A stretch of DNA of 49,950 bases, taken from Castellaniella caeni NBRC 101664. GTDB lineage: Bacteria > Pseudomonadota > Gammaproteobacteria > Burkholderiales > Burkholderiaceae_B. The stretch covers positions 1-49,950 of the forward strand of contig NZ_BCWN01000026.1 in assembly GCF_001592225.1 (NCBI RefSeq), in the 5' to 3' direction. Of the stretch, positions 1 through 49,950 are shown one piece after another. Below the pieces are notes generated by a model. That model was not told the DNA's origin. It did no database searches and saw nothing but the letters and a program-made list of their open reading frames with translations. Each line of letters begins with the position of its first letter. The first letter of the stretch is position 1. A program made the translations under genes and the position numbers.

Positions 1-316
1 GGCGGGCTTTCTGATCGGAAAGCCCCATTCTGGGGATGCGCCCCAGGCCCCGCCAGACTGGGAAGTACGAACGGATGAAAACGTCCATGCCGCCACGCTG
101 AAAGACGCCCGTCACAACTCACTGTTTTATCCATGCGCAGATCCGATCTGATGAAGCAGATATTTGGCTGGTGCATGTTCCACAGGCCAGTTCACCTTTC
201 GCGATTGTAGAATTGGAGAGGTGGCGCGATCGCTGGGACGAGTTTGCCGTGCTGATCATGGCGCAGCTGTAGGCCTTGGGCTACTCGGACAAGGCCACAC
301 GCCCGACACCTTGCTG
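1..316. other. Gene-free left edge of the window
   Basis: I see no convincing gene here. An 8-bp inverted repeat (GGGCTTTC at 4-11, GAAAGCCC at 18-25) may be the end of a terminator whose other half lies outside the window. A run of about 57 codons without an ATG, ending in TAG near 271, reads like protein (it includes DIWLVHVPQ and ERWRDRWDEFAVLIMAQL) and could be a decayed gene remnant, but there is no start codon or ribosome site to support it. Confidence 0.4.
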
Positions 317-360
317 AAAAATAAAACGCCCGCACTCCGGAGATACTGGGAGCACGGGCG
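317..360 (-). terminator. Rho-independent terminator of the giant adhesin gene
   Basis: On the minus strand the arms CGCCCG..CTCC and GGAG..CGGGCG (plus-strand 327-338 and 349-360) form a GC-rich hairpin with a short internal mismatch. A T-rich tail (TTTTATTTTT) follows at once. It lies 28 bases past the stop codon of the adhesin gene, the expected place for its transcription terminator. Confidence 0.8.
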
Positions 361-387
361 CAAAGTCCACTGAAAGGCGGTTCAGGT

Positions 388-3300
388 TTAGTGCGAATCG
401 ACCTTCAGCTTGCCGTCGTTGATGAGGCTGTTAATCAGGGCGGACTGGCCTTCAGGCGAAGCCAGATCATGGCCCGCCGCCAAATCAGAGCGCCCTTCCA
501 GAACGATCTGCTGGTCGTAGCCATTACCTGCGGCGTTCAGGGTGCCGTGGGAACTGACATTGATGACAGTATTACTGCCTTCGACGGAGACATGCAGGTA
601 CTGGGTCAGATCGCCCGGATGAGCTTCTTCACCTTGCAGCAGGCTGCTGATATCCAGCACATCCTGATGAGTCTTGTCCATATCCCCGTGAACGCCATAC
701 GTGTCGCCCTGGCCGAAATCCTTGATCGTATCGACCGGGATTGGGCCGGTGACGGCATCGTGGCCGCCATTCGTCCATTGGTCGTTGAGTTCCCATTTGA
801 AGGTATCGTGGCCGTCGCCGCCGATCAGCGTATCGCTGTCGGCGCCGCCGATCAGGATGTCGTTACCCGCGCCACCATACAGGACGTCGTGGCCGGCGCC
901 GCCGTTCAGCGTGTCGTTACCGCCCTGGCCGAACAGGAGATCGTCGCCATCGCCGCCCAGCAGCGTATCGTCGTGGCCCTGCGAACCGTCGGAGGTGCCG
1001 AAGCTCACCGCATGCTGCTGGATGAACTGGTACACATCCGCGTTGCTGGGATCATGACCCAAGCCTTCAGCCAGGAAGGCCTTCACGGTATCCAGCCCGT
1101 TCATGTCATCTAAGCCGTCCGGCTTGTCCTTCCCTGTCCAATCCAGCCAGGACACGTTCAGTTCGTCACCGAACAAGATATCGTTGCCTGCCCCGCCATG
1201 GAGGATATCGGAACCAAGGCCCGCATGCGTGCTGTCCTGGAAGCCCTTGTCCAAGGCATTGAGCAAGTCCTGCATGCTGCTGTCCTTGCTGTCATCGACC
1301 AGGGTGACTTCGCCGATATGACCAGTCAGCGTCGTTGACCCAGAATAGCTGCCACTGCCGTTGGGCAACTGAATACTGCCATCGCCCAAAACACCCGATT
1401 CAGTCGTGTTATCGAAGAATTTGAGCTGATTCTCGGATACTCCAGCCCCGATGCCGATAGCGTAGACATCGGTCCCGGTATGTGCCAGCAAGGAATTGTA
1501 AGCATCAATGCCGGCCTGCATATCATGAGCATATGTATCCGTACCGTGTTGCGAATGCGCGCCATTCGTCATCGTCGGATCGCCGTCAGTCAGGAAGAAG
1601 GTCAGGTTGCCATAACCATCCTTAGCGTGAACGCCTGAGCCCGAGGTCTTGCCGAACCAGGTTTCCGCCGCTTCGAACGCCGCCTGATAGTTGGTGTAGT
1701 AGCCCGGATTGGAACTGCTGACCGCCAGATGGTCGATCGCGTTTTTCAAGACTTGCAGGTTGTGGGCTTCGTCGGCGCTATTCAGCACGACCGTCACAGG
1801 CGCCGCCGCCTTGCTGCCGAATCCGATCAGCGTGACGACCAGCTCGCCATCGTGGGCGGCCAGTTTGTCGGCAAACCCCGCCAGCGCCTGCTTGGCAATC
1901 GCCAGGCGATCGATGTCCTTCCCGTTCTTGCCTGCGTTGTTCTCCTGCATGCTGTAGGACAGGTCGACCAGCAGGGCAATGTTGTAGTTGCCTGCAGGAA
2001 CCGGCTCGCCCGGCACCATGCCGCCCGGATCCCCCACCAAGACGTCGTGCGAATCCGCCCCGTTGCCGGAAGCCGGCAGGGTGTCGTTGCCCGACGTGCC
2101 CACCGTCTCGGTGTAGTGGTCGATGGTGGCGGGAACTTCCGTCGTCGCGGCATCGTGGTTGGCAGATTCTACCGAGGTGACGCTGGCCTTGAGAGCGGAC
2201 AGATCAGGTGCGCTATCGCCCGCCCCAAGAGGCGCCGTCAGGTGCAGATTGCTCAGGTCAGTCCCGGCCGGGAATGTCCATGTGTGGTTGGCGCCCGCCT
2301 CGCCTACAAGATGCCCGTCACCATCGGTGAACGTGGCGTCTTTCGGCAAGCCGCCGACGGTGATCGCCGTCAGGGTTTCGCTGCCATCAGTGTCGGACAG
2401 TTGGGCCGACAGATCGACGTCGTAGGTGGCGTGACCTTCGGTGGTTTGAACAGTGGTATTGATCCCGTCTCCCCAAGTGCCACCATCACCGAATACGAGG
2501 GCTTCGATGCTTTTCAGCTCGATATATGCCTTCGTTTCATTATCAATGACTTTGAGATCCCATTGACCGTTTTTGTAAGGAGAAACAATGGTGTACTCGT
2601 CGGCACTCTTAGTGAAGTAGACGACATCATATCCAGCCTTGCCATCGATTTTCCCATCAGCGCCATTGCTAGCCTCTTTGATGTCTCCCTCGACGACAAA
2701 GATATTGCTGTATTTAGCTTGTATCGTATTCGAACCTTGATTTTTATCGCTGTTCGGATAATCGATGACCGGCACATTGCCGATGATCTTGCCATCGGAT
2801 CCAAAGCTGAATGACCCGCCGCTGAACTCAACCAAGGTGGTCTTGCTACCCTCGGTAATCACCGGCTCGCTCAGCGAGAAATGCAGCACGGGCGCGTCCG
2901 CCACCGGCGTGATGTCAATCGACAGCGTGGCCGTATCGCCGGCCGGATGACCATCCGCGCCGACGGCCTGGTAAGTCAGTTGGGCGTAGTTGTCGCTCGC
3001 GTCGCCTGCCGCGCCGCCGGACTGATTGGGCTCGGGCACGAAGCGCAGATGACTGGCGCTGCTGGCGTCGAATTGATCGCCGACCTTGACGTTGAACCAG
3101 ACATTCCCGTCTTCGGAATACTGCAGCACGCCATGTTCGGGCAGCGACGTGATGCTGATCGCCGCGCCATCGCCGCCGGTCACGCCGAAGCTGGCCCAAT
3201 TCAGGCTGATGATCGTGTCTTCATTAGCGCTGACTTCGCTGCTTTCAAGCGTGGGCAACTGAGGTGTCGTGTCAGGCAGCGTAATGTGAATCGGCACATT

Positions 3301-6300
3301 TACAGCATCGCCATCACCATCGGTGACGACAGCACCCAGATCGAGGACGGGCTGACCGTTGGAGCCATGGGAGTCGGAGCCAGATTGATACCCCAGGTCG
3401 ATCCCGACAACCGAGTAATTGCTGTCGCCAGTCATGCCAGGTTGACCCCCGGCTCCCAGCTTGATTTCATGGATGCCGTCAGGATAGCCGGTCAGGTCGA
3501 TCGTGATGAAATCAGCGGAAGATCCCGATACCGTGATGGGCGTATCGCTGCCATTGACGTAGACCAGCGCCGTTTCGCCGGTCTTCAGATCGAAAATCTT
3601 GATGTGGGCTTCGGTGGCCTTAGCATCAGAACCTGCATCAGGTTCAATGGAAAACACCAACCGCTCGCCTGCTTTACCCCAGTTGTTGTTGATTGCTGTA
3701 TTGTCATTTCCGTCGTTCTGGATGCCCAGACGACCTCCGTCTCCAGAGATACCATTAGAATGCGGCGTTCCAGAAACCCCGGACACGGTCACGGAGAACG
3801 GCGCATCACCCATATCTACCGAAACGCCACCGTGCGTGTTCGTGAACGAGGCCGAGCCCGTACCCGTCGTCACACCACCGCCACCCACGGCATCAATCGC
3901 CCCATTCACGGTCACGGTATAACTGCCATGGTCGCCGGCCCCGCCCGTCAGGCTGGGGACGATGGTCAGAATCGGAGTCTGGCTGGCATCGCCATCCTTG
4001 ACGGCGATGACACTACCGTCGGCGCGGGTCACATAGACCAGGTTGACGCCGCCGGAAGTCAACTGTACAGAGGTATCACCGACCTGCCCCATTACGGGTT
4101 GACCATCCAGGCTGGAACCGTCCGTACGGGTGATCGCCACATGCGCGCCTGCGTAATCGGCGCCCACGGAAACGCCCAGGCTGCCGGTCACGGCCGCGCC
4201 GACGTCCACACCTTCCAGGTTGACATCATGATCCACGCCCGAGATGACTTCCGGACTGTCGTCTTCGATGCGGATGGTGATGGTGCTGTCCGCCCCCGAA
4301 TGCCCGTCCGATACCGAGACCGGAATCGTCAGGTCGATGACGTCTTCCTGATTGATGCCCAGGTGATCCAACGGGCCGGATTGCGTGACTTGATAGCCCG
4401 TCACGGCGCCATCAGAATCGTGCTGCAGTTCGACTGTCAACACGACGCGATAGTCAGAGCCCGTACCAGTGTGACCAATCAAATTGCCGCTGCCATCCAG
4501 CGTCCACGAAACCGGCTGCCCCTGAGAGGAAAGCGGATGAGCGTCAGCATCGCTGGAATCTTTAGTCACCAGATCGTCGCCATCCCGATAGCCGTAGGAC
4601 ACCCCCACTCCGGTTCCCAGCGTGACCGTCAGGTCTTTCAGCGCGGTATCGGGATCGGACAGGTTGATGGCGCCGGTGGCGATCGTGGCACTGGCGTTGT
4701 CTCCAAACGGCGCATCCTGGCCATACTGCCCATTGCCGCCATCGGGGTTACCGTGCGGGGTCAGGTTTTCATCCGTGACGACGGCGCTGACGCCTTCAAC
4801 GTTGGGGTCTGCAGGGATGTCGATGCTCGGCCCCAGGTCGGGCAGATTGATCGTCAGGTGCCCTGTCGCCGGATCGCCATCGGCGTCGGTGACGGTGTAG
4901 TCGAAGACGAGATGACCATTGCCCGCCGCGCTGCCGTTGGCATCGATGGCACGGTACTGGTCAAACGTCCAGTTACCATCCTCGCCCATCGTGAAGGAAA
5001 ACACCTTCTGATGCCCATCCTGTGTGTAGGCGGTCAGGGTCAGGCCATCCTGCTCTATGGTCAGGCTGCTGTCGCCGGATTGGACGCCTGCCAAGGAGAC
5101 GGCCACGCCCAGGCCACCTGCACCGTCCGCGCCATATTGCACATCCACGTCGCCGCCCGCCGTCGCCAGCACGGTATCAGCTGCCGACTCCGAACCATGG
5201 AAAGTGATGCTCTTCAGGGCGTAGTCGCTGTTGTCTGTCTTACCGTTCTTGGTGTCATTGGAGTTGGGCGTGTCGTCCACAGCCGTGAATCGGACTTCGT
5301 CAAAAACGATACCGTCACCCGCGCTCAGGCCTGTCCTGGTGAAATCACCGCCCTGATCTGCGACCAGTAGGACGGATGTACCGACTTCCTCACCGTTCAA
5401 GTAGAAGCTGACCCGTCCCTGTTCGCCCTCTCCTTGGAAGAAAGAGGACAGTTCCACGTCGATGCTGCTGGCCGTCTTCCCGTCATCCAGATGAATGTTC
5501 AGGGATTCGGTGCCACCGCGATTACCCCAGCCACTGAAATCCCGATAACTGATTTCCGAACCCAGGGCATAGTAGGGCTCGTGATCCCCAGTATCAACGC
5601 CCAGGCCGCCAGCACCCTGCGTGATGGTAGCCGAGTGGCCGTCTTCCCAGCGACCACCATGCTTCTTCGACACATAATCGAAGCCCGTGGCGCTCAGCGT
5701 AATACCCAGGCCGTCGGACGTGAACGCTGTATTGCCGTTGGTGCCCTGCAGATGGGCAAAGTCGAAGGTAGCCGAGAAATCGCTGGCTGCAGGCTGATCC
5801 TCAGTCAATGTGGCTGTCGTCTCGTAATTCGTGGCATACGGACTGTCGTCCTCAACACGAACTGTGATGTACTGCGTGTCGGATGTACCGCCGTCGCCGT
5901 CGCTCACACTGACCGGAATCTTCAGGTTCAGCACGTCCTCGTGGGCATGCGTGCTGTCCGGGTGATCGATGGCGCCCTGCAGAGTGACCGTGTAGGTGTA
6001 TTGCTGCTCGTTGCCGCTGATCGCACCAGGATGAAGCTGAATCTGAATGATTTCCTGGTAGTCCGCCTGGCCCACTGTTCCGGTATAGCCCTGCAAGACA
6101 CCACTATCAGCATCGAAATGCCACTCGACGGCTTCGCCATGCGATGTCAGGTCATATTCCGTGCCGGTAGACAGGCTGAGGCCCTTGGCAGTACCCGCCA
6201 GCAACACAGTCGCGTCGTGCAGATCGCTATCGACATCCTTGATGGTGAAGGAGCCACCAGCAATCGCCTGATTGCTGCCATGCGTCCAATCCCCGCTGGG

Positions 6301-9300
6301 CTGGTTGTTACCGTGACCGGGGATGCCATTGTCGTAATTGGTGAGGGTCGTCAGGCCTTCTTCAGAGACGGCGGCAAACCCGCCATGCGAGCCAAAATCC
6401 AGCGTGGGCGCATCGTTGACGCCCGTCACCTTGATCGTCAGCGTGGCGGTGTCAGTGTCGCCATCGCCGTCGCGCAGGGTGTAAGTGAAGACTTCCTTGC
6501 CATTGCCGTTATCGCCGCCCAGGGCCTGCAGGGCTTCATAGCGATCGTGATTTTCAGTCGTATCCGTGACCAGTGTATAGGTGTAGCTGCCATCCGGGTG
6601 GATGGTCAGATCGCCGTATTTGCCCTCGATGGTCGTGCCGGCGCCACTATTGTCCTGCACATCCGACCCACCACCTGCGGTGGCAATATGGGAAACCTCG
6701 GCGCCATCGGCACCCGTCGTATCGCGCCCAGGATGGCCATGGCCGCTACCGCCATCCACGACATTGCCGCCCACAGAAAGGCCTTCCTCGGAAATAGAGG
6801 TGTAGTCGTTCTTGGCGTCCGGCGCATCGTCCTTGATGGTGATGTTCAGGTTCTGCTGGTTGGAATCGCCATCGCGATCCGTGGCCGTGATCTGGAACTG
6901 ATCCTGCGTCTGGTCGCCAGACACGTTCGGCGCCGAGGTCAACGTGTAGGTGTAGCTGACCGTGATGGTGCCGTCCGCCGCCTGGGAATAGCCATTCAGG
7001 ATCATCGTGCCGTACTGGGTGGTGATCGTCTGAGGATGAGCAGCGTCCAAGGCCTCCAGATCAGACCGGCTGATCTGGAAGGTCTGGTTACCATCGGCAT
7101 CCGTGTAGCCAATCTTGACCGCAGCCGAATCGCTCAGGCCGTCCAGCGCCTTGATGGTGAAGTGGGACTGCACCAAGGTATCGGCCGCATTCGGATGGCT
7201 GCCATCGGTCAGGCCGCTTTCATAGACCACGCGGTCGGTCGTGACACCCTGCACGGGTGCGCCATGATCCTTGGGCACATTGACCGTGACACCGTCGTCC
7301 TTGCCCTGGATATTGATGGTCAGGGTCGAGGTAGACGTATCGCCGTCGTTGTCGGTGATCGTGTATTCGATCTGGAAGCTTTTGGTCTCGCCCGCACCCA
7401 GGGCCTGAGTCGCCAGGCTGGAATTGTTCAGATTGAAAGTCCAGTCGCCGGGGATGAGGCCGGGCTTGAAAGTGCCGTAATCCGAGATATTGGCGCCATC
7501 GTCAACGGCGTTGCCTGAACTGTCTACTTCGACAAAAGTGCTTCCCCACGCCACCATATGCCGCAGATTGGGGCCGTCAGCGCCGAAATCGTCGTTGCTC
7601 AGGACATTGCCCCTGACATGCGTTTCCGAGTAACTGCCATCTTCCAGCACGTGGGTGGAATCCACGGAGGCCTGCGGGGCATCGTCGTGGATGGTGATCG
7701 TCAGGAGATTGCCGGTAGCCTCTGCGTCGTAGGTGTCCTTGACCACAATGGGCACCTGCAGCGTCAGGTCGTTTTCTCCGCCACCGGCAGCATGCTGAAC
7801 CGGAGCCAGCAGCTCGACCTGGTAGGAATAGCCATCCGTCGGGTTGCCATCGAGCGTGACTTTGATCACATCGCCCAGAGCGTAGAACTTGCCCAACGCC
7901 GTGATGCCGATCTGTCCAGTCAGCATTTGGCCGTCGTCAGACAGTACCCAGTGCACTGGCAAGCCGCTAGACGTCAGCGACGAGGTTGGTTCGCCCAGCG
8001 TCACGGAGGCGACCGCATCGCCCTTGTCCCCGTCGTGCACCGTAAAGGTGCCGCTGGCATTCGTATTTACCGGATCGCCGGATTCCGGGAGCCCGGCCCC
8101 ATGCGGCGGAAGAAGCCCGGCGCTCAGGCCTTCTTCGGTCACGAATGCATTGGCATTGGCGCCATCTTGACCACCGAAGGTGATCGTGGGCACGTCATTG
8201 GTGCCGTTGACGGCGAGCGTCAGCGTCGCGGTGGAGGTGTCGCCATCGGCGTCGGTCACGGTATAGGTGAAGACGTCCACATCGCCGTTGCCTTCACCCT
8301 GACCCAGGGCCTGGACGGCAAAATAACGATCGTCTTCGGGATCACTGACTAATTTATAAACATAGAAGCCATGGTCGGTGAGAAACAGGTCGCCATACGT
8401 GCCTTGAATGACAGTGCCTACACCACCGACCGCAGTGTCGCCCGAAGCGACGCCACCAGCCTGAACGCCGGTGACGGTGGTGTTGTCATCCGCGCCTAGG
8501 GAGTCCCTGCCATCGGCGGGAGATGTTTCATGCCAACCAGTAATGACGTTGCCCTTGGCGATCAGATCAGTGTCTTCTGTGACCTGATTGGCATCGTTGT
8601 TGGCAAACGGCTGGGTGTCCAGGATGTTCGCCACCAGATCTGAGGATGTGGCCCGGCCAAGCCCATCGACCACGGTGATACCGATGGTGTCGAACACGGA
8701 CTCGTCATTGCCTGTGGCCTGATTGTGCGTCTGGGCGCCATCGGACCAGTAGGTGTAATCCACGACGCCAGTGGCGGGGTTGTACCCTGTGATGTGCAGC
8801 AGCCCGCGATCGGTGTCGATCACGATGGGGTCATCTACCGAGGCACCGGCCAGTTCGGTGGCCGAGATGACACGAACAACCGGGTCAGCCGTCGAGCTGC
8901 CGCCCCCCGGGTTGGTGCCCTCGGGTGCGGACGGAGCCGATTCAGGCACGTAGGTGAACTGCAGGGAACCCAAGCCAGCTGCCGCAGAGATGGCGAACGT
9001 CCCCGAATACCCGTTATGGGTCGGCGTGTTGTCAGCGGGCGTCGAGAGCAGCGCGAAAAGGGCTGGAGATTGGGACTGGTGAGTATTGTTCTCCAAAATG
9101 GAGAACGTGCCCGGGACAATTGAGGGATCTTGCCCAGCGCCGCCCGGATTGTCATTTCCATCAGGAATATCAATCGTCGGCCCGGCGGGCACGGCAGCGT
9201 CCGCCGCCCCGGCAACCCCGCCCAACTGCACGAATTCCGGCGTTTCCACGCCCGGACGCGGATACGCCAGATCCAGCGGCGACACGGATTCTGTGATGGC

Positions 9301-9687
9301 AGCCAGACGCGTGAAGCTGGCACCACCGCCGCCACCACCAGTCAGCACCGCCGCGGTCGGGTCGAGGGTATCAAACGGGTCTTGACCCGCATCCAGCGCG
9401 GCCAGTACCTGGTCAGCCACCGGGTCAGCCGGGGGCGCCACCGCGTTGTCCGCAGGCTGCGGCTGGGCCTGGGCCAGATCGTCGGTCACGACCATGTCGG
9501 TGTTCTGGCCGACGATGACGGGAGGAACACCCGTGGCCTGCAGGGTGACGCTGGCGCCACTGTCCGTCAGGATATGGGCATCGACGGGAACCCGCATGCC
9601 TTCGTGCAGCGCAACGAGGTTGCCATCAGCATTGCGCATCCAGGCTTTGCCTGTGACGTGGGTGATGAGAACGGTATCGGTAGCCAT
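388..9687 (-). CDS. Giant RTX biofilm adhesin (LapA/BapA-like), type I secreted
   Basis: This encodes a surface adhesin of about 3099 residues, exported by the type I system encoded just upstream. I chose the ATG at 9687 (MATDTVLITH) because AGGGGA lies about 8 bases before it; the frame stays open 21 codons further. Residues 1-70 look like the retention module of LapA-type adhesins. TAAV at about 111-114, followed by a glycine run, resembles a LapG protease site. Then come many VCBS / cadherin-like / T1SS-143-type repeats (recurring DADGDTST and VTEEGL-like motifs). A lower-GC module lies at about 2290-2390. A von Willebrand A domain follows, with MIDAS motif DLSYS at about 2570. RTX nonapeptides (GGAGNDILFG type) occupy about 2820-3015, and the C-terminus resembles type I secretion target domains. 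Role: cell-surface and cell-cell adhesion in biofilm, inferred from family. LapD and LapG are not in the window. Confidence 0.93.
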   Translation of the reverse strand: MATDTVLITHVTGKAWMRNADGNLVALHEGMRVPVDAHILTDSGASVTLQATGVPPVIVGQNTDMVVTDDLAQAQPQPADNAVAPPADPVADQVLAALDAGQDPFDTLDPTAAVLTGGGGGGASFTRLAAITESVSPLDLAYPRPGVETPEFVQLGGVAGAADAAVPAGPTIDIPDGNDNPGGAGQDPSIVPGTFSILENNTHQSQSPALFALLSTPADNTPTHNGYSGTFAISAAAGLGSLQFTYVPESAPSAPEGTNPGGGSSTADPVVRVISATELAGASVDDPIVIDTDRGLLHITGYNPATGVVDYTYWSDGAQTHNQATGNDESVFDTIGITVVDGLGRATSSDLVANILDTQPFANNDANQVTEDTDLIAKGNVITGWHETSPADGRDSLGADDNTTVTGVQAGGVASGDTAVGGVGTVIQGTYGDLFLTDHGFYVYKLVSDPEDDRYFAVQALGQGEGNGDVDVFTYTVTDADGDTSTATLTLAVNGTNDVPTITFGGQDGANANAFVTEEGLSAGLLPPHGAGLPESGDPVNTNASGTFTVHDGDKGDAVASVTLGEPTSSLTSSGLPVHWVLSDDGQMLTGQIGITALGKFYALGDVIKVTLDGNPTDGYSYQVELLAPVQHAAGGGENDLTLQVPIVVKDTYDAEATGNLLTITIHDDAPQASVDSTHVLEDGSYSETHVRGNVLSNDDFGADGPNLRHMVAWGSTFVEVDSSGNAVDDGANISDYGTFKPGLIPGDWTFNLNNSSLATQALGAGETKSFQIEYTITDNDGDTSTSTLTINIQGKDDGVTVNVPKDHGAPVQGVTTDRVVYESGLTDGSHPNAADTLVQSHFTIKALDGLSDSAAVKIGYTDADGNQTFQISRSDLEALDAAHPQTITTQYGTMILNGYSQAADGTITVSYTYTLTSAPNVSGDQTQDQFQITATDRDGDSNQQNLNITIKDDAPDAKNDYTSISEEGLSVGGNVVDGGSGHGHPGRDTTGADGAEVSHIATAGGGSDVQDNSGAGTTIEGKYGDLTIHPDGSYTYTLVTDTTENHDRYEALQALGGDNGNGKEVFTYTLRDGDGDTDTATLTIKVTGVNDAPTLDFGSHGGFAAVSEEGLTTLTNYDNGIPGHGNNQPSGDWTHGSNQAIAGGSFTIKDVDSDLHDATVLLAGTAKGLSLSTGTEYDLTSHGEAVEWHFDADSGVLQGYTGTVGQADYQEIIQIQLHPGAISGNEQQYTYTVTLQGAIDHPDSTHAHEDVLNLKIPVSVSDGDGGTSDTQYITVRVEDDSPYATNYETTATLTEDQPAASDFSATFDFAHLQGTNGNTAFTSDGLGITLSATGFDYVSKKHGGRWEDGHSATITQGAGGLGVDTGDHEPYYALGSEISYRDFSGWGNRGGTESLNIHLDDGKTASSIDVELSSFFQGEGEQGRVSFYLNGEEVGTSVLLVADQGGDFTRTGLSAGDGIVFDEVRFTAVDDTPNSNDTKNGKTDNSDYALKSITFHGSESAADTVLATAGGDVDVQYGADGAGGLGVAVSLAGVQSGDSSLTIEQDGLTLTAYTQDGHQKVFSFTMGEDGNWTFDQYRAIDANGSAAGNGHLVFDYTVTDADGDPATGHLTINLPDLGPSIDIPADPNVEGVSAVVTDENLTPHGNPDGGNGQYGQDAPFGDNASATIATGAINLSDPDTALKDLTVTLGTGVGVSYGYRDGDDLVTKDSSDADAHPLSSQGQPVSWTLDGSGNLIGHTGTGSDYRVVLTVELQHDSDGAVTGYQVTQSGPLDHLGINQEDVIDLTIPVSVSDGHSGADSTITIRIEDDSPEVISGVDHDVNLEGVDVGAAVTGSLGVSVGADYAGAHVAITRTDGSSLDGQPVMGQVGDTSVQLTSGGVNLVYVTRADGSVIAVKDGDASQTPILTIVPSLTGGAGDHGSYTVTVNGAIDAVGGGGVTTGTGSASFTNTHGGVSVDMGDAPFSVTVSGVSGTPHSNGISGDGGRLGIQNDGNDNTAINNNWGKAGERLVFSIEPDAGSDAKATEAHIKIFDLKTGETALVYVNGSDTPITVSGSSADFITIDLTGYPDGIHEIKLGAGGQPGMTGDSNYSVVGIDLGYQSGSDSHGSNGQPVLDLGAVVTDGDGDAVNVPIHITLPDTTPQLPTLESSEVSANEDTIISLNWASFGVTGGDGAAISITSLPEHGVLQYSEDGNVWFNVKVGDQFDASSASHLRFVPEPNQSGGAAGDASDNYAQLTYQAVGADGHPAGDTATLSIDITPVADAPVLHFSLSEPVITEGSKTTLVEFSGGSFSFGSDGKIIGNVPVIDYPNSDKNQGSNTIQAKYSNIFVVEGDIKEASNGADGKIDGKAGYDVVYFTKSADEYTIVSPYKNGQWDLKVIDNETKAYIELKSIEALVFGDGGTWGDGINTTVQTTEGHATYDVDLSAQLSDTDGSETLTAITVGGLPKDATFTDGDGHLVGEAGANHTWTFPAGTDLSNLHLTAPLGAGDSAPDLSALKASVTSVESANHDAATTEVPATIDHYTETVGTSGNDTLPASGNGADSHDVLVGDPGGMVPGEPVPAGNYNIALLVDLSYSMQENNAGKNGKDIDRLAIAKQALAGFADKLAAHDGELVVTLIGFGSKAAAPVTVVLNSADEAHNLQVLKNAIDHLAVSSSNPGYYTNYQAAFEAAETWFGKTSGSGVHAKDGYGNLTFFLTDGDPTMTNGAHSQHGTDTYAHDMQAGIDAYNSLLAHTGTDVYAIGIGAGVSENQLKFFDNTTESGVLGDGSIQLPNGSGSYSGSTTLTGHIGEVTLVDDSKDSSMQDLLNALDKGFQDSTHAGLGSDILHGGAGNDILFGDELNVSWLDWTGKDKPDGLDDMNGLDTVKAFLAEGLGHDPSNADVYQFIQQHAVSFGTSDGSQGHDDTLLGGDGDDLLFGQGGNDTLNGGAGHDVLYGGAGNDILIGGADSDTLIGGDGHDTFKWELNDQWTNGGHDAVTGPIPVDTIKDFGQGDTYGVHGDMDKTHQDVLDISSLLQGEEAHPGDLTQYLHVSVEGSNTVINVSSHGTLNAAGNGYDQQIVLEGRSDLAAGHDLASPEGQSALINSLINDGKLKVDSH

Positions 9688-10040
9688 GTGGGTATCCCCT
9701 GTGTGAATGAGGTCGTGCCGGGGCGCGTGAGGCGCTTTGACGGCAATCATGGGGAGAATGCTACAGATGGAAAGAAGTGCTGCCTATTGTCGTGTCAGCC
9801 AATAGGGCAGGGATTTGGAGCAAGCAATAACCGGGATGGGCATGTCGGTTGAGCGCGCTATTTGCATCCCTTGGCAGGGCTGCCAGTTGGCTGCGATTGC
9901 TGCGGTTCGGACAATGGGCATCCCTCTATCTGGATGCCGACCATGCCTGACCTCAAGTACATCGTTGCTCATGCGGAGAGTTTGCTCATAAGCACCCGCC
10001 CGAAGTTGGTTATGGCTCCCCGACCGCGTTTTGCTTTCTT
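9688..10040. other. Intergenic region between adhesin and brnTA
   Basis: This stretch separates the divergent adhesin and brnT genes and should hold the adhesin promoter. I find no box pair on the minus strand good enough to name. Small open frames here have no ribosome site and no recognisable protein features. Confidence 0.5.
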
Positions 10041-10056
10041 CTACACAAAAGTGTAG
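10041..10056. promoter_or_regulatory. Candidate operator of the brnTA pair
   Basis: A perfect palindrome, CTACAC-AAAA-GTGTAG, ends 5 bases before the brnT start codon. BrnA antitoxins are DNA-binding proteins that repress their own operon, so a palindrome abutting the toxin gene is a good candidate site. Binding is inferred from position and symmetry only. Confidence 0.55.
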
Positions 10057-10061
10057 TCTGA

Positions 10062-10355
10062 ATGAAGATTTCAGGTTTCGATTGGGATGCCGGAAATTGG
10101 CCTAAATGTGGCAAGCATGGCGTTTCTCGGGAAGAAATTGAATACATGCTCAAGTCGGCGCGAATAGCACCGGACGCTACGCACTCGCAGCAAGAGCCAC
10201 GGTATATTGCGGTGGGTCGCAATCCTCAGGGGCGTCCAATGTTCGTCGCCTTCGCGCTCAGGCAATGGGGTGATCGGCTGTCCATCCGCCCAATCAGTGC
10301 GCGCTACATGCATGCTCGGGAGGCAAACCGTTATGAAGAAAGTTCCTCAATTTGA
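10062..10355 (+). CDS. brnT: BrnT family toxin (type II toxin-antitoxin, RelE-like RNase)
   Basis: The 97-residue product matches the BrnT/DUF497 pattern: FDWDxxN near the start, KHGVSREEIE, then GRPMFVAFALR and IRPISARYMHAREANRY. These toxins are small RelE-fold ribonucleases that stop translation. The gene precedes and overlaps brnA by 23 bases, the usual toxin-first order for this family. It lies between the adhesin and its secretion genes but on the opposite strand, so it is a separate transcription unit. Confidence 0.9.
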   Translation: MKISGFDWDAGNWPKCGKHGVSREEIEYMLKSARIAPDATHSQQEPRYIAVGRNPQGRPMFVAFALRQWGDRLSIRPISARYMHAREANRYEESSSI

Positions 10356-10587
10356 CTCTGATCGTGCGGCAGAAGCCTTTCTTGATCAGGATTTATCAGG
10401 CTTGGATTTTTCGCAATTCAAGCCCATGCGCTTCGAGCTAGCGCCCAAGTCGGTATCCCTGAACATGCGCCTGCCAGCCTCCTTGCTTGATGCGGTCAAG
10501 GCACGCGCCAAGGCCAGGGGCATCCCCTACACCCGCTACGTGCGGATGCTGCTGGAATCGGATGTCATGCGCCGCAAGCATCCATAG
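10333..10587 (+). CDS. brnA: BrnA family antitoxin
   Basis: This 84-residue protein starts at the ATG at 10333 (MKKVPQFDSD), inside the end of brnT. The C-terminal half (VSLNMRLPASLLDAVKARAKARGIPYTRYVRMLLESD) is a ribbon-helix-helix DNA-binding domain typical of BrnA. The N-terminal half should bind and neutralise BrnT. The pair is probably autoregulated through the palindrome at 10041-10056. It ends 12 bases from the convergent regulator gene. Confidence 0.9.
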   Translation: MKKVPQFDSDRAAEAFLDQDLSGLDFSQFKPMRFELAPKSVSLNMRLPASLLDAVKARAKARGIPYTRYVRMLLESDVMRRKHP

Positions 10588-10599
10588 ACCAAGTTTCAA

Positions 10600-11235
10600 T
10601 CAAACGCCCAGGCCTTTTCTGGCCTGCTGCTCGATGCCGTGCACCCGCAGTGCCAGCATCAGGCGGTCGGTGACGCCCATTTTTTCGAAGATGGCCGAGA
10701 TGTGCGCGCGCACGGTGCGTTCGGTAATGCCCAGGCTGTCGGCAATCGATTGGTTGGAATGGCCCTGCGCCACGTAACGGGCCACGTCGCGCTCGCGCGA
10801 CGTGAGGTCGCGCGCCCAGTCCTGGTCGGGCTCGGGCACGGCGCGGCCGATCTGGCTGAGCATGCGGGTGAGCATGCTCTTGCCCACCCAGATTTCGCCC
10901 CCCATCACGTGCCGCAGCACGCGGTCGAGCCCCTGCACCGGCATATAGGCGTGCACGTAGCCGACGGCGCCGGCCACCAGGGCGCGCTGGCCTTCGGGGT
11001 CGCCGGGATGGGTGCTGGCCACGACGATCTGCAGCCCGGCGGGAATGGGTGGAATCTGGTCGTTGGCGGTGGGCAGCAGGCGGGCATCCAGGATGACTGA
11101 GACGCCACGGCACCCCCAGCTGACGAGATCGCTCAGGTGTCGCGCGCGCGCCGGTGCCCAGTCGAACTGGGACAACCCCGACCAATGCTGGTAGAGCGCG
11201 TCGTCGGCTGTCAGCAACAGAACGGGTAACGTCAT
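10600..11235 (-). CDS. LuxR/NarL-type response regulator of the adhesin secretion operon
   Basis: The product of about 211 residues starts at the ATG at 11235 (MTLPVLLLTADD), 6 bases after GGGGAG. The N-terminal half is receiver-like, with a candidate acceptor aspartate in SVILDARLL. The C-terminal half is a clear LuxR helix-turn-helix (LTSRERDVARYVAQGHSNQSIADSLGITERTVRAHISAIFEKMGV). It begins 22 bases after the HlyD-type gene, so it is probably cotranscribed with the exporter. No sensor kinase is nearby; the regulated target is probably the adhesin or its exporter, by inference from position. Confidence 0.85.
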   Translation of the reverse strand: MTLPVLLLTADDALYQHWSGLSQFDWAPARARHLSDLVSWGCRGVSVILDARLLPTANDQIPPIPAGLQIVVASTHPGDPEGQRALVAGAVGYVHAYMPVQGLDRVLRHVMGGEIWVGKSMLTRMLSQIGRAVPEPDQDWARDLTSRERDVARYVAQGHSNQSIADSLGITERTVRAHISAIFEKMGVTDRLMLALRVHGIEQQARKGLGV

Positions 11236-11257
11236 GAGTGTCTCCCCCTTTTCACCA

Positions 11258-12619
11258 TCAGCGCTCGCGAAACGCATTGGAATGCGCCCGCAGCACGGGT
11301 TTCAGCAGATACTGCATCAAGGTGCGCTTGCCGGTGAGGATGTGCACTTCGGCCATCATCCCCGGCAGGATGGGGCGATCGTCGCTGCCCACAAACGCGC
11401 TGTCGGTTCGCACCTTCACCAAGTAATACGAATTGCCCTTCTCATCCGTGATCGAGTCGGCGCCGATCTCTTCCACGTGCCCCTGCAGGCCGCCGTAGAT
11501 GGAAAAGTCGTACGCCGTGAATTTGACTTCGGCCTTCTGGCCCGGGTACAGGAAGCCGATGTCGCGCGGATTGATGCGCACTTCCAGCAGCAGGGTATCG
11601 TCGGACGGCACGATTTCCATGATGTCCTTGCCTGGCTGCACCACGCCGCCGATGGTATTGGCCGTCAGGGTCTTGACCGTGTCGTTGACGGGCGAACGGA
11701 TGTTGGACGAAGTGACGCGGTCGGCCAGCGCCACCTGGCTTTCCAGCAAGGTGGACAGCTTAGCCCGGGTGTCGGACAGTTCGGTGCGCGCCTGGTTGCG
11801 GAAGGTGACCTCGGTTTCCTTCAGCTTGGCCTCGGCTTCCTGGATGGAGGCCTGGATTTTGTCGATCTGCGCGGCGGCGGATTTCTGGTCGCCGCAGTAC
11901 TTGGCGACGTCGCGCTGCAGGCGCAGCAGATCCACCTGCGACACGGCGCCGCTGGCAAGCAGCGGCTTGGTCATGGCGTATTCGCGCGAGGACAGGCTGC
12001 AGCTGGTGGCGGCCTGGTCGCGGTTGGCAATCGTGGAACGCAGCTCTTGCTGGCGCTGGTTGAGCTGCTCTCTGGCGACGTCCAGGTTGGCCTGCAGTTC
12101 CCGCGTACGGGCCCGCCATACGTGGCCTTCCTGCTCGGCCAGCTGCGGGGCCTGCTCGAGCACGTCGGTCGGGGCCTGGAAGGGCGTGCCGTTGGCGATG
12201 GCTTCGAGCCGGGCCACCTTGGCCTTCAGCGCCAGGGCCTCGACGCGGTTTTCACCCAGCGAGGACGAATAGCGCGTGGGGTCGATGCGCAAGAGCACCT
12301 GGTTTTTGACGACCTTGTCGCCCGGACGCACGAGAATTTCCTGCACCACCCCGCCATCCAGGCTTTGCACGACCTGCACTTGGCGCGAAGGCACGACCTT
12401 GCCCTCGCCGCGCACGACCTCGTCGATGTCGGCCGTGGCCGCCCAGAAGACCAGCACGCCGATGGTGATGAGCGACATCCAGATGAGCACCCGCGAGCCG
12501 CGCGCCCGCTGGTTGCTGAATACCCAGGCGGCGTCCTGCACCATGTTCTTGTTGCTTTGATGGTCGCCCGGCGCGAAGGACTGGCGCAGACCGGAGAGCA
12601 ATTTTGGAAACAATGCCAT
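11258..12619 (-). CDS. HlyD/LapC-type membrane fusion protein of type I secretion
   Basis: The adaptor of about 453 residues starts at the ATG at 12619 (MALFPKLLSG), preceded by AGGGG, with only one base after the ABC transporter stop codon. One transmembrane helix (VLIWMSLITIGVLVFWAATA) anchors it in the inner membrane. A lipoyl-like half follows (GEGKVVPSRQVQVVQSLDGG), then a long coiled coil rich in Gln, Arg and Glu, and a C-terminal beta domain (NPRDIGFLYPGQKAEVKFTA). It links the ABC transporter to the outer-membrane channel for adhesin export. Order and one-base spacing indicate translational coupling with the transporter. Confidence 0.93.
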   Translation of the reverse strand: MALFPKLLSGLRQSFAPGDHQSNKNMVQDAAWVFSNQRARGSRVLIWMSLITIGVLVFWAATADIDEVVRGEGKVVPSRQVQVVQSLDGGVVQEILVRPGDKVVKNQVLLRIDPTRYSSSLGENRVEALALKAKVARLEAIANGTPFQAPTDVLEQAPQLAEQEGHVWRARTRELQANLDVAREQLNQRQQELRSTIANRDQAATSCSLSSREYAMTKPLLASGAVSQVDLLRLQRDVAKYCGDQKSAAAQIDKIQASIQEAEAKLKETEVTFRNQARTELSDTRAKLSTLLESQVALADRVTSSNIRSPVNDTVKTLTANTIGGVVQPGKDIMEIVPSDDTLLLEVRINPRDIGFLYPGQKAEVKFTAYDFSIYGGLQGHVEEIGADSITDEKGNSYYLVKVRTDSAFVGSDDRPILPGMMAEVHILTGKRTLMQYLLKPVLRAHSNAFRER

Positions 12620-12620
12620 G

Positions 12621-14909
12621 TCAGCCCCTGCGCGCCCCGCCGATGCGGCCCTGGCGCAGGGCCTCGACCACCTGGGCCTTGGGGCCGTCGGCCACGATGC
12701 GGCCATGGTCGATGACCATGAGCCGATCGACCAGGTCGAGCAGCGACGTGCGGTGCGTGACCAGGATCATGGTCTTGCCTTCGCTGGCGGCGCGCAGGCG
12801 GGCCTTGAGCTGAGATTCGCTTTGGTGATCCATATTGCTGCTGGGTTCGTCCAGCAGCAGGATTTGCGGGTCGTTGACCAGCGCGCGCGCAATGGCGATG
12901 GACTGCCGCTGCCCGCCTGAGAGCGAATCGCCGCGCTCGCCCACGATCATGTTGTAGCCTTCGGGGTGGCTGGCGGCGAACTCGTCCACCCCCGCCAGCT
13001 GGGCGGCGCGCAGCACGTCTTCGTCGGACGCAAAGGGCGAGGCAATCGTGAGGTTGTGCCTGAGCGTGCCGTAGAACAGCACCGGGTCTTGCGGCACGTA
13101 ACCGATGGTGCGGCGTACGTCGGCCGGGTCGATCTGGTTGAGGTCGATGCCGTCGATCAGCACGGCGCCCTGCACTGGCGCGTAGAGCTTGAGCACCAGT
13201 TTTTCAAGCGTGGTCTTGCCCGAGCCGATGCGCCCGATGATGCCGACCTTCTCGCCAGGCTGGATGCGGAAACTGACGCCATCCAGCGCCGCCATCTGCG
13301 TGTTGGGATAGGCGAAGGTGACGCCCTGGAATTCGATGCCGCCCTTGAGCACGGGGCGCGGCATGAACGCCTGGTTGGCCGGGCGCTCGACCGGCATGGA
13401 CATGTAGTTGTCGATGGATTTGAGCGAGGCCTTGGCGTTGTGGTATTGCATCATGAGGCCCACCACCTGCCCCAGCGGTGCCAGGCAGCGCCCGGAAATC
13501 ATCGAGGCCGCGATGATGCCGCCCATGGTCATGCCGTCTTGCACCAGATAGACGCCGATGACCACCACCGCGATGTTGACCAGCTGCTGGCTGGTCTGCA
13601 CGAAGCTGACGGTGACCGACGAGGTGAGCTTGATGTGCGCGCCCAGCTCGGCCAGCCAGCGGGTGGATTCTTCCCACATGCGCTGCGAATAGCTTTGCGC
13701 GTTGAGCGCCTTGACGGTTTCCATGCCGTTCAGGGCCTCGATGAGGCCGGCGTTGCGCTGCGCGCCCGCCTGAAAGGATTCGAGCGTCATTTTCTCGACC
13801 CGCGCCAGGGCCACCAGCGACACGGCCAGGATGATGAGGATGGCGACGATGGGCGGCAGCACCATCCAGGGGGAAATCCAGGCCAGCACCACCAGAAACA
13901 GCACCACGAAGGGCAGATCGACCAATGTGGTGAGACTGGCCGAGGCGATGAAATCGCGCACGGATTCGAAGGAGCGCAGGTTGGAGGCGAACGAGCCCAC
14001 CGACACGGGACGGCTTTCCATGCGCAGGTCGAGCACTTGTTCCATGATGCGCGAGGACAGCTCGACATCGACCCGCTTGCTGGCGATATCGACCACGTAG
14101 GCGCGGATGCCGGTGAGCGCCAGGTTGAACACCATGGCCAGGGCAATGCCGATGGTCAGCGCCCACAGGGTTTCGACCGCGCTGTTGGGGATGACGCGAT
14201 CGTAGATGTTCATCGTGTACAGCGGCATCACCAGGGCAAAGATGTTGATCAGCAGCGCCGCGGCGATGGCGTCGCGGTAGAGCTTCCAGTTGCCCAGCAT
14301 GGCGGCCCAGAACCAGTGGCCGCTGCGCGCCCGCATGTGGGCGTCCTGTGTGCGGTCTTCGGTGCGGTACTTGGGGCGCACGAAGGCCGCCAGCCCGGCG
14401 TATTCGATCTGGAGGTCGGCCTTCTGCACCTCGACGGGTTCGGGCGATTCCGGGTACTGCACCAGGTATTGGTCTTCGCGCTCGCGGATCAGCACGCAGG
14501 TGCGCTGGTCTTTGAGAAACAGGATGGCCGGCAGGACGCCGCGCGACCAGCCGCCCAGGCTGCGGCGCACGATGCGCGCGCCGCACTGCGCGCGCGCCGC
14601 CGCCCGCGCCAGCAGCGAGGGCGTGAGGCACTGATCGACCAGCGGCAGGCCCGAAGACAGCTGCTGCGCCGTGCAGGGGCGGCCCAGCAGCTGGGTGATC
14701 AGCACCAGGCTTGCCAGCAGCGGATCGTCGTGCAGCTGGTGGGGCGTGGCGCCCCGCGCGTGCGGCGGCACGCCGCCCTGGCCAGGCGCGGCCTGGCGGG
14801 CTTCGGGCGCGACGGCCTCGGGGCCGGGTGCGGCCGCCGGGTCGGCGCTTGCGGGAGAAACAGAATCAGGTTGCGCAGCCATGGCAGCATCAGAGGATGG
14901 AGTCGTCAT
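12621..14909 (-). CDS. LapB/HlyB-type ABC exporter for the RTX adhesin
   Basis: A 762-residue protein if it begins at the ATG at 14909 (MTTPSSDAAM); an ATG at 14882 is an alternative, and neither has a strong ribosome site. The N-terminus is Ala/Pro-rich. A C39-like domain follows (DDPLLASLVLITQLLG) without the catalytic cysteine, as expected for RTX exporters that do not cleave a leader. Six-helix membrane domains come next. The ATPase domain has Walker A GRIGSGKTT, signature LSGGQRQ and Walker B ILLLDEPSS. It energises export of the adhesin. The start overlaps the small upstream ORF by about 20 bases, which suggests translational coupling. Confidence 0.93.
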   Translation of the reverse strand: MTTPSSDAAMAAQPDSVSPASADPAAAPGPEAVAPEARQAAPGQGGVPPHARGATPHQLHDDPLLASLVLITQLLGRPCTAQQLSSGLPLVDQCLTPSLLARAAARAQCGARIVRRSLGGWSRGVLPAILFLKDQRTCVLIREREDQYLVQYPESPEPVEVQKADLQIEYAGLAAFVRPKYRTEDRTQDAHMRARSGHWFWAAMLGNWKLYRDAIAAALLINIFALVMPLYTMNIYDRVIPNSAVETLWALTIGIALAMVFNLALTGIRAYVVDIASKRVDVELSSRIMEQVLDLRMESRPVSVGSFASNLRSFESVRDFIASASLTTLVDLPFVVLFLVVLAWISPWMVLPPIVAILIILAVSLVALARVEKMTLESFQAGAQRNAGLIEALNGMETVKALNAQSYSQRMWEESTRWLAELGAHIKLTSSVTVSFVQTSQQLVNIAVVVIGVYLVQDGMTMGGIIAASMISGRCLAPLGQVVGLMMQYHNAKASLKSIDNYMSMPVERPANQAFMPRPVLKGGIEFQGVTFAYPNTQMAALDGVSFRIQPGEKVGIIGRIGSGKTTLEKLVLKLYAPVQGAVLIDGIDLNQIDPADVRRTIGYVPQDPVLFYGTLRHNLTIASPFASDEDVLRAAQLAGVDEFAASHPEGYNMIVGERGDSLSGGQRQSIAIARALVNDPQILLLDEPSSNMDHQSESQLKARLRAASEGKTMILVTHRTSLLDLVDRLMVIDHGRIVADGPKAQVVEALRQGRIGGARRG

Positions 14910-15111
14910 CGGGAATGAGGTCGAGCGCATCGTGCAGCCGACGGCGGGTCTGCTTGCGCTGGCTGAGCTTGGCCAGCGCCTGCTCGGGCAGGTCGGTGAG
15001 GCGCAGCGAACCATTGGCGACCAGGGCATCGATCACGTCCTCGAGCACCCGGATGAAACTGGCATCGAGCTCGGAGAGATCGTGCTGAAGCTGACTTTTA
15101 TCAGCGGCCAT
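14890..15111 (-). CDS. Small conserved-looking protein in the type I secretion operon
   Basis: A 73-residue acidic-to-basic helical protein that I do not recognise by family. It starts at the ATG at 15111 (MAADKSQLQHDLSELDAS) with AGGTG 5 bases upstream, so translation is plausible. Its end (DALDLIPDDDSIL) overlaps the start of the ABC gene. It has no signal peptide, membrane segment or cysteine. Being inside the exporter operon it could be an accessory or regulatory factor for secretion, but nothing in the sequence names a function. Confidence 0.7.
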   Translation of the reverse strand: MAADKSQLQHDLSELDASFIRVLEDVIDALVANGSLRLTDLPEQALAKLSQRKQTRRRLHDALDLIPDDDSIL

Positions 15112-15131
15112 CTTGCACCTCATTACAACGG

Positions 15132-15159
15132 AAAAATGGGGCCGCCCCCGGGGCGGCCC
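15132..15159 (-). terminator. Terminator-like hairpin between the TolC gene and the rest of the exporter operon
   Basis: On the minus strand an 8-bp perfect stem (GGGCCGCC / GGCGGCCC, plus-strand 139-146 and 152-159 within 15.1 kb) is followed by CCATTTTT. It lies about 50 bases after the TolC stop codon and 20 bases before the small ORF, so it would reduce read-through into the ABC, HlyD and regulator genes. Confidence 0.65.
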
Positions 15160-15210
15160 GCATGCCGGCACTACGCACGAATGCTGGCCTAGAGGCCCGT
15201 AAACCGGAGT

Positions 15211-16716
15211 TTAGTTCCAGCCGCTGGCCTTGCCTGCCGATGCCGTACCTGTGCGCTGCCCCTTGGCGGGGGTGAGTTCAGGCGGGTTGAGCCCGGACTT
15301 GTAGTTGACCCGCACCGGCTGCAGATTGCTGGTGTTGGGCAGCGGGGTGACGCAGGCTTTCAGGATTTCATCCGGAAACTGCAGCTTGGAGGCCTCGTCG
15401 GGCTGATCGGCGTAGGGATCGGCCAGGCTGAGCGCCGGCAACAGCTTGTGCGCCAGCGCCAGCCACTGGTATTCGGCGTTGCGCAGGTCGTAGGCGCCGT
15501 TGGTGAGCGCCTGACGGGCATCGAAAAGTTCGTTTTCGGTGTCGAGCAGATCGAGCAGCGTGCGCTGGCCGATCTTGAACTGCTGCAAATAGGCGACCCG
15601 CACCTGAGAGATGTCGCGCTCGTGGGCCTGCAGGAAAGGCATCTGCGCGCGCAGGCGCACCACGTTGTTCCAGGCAATGGCCAGTTCTTGCTGCACGTTG
15701 CGGCAGGTGTAGTCGCGCACATCGCGCGCGGCGTAGGTTTGCGCTGCCGTCTGGCGCACGCGGGCGCTGTCGGCACCGCCCCGGAACAGGTTGAAGGTGG
15801 CCATCAGCTGGACGTTGGAGCTTTGCGTGCTTTCGTCGTTGATGTAGGGCGGATCGGAGCGGTCGCGGCCCGTGGCGGCCCGCAGTTCGACCGTTGGCGC
15901 AAAGTGCCCCTTGGCCGAAGCCTTGCCACGTTCGGCGGCCTGCACCAGGGCCTGCTTGGACAGCACCGAAGGGTTGACCCGCACCGAGTCGGTGAAGTTG
16001 TCGGGGTTCTTGGGCAGCAGCGCGTCGGTGTTGGGTGCCGCGGCCATGGTGTCGGGCGGCACCGTGCCGGTGAGTCGCTGGTAGCGCTGCGTGACGTCGT
16101 TGAGGTTGCCGTTGGCCGTCATGAGGTTGGTCTGCGCCAGAGCCAGTCGGGCCTGGGCCTGCACTTCATCGACCCCGCGGCCCACGCCGGATTGGCTGCG
16201 CTCGGAGATCTGCTTGAAGATGTCGGTGTGCAGCTTGTAGTTTTGCTCGGCCAGACGCACCTGTTCGCGGTAGCGCTGCACGTCGAGATAGGCCTGCGTG
16301 GCCTGCTGCGCCAGGCTGTCGACCGTGGCCTTGAGCGTGTAGTAGTCGGCCAGCTTTTCAAAGCCCAGCTGGCGCACATCGTTGATGGTGGAGAAGCCGT
16401 CGAACAACAGCTGGCGCAGCGACAGGCTGTAGCCCGTGCGCGTCCAGTCGGTGGAGGGACCGTCGCTGGCGGCGCCACGGTATTCGCGGCCCGTCCAGCC
16501 TTGCAGGTTGACCTCGGGCAGCAGTCGGCCGCGGCCGACCTTCTGGCCTTCGAGGCTGGACTGGAAGTTGTGGAACTGGGCGGCGATCTCGGGGTTGTGC
16601 AACACTGCCGATTCGACCGCCTGTGGCAGCGTGACGTTTTCGGCGCCGGCGCTGGCGGACAATGCAAAGGCGGCGGCAGCGGCAAGGACGGACAAGACGA
16701 CTTTCTGGCTAGCCAT
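15211..16716 (-). CDS. TolC/LapE-family outer-membrane channel protein
   Basis: The 501-residue product starts at the ATG at 16716 (MASQKVVLSVLAAAAAFALS), with AGGAG 8 bases upstream, and carries a clear Sec signal peptide ending near ASAGA. The mature part shows the duplicated TolC fold: long amphipathic helices with TLPQAVESAVLHNPEI at the start of repeat one and VRVAYLQQFKIGQRTLLDLLDTENELFDARQAL in repeat two. It should form the outer-membrane duct through which the adhesin leaves. It is first in the minus-strand secretion cluster and separated from the rest by a terminator-like hairpin. Confidence 0.92.
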   Translation of the reverse strand: MASQKVVLSVLAAAAAFALSASAGAENVTLPQAVESAVLHNPEIAAQFHNFQSSLEGQKVGRGRLLPEVNLQGWTGREYRGAASDGPSTDWTRTGYSLSLRQLLFDGFSTINDVRQLGFEKLADYYTLKATVDSLAQQATQAYLDVQRYREQVRLAEQNYKLHTDIFKQISERSQSGVGRGVDEVQAQARLALAQTNLMTANGNLNDVTQRYQRLTGTVPPDTMAAAPNTDALLPKNPDNFTDSVRVNPSVLSKQALVQAAERGKASAKGHFAPTVELRAATGRDRSDPPYINDESTQSSNVQLMATFNLFRGGADSARVRQTAAQTYAARDVRDYTCRNVQQELAIAWNNVVRLRAQMPFLQAHERDISQVRVAYLQQFKIGQRTLLDLLDTENELFDARQALTNGAYDLRNAEYQWLALAHKLLPALSLADPYADQPDEASKLQFPDEILKACVTPLPNTSNLQPVRVNYKSGLNPPELTPAKGQRTGTASAGKASGWN

Positions 16717-17032
16717 GTTTGGGGCTCCTGGGAAACATGTCTTGCGCGATGAAGCGGAAAACATATATGTGGATGAAACAAGCACGAACGGGGCAAACTG
16801 CGGCTGACGCGCCGCCTTTCATGTGGTGTTATCTCAACATGGCTCGATTGGTGAACCCACCCATTGGCAAGTCGGAGCCACTGGTTTCCGGCCAGTGTTC
16901 TTGAAGCATGAACTTGCGTCTTGCTGTTTGTTTGATGTGACAAACGTTGATGCATTGTACAAAGTCGCACCAATTGTGAACAGCACAAGTTGAGCAAAAC
17001 AGACGGGATATCCTACTTTTTACAATGTTTTT
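16717..17032. promoter_or_regulatory. Divergent promoter region, tolC-like gene / spmAB
   Basis: This AT-richer stretch separates two divergent genes. For the plus-strand gene, TACAAT at 17021-17026 sits 7 bases before the ATG, so a transcript starting there would be nearly leaderless; no good -35 box matches it. For the minus-strand gene, TTCACA (rc of 16975-16980) and TACAAT (rc of 16954-16959) are a weak pair with a short 15-base spacer. Both are candidates only. Confidence 0.4.
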
Positions 17033-18262
17033 ATGCTGAACACGCTCTGGCTCGCCCTCTTCCTGACTGCCGCGGCAGCCGCCTTGTTCCAATGGCTGGT
17101 GCTGGGAAACGCGGCCATCTTCGCCCAGCTTGTTACAAGTCTGTTCGGCATGGCCGACCTCTCCGTGAAGCTGATGCTGCTGCTGTTTGGCACGCTGACG
17201 CTCTGGATGGGCTTTTTGCAGATCGCCGAAAAGGCGGGCCTGGTGCAGCTGCTGGCCCGCGCGCTGGGGCCTTTGTTCCGGCGGCTGATGCCCGGCGTGC
17301 CCCCCGGCCACCCGGCCCTGGGGCTGATGACGCTCAACTTCGCCGCCAACGCCCTGGGGCTGGACAACGCGGCCACGCCCATCGGGCTGCGCGCCATGCG
17401 CGAGCTGCAGACCCTCAACCCGCAGCCGCGGATCGCCACCAACGCGCAGATCCTGTTTCTGGTGCTCAATTCTTCGTCGCTCACCTTGCTGCCGGTCACC
17501 ATTTTCATGTACCGGGCGCAGCAAGGCGCGCACGACCCCACCCTGGTGTTCCTGCCAATTTTGCTGGCCACCTCGGCCTCGACGCTGACGGGGCTGCTAT
17601 CCGTCGCCTGCCTGCAGCGTCTGCGCCTGGCCGACACCGTGGTGCTCGCCTGGCTGGGCACGGGTGCCCTGTTGCTGGGCGGCTTCATTGCCGTGCTGGC
17701 CAGCCTGGGCAGCAGCGCCGTGGCGGCGCTGTCTTCGCTGCTGGGCAACCTGACGCTGTTTGGCATCATCATCGCGTTTCTCATCGTGGGCGCCTGGAAG
17801 CGCGTACCCGTCTACGACAGTTTTCTGGAAGGCGCCAAAGAAGGCTTCGATGTCTGCAAAGAACTGCTGCCCTATCTGGTCGCGATGCTGTGCGCGGTGG
17901 GCGTGCTGCGCGCTTCAGGCGCGCTTGACCTGCTGCTGGACGCCATCCGCTGGCTGGTTACGCTCAGCGGCCTGGACAGCCGCTTCGTGGACGCCCTGCC
18001 CACGGCCCTGGTCAAGCCGTTTTCGGGCAGCGCGGCACGTGCCCTGATGATCGAGACCATGCAGCACACCGGCCCGGACAGCTTCGCCTCGCTGCTGTCC
18101 GCCACGATCCAGGGCAGCACCGAGACGACGTTCTACGTGCTGGCGGTCTATTTCGGCGCCGTTGGCATCCGCCGTGCGCGCCACGCCGTCGGCTGCGCGT
18201 TGCTGGCCGATCTGTCGGGCGTGCTGGCCGCCATCGGCGTGTGCTACTGGTTCTTTGGCTGA
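17033..18262 (+). CDS. SpmA-SpmB fusion membrane protein (nucleoside-recognition/Gate domains)
   Basis: The 409-residue polytopic membrane protein matches spore maturation proteins A and B fused into one chain, a form common in Proteobacteria that do not sporulate. The first half has LNFAANALGLDNAATPIGLRAM, a hallmark of SpmA. The second half has the SpmB-like KEGFDVCKELLPYLVAML and SGSAARALMIE. Gate-domain proteins are thought to move or sense small molecules, but the substrate is unknown. No ribosome site precedes the ATG. The gene stands alone, divergent from the secretion cluster. Confidence 0.85.
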   Translation: MLNTLWLALFLTAAAAALFQWLVLGNAAIFAQLVTSLFGMADLSVKLMLLLFGTLTLWMGFLQIAEKAGLVQLLARALGPLFRRLMPGVPPGHPALGLMTLNFAANALGLDNAATPIGLRAMRELQTLNPQPRIATNAQILFLVLNSSSLTLLPVTIFMYRAQQGAHDPTLVFLPILLATSASTLTGLLSVACLQRLRLADTVVLAWLGTGALLLGGFIAVLASLGSSAVAALSSLLGNLTLFGIIIAFLIVGAWKRVPVYDSFLEGAKEGFDVCKELLPYLVAMLCAVGVLRASGALDLLLDAIRWLVTLSGLDSRFVDALPTALVKPFSGSAARALMIETMQHTGPDSFASLLSATIQGSTETTFYVLAVYFGAVGIRRARHAVGCALLADLSGVLAAIGVCYWFFG

Positions 18263-18348
18263 CTACAATGATGTGTGGCACGTAACCGCCGCGCCCGTCG
18301 CGCGCGTCTGCGTGCCACGATACGCACGCCACACCGGAGCCAGCCGCC

Positions 18349-18912
18349 ATGCCGCACACACCAAGCACCCTATCCTCGCCATGCCAGCCCGCCCGACAAC
18401 ACCGGGGCCGCATCCTGCGGCGCTTGCTGGCGCCCGCCCTGCTCGCCAGCCTGAGCGCCTGTGCCGGCATCGGCAGCACGGCCCCGGGCACTCCGCTGAC
18501 GCAGATCGAAGCCCACTTTGGCGCCCCTACCCTGCAATGCACCGACCGCAACGGCCAGGCGCGTGCCATCTGGTCGCAGCAGCCGCTGGGGCAATACGCC
18601 TGGGGCGGCACCCTCGACGCGGCAGGCCGGATCGAGGCGATGCAGCCGATCCTGACCGACGAACACTTCCAGGTGCTCAAGCAAGGCACCTGGACGCCCG
18701 AACAAGTGCGCTGCGAATTCGGCCCACCCGCCTTCATCGACAGCGTGGGCCTGCCCGGCACGCGCCAGGTCGTCTGGAACTACCGCTACCGGCAGGATCA
18801 CGTCTGGAATTCACTGATGTTCGTGTACTTCGGCCAGGACGGCAGCCACGTCACCCGCTTTCATCCGGGCCCCGACCCCCTGTACGACCCCGATCGCATG
18901 CCGGGCCGCTGA
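18349..18912 (+). CDS. Putative outer-membrane lipoprotein
   Basis: The 187-residue product has a basic N-terminus, a hydrophobic stretch (LLAPALLASLSAC) and a lipobox ending in Cys at about position 38, so it should be lipid-anchored. The mature part begins GIGSTAPGTPLTQIEAHFGAPTLQC, a pattern shared with small SmpA/OmlA-like lipoproteins. No catalytic motif is evident. It lies 86 bases after the SpmAB-type gene in the same direction and could be cotranscribed. Confidence 0.75.
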   Translation: MPHTPSTLSSPCQPARQHRGRILRRLLAPALLASLSACAGIGSTAPGTPLTQIEAHFGAPTLQCTDRNGQARAIWSQQPLGQYAWGGTLDAAGRIEAMQPILTDEHFQVLKQGTWTPEQVRCEFGPPAFIDSVGLPGTRQVVWNYRYRQDHVWNSLMFVYFGQDGSHVTRFHPGPDPLYDPDRMPGR

Positions 18913-19055
18913 GCCCCCAGCTTCAGGTGCCCACCGGCAAGCTTTTGCCTGTGCGTGTTCCACGGGCCGGGTTTTCTTCAATACATCGACCAAGGCGCCT
19001 TTGGCCTCGGCCTGTTCGTGGCTCAGCTGCCCTCAAGGCGGTTTGTTTGCCTGAA
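18913..19055. other. Intergenic stretch before the island boundary
   Basis: No gene is apparent between the lipoprotein stop codon and the left copy of the direct repeat that marks the island edge. Open frames here are short, without ribosome sites. Confidence 0.5.
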
Positions 19056-19131
19056 AAAGAAAAAGCCCCAGAGCGTTGATTCTCTAGGGCTTTCAAGAGC
19101 GTCTTGGACGATCTTGGATATTTTGCTGGCG
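19056..19131 (+). repeat. Left direct repeat (attL-like)
   Basis: This matches 29111-29186 with about six mismatches. It includes a terminator-like hairpin (arms around AGAGCGTTGATTCTCT) and ends in TTTTGCTGGCG, the counterpart of the encoded CCA end of tRNA-Ser. After it, ACGGAGG and AAGCCGCAT still echo the tRNA sequence weakly, as in a decayed tRNA end left at the insertion site. Confidence 0.75.
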
Positions 19132-19198
19132 ACGGAGGCATTCCTACTGTTGCTTAAAAGCCGCATAGAGACTTGATCTGCCTCTTTGGGGGATTTCA

Positions 19199-19218
19199 GA
19201 TACCCCCAAAACTACCCC
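19199..19218 (+). repeat. Short direct repeat inside the left island end (candidate integrase arm site)
   Basis: GATACCCCCAAAACTACCCC occurs here and again, identically, at 29048-29067 beside the integrase start. Both copies lie within about 70 bases of the island edges. Tyrosine integrases of this class bind short arm-type sites near the ends, so these are candidates; the role is inferred from position. Confidence 0.55.
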
Positions 19219-19498
19219 CGAAAGCCCTGGCTGCAGTTGGATCGTTCTGCACCGCCTCAGACCCGTTCCGCATTCTAAGTCACTAACGGTCATGGGACAA
19301 ACAGGGGCGTGCCGTGGCCCACATCCTCATCCGCACGACCGAGGGGTACGAAGCCCCGCCAGCAGGGAAAAGATACGAATACGAAAGGCGCCTGAGCGTC
19401 AAGCCCAAACTGCTCTCTCGGTGTGCGCCTATGTGTTGGTGAACACGTAGACATTAGGCCGCAGTTCCCTCGATCCGAGAGCCTGTTGGTCGGAAAAA
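19219..19498. other. Gene-free island stretch upstream of higB
   Basis: I see no supported gene. The open frames on the minus strand lack recognisable protein features or ribosome sites. Confidence 0.5.
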
Positions 19499-19557
19499 TC
19501 TCCCATATTGGGATTGACATAAAAGCTAAATAGGTAGATGATTCTCCCAAAATGGGA
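19499..19557 (+). promoter_or_regulatory. higBA promoter with two identical operator half-sets
   Basis: Two copies of TCTCCCAnnnTGGGA (19499-19513 and 19543-19557) are centred 44 bases apart. Between them lies a perfect -35 box TTGACA at 19514-19519 and, 17 bases on, a weak -10 box GATGAT at 19537-19542. The left palindrome touches the -35 box and the right one covers the start region, so a dimer bound at both would block transcription. The HigA-like domain encoded downstream is the likely binder. Confidence 0.7.
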
Positions 19558-19565
19558 ACATAAAT

Positions 19566-19838
19566 ATGCGGCTACTGGGACGAGAACGACTAGACGGCCT
19601 TCTAGGCGGAAGTGAGCAGGTCGAAAAATGGGTGCGTAGCTGGGCGACCGAGGTAATCGATGCGCACTGGAAGCAGCCATCAGATGTGCGTGATCAGTTT
19701 CCGAACTCTCGCCATCAAGGCGAGGGTGTCTTCACGTTCCCTGTGGGCAACTGCAATTGGGTGATCTGTTTGCTCATCGCCTTCCCCCAAGGCGTTGCCC
19801 TTATTACGGATTTGAAGGTCGAAGATGAAATCCACTGA
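19566..19838 (+). CDS. higB: HigB-family toxin (RelE-like mRNA interferase)
   Basis: The 90-residue protein has the HigB pattern: MRLLGRERLDGLL at the start, a tryptophan-rich helix (VEKWVRSWATEVIDAHWKQP), DVRDQFP, and a terminal beta strand region with NCNWVICLLIAFPQGVALI. HigB toxins cut mRNA on the ribosome. It begins 8 bases after the right-hand operator, with no clear ribosome site, and overlaps the next gene by 14 bases. Toxin-first order is normal for higBA. Confidence 0.8.
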   Translation: MRLLGRERLDGLLGGSEQVEKWVRSWATEVIDAHWKQPSDVRDQFPNSRHQGEGVFTFPVGNCNWVICLLIAFPQGVALITDLKVEDEIH

Positions 19839-21054
19839 ACAACCGAAAGTCATCCGCACAAGGGAGCAGTACAACGCTTACCTGGCTGAAGTCCAAGCGC
19901 TGATGGCGCAAGGCCCCTCACTAAACACAAGTGGCAGCGACAAGCTTGAACTTCTGACAGTGCTCCTGGAGGTCTACGAAAACACAAAGTACCCTGTGGA
20001 AAGCCCTGATCCGATTGATGCAATTCTCTTTCGAATGGGCGAGAAGGGTCTAAGGCAGGCGGATCTAATCCCATATTTTGGAACGAGTAGCAGGGTATCG
20101 GAGGTTCTCCGCCGCAAGCGGCCACTGACGGTTCAGATGATCCGCGCGCTATCTATCGGACTTGGCCTGTCCGCAGATACTCTTATTGGCCTGTCGGTTG
20201 CTGATAACCCAAAGAAGACGAATGAGGTTGATTGGTCTAAGTTCCCCGCCAAAGAAATGGCGAGGCGTGGATGGCTGGAGAATTTCTCAAAAAATGCAAA
20301 GTCGGAAGTTGAAGATATCGTAAAGGGATTTATATCGGATGCTGGACTACATTTCGGTGCAGCATCTTTCAGGCGGACAATTGCAGGGGAGGCTCAGTCG
20401 CCAACTACGCAGTATGCGCTGTACGCTTGGCTGGCGCGGGTAATTCAGTCTTCTAGGGACAAGAAAACCAAGCTTGGACACTTCGACGAGAACACGCTGA
20501 ATGCAGGATTCTTGAAGGAACTGGCGCAGTTGAGTTGGTCTGAGCGTGGCCCATTGCTAGCGGTTGAATACCTTGAGAAGCACGGAATCGCTGTTGTGAT
20601 CGAGCCGCATCTTAAGGGCACGCAGCTAGACGGGGCCGCACTCAAAGATGCTGACGGAACACCAATTGTCGGCTTAACCCTCCGGCACGATCGACTGGAC
20701 AACTTCTGGTTCACGCTTCTCCATGAAGTCGCACACCTTTGGAAGCATGTTAGCGATCGGGATGCATTCCTCGATGATCTGGATGCGTCCTCTGAAGACC
20801 GGCGAGAGGCGGAAGCCAATCGTCTAGCGAGGGAGGCGTTTATTCCTCGGTTGATTTGGAAGAGAAGCGATGCATTCATTTCGCCCGGGAAAGAGTCGAT
20901 TGACCGACTCTCTAGGGAATTGAAGATCCATCCCGCAATCATTGCCGGCAGGCTGCGCAAAGAAACCGGCAACTATCACCTGTTTAGCGATCTTGTTGGT
21001 CATAACCAGGTAAGAGCCATGTTCCACCAGCCCACTATCGATATCGAGGTCTGA
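19825..21054 (+). CDS. HigA-like antitoxin fused to an ImmA/IrrE-type metallopeptidase
   Basis: The 409-residue protein has a HigA-type helix-turn-helix at about residues 65-120 (GLRQADLIPYFGTSSRVSEV), the part expected to neutralise HigB and bind the two operators. The C-terminal half is an ImmA/IrrE (M78-like) zinc peptidase with HEVAH at 300-304 (LLHEVAHLWKH) and downstream acidic residues (EDRREAEANRLAREAFIP). In ImmA and IrrE such peptidases cleave repressors in response to stress, so the fusion could connect a damage or phage signal to loss of antitoxin activity. That link is inference; the domains are visible. Confidence 0.85.
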   Translation: MKSTEQPKVIRTREQYNAYLAEVQALMAQGPSLNTSGSDKLELLTVLLEVYENTKYPVESPDPIDAILFRMGEKGLRQADLIPYFGTSSRVSEVLRRKRPLTVQMIRALSIGLGLSADTLIGLSVADNPKKTNEVDWSKFPAKEMARRGWLENFSKNAKSEVEDIVKGFISDAGLHFGAASFRRTIAGEAQSPTTQYALYAWLARVIQSSRDKKTKLGHFDENTLNAGFLKELAQLSWSERGPLLAVEYLEKHGIAVVIEPHLKGTQLDGAALKDADGTPIVGLTLRHDRLDNFWFTLLHEVAHLWKHVSDRDAFLDDLDASSEDRREAEANRLAREAFIPRLIWKRSDAFISPGKESIDRLSRELKIHPAIIAGRLRKETGNYHLFSDLVGHNQVRAMFHQPTIDIEV

Positions 21055-21055
21055 G

Positions 21056-22186
21056 ATGACTGCCAACAACTACCTCCCGATCTACAAAGCAAAACCTGGT
21101 GAATTCCGGGCCCTCGCCGAAGCAAAGAAGACGCATGATCGCCGAACCTTGCCACTCTTTGAAGTATGCAGGATCGGAGAGGGGGTACGGACAGCAGCTC
21201 GCTTCAAGAATAGCAGTGCTCTGACCTGCGCCTATCTGGATGAAACGGCCCAGCGTATTGCGCAGGTCCGGAGCGGCAGGAGTGCTTTGGTGGACGCCTT
21301 CCAATGGAATCCTGACTCGCTTACGGAAACTGGCGAACACGTACTCCCTTACATCTATTCCAGACTTGAATCGATGGGCGTGCAAGTCATCCCCGTCATT
21401 GGCTATGACCGCTGGGACAGCACCACTTATCGACTCGCCATGCAAGGCGTAGAAGTCCCCGAAGACGGCTACTACTGCATGCGGCTCGACTCGCACGCGA
21501 TCGAAGACGCGGAAGATCCTGAGTTCTTCGAAGAGCGTGTGCTCGACATCCTTGATGACCTGAGCATTGAGCCAGAACGCTGCGCAGCCCTTATTGATTT
21601 TGGAGATGTCACAGCCCTGTCTATCGAAGACCTGACGGATCAGGCGGATCGAGTGATGCAGGTTCTCGCGCCATTGGGATTCAAGTTCTTCTCCACTGCC
21701 GGATGTTCACTCCCGCCGAGTATCGATAAGGCCGTCAAGAAGCAAGACTCAACGGGCAAAGTCATTCGGAAGGAAATGCTCCTCTGGCAGGCCATGCGGG
21801 TCACTTACCCTCAAGTGAAGTGGCTCTTTGGCGACTACGGCGTTCGCGGCCCCAACACTGCCGAAGACGTGATCTCGCCAAATACGAACGGAAAAATTCG
21901 GCACACGATAGGACAGAGTTACTACATTGTGCGGGGCCATTCTGTGCAACAGCCAGGAAAGGGGGCGCAGATGTACAAGCTTGCCAAAACCGTCGTAGAC
22001 TCCATCCACTACATGGGCAAGGACTTCAGTTGGGGAGATGCGCGGATTCTGGCCTGTAGCAAGGAAGAGTTCAAAGGTAACTCCACAGATTGGATTGCCA
22101 TTGACACTAGCCATCACATGGCGTGGGTTGTTGCTGAAGTTGAGGAGTTCGAGTTGAAAACCACCGCCTCGGTCGTAAGTGTCTAA
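21056..22186 (+). CDS. Beta family protein (phage T4 beta-like)
   Basis: The 376-residue protein resembles the Beta_protein family named after a T4 gene product: YLPIYKAKPGEFRALAEA at the start, SALVDAF, then RCAALIDFGDV and FKFFSTAGCSLPPSI later. The biochemical role of the family is not known to me. The ATG follows the previous stop codon by one base, so it is almost certainly made from the higBA transcript. It has no signal peptide or membrane segment. Its tight coupling to a toxin-antitoxin-peptidase unit suggests a third component rather than a passenger. Confidence 0.75.
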   Translation: MTANNYLPIYKAKPGEFRALAEAKKTHDRRTLPLFEVCRIGEGVRTAARFKNSSALTCAYLDETAQRIAQVRSGRSALVDAFQWNPDSLTETGEHVLPYIYSRLESMGVQVIPVIGYDRWDSTTYRLAMQGVEVPEDGYYCMRLDSHAIEDAEDPEFFEERVLDILDDLSIEPERCAALIDFGDVTALSIEDLTDQADRVMQVLAPLGFKFFSTAGCSLPPSIDKAVKKQDSTGKVIRKEMLLWQAMRVTYPQVKWLFGDYGVRGPNTAEDVISPNTNGKIRHTIGQSYYIVRGHSVQQPGKGAQMYKLAKTVVDSIHYMGKDFSWGDARILACSKEEFKGNSTDWIAIDTSHHMAWVVAEVEEFELKTTASVVSV

Positions 22187-22409
22187 GAAAAATTTTCAGC
22201 GAAGGCCTCGGAGAAGATTATAGGAAGGCATACGAAACAAACATCTAGCCTCGCTGGAACGCTTGCTTCGGAGATTTTGCGAATAAGCAGGCCTCACAGG
22301 TTGCAAAGAGCCTTGCAACCTCTGCACTCGCACAGAGAAGCGGCACCAAACAAAATGGCACCCAGATAGGGTAATCCTCCCGTAAAAGCGGTGAAGGAAT
22401 CTCCCATGT

Positions 22410-23522
22410 TTAAGCCTTCGTTGACGGCCTAAGCACACTCGCAGAAAGGCTCAGAGCAGCATTCGAATAAATTTCAGAAAACTCTAAGGGCAACCTCGCC
22501 GCCTTTCGAAGATACTCGCTCGCCAGTAGCACGAATTTCGAGGCATGGGGTGCCTCAACTGCCAACTTACGTTGGAGCCCAGTTACCCCACCAGACATCA
22601 ACAAGGAAAAGCTCAACTCACGTGCGAGCAATGAAGCTCCGAGTCCTTGCTGCGGAGCTTGCAGGATCTCGCGAACCAGTTGTTCAAATTTTTCAATTTC
22701 GGGAAAAATGCTAACAGCGTCGTCAGAGATAGTTCTGCTAGTCAATCGACGAATCTTTTGAGCCGCCTCCAGACTGTCGTAGCCGCCGTACAGGAGAGCC
22801 AACAACGATGACGAAAACTCATCTTGCGATGTTGGTCTTAGCAGCACCAAAAAGAGCCGGTTCGCCAACTCCGAGAGGGCCAGCAGAAACAGGCATAGCG
22901 AGTCGCCAAAAATCGCAACATGCTCGGGCTTTGCCGGATCGAGCTCTGTTCTAATCGATCTAAGTTTAGCAACGGTCTTCCGGCATTGTTCACCGGGGTC
23001 TTTCGCCATCCAGAACGCAGATTTCGCAAAATTCAGATACTCAGATGTCGCGGGATACTTCTTTGCTATGCCGAGAAAGCAATCCCACGCATCGATGTCC
23101 GCTGCCGCAGACTCAATACTCTTCGTTGTACCGCCCATACATTGAGCTAAGTCCTCGAATTCGGATTCGTGTAGTAAAGAGACTGACAATTCTGAAGCAC
23201 TAATACGATGGTCATGCTTTATTGCAACCTTTTCGTTCAACACGACGAATCCGTGGGTGGCTGCTGCACGAGTCATAACACCGCGAAGCCAAAAAGCTCG
23301 GCCGATTGCGGATTCTTTCGCTCCGCTTTTGCAGTCAAAGACCATTCGGATATGCCCGCCAATCGGTGCCGGAGCGACGGCTAAGACATCAAGATCGGTC
23401 AAAAGATATTTGGCCTGTTCGACCTGAGTGGATGCCTCTATATCCACCTCCAGTTGCGGCAGCCAGCGCTTTGAAACGCTCAATGATAGGGCAGTAGCTT
23501 TTTGTGCACGATCTTTCAGCAT
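22410..23522 (-). CDS. Unrecognised protein with PD-(D/E)XK-nuclease-like N-terminus
   Basis: The 370-residue protein is not one I can name. Residues 31-70 show STQVEQAKYLLTDLDVLAV, then RMVFDCKSG: an acidic residue (E35), D45 and a DCK motif (D63, K65) spaced as in PD-(D/E)XK nucleases, with beta-rich surroundings. The rest (about 110-370) is helical with several Leu-rich stretches (LCLFLLALSELANRLFLVLL) that look like buried helices rather than a signal. The start ATG is 5 bases after the upstream stop codon, with no ribosome site, so translation is probably coupled. No close relative comes to mind; a nuclease effector is a hypothesis. Confidence 0.7.
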   Translation of the reverse strand: MLKDRAQKATALSLSVSKRWLPQLEVDIEASTQVEQAKYLLTDLDVLAVAPAPIGGHIRMVFDCKSGAKESAIGRAFWLRGVMTRAAATHGFVVLNEKVAIKHDHRISASELSVSLLHESEFEDLAQCMGGTTKSIESAAADIDAWDCFLGIAKKYPATSEYLNFAKSAFWMAKDPGEQCRKTVAKLRSIRTELDPAKPEHVAIFGDSLCLFLLALSELANRLFLVLLRPTSQDEFSSSLLALLYGGYDSLEAAQKIRRLTSRTISDDAVSIFPEIEKFEQLVREILQAPQQGLGASLLARELSFSLLMSGGVTGLQRKLAVEAPHASKFVLLASEYLRKAARLPLEFSEIYSNAALSLSASVLRPSTKA

Positions 23523-23527
23523 TGGTA

Positions 23528-24814
23528 TTAAAATCCGAGCAAAAGTTGGCCGAGTTCAAACTGCTTTTCCTCTGGCAGTACAATCGTTTCCCGTTCACGC
23601 AGTTTGCGAGAGCTGATCAGAGACTCTACGTATTCCTGCGTTCCCGTCATAGCACTCATCGCCTCTTTGTCCAGCGACAAATCGGGAGGTCTGTCGCCTT
23701 CAACTAGCTGATACGCGATCCTCAACGATTCGCGGTTTTCCGGAGTGTCGATAATCTGAAGCTGCCGATACCCATTATCGAGCTTAACCAAGCGCGCAAT
23801 CCGACCTTGGACAAGGTTCTGATACTGCTCCGAGTAGTCGGTCGTAGGAGCCAGTTGAAGATCAGTCTTCAATTTGTACAGCACAGCACCGGGGCTACGA
23901 ATGCGGAATCGATTAGGTAGCAATTGTCCTTGTCGCACAGCGGAAACAATCGAAAGCGCCCGCTCATATTGTTCACGCTTCAACGGACTAACGTTCATGA
24001 AACCAGGTGTCGGCGAGAAAATAAAAAAAGACTGACCCGCATGAGTAGTAGATATCATCGGTGGCTTAACGAGGCCGTCCTGTGCGAGGCGCTTCAGTAA
24101 CTGAATATCATCAGGGCTAATCTTCGTGCCCGAAATCTCGCCTGTTTTCTCAATGAGTGACAACGGCCAGCCTTGAGCAGATTGAACCAATTTGAGTGTC
24201 CTCTGAACACTACCCGCACCGCAATTGGCCACATGGTCAGCGAAAACGTCTGCGTTTTCTGAGAAGTAGGTAGGATTGAGCAGCACAGTTTTGGCCCGCG
24301 CCCGACGGCTAATCAGGAAGCTACCTTGGGTGCCGATATCGATGCTAGCGTCAAAGAATTTTCTATCTGAACCGGTCAGACCGATTTTCCCAGCCAGGGA
24401 GTCTACATTGTGAGGCGCTTCCGCAAGCCGATCAACGATCTCCAGTGTCAGCTCTTCGAATTCATCAGGCTTCGCGACCGTCTCGAAGTAATCTCCGATA
24501 CCCTCGTAAAGCTGCTCAAAGTAAGGAACGGTGGGCAGCACCGCTTTAATGCGCTTTCCGTCTCTTGTAATTCGCACAAACTCGATTTCAGCCAGCAGCT
24601 CCACTATTCTATCTACAGTAAGACGAGGGATACCAAGCATCGTAGATGCTACGAGCTTCAGCAAGTCATACTCGATAAGAGGAAGCCCTCGAATATGCAA
24701 AGCCAGTTGGACTGCCATCCCGATTTCCGGGATTGACTCGAAGCGAGGAACCTCTTTGTCCCGGATTGCCAATTGAATTTCATGGCAGCGTGCTACTGCA
24801 ATTTTCTTATCCAT
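23528..24814 (-). CDS. Unrecognised protein with winged-helix-like segments, partner of the nuclease-like gene
   Basis: The 428-residue protein starts MDKKIAVARCHEIQLAIRDK. Residues about 28-90 (IPEIGMAVQLALHIRGLPL through LTVDRIVELLAEIEFVRI) and a second stretch near 235-260 (SPDDIQLLKRLAQDGLVKPP) read like winged helix-turn-helix domains. I see no ATPase or nuclease motif. It is first in a two-gene operon. A DNA- or RNA-sensing role paired with the nuclease-like partner would fit a defence system, but that is inference from fold-like patterns and from location in an island beside a toxin-antitoxin unit. Confidence 0.7.
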   Translation of the reverse strand: MDKKIAVARCHEIQLAIRDKEVPRFESIPEIGMAVQLALHIRGLPLIEYDLLKLVASTMLGIPRLTVDRIVELLAEIEFVRITRDGKRIKAVLPTVPYFEQLYEGIGDYFETVAKPDEFEELTLEIVDRLAEAPHNVDSLAGKIGLTGSDRKFFDASIDIGTQGSFLISRRARAKTVLLNPTYFSENADVFADHVANCGAGSVQRTLKLVQSAQGWPLSLIEKTGEISGTKISPDDIQLLKRLAQDGLVKPPMISTTHAGQSFFIFSPTPGFMNVSPLKREQYERALSIVSAVRQGQLLPNRFRIRSPGAVLYKLKTDLQLAPTTDYSEQYQNLVQGRIARLVKLDNGYRQLQIIDTPENRESLRIAYQLVEGDRPPDLSLDKEAMSAMTGTQEYVESLISSRKLRERETIVLPEEKQFELGQLLLGF

Positions 24815-24969
24815 TGAAATCTCTCGCAGATTGATTCGCTCACAATGATAGTCTACCCTATTCGGCGCCTCGGCCCCAGTTTATCCATCTGGGTACCACT
24901 GCAAATTTTCTATACTCCCGAAGCGCGACCGCAGCGAACCCCTACGCAACTGGCAGATCCAATAAAAAG

Positions 24970-26235
24970 ATGATGATCGGCACAGCGCCCCTGACATCAT
25001 TCGGCATCTTATTAGCGCCTTCGGGGGCGGGCAAGAGCTTCCACTATGGTCCGCTCACTGCCGCCATCACGCGGTGGTGCTCTCAGCGCGCTACTCAGGT
25101 ACCGATGGATCGCCACCAGCAGCAGGCCGCACATCGCGTTTGGAAGAAACGGGTACGACGCATCGAAGATGTCATCAAAGAATGTTTGGTGAACGGCGAG
25201 GAAACGCAGGCCATCGAGGCACTGCTGGCCAATGAGTTGGCGCAAGAACCGCGTCCCATCGTCCCGCAGGCGTTGCTGCACGATGACGTCTCAGTGCAGG
25301 CATTGTTGCGATCCTTAGAGCAGTGGCCGGTTTCAGGATGGATCGTTGATGAAGGCGCCGTAGCACTAAGCATGCTGCGGACCAAGGACTTCCCCACTCT
25401 GGCTAATCTTTCCAGCGGAAAGGTAATCCAGCACGGCCGTGTGGATGAACCACGCATGGAGATCCGTGGATTCCTGACGACATTGTTCATGGTGCAGCCC
25501 AGCCTCTTTAACACATTCTGTAAAAAACGAGGTGACGAGTTGAAAGCCAGCGGCTTGGACGCTCGCTTTCTCTATCACATCGTCCTCGATAAATGGACCG
25601 GATCAGAAGACCCCGACGATGTCAAAACTGGCCATGCTCATGAGCAATACGACGAACATGTAACAGCAATGCTGGATGAGCTTGATGCCTGTATCCGCAC
25701 TGGCAAGAAAGACCCGTCATCAGTGGCGTTAAGCAGGGGCGCCAAGGCAATTCTGCGTGAGCTACAAGAACGTAACCTTAGCCTGATGGCACAACCAGAT
25801 CTTGCACATTGCCGCGACTTCCTGGCCAAGCTGACCGGACACATTGCTCGCATGGCAGCCAAGAATCATGTGTTCCTGGGCTGCGAAGGCGACGTGTCGG
25901 CAGAACTGGTCGAAATGGCAGAGCAAGTCTGCTGGTATCACTTCGAGGCCTACCAATGGATGCACAACCCTCTGGAGCAAGAACCTCGGAAGGTACGGGA
26001 TGCAGCCACTCTCGTGCAGTGGATGCTTGACCATAGGGAGCGGCAGTTTGCCTATAGCCAAATCAGCAAGGTTGCAATGGTGATTGGCATGACAGTAGCC
26101 CGGCTGCGTAGCGCCATTGGGGAACTGTTCCATCAAGGACGTGCCCGCATGTTACGCCTTGGTGGAGAGGACTACATCGAATTGCTGCCGCCCCGTGACC
26201 ACCTAGAGCGTATCCTCGGCGATGTCCGCCTGTAG
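24970..26235 (+). CDS. DUF3987-type P-loop ATPase (replication helicase/primase-associated)
   Basis: The 421-residue protein has a Walker A (APSGAGKS) at about 16-23 and the DUF3987 pattern (GWIVDEGAVALSML, LSSGKVIQHGR, ARFLYHIVLDKW). The family occurs in integrated elements and plasmids with a helicase or primase-like replication role. The Walker motif lies unusually near the start, so the N-terminus may be missing: the frame is open upstream to 24835 without an ATG. The C-terminus (YSQISKVAMVIGMTVARLRSAIGELFHQGRARML) looks like a winged-helix DNA-binding end. With the Rep-like gene it probably formed the island's replication unit. Confidence 0.75.
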   Translation: MMIGTAPLTSFGILLAPSGAGKSFHYGPLTAAITRWCSQRATQVPMDRHQQQAAHRVWKKRVRRIEDVIKECLVNGEETQAIEALLANELAQEPRPIVPQALLHDDVSVQALLRSLEQWPVSGWIVDEGAVALSMLRTKDFPTLANLSSGKVIQHGRVDEPRMEIRGFLTTLFMVQPSLFNTFCKKRGDELKASGLDARFLYHIVLDKWTGSEDPDDVKTGHAHEQYDEHVTAMLDELDACIRTGKKDPSSVALSRGAKAILRELQERNLSLMAQPDLAHCRDFLAKLTGHIARMAAKNHVFLGCEGDVSAELVEMAEQVCWYHFEAYQWMHNPLEQEPRKVRDAATLVQWMLDHRERQFAYSQISKVAMVIGMTVARLRSAIGELFHQGRARMLRLGGEDYIELLPPRDHLERILGDVRL

Positions 26236-26420
26236 GCTCTGCTGCTTTATGCCTTGGATATGCGGACGTTTCCGTATATCGGCACATCGTAGCCGGTCCC
26301 GTCCCCTACCGACATTTTGACAAAACCTGTCCTGACCTTGCCGTGAATTTGGTGAGGCAGGACTTCTGGTTTTTATTAGGATTAATTTATATATTTAATA
26401 AATCCAATAGGAATTATGAA

Positions 26421-27742
26421 ATGAAAGTCATGATCGACGAGAACGACAGAGAAATGATCAATGACCCTGTCGAAGATCTGCAAGCTGATGATCCGATGCA
26501 GCAAAACCATGCTGATAACGATATCCAGGCTGACACCAGCCATGGTGAACGATCCGATGTGCCAAGCATCATCGAGAACCTTGAACGCAACATGAGCACA
26601 ACCTATGGCCTGGATGGCAAGGCCTATCGCATAGGCATCAGCGTGAAGGGCCTGATCGCTCAGATTGAATTCATGCAGCATGTCATCGACACACACGATC
26701 TCCCTTACGCGCAATCAAAAGCAATCCTGACGGAACGCTCATCGCCATCCCTGGCAAGATGGCGTATTTCATGGACTTACTACCCTGCTTCAGCCGTCTG
26801 ATCTTCGACGGACTGGCGCTATCCCCTGACCTCACTCTGTTCCACCGCGTCTACGCCTTGCATCGGGTGCGCCAATACTGTGGATTGTCTGACACCGGAA
26901 GCGATGTCAGCGTAGCACTGGTCCGCAACGACTTCGTGATGGATCTGCGTGCGGAAGGCGACCGTATCGGCATCCAGCGATTGATCAAGAACTGGCAACG
27001 TAACGCCGACGAGAACGCCAAGCGGCTGAAAGTCTACATCAACGCCTTACACGACCGCTATGCGCGTCTCCTGGTGATTCGCCTTGACCTGATGTATCGT
27101 CAAGCGGCGTGCCAGGACGAGGAGCAAGCATTGGACTGGCACCAACACCTGCAAGACCGCAATGCACGGGAGTACATAGCCTTTTCCAAAGATGAACCGC
27201 TGAACGGCTATTGTGACGACCTGCCCCGTGTTGACATCTTGACCGTGACGGAAGACTGGCGGCACTTCAAGGACAACATGCGCGGCAAGCCGTCCCTATT
27301 CCGGCACATGGTCGGCTATGTGACCTCCATCGAATTCAGCAGTACGGGAGGCCACCATCTGCATGTAGCGCTGATTTTCGATGGCTCACACAGACAGCAC
27401 GAATGGCTGGGCGACCAGATCGGCCAATACTGGGTAGAAATCACCGGCGGACGTGGTTACTACCACAACTGCAACCGGGGTTCCTACAAGTATCCGGGGA
27501 CGGGCCAGATTGACCACCATGATGCGGAAAAGCGCCGCAACCTGATGCGGACACTGATGTACTTGGCAAAGAAAGATCAGTTCGTCCGAGTGAAGGCATC
27601 GCCCAAGTCCAAAACCTTCATGACAGGACACTTGCCAAGCCCCCTGCCCAGGCGCACCGGGCGACCACGTACCAAGGGGATGGATCACCTACCCAACGAG
27701 GCACCCGACAGCCCAAGCAGCCTGACGGATGCCGTCACTTAG
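26421..27742 (+). pseudogene. Frameshifted Rep-like gene (inovirus Gp2 / YagK-YfjJ family)
   Basis: Two open frames look like halves of one protein. The first starts MKVMIDENDREMIND at 26421 and runs to 26801; the second, in another frame, begins MAYFMDLLPC at 26759 and ends at 27742. In the second frame the sequence upstream of that ATG still reads sensibly (NPDGTLIAIPGKMAYFMD), and one extra A in the AAAA run at 26717-26720 would join both frames. The second half has the YagK/YfjJ-type core with GHHLHVALIFDG, an HUH-like metal motif, and ITGGRGYYHNCNRG. If the frameshift is real, the island may not replicate alone; a translated 327-residue C-terminal protein is still possible. Confidence 0.65.
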
Positions 27743-27755
27743 GTAAATAGCTGCC

Positions 27756-27795
27756 ATCCAAAATGGTTCCCGCCGCCCGGGGAACCATTTTGGAT
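27756..27795. terminator. Bidirectional terminator between rep and int
   Basis: A 16-bp perfect inverted repeat (ATCCAAAATGGTTCCC and its complement, loop GCCGCCCG) separates convergent genes. It is flanked by T-rich sequence on the right (GTTTTTATT), so it can stop both the Rep-like and the integrase transcripts. Confidence 0.8.
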
Positions 27796-27812
27796 ATGCG
27801 TTTTTATTCGCT

Positions 27813-29042
27813 CTACGCCGCATCCCCCCTGAAGTCCAGCACGACCGCACCGGTCACACTCCGATCCAGGTAGTCCGACCACCACTGCATCATTTCAGCC
27901 CTGGGCTTCAAATACAGCGCATGGTTGTACGCGGCGCTCGTATCGTCGCGCTCTTGGTGCGCCAGTTGCAGTTCGATGTGTTCGTGAGGCCAGCCATGCT
28001 CATGCAGCACGGTTGAGGCAATACCTCGGAATCCATGGCCGGTCATCCGCCCCTTGTACCCCATCCGCTCCAGCGCCTTGAGGATGGTGTTGTTCGACAT
28101 GGGCTTTTCGTGACTCCGCTCACCCGGAAACAACAAGGCACGATGCCCTGTCAGGGTCTGTAAATTGCGGAGCAACTGCACCGCCTGATGCGACAGCAGA
28201 ACGATGTGCGGGGTCTTCATCTTCATCCGACTGGCAGGAATGTCCCAACGCGCATTGTCTAGGTCGAACTCCTCCCAGCGTGCTCCAATCAACTCGCTGG
28301 TACGAACGAACGTCATCGCCATGAGCTTCATCGCCAGACGAGTCACGCTGCTGCCTTGGTAGACCTCGATATGCCGCAACAAGGCGGGAAGCTCCTTGGC
28401 ATCCAGACGGGCATAATTTTGCTTCTTCCGCGCCGTCAGAATGTCACCGGGCCGGATCTCCGTCGCAGGGTTTCGGGTTGCATGCCCATGCGCGATGGCA
28501 TAGCGGAACACCTGCCCGCAGGTTTGCAAAGAACGCTTGGCAATGTCGAGCGCCCCTCGTTCCTCAATCGCCTTGGTCATCCGCACCAGCTCGGGAGCCT
28601 GAATCTCATCGACTGGCCGCTTACCCAGGACTGGAAATACGTCCGCCTCCAACCGGCGCATGACATACCCGGCATGTCGTGCGCTTCGGGTCGGCGACCA
28701 ATGCTTCCACCAAGCCTGTGCGACCTGCTGAAAAGTCGTCTTGGCTTGCGTCGCTTGCTGTTTGCGGTCAGCGACGGGGTCTACCCCTGTCGCCAGCAGC
28801 TTTCGCGCCCTCTGGTGCGCTTCTCGGGCTTCTGCCAGGGTGACTTCGGGGTATACCCCCAGCGCCATGACCTTCTCCTTGCCCTCGAAGCGATATTTCC
28901 AGCGCCAATACTTGCCCGTCTGGTTGACGAGCAGGTACAAGCCGCCCCCATCCGAGAGCTTGCGTGGCTTTTCTGCGGGCTTTTCCTTGCGAATTTGGAG
29001 ATCGGTCAGAGGCATCGTGGGGGTATCTGAATTGGGAGGCAT
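27813..29042 (-). CDS. P4-type tyrosine recombinase (island integrase)
   Basis: The 409-residue integrase has the DUF4102 N-terminal arm-binding domain (LSDGGGLYLLVNQTGKYWRWKYRFEGKEKVMALGVYPEV), a SAM-like core-binding domain and the catalytic domain. Visible active-site residues are Arg in FVRTSELIGARWEEFD, HGFR (His-x-x-Arg) in GMTGHGFRGIAS-like context and the Tyr in AAYNHALYLKPR. It directs insertion at the adjacent tRNA-Ser. The first ATG at 29042 is used; MPLTDLQIRK at 29015 is the family-typical alternative. The C-terminus is intact. Confidence 0.93.
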   Translation of the reverse strand: MPPNSDTPTMPLTDLQIRKEKPAEKPRKLSDGGGLYLLVNQTGKYWRWKYRFEGKEKVMALGVYPEVTLAEAREAHQRARKLLATGVDPVADRKQQATQAKTTFQQVAQAWWKHWSPTRSARHAGYVMRRLEADVFPVLGKRPVDEIQAPELVRMTKAIEERGALDIAKRSLQTCGQVFRYAIAHGHATRNPATEIRPGDILTARKKQNYARLDAKELPALLRHIEVYQGSSVTRLAMKLMAMTFVRTSELIGARWEEFDLDNARWDIPASRMKMKTPHIVLLSHQAVQLLRNLQTLTGHRALLFPGERSHEKPMSNNTILKALERMGYKGRMTGHGFRGIASTVLHEHGWPHEHIELQLAHQERDDTSAAYNHALYLKPRAEMMQWWSDYLDRSVTGAVVLDFRGDAA

Positions 29043-29047
29043 AGCTG

Positions 29048-29067
29048 GATACCCCCAAAACTACCCC
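29048..29067 (+). repeat. Short direct repeat beside the integrase (candidate arm site)
   Basis: Identical to 19199-19218 at the other island end. It lies just upstream of the integrase start, so integrase bound here could also control its own transcription. Confidence 0.55.
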
Positions 29068-29110
29068 TAATCGTCCTGGATCGCAATAGTCTGCATTGGA
29101 CGATCCTGGC

Positions 29111-29186
29111 AAAGAAAAAGCCCTAGAGCGTTGATTCTCTAGGGCTTTCAAGACCGTCTTGGACGTTCTTGGATGGTTCGCTGGCG
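29111..29186 (+). repeat. Right direct repeat (attR-like), reaching into the tRNA-Ser 3' end
   Basis: This is the right partner of 19056-19131. It contains a perfect hairpin (CCCTAGAG ... CTCTAGGG) that can serve as a terminator for tRNA-Ser, and it ends in the CCA end of the tRNA gene. Confidence 0.75.
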
Positions 29187-29274
29187 GAGACGGAGGGATT
29201 CGAACCCTCGATGCGGGTATAAGCCGCATGCTCCCTTAGCAGGGGAGTACCTTCAACCACTCGGCCACGTCTCC
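29182..29274 (-). tRNA. tRNA-Ser(GCU)
   Basis: On the minus strand the 93-nt sequence begins GGAGACGTGGCCGAGTGG and ends CGTCTCCGCCA, giving a 7-bp acceptor stem and an encoded CCA. The anticodon stem-loop is CTCCC-CTGCTAA-GGGAG with anticodon GCU. A long variable arm (GCATGCGG..CCGCATC) marks it as a serine tRNA, and the T loop is GGGTTCGAATCCC. It is the insertion site of the neighbouring island and remains intact. Confidence 0.95.
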
Positions 29275-29286
29275 AGCAAGACCGGC

Positions 29287-29292
29287 ATCATA
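29287..29292 (-). promoter_or_regulatory. Candidate -10 box of tRNA-Ser
   Basis: TATGAT on the minus strand ends 12 bases before the mature tRNA 5' end. No strong -35 box was found at the expected spacing. Confidence 0.4.
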
Positions 29293-29374
29293 GCACAGGA
29301 TTTCGGCCGTGTTGTCGTCCCGGCGGCAGTCATGCCAGCCGGGCTGGCAGCACGGCACGGAACACCACGGGGCT

Positions 29375-30640
29375 TCAGGCCTCTTCCTTGACCGGTTCGT
29401 GGTCGAGTTCAAACGCTTTGTGCAGGGCGCGCACGGCAAGTTCCATGTACTTGTCGTTGATGAGCACCGAGGTCTTGATCTCGGACGTGCTGATCATCTG
29501 GATGTTGATGCCCTCTTCAGCCAGTGTACGGAACATCAGGCTGGCCACGCCCACGTGGCTGCGCATGCCGATGCCGACGATGGAGACCTTGGCCACTTTT
29601 TCATCCGACACCACTTCGCCCGCCCCCACGGTGGGGCCGATCTGGTTCTTGAGCAAATCGAGCGTGCGCACGAAATCGTTGCGGTTGACCGTGAAGGAGA
29701 AGTCGGTCATGCCCTGCTGGGAGATGTTCTGCAGGATCATGTCCACATCGATGTTGGCGGCGGCAACCGGCCCCAGGATCGAATAGGCCACGCCCGGGGT
29801 GTCGGGCACATTGCGCAGGGTGACTTTGGCTTCGTCGCGGCTAAAGGCGATGCCGGAGACAACGGCGGCTTCCATTTTCTGATCTTCCTCGAAAGTAATG
29901 AGCGTGCCCGAGACCATCTCTTCGTCCACCGGGATCATGGGGTCGGTGAGCGAGGACAGCACGCGCAGGGGCACCTGGTATTTGCCCGCGAATTCAACAG
30001 AGCGGATTTGCAGGACTTTCGACCCCAGGGAGGCCATTTCCAGCATTTCCTCGAAAGAGATGACGTTCATGCGCCGGGCCTCGGGCACCACGCGCGGATC
30101 GGTGGTGTAGACACCATCAACGTCGGTGAAAATGAGGCATTCGTCGGCTTTCATGGCCGCCGCCACGGCCACCGCCGAGGTATCCGACCCCCCGCGCCCC
30201 AGGGTGGTGATGTGGCCGTCGTCATCGATGCCCTGAAAGCCCGTGATGATGACCACGCGGCCCGCATCGAGGTCCGTGCGCACGCGCGTGTCGTCGATGG
30301 ACTGGATACGCGCCTTGGTGTACGAGCTGTCGGTGCGCACCGGCACCTGCCAGCCGGCGTAGCTGCGCGCCGCCACCCCCTGACGCATGAGCGCGATGGC
30401 CAGCAGGGCGCTGCTGGCCTGTTCGCCGGTGGCGGCCAGCATGTCGAGCTCGCGCAAATCGGGCTGCGGCGAGATTTCTTTGGCCAGGCCCAGCAGGCGA
30501 TTGGTTTCCCCCGCCATGGCCGAGGGCACCACCACGACCTGGTGGCCGGCGGCGTGCCATTTGGCCACGCGCCGGGCGACGTTCTGAATGCGTTCGACGG
30601 AGCCCATGGAGGTGCCGCCGTATTTCTGGACGATGAGCAT
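29375..30640 (-). CDS. lysC: Aspartate kinase
   Basis: The 421-residue enzyme phosphorylates aspartate, the first step to lysine, methionine, threonine and diaminopimelate. It starts at the ATG at 30640 ([18 protein letters not shown]), which carries the family signature KYGGTSMG. The kinase domain includes [23 protein letters not shown] and [14 protein letters not shown]. Two ACT domains follow from about residue 260 ([48 protein letters not shown]) and should mediate feedback inhibition by lysine or threonine. It follows tilS on the same strand by 79 bases. Confidence 0.96.
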
Positions 30641-30719
30641 GATGATGAGAAGGTGAGAATCGCTGCCCGCCCATCCAAGGGCGCCGCAGGCGGCCAAAAA
30701 GAAAACCAAGCTGATTATT

Positions 30720-31766
30720 CTAACTGGCTTTCGCGGATGTTTCCGGCAGCAGTGCGACACGACCCTTGCGCACCACGATCAAATGCTGTTCATGGCGCAG
30801 GCATACCTGGCGATCGTGCCCCAGGGCATGCACTTCGCGCAGCTGCTTGAGCCAGGCCGACAGCCGCGCCTCGGTGGGCATGCGCAGACCTTGCCGCTGC
30901 AGCCAGAAACGCAGCATCTGCACCTGATGCGTGGCGGGCAGGGCGCGCCAGGCAGCCAATGAAAAGCTGGCGCCATTCCCGGCGGGATCCAGCGTCTGCC
31001 ACTGGGCCGCAGCCATGTCCTGCACCCAGCTGGCCAGCGCTTGCGCCTGGCGCGCGTGGCGCGACAGGGTCTGGCGCCAGGCCGGCCAGTGCGCGTCCAG
31101 CACCGGGCGCAGCTGGGTGCGCACGGCGGCCCGCTTGTAGCGGGGGTCGGCGTTGCTGGGGTCTTGCACCGGCTGCCAGCCCGAGGCGGCGGCAAACCGC
31201 GCGGCAGCCTGCAGGATGCGGGCGCGGGGCTGCGCCAGCCAGGGACGGTGGTAGACCAGGCCGTCGCGCCGCATGGCCGGGGCCATTGCCGCCAGCCCCA
31301 GCGGCCCCGTCCCGCGCAAGGCGCGCAGCAGGACGGTTTCAGCCTGGTCGTCCTGGTGGTGAGCCAACAGCACGTGCGTCACACCGGCCTGCGCCGCCAG
31401 TCCGGCCAAGGCGGCATAGCGGGCGGCGCGGGCGGCGGCTTCCATGCCGGTGCCCTGGATGGCGACGCGCACCCAGCGGCTGTGGCAAGGCACGCCCAGC
31501 AGTCGGGCCAGGCCGTGCGCCTGCGCCAGCCAGCCGTCGGCGGCCGCCTGCAGGCCATGATGTACATGGAAAAAATGGATGGGGTGCCCGCTTGGCGCCG
31601 CCTGCACCGCCAGGTGCAAGGCCAGCATGGCGGAATCCGCCCCGGCGCTGAGCGCCAGCCCTACGGACGTCGCGGCGGGCAGCCCCGACAGCGTTTGCCG
31701 CACGTCGGCCAGCAGGCCGTCGTCGCAGACGTGGCGCCACGCGGACGCCGCACCGTCGGCCATCAT
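30720..31766 (-). CDS. tilS: tRNA(Ile)-lysidine synthase
   Basis: The 348-residue protein converts the wobble cytidine of tRNA-Ile(CAU) to lysidine with ATP and lysine. The N-terminal PP-loop ATPase domain shows LALSAGADSAMLAL (a variant of the usual SGGxDS), the conserved HVHHGLQ and HHQDDQAETVLLRALRGTG. A C-terminal substrate-binding domain covers about 230-348. An ATG one codon later is also possible. It sits between accA and lysC on the minus strand. The Gly-to-Ala change in the PP-loop is a small oddity. Confidence 0.93.
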   Translation of the reverse strand: MMADGAASAWRHVCDDGLLADVRQTLSGLPAATSVGLALSAGADSAMLALHLAVQAAPSGHPIHFFHVHHGLQAAADGWLAQAHGLARLLGVPCHSRWVRVAIQGTGMEAAARAARYAALAGLAAQAGVTHVLLAHHQDDQAETVLLRALRGTGPLGLAAMAPAMRRDGLVYHRPWLAQPRARILQAAARFAAASGWQPVQDPSNADPRYKRAAVRTQLRPVLDAHWPAWRQTLSRHARQAQALASWVQDMAAAQWQTLDPAGNGASFSLAAWRALPATHQVQMLRFWLQRQGLRMPTEARLSAWLKQLREVHALGHDRQVCLRHEQHLIVVRKGRVALLPETSAKAS

Positions 31767-31879
31767 TGCGCGGCCTGCATCATGGAACCGTCACGATCAT
31801 ACCCGCGCCCACGCACAAACCCGGCCGGGGCCAGGCCGACGGGCGCCGGAGCCCCGCAAGGCCAGGTTGGCAACACGGC

Positions 31880-32842
31880 TCAGCGGGCTTCTTGAAAGCG
31901 CCCGTACGCCGAAATGCGCGCCATGCGGCGCTGCAGCAGTTCATCGACGTCGAGGCTGGAGAGCTCGCGCAGCGCATCGGCCAGCGCGCGGTGCAGCTGG
32001 CGCGACATGGTGGCCGGATCGCGGTGCGCGCCGCCCACCGGCTCGTTGACCACGCGATCGACGAGCCCCAGGTCTTTGAGACGCGGCGCGGTGATCGCCA
32101 GGGCTTCGGCGGCGGTCGCGGCCTTGTCGGCGCTGCGCCACAGGATGGACGCGCAGCCCTCGGGCGAGATGACCGAATAGGTGGCGTACTGCAGCATCAT
32201 GACGGTGTCGCCCACGGCAATGGCCAGGGCGCCGCCCGAACCGCCTTCGCCGATGATGGTGACGATGATGGGCACCTTGAGGCCGGCCATAGCGAACAGA
32301 TTGTGGCCGATGGCCTCGGACTGGCCGCGCTCTTCGGCGCCCACGCCCGGGTAGGCCCCCGGCGTATCGACGAAGGTGAAGATGGGCAGGCGGAATTTCT
32401 CGGCCAGGCGCATCAGGCGCAAGGCCTTGCGGTAACCCTCGGGCAGCGGCATGCCGAAGTTGCGCATGGCGCGCTCTTTGGTGTCGCGCCCCTTTTGGTG
32501 GCCGATGACCATGCAGGGTGTGCCGTTAAAGCGCGCCAGGCCGCCGACGATGGATTGGTCGTCGGCATACATGCGGTCGCCGTGCAGCTCGTGAAAATCG
32601 GTGAACAGCGCCTGCACGTAATCGAGCGTGTAAGGACGCTGCGGGTGGCGCGCCACCAGCGCCGTCTGCCACGGCGTGAGCTTGGCGTAGATGTTCTTGG
32701 CTAAAGACTGACTTTTCTGTTGCAGGCGGCTGACTTCTTCGGAAATGTCTACCGCCGAGTCGGTCTGCACGTAACGCAGCTCTTCGATCTTCTGATCGAG
32801 TTCGGCCAGCGGCTGTTCAAATTCAAGAAAAGTATTTCGCAT
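31880..32842 (-). CDS. accA: Acetyl-CoA carboxylase carboxyltransferase subunit alpha
   Basis: The 320-residue subunit transfers the carboxyl group from biotin-BCCP to acetyl-CoA, forming malonyl-CoA for fatty-acid synthesis in the cytoplasm. It starts [22 protein letters not shown] and shows [44 protein letters not shown] and the [11 protein letters not shown] oxyanion region. Length is normal. It lies 27 bases downstream of the glycosylase gene and 113 bases before tilS. Confidence 0.97.
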
Positions 32843-32869
32843 GAGAAAAAGGTTTCCGAAATGGAAAGA

Positions 32870-33523
32870 TCAATATTCGACGGCAGCGGCATCCATGCTG
32901 CGCCACAGATACCAGCTGGCCACCGTGCGCCACGGCGCCCAGGCCTGCGCTACTTCGCGCGCCTCGAAGCGCGACACGGGCTCGCCACTGAAGTAATGGT
33001 GGGAAATGGCCTTGAGCAGGGCGGTATCGTCGAGCGGCAGCACGTCGGGGCGCCCGAGAAAGAAGATAAGGAACATCTCGGCCGACCAGCGCCCCACCCC
33101 GCGGATTTCGCACAGCTGGGACACGATGGCCGCGTTGTCTTGCGGCTGCCACCAGGCGGGATCGAGCCGACCCGCCTGCTGAAAGAATACGGCGGCATCG
33201 CGCACGTACTGCGCTTTGCGCAATGACAGCCCCAAAGCGCGCAGCTGGGCTTCGGAATGGCTGAGAATGCAGTCGGGCAGCAGTTCGGCGCCGCAGGCCT
33301 GCAGCAGCTGATGCCACAGTTTGTGACCCAGCGCGAGAGACACTTGCTGCCCCACGATGATGCGGATGAGCGTCTGGTAGGGGCCGTGGCGCGCCTGCAC
33401 GCACTCGTCGGCGTACACCGGAATCAGCTTGCGCAGGATGCGGTCGCGCGCGATCAGCTCTTCGCAGGCTTGCGACCAATAGGCGGGACGTTGGCGCTGG
33501 GCATCAGAGTAACGCATGTCCAT
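32870..33523 (-). CDS. DNA-3-methyladenine glycosylase (AlkA-like, HhH-GPD)
   Basis: The 217-residue enzyme removes alkylated bases from DNA. It starts at the ATG at 33523 (MDMRYSDAQRQRPAYW), one base after the cysS stop codon, so the genes are translationally coupled; the ATG at 33517 is an alternative. The helix-hairpin-helix with GPD motif is visible (LCEIRGVGRWSAEMFLIFFLGRPDVLPLDDTAL), with the catalytic Asp in LPLDD. The frame continues open far upstream through cysS but that part is out of frame with cysS and not coding. Confidence 0.92.
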   Translation of the reverse strand: MDMRYSDAQRQRPAYWSQACEELIARDRILRKLIPVYADECVQARHGPYQTLIRIIVGQQVSLALGHKLWHQLLQACGAELLPDCILSHSEAQLRALGLSLRKAQYVRDAAVFFQQAGRLDPAWWQPQDNAAIVSQLCEIRGVGRWSAEMFLIFFLGRPDVLPLDDTALLKAISHHYFSGEPVSRFEAREVAQAWAPWRTVASWYLWRSMDAAAVEY

Positions 33524-33524
33524 G

Positions 33525-34967
33525 TCACACCCGGCGCCACTGGGTTTGGCCGCCGGCCACGTCGGCCAGCTCGACCCCCTGCTGACGCAGCTGTTCACGG
33601 ATGGCGTCGGCCCGGGCAAAGTCGCGCGCGGCCTTGGCCTGGGCGCGCTCGGCCACCAGGGCGTCGATGGCCTGGGCGTCGAGCCCGCCCGCCTGCGCGC
33701 CACCGGGCAGAAACCGGGTCGGCGACTGCAGATAATGCCGCGGCGGCACTTGCAGCAGGCCCAGCACACCGCCCAGCGCTTGCAGCAGCCCGCTGGCCTG
33801 CGCGCTGGATTCGCGGTTGGCCTGATTGGCGAGATCGAACAGCACGGCAATGGCGCCCGCGGTGTTGAAGTCGTCGTCCATGGCGGCCTTGAAGGCCTGC
33901 GCCTGAGGGTGCGCCCAGTCGATGACCACGGCGGCGGGCGGCACGTTGAGCAGGGTCTGGTACAGGCGGTCGAGCGCATTTTGCGCGTCTTGCAGATTGT
34001 CGGGCGTGTAATTTTGCACGCTGCGATAGTGGCTGCGCACCAGAAAGAAGCGCAGCATCTCGGCCTCGCGCGGATTGGCCGTATAGTCGGCCACGTCGTC
34101 GGCGGTGTCTTGCGTGACGGTGTCGCGGATGCGGCGGAAATTGCCCAGCGATTTGGACATTTTTTCGGCATCGACCATCATGGGCCCGCAATGCATCCAG
34201 GCCGTGGCCAGCGTGCCGCCAAAGGCGCCTTCACTTTGGGCGATTTCGTTTTCGTGGTGCGGAAATTTAAGGTCGGGGCCGCCGCCGTGGATGTCCAGTG
34301 GCAGGCCCAGCAGGTCGCGGCTCATGGCCGAGCATTCGATGTGCCAGCCCGGGCGCCCCGGCCCATAGGCGGAATCCCAGCGGGTATCGGCGGGTTCTTC
34401 GGGCTTGGCGGATTTCCAGAGCACGAAATCGAGCGGGTCTTGCTTGCCCGCCGCCACGGCCACGCGCTCGCCCGCACGCAGGTCGTCGAGCGACTTGCCC
34501 GAGAGTTTGCCGTAGCCCGGAAACTTGCGCACCGAGAAGTTGACGTCGCCATCGGCCCCCTGATAGGCCAGGCCTTTGTCTTGCAGCACGCGGATGATGT
34601 CGAGCATGCCCGCCACGTGTTCGGTGGCGCGCGGCTCGGCGTCGGGCGCCTGTACGCCCAGGGCGCGCTCGTCGGCGTGCATGGCGGCGATGAAGAATTC
34701 GGTGAGCGTGCGGATGGGCACGCCGCGCTCGACCGCCCGGCGGATGATCTTGTCGTCGATGTCGGTGATGTTGCGCACGTAGCGCACCTGGTAGCCCGAG
34801 GCCCGCAGCCAACGCTGCACGACGTCGAAACTGACCAGCATGCGCGCATGCCCCAGATGGCAGAAGTCGTACACCGTCATGCCGCAGACGTACATGCGCA
34901 CGACCCCCGGCTCGACTGTCTGCAACGGGGTTTTCTGACGCGAAAGGGTGTTATAAATGTGCAGCAT
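33525..34967 (-). CDS. cysS: Cysteine-tRNA ligase
   Basis: The 480-residue class I synthetase charges tRNA-Cys. The HIGH-type signature is HLGHAR near residue 38, KMSKS is at about 267-271 ([11 protein letters not shown]), and the zinc ligands are visible ([22 protein letters not shown]). The C-terminal helical bundle and anticodon-binding region follow. It begins the minus-strand run cysS, glycosylase, accA, tilS and lysC. Confidence 0.97.
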
Positions 34968-35096
34968 GTCGGATGGATAAGGTCAAGCACTCACCCCGCG
35001 CCAGGCTTGTGGCGACGCGAGGGGATGTAAAATGAACTGCCAAGTATACCGTCCCCTGGCCCAATCCCTGAACCCCTACCGTAGGCGCCGAGTGCC

Positions 35097-35840
35097 GTGA
35101 TTCGTGTTTTTCTGACTGTTATAACGCTTTGCGCCGGTCTGGCCGCGGGGCCTGCCCTGGGCGCGCCCCCTGATGCTAACGCGTCCGCGGCCGCTGTCCA
35201 AGACCTGGACTTCAACGCGAACACAGGCGAATTCACCCTGCCGACAGAACCCGACGGCGGCTGGAAAGCCTTCGCCGACCTGCTCGAAAAAGCCACGCCG
35301 ACGGTCAATACGGCCATCCCGCTCACGGCATCCCAGGTCACCGACCACATCGCGACGCTCATCGACGGCAAGCGCGCGCAAGAAGCCCTCAAGATCATCC
35401 ACGAACGCGAGACCGCCCGGGCGGACGCGGGCACCATCGGCACCGACGTACAACTGCAATACCAGAAAGGCCGGGCGCTCGATGCGCTGGGCGAGCACGC
35501 GCAGGCGGCGGCCCTGTGGCAGGACATGACGGAAAACTACCCCGAACTGCCCGAACCCTGGAACGCCCTGGCCATCGAATACGCCCGCCAGGGCCGCTTG
35601 CTCATGGCGCGCAACGCCCTCAACATGGCGCTGGCCTCCGACCCCGCGTTTGCTCCGGCGCTCGAAAACCTGGGCCACGTGCAGATGGCGCTGGCACAAG
35701 AATCTTTCGCCAAGGCACGCGCCGCCCAAGGCGGCACGCCCACGGCAGGCTCCCCGGCGGCGGCCCCGGCCACCAGCCAGCGCACGCCGCAAGACACCAT
35801 CAGCCCGCCCGGCGCCGCCGTCCCGCCCGCCGCCCGCTAA
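35097..35840 (+). CDS. Periplasmic TPR protein
   Basis: The 247-residue protein starts at a GTG at 35097 and has a signal peptide ([23 protein letters not shown]). TPR-type helices cover about 90-205 ([60 protein letters not shown]). An Ala/Pro-rich tail follows. It should act as a protein-interaction scaffold in the periplasm. It precedes the isomerase gene by 25 bases in the same direction. Confidence 0.85.
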
Positions 35841-35865
35841 CCTTCATTCCTTCCGGTTCACCGTC

Positions 35866-36507
35866 ATGCCCTCCGTACTTTCTTCGTCTCGCGTCCTGCC
35901 CTGGATGCGCGTTCTTGGTCTAGGCTGCGCCCTGGTCATGGCTCCCGGCCTGGCAGGCGCCGCTTCCGGCCCCAATCACTCTTCACAAGGCAAATCCATG
36001 AGCACCAACCCGCACGTCAAGCTGCACACCAACAAGGGTGACATGCTGATCGAGCTGAATGCCGACAAGGCTCCCAAGACCGTCGAAAACTTTCTCACCT
36101 ACGTGAACGAAGGCTTCTACAACGGCACGATCTTCCATCGGGTGATCAACAACTTCATGATCCAGGGTGGCGGCTTTGAAGCGGGCATGAAGCAAAAACA
36201 GACGCACGCCCCCGTCGAGAACGAAGCCAACAACGGCCTGAAAAACGAGCGCTACACCCTGGCCATGGCCCGCACTTCCGATCCGCACTCGGCCACTGCG
36301 CAATTCTTCATCAACGTGGCCGACAACGACTTCCTCAATTTCACCGCACCCACGTCCAACGGCTGGGGCTACGCCGTCTTTGGCCGCGTCATCGAAGGCA
36401 CCGAAGTCGTCGATGAAATCAAGAAAGTGAAGACCGGCAACAAAGGCTTTCACCAAGACGTCCCGGTGGAAGACGTGGTGATCGAAACCGCCACCGTGGT
36501 TGAATAA
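35866..36507 (+). CDS. Cyclophilin-type peptidyl-prolyl isomerase with optional signal peptide
   Basis: From the ATG at 35866 the 213-residue protein has a signal peptide ([19 protein letters not shown]) then a short linker and the cyclophilin domain. From the ATG at 35998 ([20 protein letters not shown], with AGG upstream) it would be a cytoplasmic 169-residue PpiB. Core motifs are [13 protein letters not shown] and [17 protein letters not shown]. It speeds proline isomerisation in protein folding. Relatives I recall carry separate periplasmic and cytoplasmic genes in tandem, so this could be a fusion left by an in-frame deletion. Confidence 0.9.
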
Positions 36508-36527
36508 GACGGTATTGCAAGGCAATC

Positions 36528-37409
36528 TTGAAAGGCAATCCGGCCCCGGACGCGACGGCCGAACCCGGCCGGGCGGGCCCCGTCGCGCCAGCCCCGCCAG
36601 GGCATCCAGACAGCGCAGCGGCGCTGCCGGGTGATTTGGACGACACCGCCGCCCTGCCGGGCACGATCTGGATCGCCTCGGATATCCACCTGGGCGCAGC
36701 CGTCCCCCGGACGGCCAGCGCCTTCTACGCCTTTCTGGCCCAGGCGCGCGCACAGGCGCAGGCCCTGATCCTGCTGGGCGACATCTTCGACGCCTGGATC
36801 GGCGATGATCACGCCCTCGACCACCCGCCAGCCTGGCTGCAGGCCGCGCTCGGCGCGCTGCGCCAGACCGCCGCAACCATCCCGCTGTGGCTCATCAGCG
36901 GCAACCGCGATTTCCTCATGGGCGAGGCGCTGGCGCAGGCCCTGGGCGCGCGGCTGGTGCGGGCACCACTGCGCCTGGCCACCGACGCCGGCCCCATCCT
37001 GCTGGCCCACGGCGACGAATACTGTACGGACGACCCCGCCTACCAGCGCTTCCGGCGCATCGTCCACACCCGCTGGATCCAGCGCCTGTTTCTCGCCCTG
37101 CCCCTGCAGCTGCGCCGCGCCATCGCCCGATGGGCACGCCAGCGCAGCCGTCAGGCGCACGGCCACAAGACGCTGCAGATGATGGACGTGAACGCGCAGG
37201 CGGTGGCGCAGGCTTTAGCCGCAGCCGGGTGTCTGGTGCTGATACACGGGCATACGCACCGGCCTGCTGTGCATCGGGTGTCTTTGAACGGCCATGAAGG
37301 ATGGCGCTACGTGCTGCCCGACTGGGAGTTCGATCATGCCCAACCGGTGCGGGGGGGATGGATCAGTGTGGACGGCGAGGGGATTCGGGCGCATCAATGG
37401 AGGGATTGA
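36528..37409 (+). CDS. lpxH: UDP-2,3-diacylglucosamine diphosphatase
   Basis: The 293-residue metallophosphatase makes lipid X in lipid A synthesis. Motifs are [35 protein letters not shown] and [10 protein letters not shown], all the calcineurin-like metal ligands. It probably starts at the TTG at 36528, 5 bases after AAGG; no ATG is available before the catalytic core, and the first 45 residues are Pro/Ala-rich and not typical. It overlaps the convergent TerC-type gene by 16 bases. Confidence 0.93.
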
Positions 37410-38974
37410 GGGGCGTCGGGGGATTCTTGGGGGGCCAGGCGCTCGATCTGCACGGCGGCGATGCGGCGGCCCTCCAGGGCGGCGACGGTGAAGCGGAAGG
37501 CGTCGTAGTCGTGCACGAGTTCGCACTGGTCGCCGACCTCGGGCAGGCGGCCAAAACGGCTGAGCAGATAGCCGGCGATGGTGGAGTATTCCTCGTCCTC
37601 GTCCACCAGGCCGTCGGTGTGCAGGATCTGCTCAAGGTGATGCAGGTCGGCGGCGCCGTCCACACGCCAGCGCCCGTGGCCCTGATCGATGATGTCGGGG
37701 GCTTCGTCCTCGTCGGGAAACTCGCCCGCGATCGCCTCGAAGATGTCGATGGGGGTGACCACCCCCACGATCGAGCCGAACTCGTCGGCCACCAGCACCA
37801 GCAGACCGTGCGCCCGCTTGAGGGTTTCCATCAGCTGCAGGATTTCGATGGTTTCGTGCACGATGATGGGCTCGCGCAGGCGGTTCTCGCGGATGCAGCC
37901 CTGCTCGATGAGATCGAGCAGCAGTTCTTTGGCCCGCCCGATGCCGACGACCTCGTCCAGCGTGCCGCGACACACCGGGAAGAAGCTGTGCGGTTCGCGG
38001 ATCAGCTGCTCGCGCAGTTCGTCCGCCGGGGCTTCGAGATTGATCCAGGAAACGTCGGTGCGCGGCGTCATCACCGAATGCACGTTGCGGTCGCTGAGCG
38101 TGAGCACGCCGCTGACCATGTTGCGCTCTTCGTCGCCAAAGGCCTCGATCGGCAAGGCGGCCGTCTCGTCTGACTCAACGTCAGGCCCGAGCAAGGGCTT
38201 GCGCCCCAGCATCATCAGCACGGCCTCGGCCGTGCGCTCACGCAAGGGACGCCGCATCTCGGCGCGCCGCACGTTGCGCTTGGCCCACTGGTTGAGCCCC
38301 TCGATCATCACCGAGAAGATGATGGCGGCGTACAGATAGCCCTTGGGCACGGCAAACTTGAAACCATCGGCCATGAGCGAAAAACCGATCGTCAGCAAAA
38401 AGCCCAGGCACAGAATGACCACGGTCTGGTGAGCATTGACGAACGTGGTGATGGGCTTGGACGCCACCAGCATGATGCCCATGGCGATCACCACCGCCGC
38501 CATCATGATGGCCAGATGATCGACCATCCCGACCGCCGTGATGACCGAATCGAGCGAGAACACCGCATCCAGGATGACGATCTGCGTGACGATCACCCAG
38601 AAGTCGGCGTGGATGCGCGAGCCTGTGGCGTGCTGGGTACGCCCCTCGATGCGGTCGTGCAGCTCGAAGGTGGCCTTGAACAGCAGAAAAAAGCCACCCA
38701 CGATGAGGATGACGTCGCGCCCCGAGAAGCCCATTTCACCCACGTGAAACAGCGGCCGGGTGAACGTCACCAGGTGCGACATCAGGGTGAGCAGCAAGAG
38801 CCGCATCACCAGCGCCAGGCTCAGGCCCGTGACACGGGCATGGTCGCGTTCTTTGGGCGGCAGCTTGTCGACCAGAATGGCGATGAACACCAGATTGTCG
38901 ATGCCCAGAACGATTTCCAGGACGATCAGGGTGAACAAGCCCACCCAGGCTGCCGGATCCAGCAACCATTCCAT
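37394..38974 (-). CDS. TerC-type membrane protein with CBS and CorC/HlyC domains (YegH/YoaE-like)
   Basis: The 526-residue protein has a TerC-like membrane domain of seven helices (residues 1-230, with [22 protein letters not shown] and [22 protein letters not shown], the acidic intramembrane motifs). A CBS pair follows ([45 protein letters not shown]). The C-terminal CorC_HlyC transporter-associated domain covers about 440-520. The family is linked to metal-ion homeostasis, with the substrate unclear. Its 3' end overlaps lpxH. Confidence 0.9.
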
Positions 38975-38987
38975 GTCGCGGCGTCCT

Positions 38988-39758
38988 TCAGGCTTGCAGG
39001 TGGGCCATCATCTGGGCAAACACCTTGGTGCCCGCCGCCAGCACGTTGCCGGACTCAAGCCAGCCTTGTTCGCCCTGGAAGTCGGCGACCAGGCCACCGG
39101 CTTCGAGCACCAGCAGACTGCCCGCGGCCATGTCCCAGGGTTTGAGGCCCACGCCGCAAAAGCCGTCGAGGCGCCCGCAGGCCACCCAGGCCAGATCGAG
39201 CACGGTGGAGCCGCTGCGCCGCGCCGCCGCGCAATCGGCCAGCATGGGCACGAAGGGCGAGTGCGCGGGCAGGGCCGTCGATTGGGGAATGTGCGAGGCC
39301 AGCAAGGCGTCGTGGTAGCGCAGGCAGGACGACACCCGCACGCGGCGGTCGTTGAGAAACGCCCCGCTGCCGCGGCTGGCGGTGAACATCTCGTTGCGCG
39401 TGGGGTCGTAGATGACGGCATGCGAGGCCAGCCCCCGGTGCATCAAGGCGATGGACACCGCGTAGTGCTGGAAGCCGTGGATGAAGTTGGTGGTGCCATC
39501 GAGCGGGTCGATGATCCACTGGAATTCGGGCTCGGATGCGCCATGCCTGCCGGACTCTTCACCCAGAAAGGCATGCTCGGGATAGGCTGTGCGTAAAATG
39601 TCGATGATCGCTTCTTCGGCGGCCCGATCGACCTCGGTGACATAGTCTTTGGGGCCTTTACGCGCGACATTCAGACGTTCAAGGTCTAGACTGGCGCGGT
39701 TGATGATGGCGCCCGCACGGCGCGCCGCCTTGATGGCGGTGTTAAGCATCGGATGCAT
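38988..39758 (-). CDS. suhB: Inositol-1-monophosphatase (SuhB)
   Basis: The 256-residue protein starts [23 protein letters not shown], matching the SuhB start. The magnesium ligands are in [23 protein letters not shown] and [31 protein letters not shown]. It removes phosphate from inositol monophosphate, and SuhB also has a role in rRNA antitermination in E. coli. It lies 13 bases upstream of the TerC-type gene on the same strand and is divergent from trmJ. Confidence 0.95.
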
Positions 39759-39798
39759 AAGTTTCCAAAGATCACGGGTAATAAGTCTTCTATTTTAA

Positions 39799-40623
39799 AT
39801 GACTCCAGCACTTTCCTCCGATTCAGCCCTTTCCGGGCAAAATCCCTTCGCGCGCGTACGCTTCGTCATGGTCAGCCCCAGCCACCCCGGCAACGTCGGT
39901 TCGGCGGCGCGCGCCATCAAGACGATGGGCTTTCACGCGCTGCATCTGGTGAACCCCGGCACCGACGACGTGCTGCATCACCCCGACGCGCACGCCCTGG
40001 CCAGCGGCGCGGTGGACATTCTGGAGCAGGCAACCATCCACGCCAGCCTGGCCGATGCCCTTGCTCCCACCACGCTGGCCTTTGCCCTCACGGCCCGCGC
40101 CCGGGCGCTGGGCTCGGCCCCCTGCGACATCCGCGAGGCCGCCCGGCAGTCGGCTAGCGAGCTGGCGCATGACGACGCGCAGATCGCCATCGTGCTGGGC
40201 ACCGAGCGCTCGGGCCTCACCAATGAAGAAATCCTGCTGTGCCAGCAGGTTTGCCACATCCCGGCCAACCCCGCGTACAGTTCGCTCAACGTCTCGCAGG
40301 CGCTGCAGCTGGCGGCCTGGGAAATGCGCTATGCCCTGCTGCCCCTCACGCACGAGGCGCGCCTGCCCGACACGCACGGACGCCACGACCCCGGCGCCGA
40401 CCCGGCCGCCAGCGAGCGCGTGCAGGCCCTGCTGGATCACTTTGAACAAGCCCTGGTGGCCGTCGGCTTTCTCGACCCCCTGCACCCCAAGAAACTGGTG
40501 CCTCGCATACGCCAGATGTTCACGCGCAACCGCCTGACTACCGACGAAGTCGATATGATGCGAGGTTTGTGTACCGCCATGATCCGCACCGCCCAGCACG
40601 CCCACTCACCGGACAAAACCTGA
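39799..40623 (+). CDS. trmJ: tRNA (cytidine/uridine-2'-O-)-methyltransferase TrmJ
   Basis: The 274-residue SPOUT methyltransferase modifies position 32 of tRNA. Motif 1 is VMVSPSHPGNVGSAARAIKTMG, motif 2 is LGTERSGLTNEEI and motif 3 is NPAYSSLNVSQALQLAAWEMRY. A C-terminal extension (ALLDHFEQALVAVGFLDP) is typical of TrmJ. It is divergent from suhB with a 40-base gap and stops 6 bases before cysE. Confidence 0.94.
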   Translation: MTPALSSDSALSGQNPFARVRFVMVSPSHPGNVGSAARAIKTMGFHALHLVNPGTDDVLHHPDAHALASGAVDILEQATIHASLADALAPTTLAFALTARARALGSAPCDIREAARQSASELAHDDAQIAIVLGTERSGLTNEEILLCQQVCHIPANPAYSSLNVSQALQLAAWEMRYALLPLTHEARLPDTHGRHDPGADPAASERVQALLDHFEQALVAVGFLDPLHPKKLVPRIRQMFTRNRLTTDEVDMMRGLCTAMIRTAQHAHSPDKT

Positions 40624-40629
40624 GCCATT

Positions 40630-41679
40630 ATGTTTGACCAGCTCCGCGAAGACATTGCCTGCATCCACGAACGCGACCCGGCGGCCCGCAGCCGCATCGA
40701 GATCCTCACCTGTTATCCGGGCCTGCACGCCATCCTCATTCACCGCCTGGCGCACGCGCTCTGGGTGCGCCGCTGGTACTGGGCCGGGCGTTTCATCTCG
40801 CACCTGGGGCGCATCTTCACGGGCATCGAAATCCACCCCGGTGCCGTGATCGGCAAGCGCGTCTTCATCGACCACGGCTTTGGCGTGGTCATCGGCGAGA
40901 CCGCCGAGGTGGGCGACGACTGCACGATCTACCAGGGCGTCACCCTGGGCGGCACGCGCCTGTACAAGGGCGAGAAGCGCCACCCCACGCTGGAAGAAGG
41001 CGTGGTCGTGGGTGCCGGGGCCCAGATTCTGGGCGGCTTCACCGTGGGCGCCCACGCCCGGGTGGGCTCCAACGCGGTCGTCATCAAGCCCGTGCCCGCG
41101 GGCGCCACGGCGGTGGGCAACCCGGCGCGCGTCATTCTGCCTGAAGACCATACAGTGACCGCGGAGCCGACACCGGCGCCCGGCGCGAACGGAGTGGCAT
41201 CACCGGGCGCGGCGTCACCGGACGTGGCACCGCTGACCGGCGACCAGCCTACTGCCGGGCCCGCCGCCACGGCCCCGCAGGACACGGCAGCCCAGACATC
41301 GGGCGCGGCACACGAAGATCGCGCAACCCCGGCAACGGAACCCGGCGCGAACGTCGGCACGGACGCCGCCCGGCCCGCACCCGCCGCCGCGCACCAGTCC
41401 GCTGAATGGATCACCGCCCCCCTGCAAGACCTGCTGCAGCGCAGTCAGACCGAGCCCCCCGCCCCCGGCGGCGCGCCGGGCGACTTCGCCCCCTACGGGG
41501 TGGGCCGTGCCGACGACGACCCGCTGCTGCAAGTGCTGCACGAACTCATCAACCACACGGCGCAGCAGGACGAACGCATCCACAAGCTGTGCCAGGCCAT
41601 GGAAGATCTGGGCCAGCGCATCGAAAACGGCCAACGGCCCCTGGACGTGGAACGCCTGAACCGCCTGGTGGACGACTGA
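40630..41679 (+). CDS. cysE: Serine O-acetyltransferase with unusual C-terminal extension
   Basis: Residues 1-175 are an ordinary short (EpsC-like) serine acetyltransferase that makes O-acetylserine for cysteine synthesis: [82 protein letters not shown] and the left-handed beta-helix hexapeptides. The catalytic His is in IDHGFG. From about 176 to 265 a low-complexity Ala/Pro/Thr/Gly linker follows, then a helical tail ([33 protein letters not shown]) that looks like a coiled coil. It follows trmJ by 6 bases. Confidence 0.92.
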
Positions 41680-41758
41680 GCGCGGCCAGGCAGCGCGGCT
41701 ACGGTGCCCATCGGCCGACAGGCCGACGGAGCGCCACGCCGACAAGCTGGGCCGACGC

Positions 41759-42604
41759 TCAGCCCGCCCGGCGGGCCGACTGCGCATCGGCGGCCACCGT
41801 GTGGATTTCGCGCAAGGGAACCGGGCTGCGCAGGCCCGCCTGACGCAGCACCTGGGGCGCGCGGCGATACAGGTCGAAGCGCACGTCCCAGTACTTGGCC
41901 GCGGGCGTCCAGACGCGGACATTGACCATCACCGCGCTGTCGCGATATTCCATCACCATCACCTGCGGCGTGGGGCTGTCCAGCACATCCGCCTGCTGCA
42001 CCACCAGATCGCGCAGCGCCGCCATGGCCAGTTCGAGGTCGTCATCATGGCGCACGGCCAGCAGCACGTCGAGCCGCCGCCTGTCATTGCGGCTGTAATT
42101 GATGATGAGGCTGCCCCACACCAGCGAGTTGGGCAAGATGAGATGAATACCGTCGTACTGCACGATGCGGGTCATGAACAGCCCGATTTCATCGACCGTG
42201 CCCTCGGCCTTGTCCTGTACGGCCACGTATTCACCCGCCCGCACGGGCCGCAGCAAAATCAGCATGATGCCCGCGGCGAAATTTTGCAGCGTGCCCTGCA
42301 AAGCCAGGCCCACAGCCAAGGCCGAGGCCCCCAACATGGCCACCAGGCTGGCCGTCTGCACCCCCAGGCGCGCCAGCACCGCCAGCAACACCACGACGCG
42401 CACCGACCAGACGGCAATGCTGCGCAGCATAGGCACGACGGTGGGGTCGATGCGCGAGGAATGATCGGCCAGCCGCCGCACCCAGCGGCCCAGCGCGTTT
42501 GACAGGGCCCAGCCCAGCACCAGAATCAGCACAGTGGTGAGCAGATGCATGGACCACTGCTGCAAGTCGGGCATGCTGGCCCAGAAGGCGCGAAATTGTT
42601 CCAT
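41759..42604 (-). CDS. Small-conductance mechanosensitive channel (MscS family)
   Basis: The 281-residue channel protein has three N-terminal helices; the pore helix is ALAVGLALQGTLQNFAAGIMLILLRPVRAGEYV, the signature of MscS. A beta domain (KAEGTVDEIGLFMTRIVQYDGIHLILPNS) and an alpha/beta C-terminus follow. It opens on membrane tension and protects against hypo-osmotic shock. It is convergent with cysE and is followed upstream by a gene-free repeat region. Confidence 0.93.
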   Translation of the reverse strand: MEQFRAFWASMPDLQQWSMHLLTTVLILVLGWALSNALGRWVRRLADHSSRIDPTVVPMLRSIAVWSVRVVVLLAVLARLGVQTASLVAMLGASALAVGLALQGTLQNFAAGIMLILLRPVRAGEYVAVQDKAEGTVDEIGLFMTRIVQYDGIHLILPNSLVWGSLIINYSRNDRRRLDVLLAVRHDDDLELAMAALRDLVVQQADVLDSPTPQVMVMEYRDSAVMVNVRVWTPAAKYWDVRFDLYRRAPQVLRQAGLRSPVPLREIHTVAADAQSARRAG

Positions 42605-43062
42605 GAGACGGGCTCCCGGTGGGAAAAAAGCCCATTCTAGCGTGTCGGCTTCGTCGCCTGAAACATAGGTCGGACGTTCGGGATCATTGCGACGTTTTTG
42701 TCCACGCGAAATGTGGACAAAAACCTGGACAAGTCTTGGAGCAGTCGATTTTTATGTTTCCAAACAGGCGGTTACGAGCCCTGGTCAAAAAACGACCACG
42801 GGGATATCTTGGGTATGACAGGCTATTTATCCACGCCAACTGTGGACAAGTCCAGGGACAAGCTGAGGGTTATCCCTGAACTCGTCGCTGGATCAAGGGC
42901 TTAGACAGGCTGAGCAAAAATTGACACCCTGCAGGATCTTGTCCACGCGAAATGTGGACAAGAGGCTGGACAAGTCTTGGAGCAGTCGATTTTTACCTGT
43001 CAGGACAGGCAGTTATCATCGCTGGTGAAAGTTTGACCCATAGGTGCAAACCACAGCGGCGA
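42605..43062. repeat. Gene-free region with three DnaA-box-like inverted repeats
   Basis: Three inverted repeats of the form TT(G/A)TCCAC-7 bases-GTGGACAA lie at 42698-42720, 42827-42849 and 42939-42961, 129 and 112 bases apart. The first can be extended to 11-bp arms. Following sequence is shared between copy 1 and copy 3 (CTGGACAAGTCTTGGAGCAG and TCGATTTTTA), so these are about 120-base units repeated and diverged. TTATCCAC and TTGTCCACA resemble DnaA boxes. No gene with a ribosome site is visible. Function is not known from the sequence; a DnaA-binding or other protein-binding cluster is a possibility. Confidence 0.7.
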
Positions 43063-43383
43063 CTAGACGTCCAGATCCAGCAGAATGCTGCCCAGGGTCT
43101 TGCCGTGGGCATCCAGGGCCAGCGAGCGGGTCACACCGCCGCGCAGCACGCCCGTCACCACGAAATTCAGGGCGGCCACGCCCGGCAGTTCGTAGCGGCG
43201 CACCTGAAAACCGGGCGGCACGTCGCCCGCCTCGAAAAGCCCGGCCAAATACGCCTGCACCCGTGCCGCACTCAGCGCGGCGCACAGCCGTTCGTAGTCA
43301 TCGTGCCGATAAGCGATAACGGAAATATTGGACGTATCGCCCTTGTCGCCCGTGCGCGCATGCGCCAGTTGCCGTAGTTTCAT
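43063..43383 (-). CDS. AtuA-related C-terminal-domain protein
   Basis: The 106-residue protein starts MKLRQLAHARTGDKGDTSNI, and the RTGDKGDTSNISVIAY motif is that of the small domain that accompanies AtuA-type proteins. Its ATG overlaps the stop codon of the larger gene (ATGA), so the two are translationally coupled and probably form one complex. In some relatives the two domains are one polypeptide. The reaction is not established from the sequence. Confidence 0.85.
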   Translation of the reverse strand: MKLRQLAHARTGDKGDTSNISVIAYRHDDYERLCAALSAARVQAYLAGLFEAGDVPPGFQVRRYELPGVAALNFVVTGVLRGGVTRSLALDAHGKTLGSILLDLDV

Positions 43384-44747
43384 TGCGAGACCTCGAAGTG
43401 AACGGATGTCTGGATGCGCTCGGCGGGCCAGAGCAGCGACGCAACGGCCACGACCTGCTTGGTCAGCTTGCTGGCGCCACCGCCGCCCGCCGGGCCATTG
43501 GTGTATAGAGCTTCGACTTCGCGGCCCACCAGCTGGGCATGGTGCTGCTCGGCGCAGCGTGCCGCCACGCGCAAGCGCACCTCGGCGGGCTCGGCCCGCG
43601 GGGCGCCCAGCGTGGCACCATAGAGCGAATCCACCCCGATCAGGTCGGCGCGCACCTCGTCGGCGCGCACCCCCACCATCGGCAGGCGTTCGAGCACGAT
43701 CTCCCGCGCCAGCCGCGCGCGGGCGAGCGCGCCCGGCCCGCCGTAAGATATCTGCCCCTCGCCGATGTAGCCGTCCAGGTAGCCCACGCTGACCTTGAGC
43801 GTGGCGGGCTTCGGATGGCCATCGGCGCCGCTGGCCGACACGCGATCCGGTGCAATCTCGTGAAAGGCCACCTGGGAGAAATCCGCCACGACGTCGGGCG
43901 TGAGGTAGGCCTGCGGATCGTGAATCTCGTAGATCAGCTGCTCGCTGCACGTCTGCGGCGTCACCCGCCCGCCGGAACCGGCAACTTTGGTGATGCACAC
44001 CGCGCCCTCGGCCGAGACTTCGGCAATCGGAAAGCCCAGGCGCGCCAGCCCCGCGACATCCTTGAAACCGGGGTCGGCAAAATAGCCCCCCGTCACTTGC
44101 CCCGCGCATTCGAGCAGATGCCCGACCAAGGTGCCGCGCCCCAAGGCGGGCCAGTCGTCCCAGGACAAGCCGAATTCCAGCACCTGCGGGGCCAGGAACA
44201 GGGCCGGGTCGGCCACCCGGCCCGTGATCACGACATCGGCGTCCGCCTGCAGCGCCTGCACGATGCCGCCCGCCCCCAGGTAGGCATTGGCCGACACCAT
44301 GGCGCTCCCCAATTCCTTGGGCGTGATCCCGATGTCGAGCAGGGTATGTGCATCGTTGCGCACGGCGTCCAGCACATCGTCGCCCAGCACCGCCGCGACC
44401 TTCAGACCGTGCAGGCCGAGCGCCGTGGCCACCCGGCACACCTCTTGTACGGCCCCGCGCGGGTTGGCGGCCCCCATATTGCTGATGATGCGAAAACGCC
44501 GGGTGCCGTCCGCGTCGCGCAGATAGGGCAGTACCGCCTGCATGCGCTCGGTGAGCAGGGGGTCGTAGCCGCGCTCGGGCTGATGCAGGCGCTCCAGCTG
44601 GGCCAGCGCAATGGTGCGCTCGGCCAGGCACTCGAAAATGAGATAGTCGATCGCGCCGTCCCGCGCCAGCTCGACGGCCGGGTCGATCCGGTCGCCCGAA
44701 TACCCTGCCCCCGAGCCCAGGCGGATGCGCTGCTTCATCTTGTCCAT
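43380..44747 (-). CDS. Acyclic terpene utilization AtuA family protein (DUF1446)
   Basis: The 455-residue protein starts at the ATG at 44747 (MDKMKQRIRLGSGAGYSGDR) with GGAG 8 bases upstream. DUF1446 signatures are IRLGSGAGYSGDRIDPAVEL, RIISNMGAANPRGAV, VITGRVADPALFLAPQVLEFG and EGAVCITKVAGSGGRVTPQTCSEQL. AtuA was named for growth on citronellol or geraniol, but many members sit in other catabolic operons. Here it follows a CitMHS transporter by 35 bases, so a carboxylate or hydroxy-acid substrate is as likely as a terpene. Confidence 0.88.
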   Translation of the reverse strand: MDKMKQRIRLGSGAGYSGDRIDPAVELARDGAIDYLIFECLAERTIALAQLERLHQPERGYDPLLTERMQAVLPYLRDADGTRRFRIISNMGAANPRGAVQEVCRVATALGLHGLKVAAVLGDDVLDAVRNDAHTLLDIGITPKELGSAMVSANAYLGAGGIVQALQADADVVITGRVADPALFLAPQVLEFGLSWDDWPALGRGTLVGHLLECAGQVTGGYFADPGFKDVAGLARLGFPIAEVSAEGAVCITKVAGSGGRVTPQTCSEQLIYEIHDPQAYLTPDVVADFSQVAFHEIAPDRVSASGADGHPKPATLKVSVGYLDGYIGEGQISYGGPGALARARLAREIVLERLPMVGVRADEVRADLIGVDSLYGATLGAPRAEPAEVRLRVAARCAEQHHAQLVGREVEALYTNGPAGGGGASKLTKQVVAVASLLWPAERIQTSVHFEVSQ

Positions 44748-44782
44748 GATTCAAACTCCACAGAACTGTCCGGCCTTTCCGG

Positions 44783-46108
44783 CTAGAGCGGAAAGAGGCC
44801 GAACGCCACTGCCGCCAAGGTCATGACCACCGAGATCGCCAGCAGGAAAGGAATTGCAAAACGCTGGTGCACGCCCAGCTCCAGGCCGCACAGCCCCACC
44901 AGCAGGAAGGTGGCCGGGGTCAGCGGGCTGACGGGAAAGCCGACCGTCATCTGTCCCAGCGCGGCGGCATGAGCCACCTCGACCGCGACACCGCCATGCG
45001 CCTGCACGACCTGCGCCAGCACGGGCATCACGCCGAAATAGAAAGAATCGGGGTCGAACAACAGGCTCAGCGGCATGGACAGCAAGCCCAGGATGAAAGG
45101 CAAGTGCGTGGCCGCCGCCGTCGGAACATGGTCGGCGGCAAAGGTCGCCATGGCTTTCAGCATGCCCGTGCCGCTCATGATGCCCGTGAACACGCCCGCC
45201 GCCAGCAAAATGCTGGCCATGAGCAAGGCCGCCTTGGCGTGCGCATCGATTCGCACACGCTGCTGCTGCGCATCGGGGTAGTTGATGAGCAACGCCAGCA
45301 CGGTGCCCACCATGAAGCAGACGACGGGCGCGACGATGCCTGAAATCATGCTGCCGATAACGGCCACGACCAGCAGGGCGTTGATCCAGAACAGTTTGGG
45401 CCGCCGCGGATCGTCCTGCGCTGCGGGCGAAACGTCAGCCGCTGCACCTGCGTCAGACGCTGTCGGATCGCCCAGGACGGCATGGCCGCTGTCCCAGCCC
45501 GCCGCGCGCGTGCTGCGCCGCCCCAGCCACCAGGCAAAGAGCAGCACCATGGCAAACCCCACCAGCTGCACCGGAATCAGCGGCAGGTACAGATCGATGA
45601 CCGGCACCTCGAGCGCGGCGGCGGCGCGCAGCACCGGGCCGCCCCAAGGCAGCATATTGCCCACGCCGGCCGCCATGGCCACCACGCAGGCCAGGATGCG
45701 CCGATCGATGCGCAGGCGGTCGTAGAGCGGCAGCATGGCGGGAATCGTGACCATGAAAGTCACCGCGCCCGAACCATCCAGATGCACGATGGCGGCCAGG
45801 ATCGCCGTGCCCACCACGATGCGCACCGGGCTGTCGCCCGCGATGCGCAGTACACGATTGATGATGGGATCCAGCGTGCCAGCATCGGTCAAGATGCCAA
45901 AAAAGAGGATGGCAAACACGAACATGCCCGCCACCGGCGCAATGTTCTTGATGCCCGTGACCATGAAGCCGCCCACCTGAGGCGCAAAGCCCCCCACCAG
46001 AGCCGCCAGAATAGGGATCGCCGTCAAGGCCACCAGCGCGGACATGCGGTTGGTCATGATGCCAACCAACAGCACCAGTACCGTTATCAGCCCAAGAAGT
46101 GCCAACAT
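44783..46108 (-). CDS. CitMHS family citrate-type transporter
   Basis: The 441-residue integral membrane protein has about 12 hydrophobic segments and the family motifs LFFGILTDAGTLDPIINRVLR, HLDGSGAVTFMVTIPAMLPLYDRL and VGNMLPWGGPVLRAAAAL. It should import citrate, often as a metal complex, or a related di- or tricarboxylate, with protons. It starts at the ATG at 46108, 7 bases after AGGAG. It is first in the minus-strand operon with the two AtuA genes. Confidence 0.92.
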   Translation of the reverse strand: MLALLGLITVLVLLVGIMTNRMSALVALTAIPILAALVGGFAPQVGGFMVTGIKNIAPVAGMFVFAILFFGILTDAGTLDPIINRVLRIAGDSPVRIVVGTAILAAIVHLDGSGAVTFMVTIPAMLPLYDRLRIDRRILACVVAMAAGVGNMLPWGGPVLRAAAALEVPVIDLYLPLIPVQLVGFAMVLLFAWWLGRRSTRAAGWDSGHAVLGDPTASDAGAAADVSPAAQDDPRRPKLFWINALLVVAVIGSMISGIVAPVVCFMVGTVLALLINYPDAQQQRVRIDAHAKAALLMASILLAAGVFTGIMSGTGMLKAMATFAADHVPTAAATHLPFILGLLSMPLSLLFDPDSFYFGVMPVLAQVVQAHGGVAVEVAHAAALGQMTVGFPVSPLTPATFLLVGLCGLELGVHQRFAIPFLLAISVVMTLAAVAFGLFPL

Positions 46109-46232
46109 CGAAGTCTCCTGATCATGCGTCGGCTCCAGCCGACTTGTTATGTCGATAATCGAGAGGACAGCTTAGGACGGCCGATTTGATAATAAAATTG
46201 AAATTTTTGAATGCCTGTAATTTGAAAATCAA
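46109..46232. promoter_or_regulatory. Divergent control region of the CitMHS operon and its LysR regulator
   Basis: This AT-rich stretch holds the palindrome ATTTGA-AAA-TCAAAT at 46220-46234, which overlaps the regulator's start codon, and a related ATTTGAT near 46184. LysR regulators bind such dyads between divergent genes, to repress themselves and activate the operon. The binding is inferred. Confidence 0.5.
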
Positions 46233-47141
46233 ATGAGACAAGGCTTCCGCCACATTCGTGCTTTTCTGCAGGCCGCACGCCTGGGCAGCTTCACCCAGGC
46301 CGCACAATCACTGCACGTCTCGCAGCCCGCCCTGACCGTGCAGATTCGCCAGCTGGAAGAAGAACTGGGCGTGCGCCTCTTCGACCGCGATCGGCGCCAG
46401 GTGAGCCTGAGCCAGGAAGGGCGCAACATGCTCGCCCCGCTGCAAAGAATCCTCGACGAATTCGAGGGAGCCATCGAACAGGCGCACGACCTGGCCGGGC
46501 TCAAGCGCGGCCGCCTGACGGTGGCGGCGCTGCCCTCCATCGCCGCCGCCTGGCTGCCCGCCCTGATCCACCGGTTTCACGCCGCGCATCCCGGCATCGA
46601 CATCCACGTGGCCGACGTGCCCGCCGCCCGGCTGCAGCGTCTGGTCAAGGACGAAGAGGCCGACCTCGGCATCGGCCCCTGGGTGAACCGCGACCGCGCC
46701 CTGCAGTTTCGTGAACTGATGGAAGACAGCCTGCAGGTGTTCTTTCCGGCAGAGCACCCGCTGGCCGGCTTGCGGCGCCCCACGCTGCCCCGCCTGACCC
46801 GCTATCCCCACGTGCTCACCAGCCCGGGCACCAGCGTCCGGGAAGCCGTCCACCGGGCGCTCGAAGCAGGCAACCTGGACATCGAGGTCGCCTGCGAGGT
46901 GGCGTACCTGTCAACGGCCATTGGCATGGTACGCGCTGGCCTGGGGATCGCCATCCTGCCGCTCTCCACCCTGCACGCGGCGCCTTGTGACGGCCTGCTG
47001 CACCGGCCCATCGCCAACCCGCACCTGCACCGCAAGCTGGGGCTGATCACCGCCAAGCGGCGTACGCCGTCAGCGGCGGCGCAGGCGTTCATCGAGCTGC
47101 TGCTGACCCAGGATCTGCGTCTTTCAGCGCCAAGCGACTAG
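46233..47141 (+). CDS. LysR-family transcriptional regulator
   Basis: The 302-residue regulator has the LysR helix-turn-helix at about 5-62 (FLQAARLGSFTQAAQSLHVSQPALTVQIRQLEEELGVRLFDRDRR) and a periplasmic-binding-like effector domain from about residue 90. It is divergent from the CitMHS/AtuA operon and most likely controls it in response to the transported or degraded acid. The end overlaps the convergent EamA gene by 4 bases. Confidence 0.92.
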   Translation: MRQGFRHIRAFLQAARLGSFTQAAQSLHVSQPALTVQIRQLEEELGVRLFDRDRRQVSLSQEGRNMLAPLQRILDEFEGAIEQAHDLAGLKRGRLTVAALPSIAAAWLPALIHRFHAAHPGIDIHVADVPAARLQRLVKDEEADLGIGPWVNRDRALQFRELMEDSLQVFFPAEHPLAGLRRPTLPRLTRYPHVLTSPGTSVREAVHRALEAGNLDIEVACEVAYLSTAIGMVRAGLGIAILPLSTLHAAPCDGLLHRPIANPHLHRKLGLITAKRRTPSAAAQAFIELLLTQDLRLSAPSD

Positions 47142-48052
47142 TGCTGCCTGCGCCGCCGACGCAGCCATTGCAGGCCTGGTTCGAGCATGACAGTGCCCAC
47201 GATCACCATGACCCCCAGGTAAAACAGCAGGTCGAGCTGCTGCTGCTCGCCCAGGACGGGGATCGCCAGCACGACCGCATAGACGGGCTCGAGGTTGGTG
47301 ACCATCTGTTGGGTGAACACCGTGATCGAGCGCAAAGCCACCAGCAGCAGCGCCAAAGGCAAGGCCGTGAGCACGACGGCAAAAACAATGAGCAGCAGCG
47401 CATCGCGCCCATGCGGAATGGAAAAACTGGCCTCCGCGGCAGGCAGCAGGCCGATGGCTGGGGTGAGAAACAAGGCCCCCGCCCCCAGCTCGAGACAGGT
47501 GGCGCTCAGCGGCTGCGTGCGACTGACCAGCAGCTTGTTCAAGCCGCTGAAGCCCGCCAACAGCGCCGCCGACAACAGCCCCACGCCAAGCCCCAGGTAC
47601 ATGCCCCGGGGAATTCCCCCCGCCACCAGCATGACACCGGGGATCACCGCCACAGCCAACATCAGGTTGGAACGCTGGTAGGGCCGGCGCGTCAGCAAGG
47701 GCCCAAACACCGCGATGAACAGCGGCGTGGTGCCCAGGCAAATGGCCGCCACCGAAGCATTGGTGAGCTTGACGGCCAGGTAGAACAGCGCCCAGGTGAT
47801 CGCCAGAAGCACACCGGCCCCGCTGCAGGCCGCCACCAGCCGCCAGGGCAGCTTGCGAATGCCGCGCCACGTGGCGGGCAGCAGCAGCAAGGCAGCCGAC
47901 GCCAGCAGCATGCGCCACCACACCAGCGTGACAGCATCCAGCGTGATCAAGCGCCCCATGATGGGCGTAAACCCCCACAGCACCACGCAGAAATGGATGA
48001 GCAGATACCCACGCGCCGCCGATGGTTTGGGTTTTGTTGAGATGGCGAACAT
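47138..48052 (-). CDS. EamA/DMT-family transporter
   Basis: The 304-residue membrane protein has ten hydrophobic segments in two EamA repeats (IHFCVVLWGFTPIMGRLITL; and LPLALLLVALRSITVFTQQMVTNLEPVYAVVLAIPVLGE). It is probably a metabolite exporter. I take the ATG at 48052 (MFAISTKPK); the frame remains open into the CRISPR array but that part is made from repeats. It is the last gene before the array. Confidence 0.88.
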   Translation of the reverse strand: MFAISTKPKPSAARGYLLIHFCVVLWGFTPIMGRLITLDAVTLVWWRMLLASAALLLLPATWRGIRKLPWRLVAACSGAGVLLAITWALFYLAVKLTNASVAAICLGTTPLFIAVFGPLLTRRPYQRSNLMLAVAVIPGVMLVAGGIPRGMYLGLGVGLLSAALLAGFSGLNKLLVSRTQPLSATCLELGAGALFLTPAIGLLPAAEASFSIPHGRDALLLIVFAVVLTALPLALLLVALRSITVFTQQMVTNLEPVYAVVLAIPVLGEQQQLDLLFYLGVMVIVGTVMLEPGLQWLRRRRRQH

Positions 48053-48148
48053 GGGAAAGAATGTGAGGTGCGGGGGATGGAGTTTAGAACACATCGAATA
48101 GCGTGCATGATCCAGAGGCTTGCTGGGCGGGGTGAAGCGGGGGCAGGA

Positions 48149-48300
48149 CGGGTAATCCCCACGCACGTGGGGAACACCCGGACATGATCGCCGAGGCCCA
48201 GCGCCGCGGCGGTTCATCCCCACGCACGTGGGGAACACGGACGGCGACATGAACGGTGAGTTCTGGCACGACGGTTCATCCCCACGCACGTGGGGAACAC
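48149..48300 (-). repeat. CRISPR block 1: three reversed repeats
   Basis: Repeats at 48149-48177, 48210-48238 and 48272-48300 read in the sense direction on the minus strand, with centre TG in their own orientation (CA on the plus strand). The first has two changes in its final eight bases. Confidence 0.95.
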
Positions 48301-48332
48301 TTCGTGAGCGGCGGCAGCAGCGGTGTGATGGC

Positions 48333-48364
48333 CGGTTCATCCCCACGCACGTGGGGATGAACCG
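48333..48364. repeat. Hybrid CRISPR repeat H1 (32 nt, palindromic)
   Basis: It starts CGGTTCAT and ends ATGAACCG around the core CCCCACGCACGTGGGG: 15-bp arms with a CA centre. It gives the 3' handle half to the spacers on both sides, so it is a divergent junction between reversed and forward blocks. Confidence 0.95.
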
Positions 48365-48397
48365 CCCTTGAGCAGCGTTTCAGCCTCGGCCGTGTTC

Positions 48398-49036
48398 GTG
48401 TTCCCCACGCACGTGGGGATGAACCGTGGAACTGGCTGACGCCATGATTCGCATTCTGGTGTTCCCCACGCACGTGGGGATGAACCGGCGTGGTGGGAAC
48501 AGTTGACCAGCCTGGAACTGTGTTCCCCACGCACGTGGGGATGAACCGCCGTTGAATACAGCCGTATGTTCATCCGTGACGTGTTCCCCACGCACGTGGG
48601 GATGAACCGAGAAAACAAGGTTGAAACCTATCTGAATGACCGTGTTCCCCACGCACGTGGGGATGAACCGCCACGAATATGATGCACGTTGGCGCTCAAC
48701 TTGTGTTCCCCACGCACGTGGGGATGAACCGCTCGGACTGTCGGGAACCGCCGCTGTCGCCGCGTGTTCCCCACGCACGTGGGGATGAACCGTTATCGTC
48801 GATTTCCTCGAATCGGGTGTTCCAGTGTTCCCCACGCACGTGGGGATGAACCGGCCGCATTCTCCGGTGCCGGGGAACTGCAGGCGTGTTCCCCACGCAC
48901 GTGGGGATGAACCGCCACCACTTTGCAAGAACACCCCCAGCCATTGGTGTTCCCCACGCACGTGGGGATGAACCGCCGCACCGTCCGCCTACCAGGCGAG
49001 CAAAGTAGTGTTCCCCACGCACGTGGGGATGAACCG
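48398..49036 (+). repeat. CRISPR block 2: eleven forward repeats
   Basis: Repeats start at 48398, 48459, 48520, 48581, 48642, 48703, 48764, 48825, 48886, 48947 and 49008. All are identical 29-mers with centre CA on the plus strand, which is the opposite centre to block 1 when each is read in its own sense direction. Confidence 0.95.
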
Positions 49037-49069
49037 GCAACCGGCGTAACTCCCGAGGTTGATGCCGCC

Positions 49070-49095
49070 GTGTTCCCCACGCACGTGGGGAACAC
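49070..49095. repeat. Hybrid CRISPR repeat H2 (26 nt, palindromic)
   Basis: GTGTT at both ends around the core CCCCACGCACGTGGGG, ending GAACAC: 12-bp arms with centre CA. It is a convergent junction; neither side carries the ATGAACCG handle. Confidence 0.95.
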
Positions 49096-49128
49096 GACCC
49101 AATACTGCGCCAGGTCGGCGCCGGCGTT

Positions 49129-49402
49129 CGGTTCATCCCCACGCACGTGGGGAACACATCCAGGACGAAGACCAGCCTGCCGCTGCAGCCGGTTCATCCC
49201 CACGCACGTGGGGAACACCGAGAAAAAGCTGATAGCGCCTGCCCACAAGTTCGGTTCATCCCCACGCACGTGGGGAACACGCCTCTTTCTTATCGGACAC
49301 CCAGATGGCCGTCGGTTCATCCCCACGCACGTGGGGAACACGGGCCAGCATCGGGGCCGTCATACCCTGCAGGCGGTTCATCCCCACGCACGTGGGGAAC
49401 AC
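49129..49402 (-). repeat. CRISPR block 3: five reversed repeats
   Basis: Repeats start at 49129, 49190, 49252, 49313 and 49374, all 29 nt, with CA on the plus strand as in block 1. Confidence 0.95.
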
Positions 49403-49434
49403 ATGGCCCTCGTCTCTCCGAGGTGTCACGCCTA

Positions 49435-49466
49435 CGGTTCATCCCCACGCACGTGGGGATGAACCG
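49435..49466. repeat. Hybrid CRISPR repeat H3 (32 nt, palindromic)
   Basis: Identical to H1. It joins reversed block 3 to the two forward variant repeats. Confidence 0.95.
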
Positions 49467-49498
49467 ACGGCAGCCCAGAAATATGCCCTGACCTTCGC

Positions 49499-49589
49499 GT
49501 GTTCCCCACGAACGTGGGGATGAACCGTATTCGAGCATCGCGCCCAGGACAGTCACCTTCGTGTTCCCCACACATGTGGGGATGAACCG
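49499..49589 (+). repeat. CRISPR block 4: two forward variant repeats
   Basis: The repeat at 49499-49527 has centre AA. The repeat at 49561-49589 has CCCCACA and TGTGGGG arms around CA, a paired change that keeps the hairpin intact. Confidence 0.95.
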
Positions 49590-49622
49590 CGACAGTCGAT
49601 GACTGACAAATACAACGACGAC

Positions 49623-49648
49623 GTGTTCCCCACATGCGTGGGGAACAC
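49623..49648. repeat. Hybrid CRISPR repeat H4 (26 nt) with unequal arms
   Basis: The left arm is the variant GTGTTCCCCACA, as in the repeat just before it, and the right arm is the common CGTGGGGAACAC. The centre becomes TG here and stays so to the window end. It therefore looks like half of one repeat joined to half of another. Confidence 0.95.
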
Positions 49649-49681
49649 GCGCACGTCGCCCGCCATGTCCTCACCGCCGAG

Positions 49682-49710
49682 CGGTTCATCCCCACGTGCG
49701 TGGGGAACAC
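49682..49710 (-). repeat. CRISPR block 5: one reversed repeat
   Basis: A single 29-nt repeat in reverse orientation with TG on the plus strand, so centre CA in its own sense direction, the same subtype as block 2. Confidence 0.95.
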
Positions 49711-49742
49711 GTATCGACCTTCAAAGCCATTAAGGGCGACGA

Positions 49743-49774
49743 CGGTTCATCCCCACGTGCGTGGGGATGAACCG
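49743..49774. repeat. Hybrid CRISPR repeat H5 (32 nt, palindromic)
   Basis: Same outer arms as H1 and H3 but with centre TG, so it is the reverse complement of those two. Confidence 0.95.
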
Positions 49775-49806
49775 CCGGTTGATGTTGGCGATTTCGTTGC
49801 CCTTCT

Positions 49807-49950
49807 GTGTTCCCCACGTGCGTGGGGATGAACCGAACCCGGCGTTGCGCGTGAACTGGCTGGTCAGGTGTTCCCCACGTGCGTGGGGATGAACCGCAGT
49901 CCCAAATTTCCCATGAAGCAGTACCAGAGTGTTCCCCACGTGCGTGGGGA
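49807..49950 (+). repeat. CRISPR block 6: forward repeats to the window end
   Basis: Repeats start at 49807, 49868 and 49929 (cut by the window). They carry TG on the plus strand, the subtype of blocks 1 and 3 but in the opposite orientation. The array continues beyond the window. Confidence 0.93.

Follow-up and report, generated by a model that had tools for sequence, protein, structure and literature searches.

Structure of the array and its surroundings

The stretch of DNA that we have analysed, which we refer to as "the window", comprises 49,950 nucleotides from Castellaniella caeni NBRC 101664 and is a complete contig (C26) of a 3.28-Mb draft genome that is divided into 60 contigs. At positions 388-9750, the minus strand contains an open frame of 3120 aa whose product, with a VWA domain and calcium-binding repeats of the RTX type, is probably a large protein that is secreted or displayed on the surface. 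A tyrosine integrase gene (27813-29042, minus strand) is located 19 kb from the array, beside a tRNA gene (29185-29274, minus strand), and the region 27813-29274 possibly represents an integrated mobile element. The CRISPR array occupies positions 48149-49950, where the contig ends within a repeat; the array is composed of 29-nt repeats and of 32- or 33-nt spacers, and its trailer-side neighbour is the gene of an EamA-family transporter (47138-48052, minus strand).

Each repeat has been parsed as a left arm, a centre and a right arm, and this parsing of C26 bears out the block sizes, the coordinates, the chimeric repeats and the 32-33 nt rhythm of the original prediction: read along the plus strand, six blocks with 3, 11, 5, 2, 1 and 3 members are alternately reverse and forward, and each of the five changes of direction coincides with a chimeric repeat, which measures 26 nt at the forward-to-reverse switches (F/R) and 32 nt at the reverse-to-forward switches (R/F).

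The first block (48149-48300, minus strand) contains three reverse-armed repeats that start at 48149, 48210 and 48272 and have the centre GCAC on the plus strand; the repeat at 48149-48177 is degenerate and probably marks the trailer end. An R/F chimera of 32 nt (48333-48364) is followed by the second block (48398-49036, plus strand), i.e. eleven forward repeats with the centre GCAC and with starts from 48398 to 49008, and a 26-nt F/R chimera (49070-49095) is followed by the third block (49129-49402, minus strand), where five reverse-armed repeats with starts from 49129 to 49374 still have the centre GCAC on the plus strand. After a second R/F chimera of 32 nt (49435-49466), the fourth block (49499-49589, plus strand) consists of two forward repeats, at 49499 and 49561, with the intermediate centres GAAC and ACAT; the next F/R chimera (49623-49648, 26 nt) also has an intermediate centre, ATGC, while the single reverse-armed repeat of the fifth block (49682-49710, minus strand) and the 32-nt R/F chimera after it (49743-49774) have the centre GTGC, on the plus strand in the case of the former. 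The sixth block (49807-49950, plus strand) comprises two complete forward repeats, which start at 49807 and 49868, and a partial third one (49929-49950) that stops at the contig end, directly past the 18-bp shared centre that is described below.

The repeats are of the type I-E type, GTGTTCCCC...GGGGATGAACCG, 29 nt long and spaced by 32-33 nt, with the exception of the chimeras and of one 31-nt spacer that is located on a second contig, C23. All 33 spacers on the two contigs differ from each other; spacers of 33 nt lie beside both F/R chimeras of C26 (four of four), and the F/R chimera of C23 has neighbours of 31 and 32 nt. A type I-E array runs in one direction from leader to trailer, and the array on C26 and C23 does not.

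A second contig end with mixed repeats

A search of the genome for the repeat, with two mismatches allowed, has retrieved one other contig only, i.e. the last 246 bases of C23 (locus L009, 11006-11251), and a DNA search of the genome with the array has given nine matches, all located on C23 or C26. The original prediction had offered, as an alternative, two separate arrays of uniform direction elsewhere in the genome; these are absent from the assembly, and we have rejected the idea of two intact arrays in it, as the repeat (at most two mismatches) and the nine matches are confined to these two contigs, both of which are mixed.

The repeats at the end of C23, on the leader side, have the arm combinations FF, FR, RR and RF, which amounts to two more switches; since these add to the five on C26, at least seven switches are seen over the two contigs, with three F/R and four R/F chimeras. 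The C23 repeats are preceded by an AT-rich stretch (67% AT over 60 bp, versus 38% for the window), and the leader side is flanked by mutS; the AT-rich stretch beside mutS looks like the leader end of the array. The two contigs break off within a repeat or at its border, and when their ends are joined they are one base short of an F/R chimera, so that the C26 array probably continues on C23; from this we infer both the join and the leader orientation of C26. The join, if made, gives four F/R and four R/F chimeras.

Two repeat variants with reverse-complementary centres

The four central nucleotides of the repeat keep their orientation while the arms and the spacers flip. When C26 is turned so as to follow C23, the order of the arms reads >^<v<<v>^<<v>>>>>^<<<<<<<<<<<v>>> (> forward, < reverse, ^ F/R, v R/F), while the centres of the 33 complete repeats on the leader strand, with the degenerate repeat included, are GCAC eight times, then GCAT, ATGT and GTTC, then GTGC 22 times; this order, from GCAC through the intermediates to GTGC, is independent of the direction of the arms. 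The tetranucleotides GCAC and GTGC are reverse complements of each other.

The original prediction that parts of the array have been inverted repeatedly is the best reading of these data, though plain inversion does not suffice. Because inversion of an array with a single repeat variant would turn the centre together with the arms, and the centre is unturned, we have rejected plain inversion of a one-variant array, and two variants must be assumed that have, in forward orientation, the centres GCAC (variant A) and GTGC (variant B). Thirteen unchimeric repeats belong to variant A (2 FF-GCAC and 11 RR-GTGC) and eleven to variant B (8 FF-GTGC and 3 RR-GCAC). The identity between an A repeat in forward orientation and a B repeat in inverted orientation extends over exactly 18 nt, TCCCCACGCACGTGGGGA, whereas that between two A repeats in opposite orientations is only 8 nt long, and seven of the seven switches fall within the repeat centre. 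On the leader side the outermost repeat is of variant A, and on the trailer side the degenerate repeat is of variant B, both in forward orientation, which matches the expectation for ends that lie outside all inversions.

Protospacers and the side of the PAM

The spacer at 48427, in the block of eleven repeats, matches two viral contigs at 32 of 32 positions with AAG on the 5' side, and is also found in three phage records (27, 27 and 24 of 32 positions), where its 5' flanks are AAG, AGG and AAG, respectively. On the same two viral contigs, the spacers at 48549 and 48610 match at 27 of 32 positions each, preceded by AGG and AAG, respectively; the matches of the three spacers are all on one strand. 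Type I-E systems accept AAG and AGG as PAMs. The PAM of these three spacers, all of one block, is located on the 5' side that is set by the local arms, and therefore the spacers have turned together with their half-repeats; if C23 and C26 form one array, this side is the opposite of that which the C23 leader would dictate.

In a scan of 80 related viral loci (1.02 Mb, with a match threshold of at least 75%), only four adjoining spacers have matches (48427, 48488, 48549 and 48610), while 99 shuffled spacers have produced one match against the same loci. The flanks of spacer 48549 in these loci, the two contigs included, are AGG in eight cases, AAG in one and AAC in one, and those of spacer 48610 are AAG in two, CAG in one and CCG in three, AAG or AGG being partly absent in the more distant relatives that these two spacers match. 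Spacer 48488 matches only relatives of the phage that is matched by the other three, and an AAG/AGG-type PAM is absent at four of its four loci. Three of the four adjoining spacers within 48427-48641 thus have matches in a single phage, all on one of its strands, and spacer 48488 matches relatives of it; clustering of spacers on one phage and one strand is typical of primed acquisition.

A degenerate word of spacer 49649 occurs in 12 viral contigs, from relatives of other phages, all of which match the whole spacer at 26-30 of 33 positions, and nine of the same 12 also match spacer 48915 (25-28 of 32); a canonical PAM is absent at the matches of both spacers in these contigs. The best match of spacer 49649 among phage records is located inside a DUF935 gene, and a 21-nt word of it has no match in viral_contigs. 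Scans of viral_contigs with exact words of spacers 49219, 49281, 49711 and 48239 have returned 1, 0, 15 and 2 matches, none of which reaches 74% of the whole spacer. Searching phage and plasmid records with the whole array has yielded mainly repeat or weak matches among the best 60 of 110 and the best 40 of 140 records. Two candidates, locus L118 (26 of 32 to spacer 48178) and an Arthrobacter match (L119), have not been accepted as protospacers.

cas genes, repeat folding and a candidate nuclease

The search for cas genes has covered the models of Cas1 (PF01867), type I-E Cas2 (PF09707) and Cse1 (PF09481), none of which has a match in the genome, which is 99.95% complete. In 14 named genomes that have served as controls, the three models match in 9, 2 and 2, respectively; the Cas1 result weighs most, because the Cas2 and Cse1 models failed to match the E. 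coli control. Orphan arrays exist, and the array on C26 is probably inert without cas genes. The strand of each spacer that becomes crRNA would indeed be changed by inversion, as had been predicted, and this consequence is probably moot, because Cas1, type I-E Cas2 and Cse1 are not found. The direction of an array that is no longer read is under no selection.

The folding energy is -12.9 kcal/mol for the normal repeat, -12.8 for the reversed repeat, -19.9 for the F/R chimera and -26.9 for the R/F chimera, and reversed repeats fold to the same hairpin as normal ones. Spacers in reversed blocks should be useless for interference, because a transcript from the leader bears the complement of the spacer and the wrong repeat arm as a handle.

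Eight of ten genomes of the genus match the SbcD model (TIGR00619) with a score below its cut-off, and the studied genome and genome G005 have no match to it; likewise, 366 aa of the SbcD-like protein of genome G002, used as a query, have no match in the studied genome. The G002 protein that the model detects is a metallophosphoesterase and may not be SbcD, so that a possible loss of a hairpin-processing nuclease in the studied genome is a lead only. The absence of cas matches and that of an SbcD-like protein are correlations within one genome.

Control arrays and pattern searches

Twenty array regions from relatives in the family or the order have been used as controls, of which one (L103) gave no parsed repeats; in the other 19 regions, from 16 genomes, the 726 parsed repeats include no switch and no chimera. 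The outer repeat is matched in five of 199 other genomes, with 182 matches (58, 38, 58, 26 and 2) that have one direction per genome, although the genome with 2 matches says little, having one on each of two small contigs; these one-way matches indicate that the pattern on C26 is not due to chance. The closest EamA homologue among three other loci (L075, 77%) is located in a sequence that has no such array.

The F/R pattern GTGTTCCCC-N8-GGGGAACAC has 26 matches in genome_contigs, a collection in which 84,980 species are represented by one genome apiece and from which near records of the studied genome may be absent, and none of the matches has another half-repeat at array spacing. Among the 26 is a Chloroflexales contig end (L059, 1-120) that folds back at a GTGTTCCCC...GGGGAACAC palindrome, probably an assembly fold-back. 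Among 398 genomes of the phylum, taken without regard to their repeat type, the R/F pattern occurs in one, the studied genome. Of 5426 E. coli genomes, 4219 contain the normal E. coli repeat and none its R/F form; as a control this carries less weight, since the inverted identity between E. coli repeats extends over 7 nt only.

A like-for-like control is offered by genome G187 (L104), where 60 repeats have a perfectly palindromic 18-bp centre and, thus, an 18-bp inverted identity in every pair, with no switch; we have therefore rejected the palindromic centre alone as a sufficient cause. The G187 array adjoins cas1 and cas2, and loss of selection may explain the difference between G187 and C26, which is a single comparison.

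A proposed history of internal inversions

We consider it likely that the sequence represents a real type I-E-like array, apparently without cas genes, that has been inverted internally at least four times, as the seven chimeras require at least four inversions. In the ancestral array that we propose, all repeats would have run in one direction, with variant A (GTGTTCCCCAC-GCAC-GTGGGGATGAACCG) towards the leader, variant B (the same with centre GTGC) towards the trailer and the intermediates between them. As the centres of A and B are reverse complements, any A-B pair would hold the identical 18-bp segment in inverted orientation, and recombination, or template switching by a polymerase, between the centre of an A repeat and that of a B repeat would invert all of the DNA between them. 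Such an inversion could leave a 26-nt F/R chimera at one end and a 32-nt R/F chimera at the other, each spacer would stay with its own half-repeats, and the enclosed repeats would be reversed in order, an enclosed A becoming a reverse repeat with GTGC and an enclosed B a reverse repeat with GCAC. Owing to this exchange of centres together with the reversal of order, the pattern of GCAC followed by GTGC would be preserved however many such inversions took place. With the cas genes lost, the direction of the array would have been free from selection, so that inversions could persist.

We have simulated 20,000 histories per setting for an array of 34 repeats with an A block of 8-26. The centre pattern is intact in 100% of the histories in which only opposite centres exchange, in at most 0.09% of those in which only like centres exchange, and, when any two repeats can exchange, in 5.8% (4 events) down to 0.04% (12 events), or in 6.7% of the 4-event histories with 8 or more chimeras. 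The simulation assumes an A-then-B start, and hence presupposes the ancestral state that it is used to support.

The pattern does not tell apart homologous recombination, annealing and template switching as the mechanism. Template switching between short inverted repeats has been described as inverting the enclosed loop (PMC8604942). Template switching is also a possible source of variant B from variant A.

Alternative explanations

The pattern could be an artefact of the library or the assembly, in which strand-switch chimeras or mis-joins at the near-palindromic centre have combined one or two uniform arrays; we regard this as unlikely. A mis-join at the 18-bp identity would yield the same centre pattern, but the word shared by GCAC and GTGC repeats is only 18 nt long, and since the usual word lengths of assembly exceed this, the chimeric repeats should have been present in the reads themselves. 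The array is indeed broken up between two contigs, each of which terminates within a repeat, yet both ends carry mixed directions, and although the A and B repeats could in principle belong to two arrays of which the draft lacks the remaining ends, the assembly contains no additional contig with a uniform array. An artefact of this kind should also recur elsewhere, and arrays with such chimeras have not been found elsewhere in the collections searched; in the rest of the window, a scan with 12-nt seeds for inverted repeats within 400 nt of each other has found two of 21 nt and no longer ones.

That inversion of the array continues during growth is doubtful; the array would then have become a locus akin to a shufflon with its crossover site in the repeat centre, a clone would contain many arrangements and the direction of the spacer blocks would vary among cells. 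Very improbable, in our view, is an active inversion system similar to a shufflon, in which a site-specific recombinase uses the repeat centre as its crossover site and keeps flipping the array. Serine invertase sites have a polar central dinucleotide and exchange in opposite polarity; the repeat centre does consist of 7-bp arms around the asymmetric dinucleotide CA/TG, and the inferred exchanges join centres of opposite polarity only, but this polarity would also be expected of homologous exchange. A genome-wide search for serine recombinases has found two, with open frames of 209 and 205 aa; these are located on contigs C14 and C11, neither of them on C23 or C26, the C11 recombinase adjoins a frame that resembles a Tn3-type transposase, as judged from its translation, and no dedicated recombinase linked to the array has been found. 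Ongoing flipping is, moreover, not seen in the single assembly.

That Cas1-Cas2 has inserted spacers both ways, so that the pattern stems from acquisition and not from inversion, is scarcely credible: reversed spacers would follow, but integration of a spacer copies the whole leader repeat, which should yield no reverse repeats and no F/R or R/F chimeras, and it is the presence of the chimeras on which this explanation fails, while the spacers between complete repeats, on C26 as on C23, are flanked by half-repeats of one type.

Comparison with known systems

Internal inversion of an array with two variants, the reading that we prefer, retains many characteristics of type I-E arrays: the length and the type of the repeat, the hairpin, the rhythm of the spacers, the AT-rich leader side, the degenerate trailer repeat and the AAG or AGG located 5' of three protospacers. 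Unlike type I-E arrays, the array on C26 and C23 changes direction at least seven times, has chimeric repeats of 26 and 32 nt and two repeat variants with reverse-complementary centres, and is found in a genome without matches to Cas1, type I-E Cas2 or Cse1. In a study of human gut CRISPR arrays, spacer inversions are reported in fewer than 0.01% of related array pairs (PMC11307328), which makes the present array an extreme outlier. Among the papers listed from the open literature on arrays and palindromes (15 of 38 in one search), no title or beginning of an abstract describes a mixed-direction array.

If our reading is true, the near-palindromic repeat that the RNA hairpin requires carries a hidden risk of inversion, and the coexistence of two variants with opposite centres, together with lost selection for direction, may bring it out. 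The behaviour of the centres would then provide a rule for reading such arrays, together with a warning that the order and the direction of the spacers are here unfit as a record of time or for the prediction of strands.

Shufflons and multiple-inversion loci have many short inverted sites with polar centres, between which blocks are flipped through exchange in opposite polarity. The array on C26 and C23 is unlike them in that no linked recombinase is seen, the segments are non-coding spacers and there is no evidence of ongoing switching; it resembles them in the inverted sites with polar centres at the ends of the flipped segments.

The inversion of loops by template switching, as set out in the yeast report (PMC8604942), is similar to the proposed events in that the DNA between short inverted repeats flips, and the more perfect palindromes that template switching can give there may be compared with the chimeras on C26 and C23; the loops described there are a few bp long and are located in yeast genes, whereas in the bacterial array on C26 and C23 the inverted segments would each span several spacers.
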